NCBI GenBank assembly: GCA_021030905.1
Contig: JAGFMI010000002.1
Coordinates: 1,984,001 to 2,048,000, forward strand
DNA length: 64,000 nt
DNA from: Pyrenula massariospora
Lineage: Eukaryota > Ascomycota > Eurotiomycetes > Pyrenulales > Pyrenulaceae
Reading direction: 5' to 3'
Numbering within the stretch: the first letter of the stretch is position 1; each line of letters starts with the position of its first letter. The translations under genes and the position numbers were made by a program. Below, piece by piece: positions 1-64,000 of the stretch. Under the pieces are notes generated by a model. The model did not search any database and was not told where the DNA came from. It saw only the letters and a list, made by a program, of their open reading frames with translations.

Positions 1-840
1 ACTTTATTTATAAAATATATAGATAAACAAATTAAAATTTTAAAAATTTTAATATTTATTATTAATTTTATATAAAAAGCTAATTTCGAAACCGATATAT
101 TAATATTTATATTTATTAAAATTATTAATAATAACTAAATATACTCCGCGCTGAAATATATATTTAAAATAATTAAAATTTAAAAAAATTATAATAAATA
201 AATTAAATATACGCGCATAATAAAAAAGTAAATTAAAAAAATAATTATAAAAACTAATTAATATATCGAAAAAGTAAAAAAAAAAATTAAATAAATTTAT
301 AAAAATATAGATAGAACTATGCGAATAATTTATTAATTTAAAAAAATAATATAATTTATAAAATTGATAAAGCGAGTAATAAAAAATATTATAAAATATT
401 TTTAAAATATAAACTGAAAACTATTTATAATAAATATAAAAATTAAAAAAATTAAAATTTATAACCGAATAAAAATATTTAATTAAAATTATATATTATT
501 TTATAAAAAATTAGTTATACAGCCTATCAATAATAATAATAAAAATAATAAAAATAATAAAAAAAAAATAGATAAAAAAGTAAAAAAAAATAAAAAATAA
601 AAAATAAAAAATAAAAAATAAAAAATAAAAAATAAAAAATTAAATTTAAATCTATTTTAAAAAAATATATTAAATTAAAATATATTATAATAATTATTAT
701 TATAAATAATAATTTTTTAAAAAAAAACAGATTATGAAAATATTGTATTAAAATATTTAATTAAAATATTTTAATAATTTATTATATTAGTTTTTATTGA
801 AATTAATTTTTAAGGTATTTTTATAAAGTGTTTTTAAATA
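1..840. repeat. AT-rich, RIP-like decayed repeat block (window edge)
   Basis: This stretch is almost all A and T, with rare CpG-bearing words and stops in every frame. It ends abruptly near 840, where composition returns to normal. That texture matches the chewed-up transposon block at 13-21.9 kb, so RIP-mutated repeat DNA is the likely origin. The element cannot be named: no terminal repeats fall inside the window and no protein motif is readable. A (TAAAAAA)n microsatellite lies within it. Confidence 0.75.
591..641 (+). repeat. (TAAAAAA)n microsatellite
   Basis: About seven tandem copies of the heptamer TAAAAAA run without a break inside the AT-rich block. This is simple-sequence DNA with no coding potential. 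Confidence 0.85.
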
Positions 841-1321
841 GAATAACTAATAATATCAGACTTGAAATGATGCTCTTACAATTTTTCTTCTAAGCTCAAT
901 CGCTGACAAAGCGCTCAAACCCCCTAAAAGCAAGTCAGAACTGCTCAGAGAGCCAGGTACACCACACAGCAGCTGAATCCAATTGAGCCCCTTCATGAAC
1001 AGCCGAGTTTCATGTTTAAGCGCGTTGCGTTACCCCCCAGATTCGAGTATATTACGCCAGGCAGAGGCCACAGGCAAATACATTGAGCTGAATATGCCTT
1101 GAGACATATGATTGTTGGAGACAATTCGACATCTCGAGTTCTTAAAAGTGGCTATAAGCAGCCATTTTTCTGGCGTTATACTGGTCTGAATACCCTCTGA
1201 TCATGGTTAGCTTGCCGTTACGGTATGAAATCCACGGGAGATATTTGGCTCTTGTAAGAGAAAATCTTACAGATCAGGTATATACAAACACATCTACGAC
1301 AAATTACGCCTAGCTGTGTGA
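841..1321. other. Upstream region of the DUF6536 gene
   Basis: Normal-composition DNA between the AT-rich edge and the first gene. No RNA gene or convincing ORF was seen. It probably holds the promoter of the DUF6536 gene, but no defined element could be recognised. Confidence 0.4.
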
Positions 1322-3630
1322 ATGTTAAGCGATAAGAGCAAAGCCATTTCACCCATCATGCTTGGAAGAAGAAAACTGTCGATCGATGTTCTCGAGAACC
1401 ACAGACCTACCAAATACCTGCTTCCAGCACTTGAACATAGCTCAAGAAAAAGCTCTATCCCTTTGCCAAAATTTAATCTCAAGTTTTCTAGCGTTGGATG
1501 GCAACTCGGTGTTCGGTTAGCAGCTGGCGCCGCTGCTTTTGTGCTCTTCGCTAATATTACTACAACGATATGTGTTGCTGCAAGATCAAAGTTTCACAAA
1601 GGACTTGCGACTATCTACAGCGGAGATTGCGGCAAGAATGAGTCTATTGATACATCTATACACCTGCTGATCAATATCTTCTCAACGTTATTATTGTCAG
1701 GAAGTAATTATACTATGCAGGTCTTATCCGCACCAACAAGACTAGAGGTGGATAAAGCTCATTCTAAAAGAAAATGGCTGGATATAGGCGTACAGAGCGT
1801 CCGCAATCTAACATACATCTCCCGCGGGCGAATCTTGCTGTGGTAGTTGCTTGCGCTTTCATCGGTTCCGTTACACTTAATGTACGGTTTGTGACATTGA
1901 AACAGTGAATTATTAACTTACAGTGCCTCAGGTTCAACTCCGCGTTCTTTGCCACTATTTCTTCCAACAACTACGATATCCTGTATGCCAATGAGGATTT
2001 TATTCAGGGGGCTCCATACAATACGGCTTTAGAACACAACATAACGATCATTGACAATGTCCAACAGGGATCACTGGGCAATCCGTTAGCAGATGAAATG
2101 GTGATTAATATGGCTGAAATACGATCACGCGCACGGAGCTGGAAGAGGCTTGAAAATGCCGATTGTATCAAGGCATATGCACAGGAATTTCTCAACACAC
2201 GGAAAGACATCGTTCTAGTTACAAAGTCAAAACATGTCGACGCAGGTTCCTTACAAGCGATCGTCCGGTACATGTGGGATCCTCGGATGTTGTACGAATA
2301 TAATCCGTATCAATGGATCTGTGACTATAAATGGCTGGTGCAAAAAGGCATTCAATCGAAAACTTCAGACTTCAATTTCACAGTTAAATACGACATACCA
2401 ATTGGACTTTCCCATGATTTATGCTCTCCACTTATTAACCGAATCCTTCCAATAGCATCGGAATGGCATTCAAACGGCATGCAGATCGAATACTGCCTAA
2501 GCCAGGAAACTAAAGCCTTGTGCGATGTACAAGCAAGTTTACCGATTCTTTTAGTGGTAATATTGACAAACATAGGAAAGCTTTTTGCCATGTATTTCAC
2601 GGCGTTTCATTTACAGTTCGAACCACTGGTAACTGCTGGTGACTGTATTGCCTCTTTTCTCGATCACCCTGATCCAACGACCGAATCAATGTGTCTGGCA
2701 GCCAAAGACCAAATTATATCTGCATGGGCATCACTTACCCCCTGCTTAATCCTCCCACGAGTCTACAAACCCCAGCACGTCCGGAAAATCAGATCGACCG
2801 GCACCGGCACCTGCTTCATGGCTTTCCTTCTCATGTCCCTCGCTGTCGGGACCACCACCGTCCTCCTAATCTACGGTATCCAACAGCTCCACGGCCCCCA
2901 TACCTCTTCTTACATCTGGTCCCTCGGTATCGGCGCCGTCCGCGGCGCCGCTCTCATCGCCGGCAACATCCTAAATACCTTTAATAATGGCCCTGTAGGC
3001 CTAATTAGTGCTGTCCTCCTTACCAACCTCCCTCAGGCTTTCCTCAGCTTCCTGTATTTGTACTACAACAATCTCTTCACCACCATGTGTCTCGCGCATG
3101 AGTGGAACAATTTCTCGTATACCCGCAAAGGACTCCGCGTATCCTGCCCGAAAGGGGAGCAGAGATCGAAACACTTCCTCCAGCTCCCATTCCGCTACGC
3201 AATCCCACTTACCATCCTCTCCGGGCTTTTTCATTGGCTGGTTTCTCAATCCATCTTTCTTGCCAGCGTGAACATCGTTGATGAACGGTCTGACACCAAG
3301 CTATTTGATTCTGTTATTACGCTCGGGTATTCTCCGATTGCTATTATCTTCGCAATGGTAGCCGCGATTACTTTAACCGCAGCGGCCTTTGGAATGGGCA
3401 CGATGCAGATGCGACCCGGGATTCCGCTTGCAGGGAGTTGTAGCGCGGCGATTTCGGCGGCTTGTCATGTGCCGAAGGGTGAGGGGGAGAGGGTTGCGGA
3501 GAGGAGGCTCATGTGGGGTGCTGTGCACCACGCCGAGGAGGAAGGGAGAGCATGGGCTGGACATTGCTGTTTTTCGGCGGAGGAGGTTAGGACGCCAGTC
3601 GAGGGAATGCTGTATGCTGGAAATAGATGA
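1322..3630 (+). pseudogene. DUF6536-family multi-pass membrane protein, interrupted by an in-frame TAG
   Basis: Two exons, 1322-1881 and 1932-3630, join across a 50-bp intron into a 753-codon frame. The DUF6536 signature is clear from about residue 58: a GW start, a membrane segment (about 62-82), 'SGDCGKNESIDT', 'SNYTMQ', and 'SAPTRLEVDKAH'. It continues after the intron with 'MFNSAFFA' and several membrane spans in the C-terminal half. The family is widespread in filamentous fungi; its function is unknown to me. Codon 175 (1844-1846) is TAG where relatives have Trp, directly before 'LLALSSVPLHL', which still reads well. TGG to TAG is a C-to-T change in CpA context on the other strand, the RIP context. 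A weaker donor at 1843 (GTAGTT) is in the same phase as 1882, so splicing 1843-1931 would skip the stop and 13 codons. The gene is therefore either freshly broken or rescued by splicing. It borders a RIP block. Confidence 0.8.
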
Positions 3631-4609
3631 AAAGAATTGCATCTAGCTGTAGTGCCACCTATACAATGCCACGTCATTTATCAAGCAGCCTGAGTCTGCT
3701 AAGATGCACAAAAGTCTGCCTGCAAAGCTGGATATCTTGTGCCGATATTGGTAGGCTGTAAGTGTCACGGCAAGCAGGCAGATAGGGTAATTGGGGTTGC
3801 CAAAGGGTCTGAATCTTCGATAGCATGCTGTTCAACAGCCATGGCAGGCTTTTTGTCTAGGCAGGATGTAGCTCTTCGAGCTACTTAAAGGATGGAGGCC
3901 GCGTTGAACATGTATATCTACCTCTCCTCGATAGACCTTCCGGAGTTGCCATTTGCAATCCTAGGGTACAATAGCGTTACGTGGCTGTCCTATTTCACTG
4001 CCCACGCTTCAAACGCAGTTTTCTGCAGATATACGCACCTTTTCGGACCTGCGTGAGTAAGGCGGCTCAGTGCGTAGAGGAGCCAAATATTGGGACCTTA
4101 AGATCCTTAAACTGGTCCCCCATAGACAATTATATAAAGTTACTATATCCCTCGAGGAGAGATCTCTATGCGCAAGTCGTAAATATCTAGTGAGAGCAGG
4201 AAACCGAAAACGGGATTAAGCAGAGAGCGGCCAGCGGACTGAGCCGAAATTAAGCCTAGTCACATAACTAACTTGGGGGCTCAGGCAAATTCTGTGCGGG
4301 TGACCGAGTCTGCATCATACAGACTCACCACCGACGACAACGCCCTACGAAAAGGGTGGCATATGCCGCCGAACATGGCTGCAGGATGTACATAGCATTC
4401 CAATACAAATGTATTAATATTTTCTTACAGTCTACCTTTTCCATCTAAGAATCTTTAACCAGCTGCTAACCCGAGAACCCGCTCATGCACTGAGGCCCCG
4501 GAATCAGGCCCCCGTCATGCAGCGGCTGAGCAAGACTGGAGGCCATCCTGAGCAAATCCAGGTTTGTATATATTATATATTGAATCAAAAATCACGATTG
4601 ACATCAATT
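3631..4609. other. Intergenic DNA with repeat copy A
   Basis: No convincing gene. The short ORF at 3981-4190 has no recognisable family. From about 4308 the sequence matches, with divergence, a second stretch at about 7389 (annotated separately). Confidence 0.5.
4308..4560 (+). repeat. Dispersed direct repeat, copy A
   Basis: Shares with copy B (7389-7650) the words ATACAGAC, CACTACCGACGGC (diverged), CTACGAAAAGGG, a GGCGGCA/TGCCGCC inverted pair, and a later GCAGCGGCTGAGC/AGCAGTGGTTGAGC word, in the same order and spacing. The two copies are direct and about 3.1 kb apart, flanking the tRNA and the unknown 5.0-7.3 kb gene. Neither has obvious TG...CA or inverted ends. This could be a small non-autonomous element or old segmental duplication. 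Outer limits are approximate. Confidence 0.6.
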
Positions 4610-4729
4610 GGTCCTTTGGCCCAATGGTAAGGCGTCTGTGAGTGATAACCAACATCAATTTCATGGTAATTACTAATTAATTTAGGACTACGAATCAGGA
4701 GATTCTGGGTTCGAGCCCCAGGAGGACCT
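4610..4729 (+). tRNA. tRNA-Arg(ACG) with a non-canonical 48-bp intron
   Basis: Removing 4638-4685 leaves a complete cloverleaf. The acceptor stem is GGTCCTT/GAGGACC, the D arm is built from GCC/GGC, the anticodon stem is TCTGA/TCAGG with loop CTACGAA (U33 present, anticodon ACG), and the T arm is CTGGG-TTCGAGC-CCCAG. The body closely resembles yeast tRNA-Arg(ACG) from memory. The A box (TGGCCCAATGG) and B box (GGTTCGAGCC) are intact, and a T run follows. The interruption lies between positions 29 and 30, inside the anticodon stem, not at the canonical 37/38 site. Reading straight through gives no alternative anticodon loop with U33. It is either a functional gene with an unusual intron or an insertion-inactivated copy. 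Confidence 0.85.
4638..4685 (+). other. Spliceosomal-type intron inside the tRNA gene
   Basis: The 48-bp insert starts GTGAGT, carries a TACTAAT branch-like word at 4671-4677, and ends TTTAG. These are the donor, branch and acceptor signals of the protein-gene introns in this window, and the length is also typical of them. Because the base on each side is G, the boundary can shift by one. No exon-intron base pairing like the canonical tRNA bulge-helix-bulge is visible. Function is inferred only. Confidence 0.7.
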
Positions 4730-4738
4730 TTTTTTTTT
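4729..4738 (+). terminator. Pol III T-run terminator of the tRNA
   Basis: Ten consecutive T residues directly follow the acceptor stem, as expected of an RNA polymerase III terminator. Confidence 0.85.
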
Positions 4739-5022
4739 CTTTCTTTTTTCCTTCTCGTTCGTTGCTTTTTATTGACGAATTTATGGATTCACCTTGTTAT
4801 GGGGAACTTAAAATGATTGATTGTCCCTATCTACTGTTCGTTGTTGTTCAAGTGCCGGTGGTGAGCCTAAGGCTCACCCTAGTACTATCCTAGGTGTTGC
4901 CTTGGCACACCGAGTACTCTTCCCATTTCTTTTTCTTTTGTCCTCGCAGGTTCATTCCCAACCGATCCTCTCCAATGCCCACACTCATCCTTCATCGTAG
5001 TTGAGGCTTGGGGCAACCAGTC

Positions 5023-7320
5023 ATGGATAGTCTTTCAATACGAGCGCAGGAATGCCTGTCTGCATTGAATCAGTACCGCGCTTTCAACACTTTGTCTGAA
5101 GAGCGCATTCCACCATTTCTCAGCCCGATTCCTCCGCTCCCACGTCTCGCCCAGCTATCGAACCATGCAGAAAATTTTCGGCGAGACTCGACCGTTCCTT
5201 CGGGATCTCAGGTTGCGCTGCTCTTTGCTACCGAAGCCGCAAAACAGTTGTCCGTGCCGCAGTTTCGATAGCTTGTACAATTTCTGCGGGATCCGATGAA
5301 CGGCAATACCCAAGACAAACAAACATTGGAACAAGCCTTGGAAAACAGACTTCAAGAATTCCACTCGGCAGAAGTTGAGATCTCTGGCGGTGACCGAACT
5401 AGGCTTGCAGCTCCAGGCGGTCCACCGGATGCTGCTCTCGGCCTCATCCTCCATGTCCAAAGCGAGGACGATACGATTGAAAAGTTCTGGGATCCTCGGA
5501 GCGCGACCATGAATCTTCTAGAAGAAAAAGGAATTTCTGGAGATAGAATATTTGGGTATGACTGGCATTGGCGGGCTCACAATTCTTTTGAACGCAAGGC
5601 CGGCTGTCCTGCCGCAGGATGGAGCGCGAAGCTCAAAGCTCTTCACACTCAACTCTCCCTTGATCTTTTAGAGATGTTCCAACTACCATTCATTATCACA
5701 GCGTCCAGTTGTACCAGAGACAATCTCCGAAAGCATTTGTCGAAAAGCGCAATATCTCTGGAAATCGAACTCCTCCCTCCAGTTGGAGTTTTGAAGTTCG
5801 ACCTGGATTTCCGGGGACAAACGTTGCGTCGAATCATTCTACATGTTCATCATCCAACGGCTGGATTTTTTGCAAGGTATGAGAATAAAGGACCAATAGG
5901 ACTTCAGCTTGACGCTGGTATCAATTTCGTCCTGTGGCTGCTGGGAAAAGCACACGATCACGATCGCGTCACTCGACAGTACAGAGACACATCAAAACGT
6001 CCACGCTCAATTAGGCACGCTCCCCTTCCGGAAATGTGGCAGTATGTCAGGAAGGAGATTACAGAGGGAAGGGTTTTGCGGCTCATTGATTATTCACCGA
6101 GCTTTCTCAGTTGGGCAGCCCGATACATCGGTCAAGATCCATCTTTGGTTCTAGCTGAGGGAGCCAGCCTTGCCCGCGCGGTAGCCAACAAGATTGTTTC
6201 AAGAATACACAAGCGCACCATGGTCCAAGAGCCACAGCAGAAGTTGGTATCAACGCTCAAGTCTTCAACCGTTCAGCCCTTAGCGGACGAGATTGGCATA
6301 CAATATCCGCATGAGAAAGTGAAGCGGAAGCTTTTCGTCCGACAATTCCTTCATTCTCGGGAGCAATCAGAGATCTCCGGCTATAGGCCGTTGGTAGACG
6401 AGGTAGAGATCCTCAGGCCTCTGGATGACTTGTTGGAGGGCAATGACGAGGACGAAAGCCTTGATCCGAACACCAACCTTCATTTTGTGGAGGGACATGA
6501 TGAAATGGCGACATGTCATAAAACTGTTGTTGCAGTGTGCAAAAATGGAAAGGTCAGACTTCCAAATGCCACGCACCCTCTACGCTTCCGGACTGGTAGA
6601 GCACAAGCTAAGGAGATTCTTACGGCCGGTGGAATGCCGAAGATTCACTTCACCCCAACAAGTATCGAAATCCGTGTGGAAGACAAGATCATTTATGAGA
6701 AACCGATCGAGCGACTTCTTGCAAGCTTGGAAGGTGGAGCATGGCTTTGCCAATTACTTCATGAAAAGGAATGTCTTCAAAGGTCAAAGATTGATGATAA
6801 GCAGAAAGACGAAGCTCCACAAAGTGACCTTCTTCTCATATCTCGCAAACCTCAGTTGAATCAAGGTTGTGCCTGGAAAAATGGTGAACTGAAGAGGAAG
6901 CTTCTCCAGGGAGCGAAATTTCACTGCAAAGGATTAACTAAGAAGGGTCAAGTCGTCGAAAAAAGGGTTTACTTCCGAGGCGTACAGATCACAGTGCCCA
7001 TGGAGGCTGATGTTGAAACAGTCTCCATACAAGCAAGCATTGTTCCCGAGGGAACAACCCATGAGCACGAATGTATCCGGAAGAGCGGTGAAGTAGATGA
7101 TCCAGCACATCGACTTGGCATCATGGTCAAGTATAATACGCTTCACGGAGAGTCGAAAGTCTTATGGTCTGCAACTTCTGGTGATTGCAACATCAAGAAG
7201 CTCAACTCTCTTGTTGACTTCTTGGAGGACAAGGATGATGACTGGATGGAAAGTCAATCAAGAAGATTTTTGGACAAGAACTATTCCCGCGGCAGGTACC
7301 GAGTTTCTTACACAAGCTAA
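5023..7320 (+). CDS. Unknown fungal protein, long single frame with one in-frame TAG
   Basis: One frame runs from ATG at 5023 to TAA at 7320 (766 codons) with a single TAG at 5269-5271, codon 83. The part before it ('MDSLSIRAQECLSALNQY...') and the part after are both coding-like. The downstream part alone could start at ATG 5296 and give 674 residues. I do not recognise the family. Visible features are a mixed alpha/beta, largely soluble protein, conserved-looking 'GYDWHWRAHNSFERKAGC' and 'LHVHHPTAGFFARYENKGP' segments, and a Lys-rich C-terminal half. No signal peptide or membrane span is seen. TAG could derive from TGG or CAG, both RIP-compatible, or an unrecognised small intron may remove it. 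The gene sits between two diverged direct repeats. Confidence 0.6.
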
Positions 7321-7388
7321 GTAGTAAAAATTACATGTCGCGCGTACGCGGTTGAACAAAGTCGATGTTGTCGCAAGTGTATTGTGAG

Positions 7389-7650
7389 TTTGCACTATAC
7401 AGACCCACTACCGACGGCAGTATCCTACGAAAAGGGCGGCACCTGCCGCCGAAAATCACGGGAGTTTTCGCCTAGCTTTTGAATACCAATCTTCGTTAAA
7501 CGTAATATCATTTCCTTATCCGGTCACCTTGTGTCTGAGAATACTTGCTCTACCCTCTAATTACGGAACATGAATATGCAACGAGGGCCCAAAATCAGCC
7601 CTCCCTGCTAAGCAGTGGTTGAGCGTACTCTAAGCTCATTCACATGGCTT
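7389..7650 (+). repeat. Dispersed direct repeat, copy B
   Basis: Second member of the repeat at 4308-4560, same orientation, starting just after the unknown gene's stop. The best-conserved core is around 7400-7460 (CTACGAAAAGGGCGGCA followed by TGCCGCCGAAAA). Later parts align in order but with many changes and small indels. Confidence 0.6.
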
Positions 7651-8461
7651 GATCATGCCTGAGCAGAGCATGAGCAGGCTTGATCGATCCCTGTAGGTGT
7701 CTGATTTTGGACCCTGGGCAGGTTGAAACGGTCCTGAAATTGGGGCTCCAGTATTTGCAGGGATGTACAGTGATCCTAATCAAAGAATGACTGGTCCCCA
7801 ATTGTTGGCCTCTCTTGGGGGGCCCAGTTCTGAGGATCCCCAAAACCCAAAATCACGAGGCTGCCAAGAACTGTGAAATGTGGCACTCCTCAGCCAATAA
7901 CTGTCTCTTCTAGACCTGTCTTGTTCGCGAAATCGTCACCTATATAGTAGAACGGTGGTGAAGAGATGAAAAGAGTATAAAACATGACAATTCACTTAGC
8001 AATGTAGATGTTTCTATGTCGGAGCTGAGACATTATCCATTTTTGAAGCATTATGCATTCGTTATAATGCCTCGGAGGGGCCGTTCATGCGGTCACTTGC
8101 CTGATCACGTGGTCGAGACACTCGTTAGGTATTGTCAACCAACATGTCGAGATGTAAGCAAGTAAGCCTCGGCCTGCTGTTACCAACTGTTGGCTGCTGT
8201 TGGCTACTGTTGGCTACTGAGCGTATTCCTGCCTAAACGCTCGATCCACCTACATAGACATTCTTCCAGGCTCAATCATTAGTAGGAGGGGGAATGCGAA
8301 GATCAATTTTGCGATGCTATGTATGATGCGTAAACACGATTCCATCACTTCTTGACAGGTATATATAGAAGAGGATCTAAATCCTCTAGGATAGAGAATT
8401 GAATGCTCTTTCGCTCAAGGACTCTCACAAAGCGCTCTGAAGTCCATCTCTGCTACTGCTG
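7651..8461. other. Intergenic DNA
   Basis: No gene supported. The region contains a short tandem repeat (8185-8219) and some inverted words such as TTGGGGCTCCAG/CTGGTCCCCAA around 7740-7800, which could be a small decayed element. Confidence 0.4.
8185..8219 (+). repeat. 10-bp minisatellite
   Basis: About three and a half tandem copies of ACTGTTGGCT, with one variant base. Confidence 0.8.
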
Positions 8462-10897
8462 TTAGTGTTGGTCATCATAGCCAGCACCGCTATCCTTGGG
8501 TTTTGCGTATGAATTGCGGTCTTCCTCATCATCCGAGTCACCAGGTTCAGACATATCTCCTTCGCTGTTGTTGGTCTCAATACGCGTGGCACTGCTAGCG
8601 TCCAAACGCCTATCTCGCCAGTCGCAGTCTTCGTTCACGCTGTTTTCCGTCTCATCTATCTCGATATCGTTGTCGTCATCACTGCCATTTGATTGTGTAT
8701 CAGGATCCGGCTCTTTGAAAGGGTTCACAAGCCTTGGATGCTTCGGGTCTGAGCCGTCCAGCACTGCAAGCAACGCTTTCTTATCCGTTACTGGAATATC
8801 ATTAGTGCAGCCGTCCCAAATGCCGCCGACTCCAAGCTCCTCATGTACCAGGCGTTGAAGTTGGAGAGTGTCGTTACTGAACCACTCCAGACTAGGGATT
8901 CGGACCTTTATAGTGCCGCGGTCTTCAAGGAATACAACGATTGTCTCTAGGAAGAATTCAAGTGAGATAATAATTAGACCAATGGCGAGCACAATGAGGA
9001 GCCAAAGCATCGAGAAATTGGCATAGCCAGTAGAACTGATTTTCTGTAGGCAAGTCAGTGGATTAGAGCATTAGAGATACAAAGCTTATTATTTGTATGC
9101 AAGTCATGTCCAAGTTTATAGTCGTTCATGTATCTTATTTAAAGGTAAATGTTTAACATACCTGATTCTGGCAGATGTACTTTTCTTCAGTGGTATTAGG
9201 CCGCCTCCAAAAATATTTTAATATTTTGTCATCAACCGGACCTGTAGCAGCGTCTACAAGTCGTCCTTGAATCATAGCTAGATTGATATTGTGCCAATTT
9301 TCAACCTCTTTCTGCCACTGATTAGCTGGAAGCGAGCCTTGGGTCGTACCGGTCAACCAATATCTGGAAGTTAAGGACGAGGTTTTCAGAGTTGTAATAA
9401 TGTAGTTGATGTCCGTAGCAAAAGCGGCACAGGCCCAATGGATCACTCTATCTCGCCGTGTTCTTGGCTTTGTTACTTGAAAATTAATATCATTAAAGCC
9501 GCCCCAGCCAGTACATCCATCTGCAGGGGATGTGGTTGGATCACAAGTCTGGTATGATAGCTTGCATCCCATCACCGAGGCCGGTTTATCCGCTAGATAG
9601 AATGATGCATTCTTCAAGTTACCGTTGGCACCAGGACTTGTCAAAGACCCTGAGCTTTGATGGGCAGAATACCAGTCATCGTCGACCGGATCAATGTAGA
9701 CTATCCCATTCGCAGACAGAAATATAAGAATCGTGTCGCCGTCGCCGAGCAAAAGTTCCGGAATAGGAATAAATGAGGATTCAGGGAGAACTGCAGATCT
9801 ATTATAAACTCGATAGGCTTCTGAGCTGAAATAAAAATTAGCTTCGCGATCTCTATTACCAGCGAGACTTTGACATAATCAATGCCGTAGTCAGGCAAAG
9901 AAGAAAGGAATGTCCGCTCATTCCAATCCGGATCATTGTGTGGTATATCAGCCTCATACGTGTAGGGTACCTTGACTTTCAAACCAGACAGTATCCGAGG
10001 ACCGAGAAAATACCGCATGTATGGGGTGTCTTTGGAATCATTAACAACCCTTTGATACTTCTCAGTCGCAAGAGGCGCACAGTGGGTTACAATGCGTAGA
10101 TTAAACTGAAAATCCAATGGTCCGTTAAAGCCAAGATCTGTCTGAGAGTTAAGATATCCGGTATCGAGACGGGTGTTATCAAATCTATGTCGGCAGATGG
10201 TTTCAGAGAACGGACAGCTTGCGTTGTTATTAATGTTGCTGGAAAGGTTACTTCTGATAAATGGTATACATGCTGTAAGAGACGAGCTATTTGAATAACA
10301 TCTTTGAGCATAGTTGGCGTAGGATGTTATCCTCTCTGCCATCCACGGGTTGTAGATATCCAGTCCTTGCTCCAAGGTAGGTTCGGCTTGAGACTGATGA
10401 GGGTTTGAAGTAGCAAAGCCGCATTGAGGACTCGAAATTAACACATCGTTTCCTATAGCAGAACTAATCTTTGAGGATAATAAGCCAGCCGCTGCCAGAG
10501 CGCCTGTCAAAGCAATAGAAAAAGCGATAATTGGTAACATTCGAGAAAGAGGGCGACTAGATCTAAGACGCCACGCCCAAAAGGTTCTTAGAAGTTTCAT
10601 GGAGCCTGAGGTACCATCGGTAGCATTTCGTAAAATCGCTTGGCGTTGATGATAGAGTCCATCTTGAGGTACCCCTGATTTGACTGAAAGTATTCGATGT
10701 AGAAAGAAACACGCAATCCGCCACAGCTTAGATCCTGCAAATGTCACAAATAGTGCAAGAAATGCGGTTAAAAAAGCGCCATTAGAGTGCGTCATTGTAA
10801 TCGTCAATCCGGTGATTCGCCCTCCGAGAGACCAGTTCGTCCATACACCAAGGTAAACAGGGTAGTTTACAGTACCACCTGAGTTTTTCTGTTCCAT
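8462..10897 (-). CDS. Fungal multi-pass membrane protein ('YPVYLGVWTNWS' family)
   Basis: Reading on the minus strand, exon 1 starts at 10897 with 'YPVYLGVWTNWSLG', followed by a membrane span ('AFLTAFLALFVTFAG') and the 'HRILS...HHQRQ'-like linker. This opening is shared by a large uncharacterised family of filamentous fungi. A Cys-rich, glycosylation-prone outer domain follows. Exon 2 (9825-9162) contains 'PIPELLLGDGDT', and exon 3 (9043-8462) opens with 'KISSTGYANFSMLW' and a C-terminal span. The last intron (9044-9161, GTATGT...CTACAG) is clean. The first junction is a problem: all GT donors near 9859-9874 are phase 0, while exon 2 needs two carried bases, so no GT-AG pair keeps the frame. 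A one-base frameshift or a non-standard splice is implied, and the gene may be damaged. The tail is acidic and Asp/Ser-rich. Confidence 0.7.
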
Positions 10898-24060: not shown

Positions 24061-25740
24061 ATGGCTGATCCACTGTATGAATTGCTGGTACCGGCTCTGA
24101 GCCACAGCTCGACAGAGCCAATCCATATAACGTCGGCTCGCCCGCCAGATTCTCAACCTTCCGCTCTCATATCGAATTACCTCGCCCATCTAAGCACTCT
24201 TTCTCTAGATGATCTCGCTACCACCGAACCTGCGTCACTTTCGCAAGCAAACCATTCTACGCTCCTATCCCTTCAAAGCCTCTCCTCTAAATCCCACAAG
24301 AACATCATAAACTCTACCTCGCACCTAAAGACCTTCTCAGAGAACATACCCTTCCTGAAAAAGAACGCTCGCAGTCTACAAGATGCGATACCCAACCTCG
24401 ACGAAGAGGCAGTCAGCTTTTCAAAATCGTACAGTCGCTCGAATACAGAGAACGCCGTCCTCGACCGGAGGAAGAAAGCGATGCTCCTTTCCAGAAATGT
24501 CGATCGTCTATCCGACATACTTGAGCTTCCCTCCCTTCTTTCCACGGCCATCACATCAGCAGGCAGTAGTACCGGATCAACCTCAGCATCTAGTACAGCC
24601 AACTATTCCTCCGCTCTAGATCTTTTTGCGCACATAAAACGTCTACAAAATCACTATCCCGAATCCGCAATCGTCCACTCCATCCTTGCCGAGGCCGAGT
24701 CCGCCATGAAAGAAATGACGAGCAATCTTATCTCAAGCTTACGGAGCCAACATAATATTCGCCTTGCTGCCGCAATCCGTACAATTGGTTGGCTTCGCCG
24801 TGTTCTTCCTTCTCTTGGTCGCCAAACAATGACCCCAATCTCCGCCCCAGCTCTACCGGCTGATCAGCGAACTCTCTCCTCTCTCCCGCTGAGTACAAAC
24901 CCGACACCTACCGCAAATACAGAAGAGTCCTCGTTCGGTGCTCTCTTCCTCGTGTGCCGCCTTGCAAACCTTGTAGCAATGCTCGAAGCTTTGTCCCCTC
25001 TCCGTGAACTCGCCGATCAGGAAACCACCCGTCGCCTCTCTGAAAGCCCTGCCCCCACACCACGTCGTCCCACCGTCTCTACGCTCTCCTCTCCTGGCCA
25101 ACAAACAGAGCGCTACTTGAAACGCTACATCGAAATCTTCCGCGAACACTCCTTCGCCACGATCAGCATGTTCAAAAACATTTTCCCCCGTAACAGCCCT
25201 GCCGAGGGCACCGATCAAACAAGCCCCCCATCTGATGACATCCTTGAGATCCCCAGCGCAGTACTCAGCTTTCCGATGCATCTAGTCGATCTCCTAATGG
25301 AGACACTGGAGTCCTATCTCCCCAACGTGGTCGATCCACAGGCTCGGGAGAGTCTCCTGATGCAGGTCCTCTACGCGGCAGGAAGTCTGGGTAGACTCGG
25401 TGCTGATTTCAGCCTCTTCATCGCGCTACTGGGGGACGAGATTGGAGGAGTAGACACGCGCTCCGACGCCGGCGCTGCAAGTGACGAAATGAACACGCAG
25501 ACTCTTGATAACCAAACCAAAAACACAGACGAGGGCGAGGAGCACGAGAAACCAGTAAAGGACGAGGACGAGACCAACGGGACTGCCAAACCCAAACAGT
25601 CCGACGACGACCAGCCCCCGATCCCGGAATGGATGGCCGTCATGCAAAAGCACCGCGTCCAGGCGAGCAGGTTGGATGCGTTGGCGAGATCCGGCGGGGA
25701 GAAGAGCAGACCGGGGAGCAAAAGCGGCACGAAGATGTAA
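24061..25740 (+). CDS. COG8: Conserved oligomeric Golgi complex subunit 8 (Dor1 family)
   Basis: An intronless 559-residue frame from ATG 24061, which I prefer to the upstream in-frame start because homology-like sequence begins 'MADPLYELLVPALSH'. COG8 is a subunit of the Golgi tethering complex, which docks retrograde vesicles. Supporting features are the Ser/Leu-rich helical N-terminal region with 'FSENIPFLKKNARSL', 'SLRSQHNIRLAAAIRTIGWL', and the C-terminal core 'FLVCRLANLVAMLEAL' ... 'YLKRYIEIFREHSFATIS' ... 'QVLYAAGSLGRLGADFS', all typical of Dor1-like proteins. The tail is charged and disordered. It is convergent with the SH3 gene. Confidence 0.85.
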   Translation: MADPLYELLVPALSHSSTEPIHITSARPPDSQPSALISNYLAHLSTLSLDDLATTEPASLSQANHSTLLSLQSLSSKSHKNIINSTSHLKTFSENIPFLKKNARSLQDAIPNLDEEAVSFSKSYSRSNTENAVLDRRKKAMLLSRNVDRLSDILELPSLLSTAITSAGSSTGSTSASSTANYSSALDLFAHIKRLQNHYPESAIVHSILAEAESAMKEMTSNLISSLRSQHNIRLAAAIRTIGWLRRVLPSLGRQTMTPISAPALPADQRTLSSLPLSTNPTPTANTEESSFGALFLVCRLANLVAMLEALSPLRELADQETTRRLSESPAPTPRRPTVSTLSSPGQQTERYLKRYIEIFREHSFATISMFKNIFPRNSPAEGTDQTSPPSDDILEIPSAVLSFPMHLVDLLMETLESYLPNVVDPQARESLLMQVLYAAGSLGRLGADFSLFIALLGDEIGGVDTRSDAGAASDEMNTQTLDNQTKNTDEGEEHEKPVKDEDETNGTAKPKQSDDDQPPIPEWMAVMQKHRVQASRLDALARSGGEKSRPGSKSGTKM

Positions 25741-26890
25741 AGTAGAGGGTAGAAAGACATGATTGAATATACTACTTTATGTACTGCTTCCGTAGACGTT
25801 GCAGGCTTTGCTGCTGCTATGTCCAAGTCTCTATCCCCCGGATTTCCAGATAGTCAAGTGTACTTTACCGCAGCGGAACATTGTAAACCCCAAACCACCG
25901 CAGAAAGTACCAAGAAAACGTAGTGCCCGCGCGCGTGTCCAGCAGCGCACGATGTGTACGGATGTATGTGACCCTCCATCCCACCTCGACGAGCTGCTTG
26001 TGTACGTGTGTAGGTGGGTTGGTGGGTACAGCGGGCAACTAACCCGTCGTTATAGTCCAACAGGAACGCAGCACGCAAGGGGTTTGCAAAAACAAAGCTT
26101 AATCAGACTCGTCCCTGCATCACAACAGTCCCAGTATCAGAGACGAGGCGGTGTGCCAAAATAAAAGGCTAGGGGCCAAATACTGGTGCATCTATTAGAA
26201 CCTATGTCTTAACTAGATGTCGGGTATAAGATGAATCATATAGACCAGAAACTAATCACAGCAAGTATTAAGAATTTCTTCATTTTCTCTGGATCGATAT
26301 CTCCTATCTAAGCCCTCCACCCCTATCCACCACCCTTCTGCCTTCAAAAAAAGACTCACACAGCACCGGCTCGGATTTACGTGCCTGTAGAACCCTTCAA
26401 ACCTGAAAGCAAAGGACGTTGCACCAGGCGAGAGAGTAGCCTCCGAAGCGTATAGCCGGCGTGATCTGTAGAGGCGCCCCAGCCCCTACCAAAATCGTAA
26501 CGCAACAAACCCATCCTTCCATCAATTAAGATCCCTCTAGAATCGAAATCTCGCACCACGAAAATAAATTTCTCGCAACAAAGTACAAGAAGGCGGGGTA
26601 TTTGTTCAAGAGAAGAAAATAGAATCGAAGAAAAAAGCCAAAAGGTATCTGGCAGGCACGAAGTGAATTTACAGCCAAAGGAAGATTCGCGATAGACGCG
26701 GGTTTAGGTGTGGTGTTTATGTGAGTGAGATACCACCGAGGATACTCAAAATCCGTATGTTGTGTTCGCCTTTACCATCATGTCAAAACTATCTAGCTTG
26801 CGCGTGTTGTCGTCATTTGAAAAGTCGTCGAGAATGTTTGTCTTTGAAGAACGTAGCTAACCTGGGAGGAAGGGTTGTCTGATCATGCGA
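25741..26890. other. Convergent 3' region
   Basis: Spacer between the stop codons of COG8 and the SH3 gene. Only short chance ORFs are present; it probably holds both 3' UTRs. Confidence 0.5.
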
Positions 26891-28871
26891 CTACGAAGCA
26901 GTCCCAGGAGGTGGCAGACCATTCCCACCTCCTAATGGGCTGGGACCAGGTGGGCTGCTTCTCTTCTCTCGAACGCTCATGGCGCTGGCGGAATTGCTTC
27001 GCGTGCGTTTCCCTACAGGTGGAGGGGGCTTGGGACCAACTCCAGCACCGTAGGGTCCAGGTGACATGCTTCGTGGTTTCTGACTACCGGGCATGCGTGG
27101 CTTTTGAGGTCCAGGGGACAGAGGACGAGGGGGTTGATTGTACGGGGCAGGACTCAATGGTCGACCGGGAGGTGGAGCTTGTGGAGGCCCGCGTGGAGGA
27201 CCTTGAGGAGGACCTTGTGGACCTGGTCTGCCTCGAGGAGTTCCTGGAGGAGTCATAGGACCGGAGCCGGCAGGACCCATTTGTGGCGGACCTTGACGAG
27301 GCGGACCACGAGGAGGACCATTGGGATTTCGAGGCTTCAGAGGCTTGGCAGAGAGACAAGTCCGAGGGCAAACACCTTGTTGAGAGCGGTCCATGCGGAT
27401 ACAAAGAGCCTGAGACTACATCAGCGACGGAGATATGAATATCAGCGAATACACTTACCCATCCGTCATCATATTCATGAAGTACCCTGATGATCTGGCC
27501 GGCTTTGAGCTCGAGCTCATCTTCCATCGATGGACTGAAATCCATCTGGACACGATACACGTTCTCGGAACCAGGCCCAGTAGCTGGAGGTGACCGAGGG
27601 GCATCATTGTGCTGCGGACTACCAGGAGCATTGCTCGGTGGAGACCGAGTGCTATCCCGGTTGTTTCGAGTCTTTCCAGCAGCAATAGCAGCGCCGGCAG
27701 CGCCGACGAGAGCTCCGGTGGCAGCTTCAGAGCCATGGCTTGACTGCGGCGGCGTAACGGATATGGTTGGGGTTTCTGGCGCTGTGGCGTTCTTATCACT
27801 GAATGGGTTTACAGGGTCATTGAAAGGATTGGCGTCGTCGGATGTTCCGACAGGCTTCGCGCGACGTTCCCAAGCACTGCGGCCAGCTGGAGGAGGTCCA
27901 ACCAGATCTCGTGGGCCACCGGCTCCAGTCATTGCACTTGATTTGCCGGGTCCGAGGAGATTGCCACCACTAAATCTCTTCTTGGCAGCATCGAGTGTCG
28001 GGAGGAATTGTGTCACAGGTCGTAAGCTGAGCCTGGGCGCGGCCGCGGGTGATTTTTCGTTCATCGCCGTCATGCCCTTAAACTTTTCATTCTCAGCCTT
28101 CTCGTGATCCTCATTCTGACGCTTCTTCTTGGCATATATAAACAGAATAGCACCCGCGATGAGAGCGAGGATGAGGAGAATTCCAATTGCAAGACCAGCC
28201 TTAGCTCCTCCAGACATGCCTTTCTTTGCGCCGCTTGATGCGAGAGCAGTCGACGAATGTGAGGCAGCAGCAGCAGTCTGCGATGTATTGTCCCCGCTCG
28301 GTGAGGTAATGGCCGCGACTGAAGATAAAGCAGCACCTGAGCTTGCGGCGGCTGTAGTGATTTGTGTAGGCACGCTGAGCGAAGACTGAGACGCGTCACT
28401 ACTCGGGGCAACATAGCTCGAGGAAGACGAGGGATAGATGATCTGGACTGTGGAGGTCGCTGGGTTGTAGCTTGACTGTGGTTGTTGGCTCTGTTGGCTC
28501 GACTGCTGGTACTGTGAGCTCGGCGACGGCTGCTGATATTGACTAGACTGTTGCTGGGAATAGCTTGGTTGCGGATTAGAACTTGATTGAGGGAGCTGGA
28601 ATGTGGTTGACGGGCTCTTTTGGCTATTCTGGGATGGAGCAGGGGAATTCACTGTCGACCATCCCGCGATCGGGACAGATGAGGTCCATGGAGCCTCGGC
28701 TGTCTTAGTCACGATATTTACTGCTAGCGGCTGGTTGCTGGACGACGCTGAGCTCTGTGTCGGCTCATCATTCTCTTGCTTGCTGCTGCTGCTGGAACTG
28801 TCTTCGCCTGTGAGAGAGTCGACGAGCTGCCCAAGTTGGCGCTTGTGGTGACGGTGACGAATGTGACCCAT
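26891..28871 (-). CDS. Single-pass membrane protein with cytoplasmic SH3 domain (Fus1-like)
   Basis: Two exons (27459-28871 and 26891-27409) with a 49-bp intron (GTAAGT...CTCAG) splitting the SH3 domain give 643 residues. Residues 20-215 are Ser/Gln/Thr-rich, as in a glycosylated extracellular stalk. A membrane span covers about 226-247, followed by 'AKKKR'. The SH3 domain starts near 436 ('YRVQMDFSPSMEDELEL'), continues 'HEYDDGW' and, after the intron, 'ALCIRMDRSQQGVCP'. The last 150 residues are Pro/Gly repeats (GPP, RGPP), likely ligands for other SH3 proteins. Yeast Fus1 shares this layout and acts in cell fusion and polarity; orthology is inferred from architecture. No cleavable signal peptide is evident. 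Confidence 0.85.
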
Positions 28872-30507
28872 GGTTGTACAAGTGAACGGCTACAGTGTCA
28901 GGTACAGCTGATCGACGACGTGAGGTGGATGAGGGGATAAAAATTGATTGACTTGTATCTGATGAGGTTAAGGTACGGGTTGCGAGGAACGAATGGCTGC
29001 GGACTTGGCACGAGTCACAGAGGGAAAGAACGATCGTGAACAGGCGCAAAGCCCAAATTGAATGGATGAATGAGTGGAAGCGTGATTGTCGATAAAAGAA
29101 GGACGACAATCAACAATAGGCCCTATGCTTGATGCTGAAGTGAAGGAACACTCAGCGATCAGCGGGGAGGCCAGACTTCGAGGGGTTGACCGCGAGGATG
29201 GAAGAAGGAAAGGCAACGGTGAGATAGAAGAAGAGATGAACTGTGGGATGGGAAAGGTTTACCGTTGCGACCTGGATAGGCGCCGGGGGGAGCTCCTAAG
29301 GAGGGCTAGTCAGGAACCATTCACTCCAGGTTCGTCAAAGGCAGCCAATTGTCGCGGGGAGCTCTGCAGACTACGAGCCCGCTAGCTGGGGGCTTAAGAT
29401 GACGGACCAGCATGTGGGAGAAGCGGTTTGTTTGGCTTGTCAACGTCGCCGCTCGACGACGGTTCGCACTTTCCCCTTTTAGCGGCGTGCCTGCCGGGGA
29501 GGAGAGCGTCGGAACGGAAGAAATGGAAGCGACGACCCGCCGAATCGAGCCAAGTCGAGATTGCCCGCAGGGGCAGCCGCGACCGTCCTTGCCAATCACA
29601 CGAAGCCACTGTTTCGACCGGAAATTGCTTCTACCATCGGCCCCCATCACCAGCCCGTCGAGAAAAATCCAGAGTCTGTCAATCGTCAATCTTCGCGCCC
29701 AGTGGCATTTTAACCTTTCTCGTAGACGATCACAATGATTGTCGATCCTCATCTCTCATTCGACCGAGATGCAAAAGCTTGTGGATGTTCGACATGACGT
29801 GCCACATGCCGACTGGGATGGGCACCTGTTTCCCCTATCGCAGACGCAACCACCGCTTCTCCACTGCACAATGACCCGGACGGCCAAATATATCACGGTG
29901 CATCTTTTATTGAAGCTTATCAATTCCGCTGACCAAAGGAAGCACGCTCCCGTCATTTACAACTTTCGCTGTCCAAAAGGAGAATTTACGTGAGCCATAT
30001 TCGGAGTAGCACCACCGCCTTTCCTACGCTGGAGCACTGTCCCAACAATGATACGTTCGAGCTTCGAATTACTCCAAGCTTCTTAATCCGCCCATCCAAT
30101 AATGCTCACATGTGGAGATTCTCCTCCAATTGAAGTCTCGGCCGTTATAGCGGTTTATGGAGCTATGATGACTGCAGCTGAGCCAGGCAAATGACGTGAA
30201 CGCCCCAGAAGAGCACGAGTGTTCGGTGAGGCTGATGGGCTTTCTGCACCATCAATTGCTTCCCTCTCCTGTACTTGCATCGGACGGAGTCGCAACTTAT
30301 GAACACTGAGGTTGATTTCCCTGATTTCTGTGTAAGAAAGCATCGGACATTTTTCCAACCAATCTTTCTATTGCCGGGACGTCTTGCTTTTGGTCATATC
30401 ATCCAGATCGACCTCGCATTTTAAGTTAACTCGCATTAGCGGTAACAGATGACAATGTTGGGACACTGCTTCCGATGTGTTGGTTCCTTCATCCTGATTC
30501 TCGATTT
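28872..30507. other. Intergenic DNA, no supported gene
   Basis: Several overlapping ORFs of 80-150 codons occur on both strands between 29.1 and 30.0 kb, but none shows family resemblance. Part is probably the long 5' leader of the SH3 gene. Confidence 0.45.
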
Positions 30508-31893
30508 CTATCGGGCTACTTGTCTGTACTGAAAGTCGACTCTTTTACCGTTCTTAAACATCGTTCTTGAATCGGGGGAAGGCGGGCTCCAGACGACTTC
30601 CTCCTCATTCCTTTGTGCTCTAGATCGAATGGTATGACTGCCGACAGTCACATCATTTCCCGTCTCAAATAACAATAGATCCCCTGGGGTGTGTTCTGTG
30701 ATTGGTATGTCGCTAACCTTGCCTAGGCCAATTGCAACTCTAGCCCTTGAGCTCACACAGTCATACAGTAATCGCGCGTCGCTACCTTTTCCGGCGTGAT
30801 AAAGACCAACTCCCATCATGGCTAATTGTAAAGGGTCACACGTTCCCCATGGGGTGAATGCATTGCCCACGTTGTTAATCCCTACTGCTCCACTTAACCC
30901 ATGATCAATTATGAGTGAAGGAATCTGTAAAGTCCCCCTGGCTCTCGTTTGAACATTCTGTGCATCTTCAGTGGGTCTTGCCATCATGTATAGGTCGCTA
31001 GTGGGGAGTCCGATAAATGATATTGGCAAATTCGCATCTCTAATCTCGCCAGCCAATAATTTCCATTCCTCCTCAGAGAACAGCGTCAAGCGCGTACAAT
31101 GACCCAAGCATACCGTTTTCTCAACCCGCTCTGTCCATCTCTTCTCTTTCAGTGTCTTGACGACGGTCCGCACCGTGGCTTCTTGCTCCTCGTTCAGATT
31201 ATAATCTAGGTGGAAGTCGAGGTGCCTGTCAAACTTTGCACTCATCTCAACTGCCCACTCGATGTTGTTAATCGTATGTTCTCTACTGTCCTCAACATAC
31301 GGCGTTGTACCGAGCGCTTCAAGTTCCGGCCACTTAGCCAATGCGCCTTCCACCAGTTTTCTATTCTTCTGCGCAGGCTCTCCTGAGAAGATCGGGTCTT
31401 GGGCAAAAACGCAAATTTGCACCGTACAGCAGTCACTCCATTTCCTCTTCAATTCAATTGCAGCTTCCACGCACATCCACTCCACAGCTGCATCAACTTC
31501 CACAAAAGCCCGCATATCGCTGACTCCTGCCTTGATACTCTCCACGATCAGCCATTCACCACGTTGAAGCAGATCTGCCTTCGTAAAGCGTGATTTCGCG
31601 GCTGCGGTGTTTTTGAGAGCTTCCTGGAAGCTGCCGCTGGTAGGCCCAAGATCTGCATATTGAGAGCATGAGGAAGAGAGAAGAAAAGGTTTGTCGAGGT
31701 GGATATGCGGGTTACAGAGGGGGCGGAGAACAAGTCTACATGGCCTATCATTATTTGTGGATGGTTGGTCGTGGGGCGTTATTGATTGGATCTTTCCTGA
31801 AGCGAAAGGAATATCCCATAGGCGTTCTTGAGATTGATTGGGCAAGTGGACTGCTCGGATGGTTCTCTCTGCCATGTTCACGAGAGACGGCAC
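30508..31893 (-). CDS. Cytosine-deaminase-like metal-dependent amidohydrolase
   Basis: An intronless 461-residue frame; Met7 is an alternative start. It has the amidohydrolase barrel signatures: 'PHIHLDK' (metal ligands His63, His65), 'DFHLDYN' (about 222-232), 'LGHCTRL' (about 263), 'TSDLYMMARP' (about 302) and 'TPWGTCDPLQLAM'. The HIHLDK start and 'LDFHLDYN' point to the CodA-like branch, which deaminates cytosine or related N-heterocycles. The exact substrate cannot be read from sequence. It is probably cytosolic, with no signal peptide. Its start lies 315 bp from the divergent SDR gene. Confidence 0.85.
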   Translation of the reverse strand: MPSLVNMAERTIRAVHLPNQSQERLWDIPFASGKIQSITPHDQPSTNNDRPCRLVLRPLCNPHIHLDKPFLLSSSCSQYADLGPTSGSFQEALKNTAAAKSRFTKADLLQRGEWLIVESIKAGVSDMRAFVEVDAAVEWMCVEAAIELKRKWSDCCTVQICVFAQDPIFSGEPAQKNRKLVEGALAKWPELEALGTTPYVEDSREHTINNIEWAVEMSAKFDRHLDFHLDYNLNEEQEATVRTVVKTLKEKRWTERVEKTVCLGHCTRLTLFSEEEWKLLAGEIRDANLPISFIGLPTSDLYMMARPTEDAQNVQTRARGTLQIPSLIIDHGLSGAVGINNVGNAFTPWGTCDPLQLAMMGVGLYHAGKGSDARLLYDCVSSRARVAIGLGKVSDIPITEHTPGDLLLFETGNDVTVGSHTIRSRAQRNEEEVVWSPPSPDSRTMFKNGKRVDFQYRQVAR

Positions 31894-32208
31894 ACGTAGT
31901 CATCTGGCTTGCAAACAACCTTATTACTCGAATATCTGTATTGCAGCAAAAGATTTTCTAGAAGCTTTTGTGACGTATGCGGGGGGATATGCAGGGGCGA
32001 TCCCTCGGTCTCGACCGCGAAGCTCCAAACGTTCCTGAAACCATGCCGCCGCTGTCCCAAGCTCCTTGCGGGCTTCACCGTCGCATGTCGCGCTGTCAAC
32101 GGTGGGCTGAAAAATAATCCTCCTACGATGGACTGGTAGAAAACCTCTGGTCTTCTACCTCCTCTCCTCGAAGTCTTCTCACGCCGCCTCCAGTTTCTTC
32201 GCGCAAAG
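31894..32208. promoter_or_regulatory. Shared divergent promoter of amidohydrolase and SDR
   Basis: 315 bp between opposite start codons. Both upstream regions must overlap here; no defined site was seen. Confidence 0.45.
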
Positions 32209-33401
32209 ATGCAGACTCTCACCATGACTTCGAAAACTCCCTACCTTACTCACTCCCCCATGACTGACAGCCGTCCTTGGACAGCACATCTCACTCTCGA
32301 TGCTATCGCCAAAGTCCTGCGAAACAGCATATTCCACCCGTTTATCACGCTCTTGATTCCACTGTGTCTCCGCGCGCAAGTGACGCCCTATTCACATCCT
32401 GCCTTCCTGATCACCACTGGCTGGGCGATCCTCGTCTCTCTGTACGCCATTCTCAGCAGTTTCAATCACCGCTTCGCCTATGGACCAGCACGAGAACCAG
32501 ACTGGGACGAAGAGGTGGTTGTAATTAGTGGCGGTGGAAGAGGACTGGGGAGACTCCTAGCCGAAGTCTACCGATTACGGGGCGTCAGCGTTGCAGTCCT
32601 AGACATATCCCCGGCGCCAAAAAACAGCGATGAAGACATTGAAGGCATCAATTGGTACGAGTGCGACGTCGGCGACCCAGCCCAAGTCGAAAGAGCCGTC
32701 TCACAGATAAAAGAAGACGTACGTCCTTCCCTTCCCCTTTCCCTTCCCCTCCCTACCAACTAACCACTCCCCAGCTCGGCCCCCCCACAATCCTCATCCT
32801 CAACGCCGCCGCTCCCATCCACCCCTACCCCCTCTCCTCCCCCTCCCTCACCACCCACTCCATCAACCAAACCCTAACAACCAACCTCCACTCCGCCTTC
32901 CACCTCGCCCACGCCCTCCTGCCCCACCTCCTCTCCTCCCCCACCGGCGCCCACCTCGTCACCATCTCCTCCATCCTCGCCCACATCCCCCCCGCCTCCC
33001 TCTCCGCCTACGCCGCCACCAAAGCCGGCCTCTCCGCCTTCCACGCCGCCCTTCAAGCCGAACTCCGCGCCCACCCCAACAGTAACAAGCAGATTAAAAC
33101 GCTCCTCGTGGAGACAGGCCAGCTCGCCACCGACCTCTTCGCCGGCATGCGCACCCCAAACAAATTCCTTGCACCAGTCCTGGAAACAAGCGAGGTCGCA
33201 AAAGAGATTGTAGCCGCGATCGATGCAGGCGAGGGCGGGGTGGTGAGGTTGCCTGAGTACGCCAAGTGGGTTCCGGGGGTGTGGGGGGTGCTGCCGGAGG
33301 GGTTGCAGGTGCTGGAGAGGTGGATGAGTGGGGTTGATGCGGCGGTTGGGGGGATGAGGGAGAGGAGGGGTGAGGTGGTGGGGGAGAAGGGCGTGGTGTG
33401 A
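32209..33401 (+). CDS. Membrane-associated short-chain dehydrogenase/reductase
   Basis: Exons 32209-32718 and 32775-33401, split by a 56-bp intron (GTACGT...CCCCAG), encode 378 residues. A hydrophobic N-terminal segment (about 40-85) probably anchors it in the ER or lipid droplets. The Rossmann dinucleotide motif is 'SGGGRGLG' (107-114), the NAG-equivalent is 'NAA' (180-182), and the catalytic residues are Ser about 235, Tyr249 and Lys253 ('SAYAATKAG'). It resembles the SDR16C/retinol-dehydrogenase-like branch acting on lipophilic alcohols or ketones; the substrate is unknown. Exon 2 shows an extreme base skew: C-rich up to about 33060, then G-rich to the stop. Confidence 0.88.
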
Positions 33402-34041
33402 GGGATTGGGGAGGGATGGAAAGAGGGTTTCAACGGCCCATTGTATGTATAGACTGGTGTGTATGGTTATTGAAAAGCGCCGGGAGTTTATAGACTGCTA
33501 TTGTATGTATATGTATCACCAAAGAAATCTGATCGAGCATAAATTATAGCTATGTATATGCGAGTGAATATCTAACACCAACCCCAACACTTAGAGTTTA
33601 ACATTCCCCACTGTTCTCAAAACCGCTACATTCTGACTTGTCTTTGCATTTGCATCTGCATTTGCCGTACAGCACGCTACAGCATATCCCGACTTCCGCC
33701 AAGCCTGCATGCATGTGTAATGTGATATGCGTAATGTACGGGTTTAGACTAAACAGACGCCGGCGGGGGCCATTCGACATGCAAGAAGTTGTCCGAGTCG
33801 CGTCGAAGTTTCACAGGAAAGGGGCGCGGCGCGCTGGGGCAGCTTAATCGGAATGACAAAACTGAACAGGTTGATTGAATTTCGAGGACTGAGGTGTCTG
33901 TAATTTTTTCCTGCCTCTTTGCAATATCACGCCCGGTGAAGGCGTAAAGGGATTCGTTTATAACCCCTTTTGCAATGCCACACTCGGGCAGATGGGCTGC
34001 CAAAAGGATGATATCCCCCCGACTCCGCGTGGGCCCCCATC
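33402..34041. other. Convergent 3' region
   Basis: Lies between the SDR and kinase stop codons. No gene; one small purine/pyrimidine repeat (TGCATTTGCATCTGCATTTGC-like words) near 33640. Confidence 0.45.
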
Positions 34042-35302
34042 CTACCCAGCGTCGTTGTCGTTGTCATTGTCCTTATCCACTCCGCGCAGAAACGCATGCT
34101 TCAGCGCCTACACCAACAAGACTCGTCAGCATTGCATTTTCCAGACCATCGTCACCACCCCGCACCATATTGTTCTAGTAGGCAGATAGGTAGGTAAAAC
34201 AAAAAAACTCACCTCCCCCGCCCCCAACCTGCTCCCAGCCTCAAACCTCACCAACCCCCCCACCAAATCCACCGCATCCTCATCAACCCCAGGCCCCAGG
34301 ATCTCCGCCCAAGGCCTCCTTGGAAACTGTTTAAATGCCATCTTGCCCCAGTCTGGCATTTTCGCCGCGGACTAGACCCACACTCGAATCAGCGCTCCCA
34401 CACCTCCTTCACAACACCAGCAAAGGGGGGAGGGGAACGTACAGGCCAAGTATCAAGATCAGGTGTTCCTAAGGTAGAAAACATACTACCTATTAGTGCG
34501 AGCTCACTGCCCACAGCCCCCCCCTCAAACAGCGGCGCATGGTCCCGCCTTACGCACTCCGCCACCACGCACCCCGCGGCCCACAGGTCGAGCGTGGCGT
34601 CGTAGGTGCGGGCGCCGAAGAGCAGCTCGGGCGCGCGGTAGGATGTCGTGCCCACATCCGTTATCTTCGCGGTTGGCGGCTCGGCGGGAGAGGGGGAGTA
34701 GGCGATGCCAAAGTCGATGAGCTGGATGCGGCAGGATTGCGGCGGGGAGAGGGGGGCGGAGAGGAGGAGGTTGGCGGGCTTGACGTCCCGGTGGATTATG
34801 GGGGGGGAGAGGGAGTGGAGGTGGGCGAGGGCGGCGAGGAGGGAGTGGGTTATTTTGGGGATTAGGGGGCGCGGGAGGGTCTGGAGGTGGAGGAGGGTGG
34901 AGAGGTCGTGGGGGAGGAAGGGGAAGGTGAGGATGAGGCGCGTTCCTAGCCCGGTTTGGGTGGTGAAGGTGGAGAGGAGGGGGATTATGTTGGGGTGTGG
35001 GGCGGATTGGGAGAGGAGGGTGGCTTCGCGGTGGGGGGAGTGGGGTGGGGTGTTGAGGGTTGGGTTTGTGATTTTGAGGGCGACGAGGGTGGGGAGCGAG
35101 GAGGAGGAGGAGGTTTTAGGGGTGGCTTTGTAGATCGTAGAGAAGAGGCCGTCTTTGTGGAAGGTTAGTTTTGTGAAGTCGCCTAGGGTCTCGCCGTTCG
35201 GGTCTAGGCTCTCGACACCTGAGATCTCCTCTTCGTTTGTCGGCGAATTCGAGTCTTGAGGGTGGAGAGAAGCTATAAGCTGACGGCATGTATCTTGATA
35301 TC
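34042..35302 (-). CDS. CDK-family protein kinase (Csk1/CAK-like)
   Basis: The kinase core is assembled from exons 34443-35302, 34213-34371 and 34042-34107, with GT-AG introns 34372-34442 and 34108-34212, all in phase. Motifs are present in order: 'VALKIT' (ATP-site Lys), 'HRDVKPANLLL' (catalytic loop), 'DFGIAYS', 'VGTTSYRAPELL' (activation segment end), 'DLWAAGCVVAE', and the CDK-type 'LGTPDLDTWP' with 'PDWGKMAFKQFP'. It ends in an Asp/Asn repeat. The N-terminus is unresolved: sequence from 35302 upstream to about 35605 contains coding-like frames ('EEKIYLEAG') that may be one or two further exons. It may act as a CDK-activating or stress kinase. The activation loop has 'TDVGTT'. The sense strand switches from C-rich to G-rich along the gene. 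Confidence 0.82.
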
Positions 35303-36390
35303 CTAGCTTGATATCATGTCAACTATGCTGTCTTAGGCAGCTATCTTTGTCGGGCAAGTACCTCAGAACCAGCCTCCAGGTAAATTTTCTCTTCAAGAGT
35401 TTGAGCGTGAGATTTGGGATCAGAACCAACATCCTTCCCAGAAGTTTGGATCGCGTTGGTGCTGAGAATAGTGTATAAGCCCCCATACAGAAAGGATCAG
35501 AGGAGTCGAAGAGACTTGGAAGACTTGCATTGCTAGCACGTTTGAGAAACGTTCCGAGAAGCTGATGCCTGCTCGCCAGCTATGGGATGGAGGAACTCCA
35601 GTCATTGAATGGGAGACGAGAACATGAAGAAGAAGTATTAGACCGGGATTTGTAAACCGAAGCTCTTATTGAGGAAGCAACAGGAAAGCCAGTGGGAAAG
35701 GGTCGACGCGAAGAGGAAGAGGTATTTACACTCGTTCAGGATACTTGCATATCTTCCGCATCAAAATCATTTATTATTTGCCTAAAGTCATTATAGAGCT
35801 TAATTATACTATGTTCGAAATGGGTTGCGGACGAAGGCAATAAGTCGATTTGCTTGACGTCTTGTTGAAAGATGATAGGCGGGTGTAATTTATTTCTCCG
35901 CGATTAGCGGCGCGTGCCAGTAGGATACGAATAACAAACCCCAGTCGATTCTGAAGTGGCCTCATGTCAAATAGTACTCTAGGTAGGTTGCTTGTAGAAA
36001 TCATTCAATAGACAGAAGATTTTTGAATCTAGCATAGCATCTGAGCCTGACTGCCTCCATGGCGAGCGAAAGAGTATTCTTATCACGACACCTTTCAAAA
36101 TGAATCTCATCCCAGGTATTCGTCTACGTGGCCGGGATATACCATTGTCCGTGATATAGGATAGCTACCTACCTACCTGGATACGAGGAGATGCTGGTGA
36201 CGTCTAGCTGGGTAAAGAGACTAGGAAAATGACCGAGGAAGGCCAACTTTATTCATGTCGGGGATGAAATAGAATGGTAGAAGTTACGTAAGGATGGGTT
36301 AGACAGACGAGCCGGCCAGGTCGCAGTTTCGCTTCATGCACTCATAAGAATGATTGGGGTCTTGCATTCAAGAAAATTATCTCATTTTAT
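35303..36390. other. Upstream region of the kinase and 3' region of the glucosidase
   Basis: 35303-35605 probably contains the kinase's N-terminal exon(s) on the minus strand, including a 61-codon frame starting 'MTGVPPSHSW'; splice sites could not be fixed. 35606-36390 shows no gene. Confidence 0.4.
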
Positions 36391-39371
36391 CTATTTATAA
36401 TTTGTTGCTCGCCGCAGCATCGGTGTCTGGCTCAGTGAGGTCGCGAAGCCGCTAGTCAACGGCCGATCGAGACTGACAACCTTTCCAGCTCGAGCGATCG
36501 TTGAGTTCCCTGCATTTGAGGAATTACTTCCCATTGCGCCGAGTAGAATAGCATTATTGAGCTTATTCGACGTCTGGTATCCGAACGTCCCTCCTACAGT
36601 CAAGGTACTATTCGCTGCACTGTACTCGAAGCTGATCTCACTAATCGCCGTTGGAGCTAGACTCTCTCCATCGTCAAGATATAGCCGACCATTAGCGCTG
36701 CCGTTCGCATCAGGAGCAATGAGGAGGTCAAAGTCTAGTTCTCGAAGGAGCTTTGTGTTGTTGGCGCCGTCTACACGCAATGGCACAATGGACCCGCCGC
36801 GGATGTGAACAGGAATCTCCGTGAAGTTGACGTTGTCTCGGGTGATAGAACTGCCTTGGCCGTAGATCTTTTCGCCACTGAAGAAGTCGTAGAAGGTGTC
36901 CTTGGGCAGATAGAATTCGACGCTGGTTGCGTCATCATCTGTCACGGGCGACACGAGGAGCGAGCGTCCATAGAAGAACTGAAGCTGATTCTCTAGGGTG
37001 TTGAGATCCGATGGGTAGACATAGAACAACGGAAGGATAGTCCTTGGTATGCCGTCCACGGTTTGATAGTGAAATTCGGTGTAGAAGTAGTCCATGAGCT
37101 GCATCCGTGTTTTAATCGCACTCTGTGCCGCGGCGGTTACCAATGGCCACAGATAAAACTCTTGGCGATTAGCAGTGATATCTGCGTGATTTCGATAAAA
37201 TGGATACCATGCACCCAAGACCGCCCAACGGGCACACAGGTTCTCGGTAGTGTTCAGATTGAAGCCGCACACGTCGGTTCCCACTGTGGGTACTTGGAAA
37301 AAGGAGGCAAACTCGATGTTCTGTTTAATCGAGATTCGGTAGTGATCCCAGAGCGAGGCATTATCCCCTGCCATGAAAATTAGCCATAGTCGTCACAACT
37401 GACGGCGCAACGCCTGGGTAACTTGCCTGTCCAATGTCCCGTCTTGTTTCCAGAGCCGGCGAAAGTACTACGAGATATAATGAAAGGGCGGACCTCAGGT
37501 CGGCGATCGAGAAGCGCTGAACGTGTGGCAATGCCCATTCCAAACGCGAAAACATTATGCAAGTCATAGAATGAGTATCCACCATACTGTTCTAGATCTG
37601 GCCAGATCGTGTTTGCGTACAGTGGCCCATCAATATTGTTGATCGCATACGGCGGATTAATCAAATCTCTACCATCGACACCTGTCTTGTTACCGCCGCT
37701 CTGCCGTTTGCCTATCTGGGCTGCGACCGAATTTGGGGGCTGGAAATCTTCCGGAAACCCGGGAAGAGGTGGCCAAGTGGTTCTCAATGGGGGTGGAGCC
37801 GGAGGATCGCCGTTAGCAGCAGACCATCCAACGGGGTCAGGGCATGGGTAAGGACAAAAGTTGGCGGGCTGTCCATCTTCAATTAATGGTTGCTGTTGGA
37901 GGGGAGGGGAAGATAAAACAAATAAAGACACTCACATCATTCATATCAATCCATATCCCGTCCACATTGACTCCACTGTCCGCGTTGAAGAAAGAGTCAA
38001 CCTCTCCAGTCCAGAATTTTTGGGCATTCGGGTGCAACCAGTCTACCCATGAGGTTGCACCAGGCCACATTGCTGCGACAAAAACGGTCCCGTTCAGATA
38101 TTTGATGTATACGTCTTCATCCAGTCCATTATTGTATGACGTGCTGTCATTCAACGAGACTGGCGGATCCACCATCATAACTAAGGACTGATTGTGGTCG
38201 TGGAGATATGCAGCAAGTTCCTGCATCTTGTGCAACGGAAAACGGTCCGGGTCGAGCGTCCAAGTTCGCCGGAGGTCCACTACAATGAGTTAGCATGGGT
38301 CACCCGACACTACGTTTCCACTTTGAGTCTGATTACTGTAATCGATATCTGCCCATAAAGTCTCAAGCGGTATATTGGCCAGAGAGTAGTTCTGCACGAC
38401 TTCTGCGAGAAACATCACATCCTGCCAGCCATATTTGCACTGATGGAACCCATAGGTCCAATACGCCTGTTCGGCCGGCTAAAGTCTCACGGATTAGCTA
38501 CATCAGAATCACGTTGTCGTCTCCCAATAGAGGTCACTCACAAGCCCAACGACGCCCGCATATTGCTGGCTGACTTCACTTGGCGTCGGCCCTGGCAGGA
38601 AATACATGTCGAACACCCCGCCGATAGCGTTATATTCGAGGTACTGTCCACCTTCCCCAGTACTGTCGATCTTCACGTCCATGCCATCGCTGTTTCCAAG
38701 GAACACTCCGTGAGCTTGACCGTTGCGCATCTCGATGTATATTGGGTGGCTACCATAGAGGTTCGAGTTGGCTGGAAGGAACGAATCCCCCACATTCCAG
38801 AAGGTACGAGAATAGTTTGTCGTAGGACGCCGCAAAGGATCAGAATCCTCGCCAAGTCCGTAAATGTAGGGATCATCTGGAAGAGAGGTACGAAGTCGGA
38901 TGTACTGCGTTTCGAAGACAAGACTTGTGCCCGACGTGTTGAAAAGAGGTTCTTGAGTGTCACTACGAAGGACAGCAAAGGAGAATGGGTTCTCTACGTA
39001 TGAGAGAGTCAGAGGGAAACTATCGGATGATGCGTCCGCGCCGGATGGCAAGGGCAAAAGAGCCTCTGGTATCTGGTATACTTGTTCAGCTGCATCGTAG
39101 ATCTTGACATGGAGGCTAGAGCCTGCATTGGGTTAGTTTTGTTCCGTGCGAATTTATTCTGTCAAGGCTCACCTGACTGATACTCCACGAGCAGCTGTAA
39201 GTCATGTATGTCATCTCCAAAGGCATTACACGCGTCTCCCGCTAACGACAGAGTGGCCGTGAGCGAATTCGTCCCGTGTTGGATGTTTGTAGCCGCGTAG
39301 CCAGGGCAGCTGTCGATCGAGGCCGCGATGGCCAAAGACGTCAGCGATAAGAGGGAGGAGAGAAACAGCAT
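36391..39371 (-). CDS. Secreted GH31 alpha-glucosidase
   Basis: Six exons join in phase: 39173-39371, 38542-39122, 38337-38478, 37936-38279, 37427-37868 and 36391-37367. They give 894 residues, the usual size of fungal secreted alpha-glucosidases. A signal peptide ('[17 protein letters not shown]') precedes the mature N-terminus. GH31 landmarks are '[13 protein letters not shown]', '[15 protein letters not shown]', the nucleophile in 'WIDMND' (Asp419), '[18 protein letters not shown]' (acid/base Asp571) and 'GTDVCGFN'. Many N-x-S/T sites fit secretion. The enzyme releases glucose from the non-reducing ends of maltose or starch fragments. The intron at 37368-37426 uses a GC donor (GCAAGT); only this choice restores 'GHWTGDN'. 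It diverges from the SYP1-like gene across about 880 bp. Confidence 0.92.
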
Positions 39372-40252
39372 TTTGGCTCACCTCTCAAAAAGACAGTCTC
39401 GGGCCCAAAGCTCCTTGAGCAGCTTTATGTACCCAGCATCAACCACTCCTGAGAGCACAACCGCGGTCCCTCACGTGCAGAGCTGCATTGGTGCATCCAC
39501 AGACTGAGAGTTCCATCGGGGATTAACCCCGCATAGGGTTCGTCAGGAGCACCATCGTGAAGATCATGGCAATGGAACCAGGTTACGCCTCAGGAGTAGT
39601 ATGGCGACAATGACACAGCAAAGGAAGGTTACATTGGCCAGCAGAACGGTGGAATACACGTGACAACACTTCACGCTCATCAAAGTAGGGAAACCGAAAC
39701 CGAAACCGGAAAAAAAGGGAAAAAGGAGAGGTTCAACTCGCCTCTGCAGTCGCTTTGCGCCTAGCGGTATGCGTCTCCTGGCATAGTATTTAGATTTGGG
39801 ATTGCACCTACTCCTATTATTGCTTATGAACGCTCGAGGGCATCGATCATCGCTGGATTGTAGGACAGAGGTCGCCCGGATTACCTCAGCAACGACTTCT
39901 GTCTATGAGTCTTGTCACCCTCCGCTCTTGCCCAGCATGTGGTCCTTGGAAAAGGTACACATCAAATGTGTTAGATATCACATTTACTCTGCGAGGATCA
40001 TTCTATTATGTGACCATTGAAAGTATCTGGCGTATCCTTTTTCATTCTTTTTTTTGGCCCTCGGCTGAAATTGTCGCTCGTTCTGATTGGCTGCCTGACT
40101 CAATCGACGCAATCCCGGGCGATCCCAGTCATCGAGCGATCGCAGGAATATTCCTACACCCTTCTAATATTATGCGCTTTTCTCTCATCATAGGGCTCGA
40201 AGACTCTCGCTGAATAGGTTGCCGATGTCTACTAGGCAATGAAAAGCCCGAA
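39372..40252. promoter_or_regulatory. Divergent upstream region, glucosidase and muniscin genes
   Basis: 881 bp between two divergent starts, with purine-rich 'GAAACCGAAACCGAAACCGG' near 39690. No supported gene. CreA-type SYGGRG hexamers would be expected for a glucosidase promoter, but none was checked systematically. Confidence 0.4.
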
Positions 40253-43200
40253 ATGGCCCTCGAAAGACAGGAATATCCGGCACTACTGGTGAGTTTTCCT
40301 AAGGCTATCCATCCGGTTTCTCCGCCTAGCTAACATACAGTTTGCGCCAGGCCACATTGCAACCAACCCAAGCCGTTCACCTCCTCAACGACCGGGTCAA
40401 GCTCATAGGGCAGGTCAATTCGAGTGTAGCAGACTGGTTACAGGTCCAAATACTTCACTAATCCTCTTTAAGAAGCCTTACTGAGAGAAAATCAGGAGCG
40501 CCGCCGAATCGAAGAACAATATGCAGCTAGCCTACAGAAACTTGCACGACGGCCACAGCAAGATGGCGCTGCGGCTCTGGGGTAAGCGCTCTTTCACAGC
40601 CGAGGAGCTACAGCTGACCAAAGGCAGCATATTCCAGATGCCCTGGCAGCGAATTATTTCTTCAACCGAGAACCTCGCCCAGTCACATCAGACCCTGGCC
40701 TCGAAGATTGAGGCCGACGTTGAGACGCCACTCAGATCGTTTGCATCCAAGAACAGGGAGATGCAGTCGATGAGCACCATACAAGGGAACCTCGGTGCTC
40801 TTGCAAAAGACCTAGACACTGCGCAGAAAAGGGCTGAAAAGCTAAAAGACAAGGGTTCCAAAGCAGCGGCTGGGAAGGTCTCGAGCGCCAACTCCGGTGT
40901 TGATGACGCTACTCAGCAGTGGGAGTCACAGGCGCCATACGTTTTTGAACAACTTCAAGCTGCCGACGAGAGCCGATTAAACCACCTACGCGACGTACTC
41001 ACCCAATTTCAGACGCACGAAGTCGATCAGGTTGAGCGGAACAAGAATAGTGTCGAGTCCTGTCTCAATGCACTGTTGACAGTTGAGACCGCAGACGAGA
41101 TCAAGACCTTCGTAGCTAGAACTAGTGGTGGCCGCCCGAGCGTGTCAAGAACTAGACGTCAAAGCACTTCAGCAGCCTCGTCGAGTCTCCCTATGCCACC
41201 GCCTTCGAGAGGCACAGAGAATAATGCAAGCTTGACGCCTGCTATCTCGCATGATCGTCCGCCAATGCCGCCTCCTCCTCCTGTGCCAGAGTCTGGTCGA
41301 AGCAGCGCGTTTGGCGGTTTGAAGAGGCTCGGTACTGTTGTGGGCAGGCGAAAAAGTAGCAGTAACACCGCAACTGTGAAACCTGCGGAAAAGCCGAAGA
41401 AGTCGCGAGCTTCATTTGCTCCATTCAGACGAGAAAATTCATCACGGAGCTTCCAAGAAGTTTCATCCCCTCAAGAAGGTGGCCTGACGCCGGTGCGCTC
41501 TCAAGAAGAACCATCCCAACCAATAGTGGCGCCAACCTCTGAAAGTCGACCTCTGAACTTGCCCGCAGAAATGGATGCAATTGCAGAGACGCCTGTTCCT
41601 AACGGCGATGGGCAGCATCTAGCTAATGGCTCGCCGCCCGTTCGTTCTTCAAGTCTTGCGAAACCTTCCGACGAACCGTCTTCGGTGATAGCTAATGGCT
41701 TTGCCCCACCGGAAGGAGTGAGTCCTCGTGCTCATCATGCTCCTATTTATTGGTTAGTGCTGATATGATCTGAATAGCCGCCGCCAGGGCATAGAGACCT
41801 CCAACAGCCACCAGTTCCCTCGCCGTTCGATGCCATAAGTCAAGCACAGAAGGAAGCATCAGAGGCTAATGCGTATGACATTTATCACCTCATCATTCCA
41901 GAATGCTAATCATCTATTCAGCGAGAATGATGACACGCTTCGAAATCTTACAATTCGAGATAAGCCTATAGAGGAGGACCAGTCACAGGCCCAATTGGCT
42001 ATGGACCAAATGGCAAATCAACTACGGATGGTGAGTTATCTACAGTCAAATCTTGATATGTTCTATCGATACAGCTTCATTGTGCACTATCCATAGCAAC
42101 TCTGTCTTATCTCGTTTTAAGTGTCGATCTGTATCGTTATATATTTATTGTGCAGGGGTCGATGTAGATACATCCAGGGTATACTGGGACGTTTGCTGTA
42201 CTTCTCCGCTGAATACTTCATATCAAGTCTTTAATTTGACAAGCCCTGTTGTCATCCACTAACTCTTTCTTAGCAAGCACAGCACTCCGGCCTCAGCAGA
42301 GCATCTGGAAGTGTCCGTGGACGTAGGGACGTCCGCAACACTATCTTTGTCCCCAACAACGAAACGCCTGAATCATTATTGCAACCGGGTCCTCCATCCC
42401 AGGGCCCTCCATCCCAAGGCCCTCAATTTGCCTCTCCCATCAAGCGATCCGGCACTCCTGGTACAATACTCGAAGATCACCCAGCTTCTGACACTATCTC
42501 AACACATTCATCCCATACGGCTCCCAGCATTGCTCCAGTCACTACCCATCTCGAAGCCCATGGTCCGGGCTTGAACGCATCAATCTTGGAAACTGTGAGC
42601 ACTTGGATGACGGCTGGCTCGATTACAAAATCTTTTGTTGTTGGCGAGGTCGCGCTTGCTTACAACGAGCCAAATGCAGGAGCTCCAAAGAGCTCTCAGC
42701 TTGTACGCCTTGACAAGTTTGAAGCTTTAATGAAAGTTGCTGCCAATCCCGCGTTTGTCCAACCATTCACGTCCGCAAAGGGAAAGGAGAGTGAAGAAGA
42801 GAGAGCCGGCAAATACCAATTATCTCTTGGTGCAATCCGCAAAAGCTCACCGACTGTCGCTTTCAAGTATCAACTCCATATTGATGACTCCAACTTGGCC
42901 GCCTACTCACCTATACTCTTCATGCCAGCGTGGCAAATTCAAGACACGCAAGCGAGTGTTATCATCCACTACTCTCTGAATCCTGTCCTCGGTACACACA
43001 CGTCTTCAGTCACGCTGAAGAACGTCGTTCTAACAGTGAACATCGAGCCTGGTACCTCCTCGGCGGTAGCCGAAGGCTCCACCGCCCAATCTTCCACAAA
43101 AGTAACTAATGCAATGATGTCGCCAACTGCGGGAGCCTCTTTTAAGCGCAAGCTTAATACAGTCGTCTGGAGGATACCCGAGCTTGTTGTTTCACTGGAT

Positions 43201-43452
43201 GCAGAACCTACCAAACAACGCTTTCTAGCTCGTTTCATCACATCTGGCCCAAAAGCGAAGGAGGGCAAGATTGAGACAAAATGGGAAGTACAAGGGGATA
43301 TGGCTACCAAAGTGGGTAGTGGTCTTGGCGTCAGTGAACTGAAAACGGTAAAAGACCCATTTGCGGACGAGGATAGTGGTGCCGTAGAAAATTGGGACGA
43401 GGTTGAAGGGACAGTGCGGAAGGTGGCCAGTGGCAAGTATTGCGCTAACTAA
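40253..43452 (+). CDS. SYP1: F-BAR/mu-homology endocytic adaptor (Syp1/FCHO muniscin)
   Basis: Seven exons join in phase: 40253-40288, 40351-40443, 40496-40581, 40628-41717, 41778-41872, 41922-42030 and 42274-43452. They give 895 residues. The F-BAR half opens 'MALERQEYPALL' and 'VKLIGQVNSSVADWLQ', then 'EEQYAASLQKLARRP' and 'GIFQMPWQRI', with a long coiled coil to about residue 250. The middle is Pro/Ser-rich and disordered ('MPPPPPVPESG'). The C-terminal mu-homology domain starts near residue 606. Syp1/FCHO proteins arrive early at endocytic sites, bend membrane and recruit cargo and Ede1. Early exons are only 36-93 nt long and conserved introns split the BAR domain. Confidence 0.9.
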
Positions 43453-44327
43453 ATGGCGACTCTCAGAGATACAAATTGGTTTTTGAGCGTTAGCACGGAG
43501 GTCGTCAGGGCCACTTCGGCAATAATCTTGTCACTGAGCTTCGTTGAGCATTGTAAATAGAGGCATGGCGAGAGTGGAAATCTTGGTATGAATAGTGCAC
43601 TTAGTTGGATGGGGGCAATGTAAGATAGAAGGGCGAGATCCCGATAACATCATTATAGTGACCATTTCACAGTGAGATGTCTTCAACATTTGGTAATGGC
43701 GATCTTCGCTGCCACATCTCAGTGGTTTCAAGATTGATTGAGACCGATTCAAGTTACTCGACTTTAGATGGTTGCTATGATTAAGCCTCCTGTTGAATGC
43801 CCTTCACACAGATCGTTTGAGCGTCTGATGGTTGCCGAAGACCTCTACCCTAAATTCTGGGATTTCAAAATGCGGATGTAAAGATCGTAAGCTATAGAAA
43901 TTGTAAGAGAATTTGGAGATTTGGTAATACCACCGCTGCCTTAATAGATTTTACCGCGTCTCCCGTTTTATAAAAATTAATTTGCGTTGAAATTTAACGA
44001 CATTGCCTGAACACTACGTTCAACGAATGGTTTCTTGGATGCACGAATCACCATGGCCCAAGTTTTCTAGAATTTTCACCGTACGTCCGGCTCGTAGCGT
44101 TGTAGAACGTCTGAACTCCATCAGTCCGAAGGTCAATTGATGGGATGTCTAGAAGTGGTTAGCGCGGACCACTTCGGAACTGACTTTGACCGCACGGTGA
44201 AGAAATCTTCAACCATTTCTGTACTGTCATGGATCCTACATGTTGATATAATATTTGTCTGGTCTACTATGTGCTCGGGTCCCTGAGGCACCCCAACTAT
44301 TTCAACCTGTCCGCTTTCTTCGACACA
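43453..44327. other. Intergenic DNA
   Basis: 3' region of the muniscin gene and promoter of the methyltransferase gene. No supported gene. Confidence 0.45.
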
Positions 44328-45661
<1,334 letters not shown>

Positions 45662-46373
45662 GTCAGATTCTTCACATGCAAGGTCGCCTTTTGCTTACCA
45701 CCTGTAGGTGTTGATGTATTTTCACATCACCTTTTGTCTCTGCCCATTACCACTAAAAAGCATAGCATGGCGTTAGACAGGACATATGCATGGCTATCTC
45801 TAAGGGAAAGGACACATACCCACGTGCTGCATGTATGGTTTGTTACGAGACTGAGCTAGATGGATTATCGGAAATGGAGTCGTGATTTCATTGATAACTT
45901 GGTCTTGCTCCTCGACATAACCGGATGATACCCCTTTCGAGTTGATGCAGTTATCTGGTTTAGAAGTGAGACTTTTCTTCGCTTTTTTCCGATATATCTT
46001 CATTTATTAGGATGCGAAACCGGTCAGTAAATGGTCGTAAGAAGAGCTCTGCCTAAACATCGTCGACAGATCCTGAACGAGTAGCTCTAGAAGACATCTG
46101 TCAGGTTTGCTTAAGCCGCTGGTGGGAGACGGAGGCCGCTCGTTCACATAATCACCTTCGAGGAAGAACCTTGCGTGCCTCGGTAAGTAAGTGCCAAGCC
46201 CGGGATTTCCTCCCCGCATGTCTTGCGGCGGAGGATTTGGGGTAAGCTAAGAAGCTTCAGATCGAGTATTCCAAGCTTTATCCACGTCCAACGTCGTAGC
46301 TGCTGGCCGGATGTGCCCTGTTGAGTGTTCAAGCGGGAAACTTTAGGCCACAACTTGTAACCAAATATCGAAA
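45662..46373. other. Intergenic DNA
   Basis: Short antisense ORFs only; no supported gene. Confidence 0.45.
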
Positions 46374-47422
46374 ATGAGCGATCCCGGTGCCGGTTGCGAA
46401 TACCCCACAGCAGAAGTCAGCTGGCTGAAGCGGGATGTTCTGCTCTTTGCGAACAGCATTGGCTGCACCGCCGATGAGCTCCATTTCCTCTACGTACACT
46501 CATCCTCCCTCTGAACCTCGCAGCGATGCTAAACCTCAAAACAAGGAACTCCACCCCAACTTCGAAGTCTTCCCCACATATCCCATCATACTCCGTACGT
46601 CCCTACAGGGCCCCAAGACATACCTATTAACGAAACTAAGTCCGCACAGCATTCAAAAAATCCTCCCAAGAAGTCATCGACTTCTACGCCTCCCAACGCG
46701 CCACCCCAATACCCGGTGTCCCCCAATTCGACTACCGCCGCGTCGTCGACGGCCAGCGCCTCATCCAGTTCCTCAAGCCCCTCCCGCCCACCTCCGCCGG
46801 CCGCAAGTTCGCCCTCAAGTCCAAAGTGCTCGGCGTGTACGACAAGGGCAAGGCCAGCGTGCTCGAGACCGAGACCCTCCTCGTCGACGCGCACACCGGC
46901 GAAGCCTACACGCGCGCCGTGGGGTCGGGCTTCTTCGTCGGCCAGGGCGGGTGGGGCGGGCCGAAGGGCCCCGCCACGGTGAACTATCCGCCCCCGGCGG
47001 GCAAGAAACCGGATGGGGAGGTGGAAGTGCGCGTTGGGAAAGAGGCGGCGTTGTTGTATCGGTTGAATGGGGATTACAATCCGCTGCATGCGACCCCCGG
47101 GCCGGGGGAGGGGATGGGGTTTGGCGGGACGATCATGCATGGGCTGTATAGCTGGAATAGCGCGGCGCATGCGCTGCTGCGGGAGCTGGGGGGGTCGGAG
47201 GGGAGAAATATAAGGGAGTTTCAGGCGAGGTTTGCGAGCCCGGTGAGGCCGGGGGCGAGGCTGAGGCATCGGATGTGGAGGACGGGGGAGGTGGATGGGG
47301 AGGGGTGGGAGGAGGTGAGGTTTGTTACTGAGGTGGTGGGGGAGGGTGGGGGGAAGGAGACGGTGGCTTTGAGTAATGGGAGGGCGTTGATGAGGTGTGT
47401 TGGGGGGAAGAGTAGGCTTTAA
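46374..47422 (+). CDS. Peroxisomal MaoC-type enoyl-CoA hydratase 2
   Basis: Exons 46374-46493, 46546-46594 and 46650-47422 join in phase to give 313 residues. This is a double hot-dog fold hydratase resembling the C-terminal unit of the multifunctional beta-oxidation protein (Fox2). The hydratase-2 motif is 'GDYNPLHATPG' with catalytic Asp and His near residues 197-202, followed by 'GFGGTIMHGLYSW' and 'FQARFASPVRPGARL'. The protein ends KSRL: the last three residues, SRL, are a PTS1 peroxisome-import signal. It likely hydrates trans-2-enoyl-CoA to 3R-hydroxyacyl-CoA in fatty-acid oxidation. The sense strand is C-rich before about 46950 and G-rich after it. The long antisense ORF is a shadow of this composition. 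Confidence 0.9.
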
Positions 47423-48654
47423 GAGAGAAGATCAACGGTGGATATTAGAAGTAACGGTGTATTTGATTACGAGTAGGGCGGGTGCGAGTGCTGACTATCA
47501 GGTGTGCTATAGCTCCTGAGATACAGCGTCGCATCTCACTCTCGTCATCAGTGGGAAAAATCCTAAGAGTTTATAATGCTAAAAGTGTGTATTTTGATGG
47601 CTACATCGAGATGGAACCTGTTCTGGCTCACCATACCAGCAGCTATAGTGGCTATTCTACCGCACATATCGAATAAAACCTTGTTGCTGTGCTGTGACTT
47701 CTCTACAACACGGTTCATCTGAATCAGTAAGCACGCTTTGAATTTGTCTTTTCCCAACTGAACCTTCTACAGACTAGGCATGAGATCACCAGCAACTCAT
47801 GCTATAGTTTCCGCAGCTTAGAAAATTTGATAGTGAAGAAAGGGGGTGCAAGGGTCGTGATTGACTCGTGTAGACGGAATGATAGGCGTTGAGAGAAATT
47901 ATTTTTTTTGCTTCTCTGATCGGTTTTCGTCATCTTCTTGATTGGGATAGTCTTGAGAATAGAAAAGGCTTGAAAATGGAATAAGTTTAAGAACAAAATA
48001 CATTTAAGAAGAGGATAGTTTGAAGAATGAAATAGTCTACAGAATGGAAATGTCTTGAAAATGAAATAGCTCTGATAATTGAGTGATTGCGTGTGAGTCC
48101 GCGGATTCCGTTTCTTCAGCCAAGGCTGCCTTTCCTTGCATCACGATATCTCGTGTCCATTCCTACATTTTTGGCTCGCACTCTGATCTACGTATAGATT
48201 CTGCGAGTCCGGGCGGATGTTATTAGGGTATGCTATTTGAGGGAAGCTCCAGTACTCCGGGCTCTACCCCCCGCCCCTCCCCTAATCTTCCGGGATCTTG
48301 GCTACTGGCGGGTTTTGTAAGCCGCCTTCCTTGAGGCTCGCCCGTGCTGATTGTCTTACTTAGCTCTAGTCTTTCTATAAGGGTTGCTTTTTAAACTGCC
48401 CGTTCAGCACTCTTGGACTTCGCTTGTTCTGTGCTGATCAGAGAAAGGCGTAATGAGCGTCATTCTTATTGAGCAGAAGTAAACTTAGATTAAGAATTTC
48501 GTGGAACTTGACTGCACACTGCTTCATTGTCAAAGACGTCTACCTATTTGTGACTAAAATTTGAAATCCTCTGAAAGACGTTACTCGTTGAAATCTCGAG
48601 GTAACGCTAGGAAAAACAGTTCGCGAGACGAGCACGTATATGATGTATTGGGGG
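47423..48654. other. Intergenic DNA with 17-bp tandem repeat
   Basis: No supported gene. A degenerate tandem repeat (47944-48079) is the main visible structure and marks the start of the accessory region. Confidence 0.5.
47944..48079 (+). repeat. Degenerate 17-bp tandem repeat, eight copies
   Basis: Eight consecutive units of exactly 17 bp follow a loose consensus GGAATAGTCTTGAAAAT. The units differ widely from one another yet keep the same length, so there are no indels. The unit is not a multiple of three and no coding frame runs through it. Confidence 0.75.
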
Positions 48655-49740
48655 TTAGCAAGAGTTCTTTACCTGCAAGATCCCCGTGATTGACTGTATC
48701 AGGCCGAAAATTATAGTCAGTACAAACACCAAGACTGCAATCCAGAATGTGTACCATTGGACTGGTTTGCGCCGGTCTCTCCAGGCTTGAAGCGGCGAGC
48801 TAGGCTCTTGACCATCGTAAAGCTCCTTGACAACTTTCAATCGATTCTTCCAGTGCTTGAAATGGTCAAGTGAACGCAACTCGAGGGAGAGATGATCACA
48901 AGCTCCTGCACCAGGATCTAGGTGGTGTTTCTTTTGCAACTTGTTGAACCATTTTCTGACATCGGGGTCCCGTCTTGGAATCAGTAAAGCCAACGTCTCA
49001 AGAGTCTCGTCGATAATCTCCTCTGGTATCACCGGGCTTTCATCCTTGTCAGTCACTTTGTGAGAATTAGGCAGCAATACTGACTTTCTGAGGCTTCGGT
49101 GTCGCTCTAGGAGCTCTGTCTGATGGAAGAGATACAATTTGATAGAGTCGTCGATTTCGACCACTTTCAAATGATCAGTAATCGTACTTGTCCAAATGAT
49201 ATCAAAGCCTGCTATATATTTCAAATTGCGGGCGTTAAATTTTGTCGGCAACTGCACGGGCAACGGTTCGCTGGCTGGGGCTCTGGGCGTGGGCGCTATG
49301 GCTGGCTCAATGGCGGCATGGAACAAGTCCTTCAGCGACTGATCCCGGCCCCAGTTGACCTGTCTTCCAGGTCTCGCACCCCCAACGCCACTGATATTTA
49401 GCGGGACTAACACCGCGGCCGCCAGTTTCACTAAGCGCTCGGTTTCCGAAGTCAATGGTCCGAGCGTACCAAGCACCGATTCCTGCGTGGATTGAGGGTC
49501 GCATAAAAGCTTGCACGATTCCAGCAAATGGTTATGTGTGTGGGCAGACACCCTCTCGATCCCCGTACACGCGAGGCGGCAGAAATCGTTGTATATGTGC
49601 TGCATATATGCATTGTAGCTTTCGTTGCAATCCTCAAATCGACTGACATCAAAATCGGGCTGCCACAATTTCTCGAGAACTGCCAGTTTGGAACTAGAGT
49701 CGTTGGGTAGCCATGCCAATGTTCGGTTCAGGCACGACAT
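48655..49740 (-). CDS. Tail-anchored fungal accessory protein, unknown function
   Basis: A single-exon frame of 361 residues. I recognise the general type ('KYIAGFDIIWTSTITDHL' followed by 'IKLYLFHQTELLERH' and 'EEIIDETLETLALLIPR') from uncharacterised proteins common in Leotiomycetes and Sordariomycetes, but no function is known to me. The body is helical and soluble. One hydrophobic segment close to the C-terminus ('WYTFWIAVLVFVLTIIFGLI') would make it tail-anchored. Only a few residues follow the span. It is transcribed away from the protease-like gene. Confidence 0.75.
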   Translation of the reverse strand: MSCLNRTLAWLPNDSSSKLAVLEKLWQPDFDVSRFEDCNESYNAYMQHIYNDFCRLACTGIERVSAHTHNHLLESCKLLCDPQSTQESVLGTLGPLTSETERLVKLAAAVLVPLNISGVGGARPGRQVNWGRDQSLKDLFHAAIEPAIAPTPRAPASEPLPVQLPTKFNARNLKYIAGFDIIWTSTITDHLKVVEIDDSIKLYLFHQTELLERHRSLRKSVLLPNSHKVTDKDESPVIPEEIIDETLETLALLIPRRDPDVRKWFNKLQKKHHLDPGAGACDHLSLELRSLDHFKHWKNRLKVVKELYDGQEPSSPLQAWRDRRKPVQWYTFWIAVLVFVLTIIFGLIQSITGILQVKNSC

Positions 49741-50062
49741 GCTTCCTCTTACCTGACAACGTTTCTAGTCCTTTTAGTATTTTAATGCGACATTTACAGT
49801 GTAGAATATCAATGAAATAAAAGGGACTGCTCCAAAATGAGAATTCTAGGTAGACTGCCAGGCTTAATTGCGGTGTCATTCCAGAACCAGGCCGCTATGA
49901 ACGAGGCTATGCTCCCAACAAGTCAGGGCGATGTGACGCCTGTGGCGTGGGGGTTTCAAGTCTTCGTCCGCATCCCGCGTACACGAGGGAACATCTCTCA
50001 TTTTCTCTGTTCTGACTGACTTCTGTCCAGCGATGACCAAGGTTATGGTTCACTGCTAGGAA

Positions 50063-51452
50063 ATGACAACAATTTTAGGACGGGCTCAATGGAGGAATCC
50101 GGAGCGGCGACAATCGATCAACCAGGATTTATCCGCCAAGATGAGGCGAGGCTTCCTCTACTGGCAGAGGAGAACCGCCTACGGCGTCATGGAGCCTGCG
50201 CTTACGCCTCTCACACATACTTTTCATGATGTTAGTCGACTCATCATAAGTAGAGAAGAAGATTTCTGGAACGGTGAGAGTACACAACCAGGCTGCTCTG
50301 TGGATATCTCCATGCATGGTCGAAATGTCGACGACGCTCAGCCTGCAATAATTTACAGTTCTGCAAGTGGGCGATGTCGGCAAAATGCAAAATCAATCAT
50401 CGAGCAAGAAGCGATTGTTGTTGACCGACGAGGCATTGATCTCGAGTTCTATCCGCACGGCGTCATTTTTTACGCTGCGCCGAGCTCGAATGTTCACCGT
50501 CCACCTCCACGTACGAGTGCGCAAACATTTGCGACTTCTGCGAAACGACCGATCTTTTCGCAAGGTGTCATGATTGACAATGGCTTTCAGAAGTGTACTA
50601 TTGGGGGCACAATCTTGGTCGGTAGTCACTTGTACTCGTTGACAGTGGCTCACGCTTTCGAAGACGAAGATACTAGTAAGTATTATTATCCAATGCTACG
50701 GTTCAAGGCCCCAATTGCTAATGCTATGCTGCATATTTTCCGCGATCATCCCATCCGTTTGATATCGCGTCACAAGATTCATCAATCATCATCCCAAATG
50801 CGGGTACAGTGTGGAGAAAAAGATCGTCTAACAAGAAGGCTAGTGGTGACAACTCTGACTGGGCCTTATGCGCATTAGACGAGACCAAGGCATGCGTTAT
50901 CAATCAGATCACTCTCTTAGATGGAACCGTGGCATACCCAGCTCAGCTTTCGAGCAACATATGGAGTGGTCAGACTGTGATCGTCTCGACGGGGCATTAC
51001 GGGCTTGTTGGAGGAAAGATCATGTCAGAGCACTCTCTAGTTGCGCTACCTAGGAGCAAGACTTTTCAGAAAATGTGTTCGGTGGTTCTACAACGGCCTA
51101 TTGGCAGGTCTTTCCGGACAAAGGAGAGTTTCCCTGCTAATAATTTGGTCTAGGTGTTGGTTCGTCTGGTGCTTGGGTTCTTGACGCGAATACTGGTGCT
51201 CTGTGTGGCCATGTTGTCGCCGGAAATCCAAGCAATACGCTAGTCTATTTCGTCCCAGCCTGGCAGATATTTGACGATATCGCCAAGGAGACCGGAGAAA
51301 GCGTGACACTTCCGACACAGATTGATTTTCTTTCACGCAGCAGAGAAGTCATTGAACCTTTGCTTCACCCGTCTTGTCACCGTCTGTCTCGTGAGCCCTG
51401 GTGGACAGCTAAGGATACGGAGCTCTTACAGAGCAATAACCCGCAATTGTGA
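50063..51452 (+). CDS. Alternative product: stand-alone trypsin-like protease-like protein
   Basis: If intron 51449-51511 is retained, exons 50063-50675, 50777-51103 and 51154-51452 give a 412-residue protein ending 'NNPQL'. The catalytic triad is as described for the fusion; the serine motif is GSSG rather than the usual GDSG, so activity is uncertain. No signal peptide is seen, so the protein would be intracellular. Similar triad-bearing proteins are common among fungal accessory genes; their function is unknown. Confidence 0.55.
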
Positions 51453-53762
51453 GCTAAGCTCTCCTGCACCTCTTGACATAATCTTATCTAACAAAATCGC
51501 TTAAAATCAAGGAATCAAGCCCAATTAGAAAAAACAACATCAACAGAACTCGACCAAGCCGTGGAATGCTTCTATGAACAACATAAATTGCAGGACGTCA
51601 TAGATCTCGACACGCTTCAGCGCGGTGCTCGCCTTATGAAAGATCCTACCAATTATAATGCCCAAAATGTCCCTAGGATAACTCAAGATGAGCAATATGC
51701 TCTGAAGAGGGAAAGAGGATCTGGATTTTGGCAGCAGACTCAGAGGTTGAAGGTCACCGTTTTGGTAGTGGCATGCGCGGCCGTCACTCAGTGTGTTCAT
51801 GTAAGGACTGGACCTGGAAATCTCCGCTAACAATTGTCATTTGCAGGGGTTGGCAGCAATCCAGTCTTAATGGTGCCTCAATTTACTGGTCAAACACTTG
51901 GTATATTGATGGTCATTCATGGAGCTTCAGCGGGCTCCAAGCGGCGGCGCCGCTTTTTGGAAGCTTTGTGTAAATCCCCGGTCACGCCAAACGCATCATT
52001 GTCTAACCATGCTGAATCAGCGCCTGGATCGGTGATCCTCTACAAGAGAAGGTTTTTGGAAGACGTTCCGCCCTGTTTGCCGCTGGCATCTTCTCTATCT
52101 TTTCTGGGATAGGTCGGTGTCTTGTCTCCAGTGTATACCGACTAGATTGATTATGTTTAGGCTCCGGTTACTCCCAAAATTGGTGGCAACTTCTAATATG
52201 TCGTCTGTTGCTTGGAGTTGGGGTGAGTTACCCGTCAATGAGACTTCTAATTTGTCGTTCAAGAGCTCAGCTGATCCTTATTCATTTGCAAGATTGGAAC
52301 GGAAGCATTTATTGGTTCAGTTCTCGCTGCAGAGATCACGGCTGATCATCTTCGAGGGAGCTCGATCATGAGATGGCAGCTGTTTGACGCTTTGTAACTC
52401 ACCTCTTGAATCTTGAATAGTGCAAGATCCTGACTAATTAGGGGCATCTTCCTCGGCTTCGCGTTCGGCCTAGTTTTCTTCAACAACTGGCGACTAATCC
52501 TGATCTCCCCCGTTATACCGGCCACCTTTCTCCTATTTATCGCTTATCTCTGTCCGGAGTCACCGCGCTATTTAATTCGTACAAATCAGTACAGCAAAGC
52601 ATATAAAAGCCTACGTCAACTTCGGAATACGGAACTCCAAGCCGCCCGAGATCTCTGCTCCATGCATAACCAGTTGCAAATCGAAACGGAACTGCTCCAG
52701 CGCGATCTGGTGAAGGAGTCATTCTATCAAGAATTGTACCAGCTGCTGGTACTGTTAAATTCTTATTGGCAACGGATTGCGAGCCTGGCGAGTATTCCGA
52801 GGAACCGGAGGGCAGCTCTATGCGCGGGTTTGGTTATGTTGTCTCAACAGATCTGTGGAATCAACGTTCTTACCTTTTGTTCTTCCCAATTGTTCTTCAA
52901 ATCCACCTCTGACCTAGAGCGTGCTGCTTGGTTCAGTTTTAGTAAGCTCGGTCGGATATCGTTTTGAAGTCGCTAATAATGGTTAGGTTTCGGGCTCGCG
53001 AACTTCCTTTTTGCAGTATCTGCATTAAGGCAAATGGAAATCCGAGGACGCCGATATCTGCTTCTCATATCCTTTTTCGGCATGGCTTGGACTCTCTTAA
53101 TTGGCTCCCTGTGCTCTCTCATCCACGACAACCTTACTCGGTTCAGCTTTATAGTGGTCTTTATACCCCTTTTTATTCTCTTCTACTCCATCGGTGCTGG
53201 TCCAGTGCCGTTCACTTTCAGCGCAGAAGTCTTCCCTCCGGCTTTCCGAGAAGTGGGTATAAGCTTCAGTGTCATGATCAACCTATTTGGTCTCGGATTG
53301 CTAGTCTTATTTGTGCCTCAACTGACTACCTTGGGACATGCTCAGACATTGGGCCCTGGAACCGTCGAAACTGGTGGCGAGAGCAGACTGTTAGCAGTAT
53401 TCGCCGGATGCAACGTCTTAGCTCTTGCTCTTGTGTTTCTATTCGTCCCGAGCACAGGAGAACCGAATCTTGAACAGATGAACTACATCTTCATGGTTGG
53501 GACAATGGAGCACGTTAAGTTCCAGGTATATGAGTATCTGCCGTGGTGGTGCAAGCGGTATCTGCTCTTTCAACATTCCGGGCACAGACCGGAACCACGG
53601 TTTATGAATGCCGGGCGGCAAAATCAACTTCTTAATGAGAAATTTCGTGAGACGGATTCCGGAGAAATCGAGAGGGAAAATAGCTCGGAGCAACGTGCGG
53701 GAGGAGTGCTCAATGAGACAATGCGGTGTTGTGATCTCTTTATGCGTCCAGAAGACGGTTGA
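50063..53762 (+). CDS. Trypsin-like protease domain read in phase into an MFS sugar porter (possible fusion)
   Basis: Ten exons keep frame: 50063-50675, 50777-51103, 51154-51448, 51512-51790, 51847-51969, 52021-52112, 52161-52222, 52293-52393, 52442-52941 and 52987-53762, for 1055 residues. Residues 1-411 form a trypsin-like (PA-clan) domain: His197 in 'LTVAHAF', Asp232 in 'NSDWALC', Ser318 in 'GSSGAW'. Residues 412-1055 are a sugar porter: 'AAVTQGWQQSSLNGAS', 'FGRRSALFAAG', 'PESPRYLIR', 'SQQICGIN', 'VFPPAFREVG'. The transporter frame has an upstream TAA (51489-51491) and no ATG before 51636, so its conserved N-tail is reachable only by splicing from the protease. The TGA that would end a 412-residue protease (51450-51452) lies inside that intron's donor, GTGAGC. 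The intron has a TCTAAC branch word. Intron 51104-51153 needs a GC donor. Two separate genes remain possible. Confidence 0.65.
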
Positions 53763-54861
53763 TAGATGCGGTGGATAAGAGCGATGTACCATCGACTTCG
53801 ATCACTTTTTCCGACAAATATAATTTCTGCTAAATAGATAAATAGATATACACTGAGATTACTAGTAAAATCCGAGAGAGTCATGAATTGGAACTTGTAA
53901 GGGGATGGCACTGCGCACAATGGCAAAAGATTATGCTTGACTTACGACATCTAGAGGGGCCGAGGGGCCGAGACGACTACAGCGAATAAGACATGGGGGC
54001 TTACGTTGCTTATTTTCTGTTGAAGTCGATCAAAGGACCGATCTGTTACCTAGCTGTGGGCTTTAAACCTTGTCTGGGATCGCATAGCGTCAGGCGCTAC
54101 GATGATTATCATCTGCTGAGGACAGCTCTACGTTCCGAAGCGCGTGAATATACAGGGCTCTATTCTGTTAAACTTAGAATTATTTGAGATTTTTAGGCAA
54201 ATATCCCTTACCCAGTCCAGAATGTCGAAGGATTTTTTGGCGTCCTTGAACCGTTCTGTAGGCGTGCTATGCATGAGAAACAAAATCCGCTCATACCAAG
54301 GTGCAGACTCTTCAGCTCTCTTAAGCCTTGCATTACTGCTCTTGCCACCCTTGGAAGACTTCTCTGAGCTTTCTTGGTCAGGATAAGGGATGAGTCGACA
54401 TCACTCCATTTTCAGAAGCGGCTTAGCAGCACCCTCAGATAAAAGGCATCGACGGTATTAATGTAAACTGTTGAGCATACATTGAAGAGCAGAGATCTTA
54501 CGCATATATCCACTACGTACAGCAAGGAAAATCTTGGCGGAAATGAAGTCTCCGACAGTAGGCTGAGAGGACTGGGTAACGACGCCCGAATGCCACAACA
54601 CGTAATCAAAGTCGCTAGCAGCTATCGACACATCGCAGTCTAAATCGTGCAAGGATCTGTTAGGATCACGGGCTGTAAAATGCAATCAAAGAAGATCGCC
54701 AGGCTGGCACCGCTTGAATTTATGTACGCACTGCTCACAGTCCGAGACGCGAAGAGTTCCTGGACTGACGGAGTGGCTGAGCATGCTAGCTACTTTGAGG
54801 CACCGCGATATGATGACCTTCGTGAAGGAGGGCGACTTCTGCAGGGTTCCGAGAAAATGAG
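53763..54861. other. Region with unresolved coding fragments
   Basis: On the minus strand, 54212-54373 reads like an exon ('LKRAEESAPWYERILFLM', 'KKSFDILDW') ending at a GTAAGG donor, and 54530-54685 reads 'SDFDYVLWHSGVV', ending at a GTAAGA donor. They may be exons of one unrecognised or decaying gene, but no full model could be built. Confidence 0.35.
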
Positions 54862-55110
54862 GTGGGCGGCAAGGAATCATTACTCGTCGATGGCTTCCAC
54901 GAGGCTACCAGAGGCCTTGAGCTGCCGCGCCATCTTTCTGACGAGCCACAATTTGTGACACCCAACCTTCCGTATTACTGGGGATCGCGCGCTGCCATTT
55001 GCGTTCCCCGTGCTCATTTGTGGGACTACATGTTTTCCTCTGCTCAACCTCACATTTGGATACATGAATTTACCCAATATATCATCAGCGACTTGAGTGC
55101 TAAGATCCTT
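54841..55110 (+). CDS. Probable upstream exon of the 1086-aa gene
   Basis: An open frame without its own ATG, preceded by a CTTCTGCAG acceptor-like site and followed by a phase-0 donor (GTGATC). It reads 'AICVPRAHLWDYMFSS' and 'FTQYIISDLSAKIL', a plausible globular segment. Joining gives continuous coding into 55183. Exon 1 upstream was not found. Confidence 0.4.
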
Positions 55111-55191
55111 GTGATCCCTGAAAAAATGACAATTCAGTACTAACGCTTCACTGTCGTTTTCGACACCTTCGAACGGGATAACAAGCTCAGC

Positions 55192-58100
55192 ATGTCTTCT
55201 ATTGGGGGAAAGATCACGAACGCGTTGACATCACTGAGCAATGAGAACAATCTTTCACTTGCAAACCTAAACGTAGAGCTTGCGCTCGTCAAGCTTCAAC
55301 CCCCTGCAGAGTATCGATGTGTTGGAAACGCCCTGACCAAACAAAGACGGGAAGTAGCAGAGGACGGGACCTATCATCGGACGGCTCGCTGCCTAGGCGC
55401 ACTGTTCTCCAACATCATTCTCTCGACACCGAAACTGATAAAGGCTTTTGGGACCAGAATTTCGGAGATTCTCAAGTCTGCTGAAGCGAATCCTCGAGGG
55501 ACTGCTGAGGACGGACCTTTTAGGGAATATGTTGGAGCCGATGCTACATCGATATGGGCTTCCGCGACCTCTGGCGTAGCATCAATTGCTGTCCTACTCT
55601 TGGCGTGTATGCTAGCACGGAAACTCGACGACTCTCGGCATAGTGTTGCAATATGGGTGGAAATTGTCCAGCTCCGACAACAGGAATTGGCATCTGAAGC
55701 ACAAACCAAGGGCTCGCTGACTGATGCTATTGCCGCACAACAACGAATCTTGAGAGAGGATCTCGCGTTATTCGATAATAGCGTTCGGGCTTGGCTAATT
55801 ACTGCCGATTCCGTCATGACGAAGAAACGCAAACAGCTAGATCTGATTCTAGAGAACTTGACATCGATACCGATTAGTGTCGGGAGTAGTTCCTACAAAA
55901 AGATTCTACAAGCTTGGAGAGACGCAATGGAGGGCTTCGAATCCCTCCTCGAGGGCAAACCGCAAAATGCTACAAATACATCGGTACTTTTGGCTCTCTC
56001 TGCATGGAACCTATATCCAAATCTGATTGTGTTGTCTCATGAAACTGTGAAGGTTGACTTTGGCGATGAATTATTTCCTGAATCTGGGGCGCTCACGGTT
56101 GGTCTTGAGTACTTTGATGATCAAGAAAAGACTCCAGGCTTTCGTTGGTCGCTTGCTCTGTCACATCTCAAATACTACGGAGACCCGGTCAAGATTGACA
56201 TCAAAAGCGACAACGTCAGGATCAATATGCAGGAGCTGCTTCTTATAGCTTTTGGTTCGCTGCTTCGAAAATGGGGTGTTGACCATAGAGACACCTCCAC
56301 CGTGGCAGAATGGGTCATAGAGATTGCGGCGCAGCTGAAAGTTGCACAAGAATGTGAAAATAAAAATGTAGAGTCGCATTTCTGGTTTGGGGGGATCTTG
56401 GCTGCTGCCAAAGCGTTTTCATTTCTTTCCCGGTATGAAGAAGAACGTTGCGAAAAATTCGTTCAATACGGTCGACGCCGGGCTGCAAGGTTCTTCAAGG
56501 TGCCTTTGGATTCCTGTGACAGGCCCTTTCTTGGATTATCTAACCCACATTTCCTTCGCGCTATGTCACAGCCCATGAGCCCTGAGCGAGATCTAAACTA
56601 CCTCAGATCTATAGCAGGAACGTTCGGACATGCATGGACCGCTATCATCTCTTACCAGCACTCATGTGAATATTGTTCTGGTGCTACCGAAATCTTAGCC
56701 ACTGTCAAATCACACCAACGATGGTCCGTGAAGAGAAATGAAAATGGAGCTCGCAAATTAGAAGAAGTTCATTCGAGATGGGTGTTCATATCCCCCGGAA
56801 ACTTTCCTGACGTTTCAGACGAGGAAATCATGGCACACTTAGCCATACCAGCAAACGAAAATATCCATTTACTTAAGGAAAACTCATTCGGTTCTCCTGG
56901 GAAATTTTTTGTCTGGGACTCTCTTCCCGGTTCGTACGGAAGCGCACTGGAATTCCCCTCTGGTTCAACTATGACCTGGTACCGGCCAGCCTATCTCTAC
57001 TTGTGCTCTGAGGGAGGGCAGACATGCGCAGCCACGTCGGAAGGGACTAATAATTGTTTATGCTTTTCCGAAGGGTTGGAATTACGTGAGCAGCAGACCA
57101 ATGATGCTGCATTTTTCAAGCTAATCTACAGTGATTCTCAAAAGACTAATTTGTATTTGCGGACAGGAACTACTTTTCCACCCGGTCTAGTTCAGTTGCG
57201 TTCAAACGAAGCACCTTATAAAATGATCCAAAATGTGTTTTTTCAAACAATGAAGCCACAATCAACGCTGTTGTGGTTAAGGCAACATAAACTCCACCAG
57301 CAGAGTCTTGTGAGATATTTTGAACGCCTTACAGCTGGCGAGAAACATACGTCCAGTAACCTTACAGAGGCAGATATTGGGCTTGCCGGCCCCATCCGGG
57401 GTAGGAAAAGGGCCACCGAAGATCAATCAAGTATCGATACCGGGATATCGCGGCACTTTATGTGGAATGGAGATATAAGCACTCTGAACTTGGGTCAAGG
57501 TGGTGTCTCATCTGAAACAAAGGCATTCTGGAGTAATATAGAGCTAATTTCTGTGATCTACGATCAATTACCCGGGGCTAGCTTTCCCATAAAGATATTT
57601 GACTCGCCATTCCCAAACTTCACGTCTCAAGAAGGACCGGAAACCCATTCTTGGAGAGCCTTGACCAGACCTATCACATTTTCATGCATCGCAACGATGG
57701 AAAGCGGTGGTGTTAAATTGAGTCCGGCTGACTTCAATCATGCCTTCGCCATCTCCATTGGCAATTCCTTGTATGTCGCTAAGTGTCTCTTGGAGGATCC
57801 TCGGAAGGATACTCCAGACCACGCTATCAGAAGAATTATCGGAAATCTGGGACGTCCAGGTATGTCAATTCTCATGAGTCCAGAGGACCCAAAAGTAAAG
57901 AAATGCACTGAGTTCCATGCGGTGGAGCATGTGCCCTATAATTGGCAGCCTCTAGACAGCTTCAAAGATATTTCTTTACATCTCTCCCTGACCGAATGGA
58001 AGCTTCCCTATGAACATGGATCTGTAGGTCTCATCGATCAAGATATTTTTTTCACGGAAGCGGTTGTCTCGGTCCATAGCCACGGAAAGTGGTACGCCGA

Positions 58101-58452
58101 TATTGATGTGCTCAAAGCACTTGACCATGCCCCACGGCGGTTTCTGAAGCTTGAATGCGATTGTCAAGCCCGAGATCAAGATGATGACTATATCGCCGAG
58201 CAATATACGTCTATCGATAATTTAGACGAACTCCTTGATCCCCCTGTCGAGAATCCAGGAATAGTCAGGGCATTTCAAAACTGGGCTGCAAGTCTGGCAG
58301 TGTATTGCATCGTTTTCCAGAAGATCGACGCAAAGGGTGCCTTTTTTGTGCATCGAGAGGCAAGGTTCTGTTCACTTTGCTCGATCGAAGCACCAGCAAA
58401 AGATATGAGCAGTAGTGAAAGTGATGAACAGCCGCTTATATTGATCGAGTAA
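55192..58452 (+). CDS. Large fungal protein of unknown function (1086 aa)
   Basis: A long uninterrupted frame from ATG 55192. The stretch 'YVGADATSIWASATSGVASIAVLLLACMLAR' and the following 'IWVEIVQLRQQELAS' recall a family of uncharacterised proteins frequent in filamentous ascomycetes. Central parts are rich in aromatic and Cys residues ('SYQHSCEYCSG', 'CDCQARDQDDD', 'FCSLCSI'), but no enzyme signature is seen. An upstream frame, about 54841-55110 ('FVTPNLPYYWGSRAAI', 'HLWDYMFSSAQPHIWIH'), is in phase with it. An intron 55111-55182 (GTGATC, a perfect TACTAAC, AACAAG) would join them and remove the intervening TAA. The true start may therefore lie further upstream. Confidence 0.75.
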   Translation: MSSIGGKITNALTSLSNENNLSLANLNVELALVKLQPPAEYRCVGNALTKQRREVAEDGTYHRTARCLGALFSNIILSTPKLIKAFGTRISEILKSAEANPRGTAEDGPFREYVGADATSIWASATSGVASIAVLLLACMLARKLDDSRHSVAIWVEIVQLRQQELASEAQTKGSLTDAIAAQQRILREDLALFDNSVRAWLITADSVMTKKRKQLDLILENLTSIPISVGSSSYKKILQAWRDAMEGFESLLEGKPQNATNTSVLLALSAWNLYPNLIVLSHETVKVDFGDELFPESGALTVGLEYFDDQEKTPGFRWSLALSHLKYYGDPVKIDIKSDNVRINMQELLLIAFGSLLRKWGVDHRDTSTVAEWVIEIAAQLKVAQECENKNVESHFWFGGILAAAKAFSFLSRYEEERCEKFVQYGRRRAARFFKVPLDSCDRPFLGLSNPHFLRAMSQPMSPERDLNYLRSIAGTFGHAWTAIISYQHSCEYCSGATEILATVKSHQRWSVKRNENGARKLEEVHSRWVFISPGNFPDVSDEEIMAHLAIPANENIHLLKENSFGSPGKFFVWDSLPGSYGSALEFPSGSTMTWYRPAYLYLCSEGGQTCAATSEGTNNCLCFSEGLELREQQTNDAAFFKLIYSDSQKTNLYLRTGTTFPPGLVQLRSNEAPYKMIQNVFFQTMKPQSTLLWLRQHKLHQQSLVRYFERLTAGEKHTSSNLTEADIGLAGPIRGRKRATEDQSSIDTGISRHFMWNGDISTLNLGQGGVSSETKAFWSNIELISVIYDQLPGASFPIKIFDSPFPNFTSQEGPETHSWRALTRPITFSCIATMESGGVKLSPADFNHAFAISIGNSLYVAKCLLEDPRKDTPDHAIRRIIGNLGRPGMSILMSPEDPKVKKCTEFHAVEHVPYNWQPLDSFKDISLHLSLTEWKLPYEHGSVGLIDQDIFFTEAVVSVHSHGKWYADIDVLKALDHAPRRFLKLECDCQARDQDDDYIAEQYTSIDNLDELLDPPVENPGIVRAFQNWAASLAVYCIVFQKIDAKGAFFVHREARFCSLCSIEAPAKDMSSSESDEQPLILIE

Positions 58453-60341
58453 GGGTTTATGGAAGGGAAATGTCCCACCTGACGGGCGAGCAGCTATGGT
58501 AAAAGGGTATCTTCATTCGCCAAACTCACTTCAAAAATCCTCGGCTATGCCATTTGTCTTCATTCCCTCATTCGGTTCACGCGGGGAGAGCTTCAAAGTC
58601 ACAATCATGCGGTGCCTGCACTTATTCAACGCTAATCTGTGCTACTTCGCTGTGGTAGCACATGGGTCTAGCGTGTCTATCCTCGCTGTTATTAGTACGG
58701 AATAATAGTAGGAATGTGAAACGATGGCGTTGAGGGAAGTAAAGGAGAATACCATCATATGAACAAATATGCTGCATCTCAGACTATTCCAGATGATTCC
58801 TTTCTTTTGCTCCTATCTTTACCTGAATAGTTTCAGCAAGGACATGCAGTATAATTAAACGCCAAGGTCCAGAGTTAAGTGTAGATTCTAGGCAGATATC
58901 CTCGCTCCGCTCCACAGGCGCAGGCACGTCCAAAGCCAAAACCCCACCTAGCCCCTCTTGCCGACCTCAAGGGTACCCACCACTATTCCCCCTGATCTCA
59001 TTCTGGGAACTCCACCCAAAGCACCGTCCTTTCCCCTTCCTCCTCTCTCTCCCCCTCCCTGCGATCACCGGGATCATCACTCAAGCGGGAGTTACAGCCC
59101 GACTTCCCCAATTTCGGATAGTAGCATATATCAACAGAAATCGCTCTAAATTCATAAATGAAAAAGGTTGCAAAAATATCTATTATTGATACTATAGATA
59201 TACGCCAAGTCTTCAACGGTACGATCATAAATTATTCCTCAATCCTAGTAGAAAGTTGCACAGAGTTATTCGGTTCTAGCTATTATTTGCTCACCAGATG
59301 CTAAGTAGGCCGGACACATTTGATCGCCCTTACCGCATCCGTCACGTATGCGCGATAATGCCACCAATGTCACCCAATTCGCCGGGTAGTTGCTTCAGTC
59401 CTCACCACCAACAGATCTGCCTGTCTGGACGTACCATGTGGTAAATAACCTTAGATGCGATCAAAGATAACTGTCAAAGTGCGGTGCTAGATACGGAGGG
59501 TAATCTAGTTGCTATTGAGCATGTGGTTTAACCGACTAAGGACAGGTGCGTGTCGGAGGAGTCGGGCTTGTGTTGTTGCGTCAACGTGGCGGGGAATTCT
59601 TCGGCGCAGTATATGCTTTGAGCCTCGTTGAGGATTTTTATTTACCTGCGGGGGGATTTTGGTGCTGTGGAGAGAGGCAGGAAAACGTTACTCGTGCTTG
59701 GCATGCGGTGTCTGGTTCAAGATCATCTTTGCTTTCGTAGACGAGCCTCTTGGAATAGATAAATTTGTGAATATTGGTCTATAAGAATAATAGAAAAGGT
59801 GATGGGCATCATCAGCAAAGAGATACAATAATGATCATAATTCTTGGCCCAGTTTCCCAATTCACTTCGATTGGCAAGATCGGCAATCATTTCGCACGAT
59901 GCGGATAGAATGTTGTTGTCTGGATAGTATGAGACAAAAGTATGATGAAAGTACTGTTGCTATTGTTGTGCTAATCGCTGTTTGCGCAAGTCATACGGTC
60001 TCGCCAGTACCTGGCTGGTCTTGGCTGTCTGACGCCCGTCGGAGCGAATACGCCGGGGCTTTCTTTGAAGGAATAAATGTTGAATCGGGCCATAGTGATG
60101 AGGACAGGGACAGTAAAAGCGATGAAGATGGATTGAGCGATAACGGTCCATCGGACGGGAACATTCGAAAGAGATAGAAAATTGCTGTGTGGAGGTTACA
60201 CGGACTGGGGCTATGCATGGGAGTGCGGTCGACGTTTACGGCATAGCTATTTTACGGAGGAAGAAGGCTGTGAAAATTACAACCCACGCCAGGTAGTGGG
60301 GTAACATTCTACAAGAAGCTAGCTTTTACCATAGAAGCAAT
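58453..60341. other. Intergenic DNA, no supported gene
   Basis: Several ORFs under 95 codons with no family resemblance. A CT-rich tract lies at about 59010-59060. Confidence 0.45.
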
Positions 60342-62261
60342 ATGTCTGGCTTTGGTTGGTCTGCAAGTGACATTGTGCTCGCTGCCAAGCTCATCTCAAA
60401 AGTCACAACTGCGCTAAAAGAGACGGGAGGTTCAAGAGATGAATACCAACAAGCGGTCAAATTCCTCTCTGGCCTAGAGCAAACGCTACAGAACCTTGCA
60501 TCATCTGGAAGAATTTTACCCCACAGTGCGGCAACGCAGGAGATCATTTCACAAACTAAAAGGGTAACTGATCTTTTGTTACCTTTATACAATGATTTGC
60601 AAAGATCGAATGACTCGCTCGGAGCTTCAGCGAGCAGTGATAAAGCGAAGAGACTAAAAGCCAAGCTCAAATGGGCATTCAAACAATCCAAAAGCGTAGA
60701 GCAATTTGGGGAAACGGTCTCCGTCCCACTCGCCACAATTAATGCAAATATTGGGATACAAATTCTGTCAGTTGTCATTGCTTAGGCGGGGCGCATTTTA
60801 CTGATTTCATGAAAAGGAGTCTGATCTCAGAACTACAGTCGGATTTGCCACCAGCCATCTGCAACGGCCTATCTCAGAGAATTGATAATACAATAATACG
60901 GAACTTTAAATCCGAGCTTCAGCTGATTTATCAAGCCATTGAACAGGAAAGAGCCACTTCAACTGTCCTACAAGAATCCATTGAAGCACGTTTAACATCC
61001 CAAATAGATGGGCAACGCGCAGTGGAGACGAAATTGATCGATAACCTGGGCAGATTCCAGACGGAGCTACACCTGCTGATGACGAAAATTGAGTCCAATT
61101 CTGCCGCGCTCAAGGAGCCTGTTGGCCCAGCCCCCGCTCAGATTGGAAACAATTCTGTGACACGAAAAGAGACGCATCCGCGTGATAGAATGCTTCAATC
61201 GTAGGGCGTACCTGCTTAATACACGTTAATAAAGATTGACGTTTCTAGCATGCATGCCATTGCCGTTGCGATCAAAGAGCTCCTTGTCGCGCTTCTGTAA
61301 GTTGAAGCTCTTCGACAGACCTGCGGATGCTAATCCCTTAAGCGAGCTTACGTGGCCGTTTCTTTTGCTCTTCTTCCGAAGGTTACACACTATCCAACGC
61401 CACTTCTCTCGTCTACTCGCTGGTGATTCGATTATATTCGAGGACGCTTTAGGAAGAATCCGATACCTTCCGTTCGAATACTTTCAATATTGGGATGTAT
61501 GTTTAATTAAGACAAAAATTCCAAGCAAATACCATACCATGCTTATTCAATCCGATATGTAGATCTTTCAGTCTTATCTAAGAAAAACATTTCAGACGGT
61601 CGCGGGAGCCCTTCATCTCATGCAAGGGAGATATCACTTTTTGAATTATCGAACCGGCGCCATTCTTGACGCCGGAATATGGAAGAGTATGGCCAGGTCA
61701 GGTTATCGACTAAGCATGTTGATCGTCACGATACGGCTTTTGAATGAAAGACATTTCTTCTGTATCCACTGTGAAGATGATGAAGAGTTGAATGTTTCTC
61801 CTAATTCTGCAGTCTGGTAAGCTAAAAGCCGATTTTAATGACATTGCCTCACTTTATTGATTAGTTCAAAATGTGGTACTGCTTACCGTCCTATTAAGGT
61901 CAATAGACGCCAAACCTTATGCCCTCAGGATGGACAGCAATGGCCTAAGACAGTCTCGAGTGATTGGAGTTGTGAAATTACGTTGGGAACACGCTCTCAA
62001 CGGCCACTGGCTACGTCGCATCCAGTCTCGAGAGCTCCAGGGCAGCACATGGTTTCCGAGGAAGTTCCAAATGAAAACTATAATTTCAGGGCATTCAAGA
62101 GAAATGAGGTCATATGCACTGACGACCCCGAATTACCCGCAGAAAGAGCTACGGAGATGGTTAGTATATCCGCGAGGGTCATGAATGTTGGAATGTTACT
62201 CTCCGGGGAACGGCAAGTAAGAACGATCGACGCTATCACGCTCGTTCAAGTAGAATTATGA
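60342..62261 (+). CDS. STAND-N-like / ubiquitin-like-domain protein with zinc-ribbon motif
   Basis: Six exons join in phase: 60342-60766, 60817-61200, 61249-61296, 61343-61496, 61596-61816 and 61865-62261. They give 542 residues. Residues 1-140 ('MSGFGWSASDIVLAAKLISK', 'EYQQAVKFLSGLEQTL') match the fungal STAND N-terminal type (PF17111-like). A coiled coil spans about 145-250. 'FEDALGRIRYLPFEYFQYWD' with 'GRYHFLNYRTGAILD' (about 315-375) matches the fungal ubiquitin-like ULD domain. Right after it comes a four-cysteine motif, CIHC...CSKC (393/396 and 412/415), spaced CxxC-x15-CxxC like a zinc ribbon and split by intron 61817-61864. Such proteins are abundant, lineage-specific and suspected to work in non-self recognition; function here is inferred. 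Confidence 0.78.
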
Positions 62262-64000
62262 TAGAAAGGTCACATCTTTGTCCTTGAGCATGAAGAGCAT
62301 CGTGATAAGAATTGCTTATTGAGTACGAGTCACCGTCCGCCTGGGCATTTACTCAATGGCAATGGCGAATCAACAAAAAGTGTCGAAGAAACCATACTCT
62401 TTATAGACTTCTGGGCAGAGTGGCTTTTCAATCGCACTACGTCCGCGAGGACAATGTTTCAAGAAAATTCCGGGACCCTAGAATAGTATTAGTCATTAAA
62501 ATACCGGTAGGGAGACGATTTACTGTATGAGTGGGAGCCGAGACAAAAGTACTAGAGATGAAGATGATATGTAATTCAAATGGTCTTCCCGTCAAATGTC
62601 AATATTTTGTCAGCGGAGGGAAGAAATTGGATGATCATTGTTCGGTATCTGACTGCATCTTGCGGATCGAGAATTATGTCTATCTTCTACTGGTTGGGCA
62701 GTGGGTAGAATTGACTTGCGAAAGACCTGTGCCCACAAAAAATTCTAATTGAGAGGATGGAGATATTGCGTACCAAAAGTATAGCTTCGATATTAAAAAG
62801 AGAATATTTGAACCATACGCTAGAGAGCTGAGATTGATGCCTGACATGATTATGATATTTGAGGAATAATTGAAAGGTCACAAGAGTTCCAAGACTATAA
62901 GACCACAACTATGCACTATGAAAACCAGTGTACATTATCACCATATTGGCAACATGCTGTTACTGAATAGTCTTGTAAGCTTTGAAAACCCTAGTCGAAG
63001 TATTCAACTAGGATCTGGCGACGTTGGGGTATCTTCTGCGACTTTGTATTGTTTTATGTGAATGGATATGCCATTTCATTCTACCTGCGCTTGACTTGAG
63101 AGGCAAATAATGCTTCTCGATTATGACCTAGAATGAATGATGTCTTGCGTTTATATTGGCGAAGAATAAAATAACACTTGTTTTGCTCGAGTTCCTCTGA
63201 GCAAATCAAGGAGCTTTCTTCCCCGGGGGAGAGGCTGACCATCCACACTCTCCTTGACCACGTCTTCATGATGCAAGTCTCTTATGAATACTCTGTAGCT
63301 TTTGGAACGAGTCGGCAGGAAAAGGAGTTCCCGGAGCCTTAAGGAGGAAGATAAAAATCAAGATGACGGGACTTCTGTACGGATTTGTTATGCAGCCCCT
63401 CATCTTATAATGACTCTGTTAACTCTTTTGGTAGCTCAGGTGATCCCTCACATGGCTCTGTAGCGACATGATTGGTCTCGATATAGGCTTTCCGAGATAG
63501 AAAAGTGGCTTATCGTTTAACGCTGTAAAGATCAAATACAACCTGATACGGTGGGGCTAGCCATACATGAATAAGATAATGATGTGGTCACAAAGACTAG
63601 CCTTGCACTCTGGGGCCGATTTACAGATTTGGAGCTAGCTCCGCCCCTAGTTTTGCTTCCTAAAATCTAATGGATTGCACAAAAGAATACCAAACTGGCG
63701 CCAGCCTGATTTGGGGAGCGTGGGAAAAGCTGACTATGCATCTACTTGCAGGATACTACAGGGGACACCTGATCAAGTCTAGCTCCCGTGGTATGTTCAT
63801 CACACGGTGTGGTATTTGCCCGATCCGAAGTAGCGATGTCGAATGTCTCAGACTGGGCAACGAGAAGCGATTTTTCCCGTAATACTTTACCGTCCCGTAC
63901 GGCAAATTTCTGCAATTTCCGCGAAAATTGTAATGAATCGTGTTAAACTCTCTAGGCGGCTGTTATAAAGGCCTTATAGACACTATACGCTTATAAAGGA
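62262..64000. other. Right-end intergenic DNA, no supported gene
   Basis: Only short ORFs (under 75 codons) with no recognised family. Composition is mildly AT-rich. The last 100 bp contain TTATAAAGG twice, possibly the edge of another repeat. Confidence 0.4.

Follow-up and report, generated by a model that had tools for sequence, protein, structure and literature searches.

Fungal U6 snRNA genes, such as those of Schizosaccharomyces and Rhodosporidium, carry mRNA-type introns. These introns resemble the one described here in a tRNA-Arg(ACG) gene of Pyrenula massariospora, as they combine GT-AG borders with a branch motif in an RNA transcribed by Pol III. U6 is a core component of the spliceosome though, and reverse splicing into U6 is thus easily explained, whereas tRNAs have no link to the spliceosome. 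A second related system is lichen rDNA, for which Bhattacharya 2000 is reportedly a source on ectopic spliceosomal introns. Such introns are likewise spliceosomal and reside in a structural RNA whose synthesis does not involve Pol II, yet they concern rRNA and Pol I rather than tRNA and Pol III. According to excerpts of PMC8527467, the rDNA of lichen-forming ascomycetes contains spliceosomal introns, yeast removes these from Pol I transcripts, and a related idea of a link to spliceosome supply has been put forward. P. massariospora appears to be lichen-forming, judging from one window protein whose best named match comes from Pyrenula ochraceoflavens (77% identity; a nearer match reaches 85%).

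Excerpts of a 2026 review (PMC13149111) portray tRNA splicing as a process that does not involve the spliceosome. Canonical introns are recognized by structure and removed by the Sen/TSEN endonuclease and a ligase, as excerpts of PMC4090602 state. The earlier note placed all canonical eukaryotic nuclear tRNA introns at position 37/38, which holds as a rule; the excerpts name nucleomorphs and Cyanidioschyzon merolae as exceptions, non-canonical introns being rare in eukaryotes. The introns of the Guillardia nucleomorph, of Cyanidioschyzon and of Archaea are similar to the inserts reported here in occupying many positions, with several per gene. However, the Guillardia introns measure 3-24 nt compared to 46-60 nt here, and those of Archaea and C. 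merolae carry the BHB motif, in place of which we find splice sites and a branch point (comparisons based on excerpted literature). A literature search covering few subscription journals and preprints returned no report of spliceosomal introns in nuclear tRNA genes among the matches listed. The intron type itself is known, as is its presence in a Pol III RNA (U6), but its presence across a nuclear tRNA gene set appears to be new.

The window is the whole stretch of 64,000 nucleotides that was analysed, part of a 2.9-Mb contig, and all features of the tRNA-Arg(ACG) locus lie on its plus strand. Exon 1, delimited from the sequence and with ARAGORN, spans 4610-4637 (tRNA positions 1-29) and contains the A box TGGCCCAATGG at 4617-4627. 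Exon 2 spans 4686-4729 (positions 30-73) with the anticodon ACG at 4690-4692 and the B box GGTTCGAGCCC at 4708-4718. A T run at 4730-4738 follows as Pol III terminator, which forms a T10 together with T4729 (N73). Fungal tRNA genes often have a TATA-like stretch upstream, and TATATATTATATATT at 4567-4581, located 29-43 nt upstream of the gene, may represent such an element. The two exons are separated by an mRNA-type intron of 48 nt (4638-4685) with the 5' splice site GTGAGT (4638-4643), the branch motif TACTAAT (TTACTAAT; 4671-4677) and the 3' splice site TTTAG (4681-4685). The branch A at 4676 lies 9 nt from the intron end, and no T run in the intron exceeds three.

Excising 4638-4685 generates a 72-nt tRNA, which ARAGORN identifies as Arg(acg), with all stems paired and no mismatch. 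The features of a functional tRNA gene are present, including a complete cloverleaf after joining, both boxes and the terminator, in agreement with the textbook tRNA-Arg(ACG) that the earlier note had recognized. The same note had placed the insert between positions 29 and 30 instead of 37/38, which we confirm from the sequence and from the GT-AG borders. With introns allowed, ARAGORN also recognizes Arg(ACG) and assigns it an intron of 48 nt, set two bases further on (30/31 in ARAGORN numbering). This border leaves T opposite T in the anticodon stem, whereas the GT-AG borders restore full pairing, and the stem is complete only after intron removal.

Default settings of ARAGORN did not call the unspliced gene or any other tRNA in the window, and an Rfam scan of the whole window at the gathering cut-off likewise returned nothing, missing the gene as well. 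Searched alone with RF00005, the unspliced stretch scores 36.2 bits, and a tRNA is the sole Rfam match over 4400-4900 at E values up to 10. RNA folding did not exceed chance, with z values of -1.0 for the pre-tRNA, -0.7 for the spliced tRNA and -1.4 for the intron, and produced a cloverleaf for neither the spliced nor the unspliced form. Several other identities of the insert were rejected. Group I or II introns usually exceed 200 nt compared to only 48 nt here, and Rfam detects only the tRNA at the locus. An introner origin conflicts with the lack of any other genome match and of near-identical copies among 36 introns, and the site 29/30 is not the 37/38 of a canonical tRNA intron.

The insert is not isolated in the genome. 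We collected 41 nuclear tRNA-like genes and resolved 38 (23 from Rfam and 15 from T-stem patterns), with 15 of the 38 carrying mRNA-type inserts. The inserts total 19, with one or two per gene, and interrupt the A box, D stem, anticodon stem or loop, variable arm, T arm or acceptor stem. Joining the exons restores the right tRNA in all 15 genes, and by our reading 13 carry a normal 37/38 intron too. For eight isoacceptors (Arg-ACG, Arg-CCG, Leu-AAG, Leu-CAA, Lys-CTT, Ala-CGC, Ser-CGA and Gln-TTG), the resolved genes include interrupted copies only. An insert-free isoacceptor is also present for Ser-AGA, Leu-TAA, Gln-CTG and Gly-GCC.

Among the genes with two inserts, Ser-AGA.2 is interrupted in the variable arm and at 70/71, Leu-AAG at 26/27 and 69/70, and Lys-CTT.1 at 12/13, inside the A box, and at 64/65. 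Single inserts are found at 23/24 in Ser-CGA (3' strand of the D stem), 31/32 in both Gln-CTG.2 and Gln-TTG.2, 35/36 in Gly-GCC.2, 63/64 in Gln-TTG.1, and 69/70 in Ala-CGC, Arg-CCG.1 and Arg-CCG.2. Leu-CAA carries a GT-AG intron at 33/34, the same position as the GC-AG intron GCACGT..GCTAAT..CGTAG of Leu-TAA.2 (L051, G000:C4:622219-622374, minus strand). Lys-CTT.2 (L043, G000:C3:627728-627865, minus strand) has inserts at 33/34 and 71/72, of which the former is doubtful. This anticodon-loop insert starts with GTGAGT and ends with TG before CTT, and other AG sites would create the anticodon GTT or CTA. The insert may reflect the use of TG as a 3' splice site, decay of the gene, or a different tRNA identity.

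Some names given by ARAGORN were replaced, with L043 read as Lys-CTT.2 instead of His, and L042 as Arg-CCT instead of Thr. The Gly-GCC gene L066, whose insert at first seemed to end in TCTA, is read as carrying one GT..AG and one 37/38 intron. Names beyond the calls of ARAGORN are our own assignments. Three tRNA-like loci, L077 and L099 (G000:C29, ~281-282 kb) as well as L089 (G000:C19:94415), are interrupted around the anticodon by long inserts fitting neither GT-AG nor a clear canonical intron; L077 is Asp-like with an intron starting with TTAAGA.

The census has a defined scope. The contigs C25 (23,950 bases) and C26 (15,175 bases) are small and dense in organelle-type tRNAs, and their 18 of the 41 Rfam tRNA matches were left out as the contigs were taken to be mitochondrial. 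C26 carries its tRNA genes twice in opposite orientation, which could be an inverted repeat or result from misassembly. The four T-stem patterns produced 18, 13, 26 and 19 matches compared to 11, 21, 21 and 9 with reversed patterns. Many pattern matches are thus due to chance, and the tRNA genes among them were chosen by eye. For the fourth pattern, 13 of the 19 matches were inspected and none was recognized as a tRNA, and the other six comprised two that were already known and four located on C26. The census is incomplete, as Rfam scored 63 of 1116 first-look candidates.

The splice signals of the inserts match those of host mRNA introns. GT..AG ends were found in 17 of the 19 inserts, the others being one GC..AG and one GT..TG, and CTRAY lies no more than 40 nt from the 3' end in 17 of 19 compared to 3.7 expected from shuffles; such counts are partly circular where an insert adjoins a 37/38 intron or lies in the acceptor end, since GT/AG helped set the borders there. 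For six inserts (Arg-ACG, the first of Ser-AGA.2, Ser-CGA, both of Lys-CTT.1 and Gln-TTG.1), by our reading, the borders can be placed to one base or better independently of the signals, from structure or by comparison with an uninterrupted relative, and all six are GT..AG with CTRAY. In 16 of the 18 inserts having any CTNAY, the motif is 9-16 nt from the end. CTRAY is lacking in the first Leu-AAG insert and in that of Gly-GCC.2, and the second insert of Ser-AGA.2 has CTAAT 36 nt from its end. The proto-splice site AG/G is not apparent at the insert sites, since AG precedes the intron in 1 of 19 and G follows it in 6 of 19.

The reference set consisted of mRNA introns in Ras-family genes, where 13 of the 14 stretches between exons yielded 14 introns (L134 none), with borders placed by eye from the reading frame. 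GT..AG ends are present in 14/14 and CTRAY in 12/14, and the earlier proposal that the Arg-ACG insert carries the mRNA-intron signals of its host thus holds. A phosphoglycerate-mutase gene examined for an intron had none. The 22 tRNA and U6 introns are 46-60 nt long compared to 49-125 nt for the mRNA introns (p 2e-5), and the 48 nt of Arg-ACG fall at the short end of mRNA-intron lengths. In contrast, none of the 26 canonical 37/38 introns tested in P. massariospora is GT..AG, and those outside the 26 (Val-AAC, Glu-CTC, Glu-TTC, Gly-GCC.1 and Pro-TGG) show no GT..AG by eye either.

Inserts in the 3' arm were subjected to a mechanical test, because the choice of borders leaned partly on GT/AG. 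The test required GT, a 40-70-nt span, CTRAY, AG and full pairing of positions 61-72. A solution was found in six of eight genes with a broken 3' arm, with Lys-CTT.1 as the seventh after an anchor correction, and in none of 30 controls, of which 29 were soundly anchored (the T-loop of Gln-CTG.1 was wrong). With shuffled flanks, p did not exceed 0.020 in any of the seven solved genes. The second insert of Ser-AGA.2 failed for want of a near CTRAY. Of the eight genes with a predicted 3'-arm intron, five have an unspliced 3' end that already pairs at 11/12 positions, and these five cases consequently rest on splice signals and terminators.

The first run of five or more T in these eight genes lies 16-57 nt from the spliced end and 67-107 nt from the unspliced end. 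Compared with 29 control tRNA genes (median 20 nt), the distance differs for unspliced ends (p 0.002) and not for spliced ends (p 0.6). Arg-TCT.2, which has a weak T arm, is among the 38 resolved genes and was left out of the terminator comparison. Five of the 29 controls have no such run within 60 nt. In Gln-TTG.1, a T4 occurs 32 nt from the unspliced end, and Ala-CGC has its run of at least five T 57 nt from the spliced end.

The same type of intron is found in another Pol III gene. A split U6 gene (L119, positions 52-300; G000:C27:330471-330719) contains three GT-AG introns of 49-51 nt. Its exon ending in ACAGAGAAG is followed by the intron GTCAGC..GCTAAC..CACAG and a 5-nt exon, ATTAG. The second intron, GTATTA..TTCTAAC..CGCAG, leads to the exon CATGGCCCCTGCACTAAG, and the third, GTTCGT..TTCTGAT..TCTAG, to an exon beginning with GATGACACGC. 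The joined exons read ACAGAGAAG-ATTAG-CATGG...GATGAC, which we take to be the conserved U6 core. A further U6 gene (L120) is uninterrupted and the sole U6 gene above the Rfam cut-off, and weaker U6 matches occur on C17 and C32. Full-length matches over 120 bases were obtained for five 5S genes, which thus lack an intron.

Taken from sequence evidence, the Arg-ACG insert is very probably a U2-type spliceosomal intron in a working Pol III gene, in a genome where the spliceosome would serve many pre-tRNAs and one U6 pre-RNA, and the endonuclease the 37/38 introns. The earlier note had weighed spliceosomal splicing of a Pol III transcript against a recent inactivation by an introner or reverse-splicing event. 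The first appears much the better supported, given that no other ACG gene was found, that 14 other tRNA genes and U6 are alike, and that compensatory changes are present. The second, in which the insertion recently disabled the gene and left a dead copy, is unlikely to a high degree. Short insertions in the D or T arm of eukaryotic tRNAs are mostly taken for pseudogenes in excerpts of PMC4090602, and the four isoacceptors with insert-free versions would be compatible with dead copies. However, the Arg-ACG exons are intact without mismatch and followed by T10, eight isoacceptors were seen only interrupted, and a BLAST among the 36 introns matched only the Arg-CCG pair. The tRNA introns are not recent copies of one another.

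The search for intact ACG genes that the earlier note proposed found none, which likewise speaks against a dead copy. BLAST of the joined exons against the 37.8-Mb genome of 33 contigs matched only the two exons at 4610-4729, and a search with the intron-containing gene, at E values up to 0.001, returned nothing else. The pattern T-ACG-A plus a B box at tRNA spacing occurs at four places in the genome, of which only 4610-4729 is a tRNA. The 41 nuclear tRNA-like genes from the Rfam search and the four T-stem patterns include no second ACG gene. Ten other joined tRNAs searched together by BLAST matched no uninterrupted copy, though this search was insensitive, missing the known diverged uninterrupted Ser-AGA.1, Leu-TAA.1, Gln-CTG.1 and Gly-GCC.1 and the short exons of Lys-CTT.1. 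A diverged Arg-ACG gene, uninterrupted or with a 37/38 intron, may thus exist elsewhere in the genome. CGT and CGC codons need the ACG tRNA by standard decoding rules, and together they account for 58 of 169 Arg codons in six open reading frames of the window. Between gene-bearing stretches, window positions 14001-22000 are very AT-rich (GC 0.15-0.21), with a TpA/ApT ratio of ~1.0-1.1 compared to 0.5-0.8 in most other 2-kb stretches.

Duplicated interrupted genes offer a view on whether the copies are alive. Gln-CTG.2 and Gln-TTG.2 share the 31/32 intron, with 32/48 identical positions in the introns and 63/72 in the exons, and both introns keep GTAAG, TTACTRAY and CAG. Their alignment contains double changes that keep the pairs 3-70, 5-68 and 50-64, with one pairing break in Gln-TTG.2 (a T6-T67 mismatch). 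Arg-CCG.1 and Arg-CCG.2 are identical at 46/60 intron and 65/72 exon positions, with pair 6-67 changed from T-A to C-G. Dead genes are not expected to keep pairing, and the compensatory changes thus speak against dead copies, as do the terminators behind the spliced 3' ends.

The inserts could also be archaeal-style ectopic BHB introns removed by the tRNA splicing endonuclease, with the GT-AG appearance being incidental. Ectopic and multiple tRNA introns are known from Cyanidioschyzon and nucleomorphs, according to excerpted literature, and endonuclease-type 37/38 introns are plainly present in P. massariospora. However, a strict 4-bp helix at the junctions was found in 0/19 inserts (0.3 expected) and a relaxed form in 3/19 compared to 3.1 in shuffles. 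The GT..AG ends and branch motifs of 17/19 inserts each, set against the 37/38 introns, and the same kind of intron in U6 make such an origin exceedingly improbable. It is just as improbable that the tRNA sequences lie within Pol II transcripts, the usual substrate of spliceosomal introns, with the tRNAs coming from Pol II RNA or not being made, as T runs follow the spliced ends at about control-gene distance, A and B boxes are uninterrupted by position except the A box of Lys-CTT.1, runs of five or more T are found in 0/22 tRNA and U6 introns compared to 2/14 mRNA introns (small numbers), and the same picture recurs at many unlinked loci.

With the insert as a spliceosomal intron, Pol III would make the Arg-ACG precursor and the spliceosome would excise the GT-AG intron from the pre-tRNA. 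The tRNA endonuclease and ligase would remove 37/38 introns where present. The intron might have been gained by the same route as the other introns, for example by reverse splicing. From the gene structures, we consider it somewhat probable that two splicing pathways act on the same pre-tRNAs, with at least eight isoacceptors made only via the spliceosome and several requiring two spliceosomal cuts and one endonuclease cut. Translation capacity would then be tied directly to spliceosome supply.

The anatomy of these genes indicates that a nuclear genome has admitted mRNA-type introns into tRNA genes, including acceptor stems and even an A box, and relies on having them excised. Interrupted genes of this kind would be overlooked or wrongly named by standard tRNA finders, as happened here with ARAGORN and Rfam. 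If the proposed splicing is true, the spliceosome can process Pol III transcripts that are short and structured and have exons only a few bases long, and a single precursor is shared by two routes of tRNA splicing. The long-standing proposal that reverse splicing can spread introns into RNA of any kind also becomes testable.
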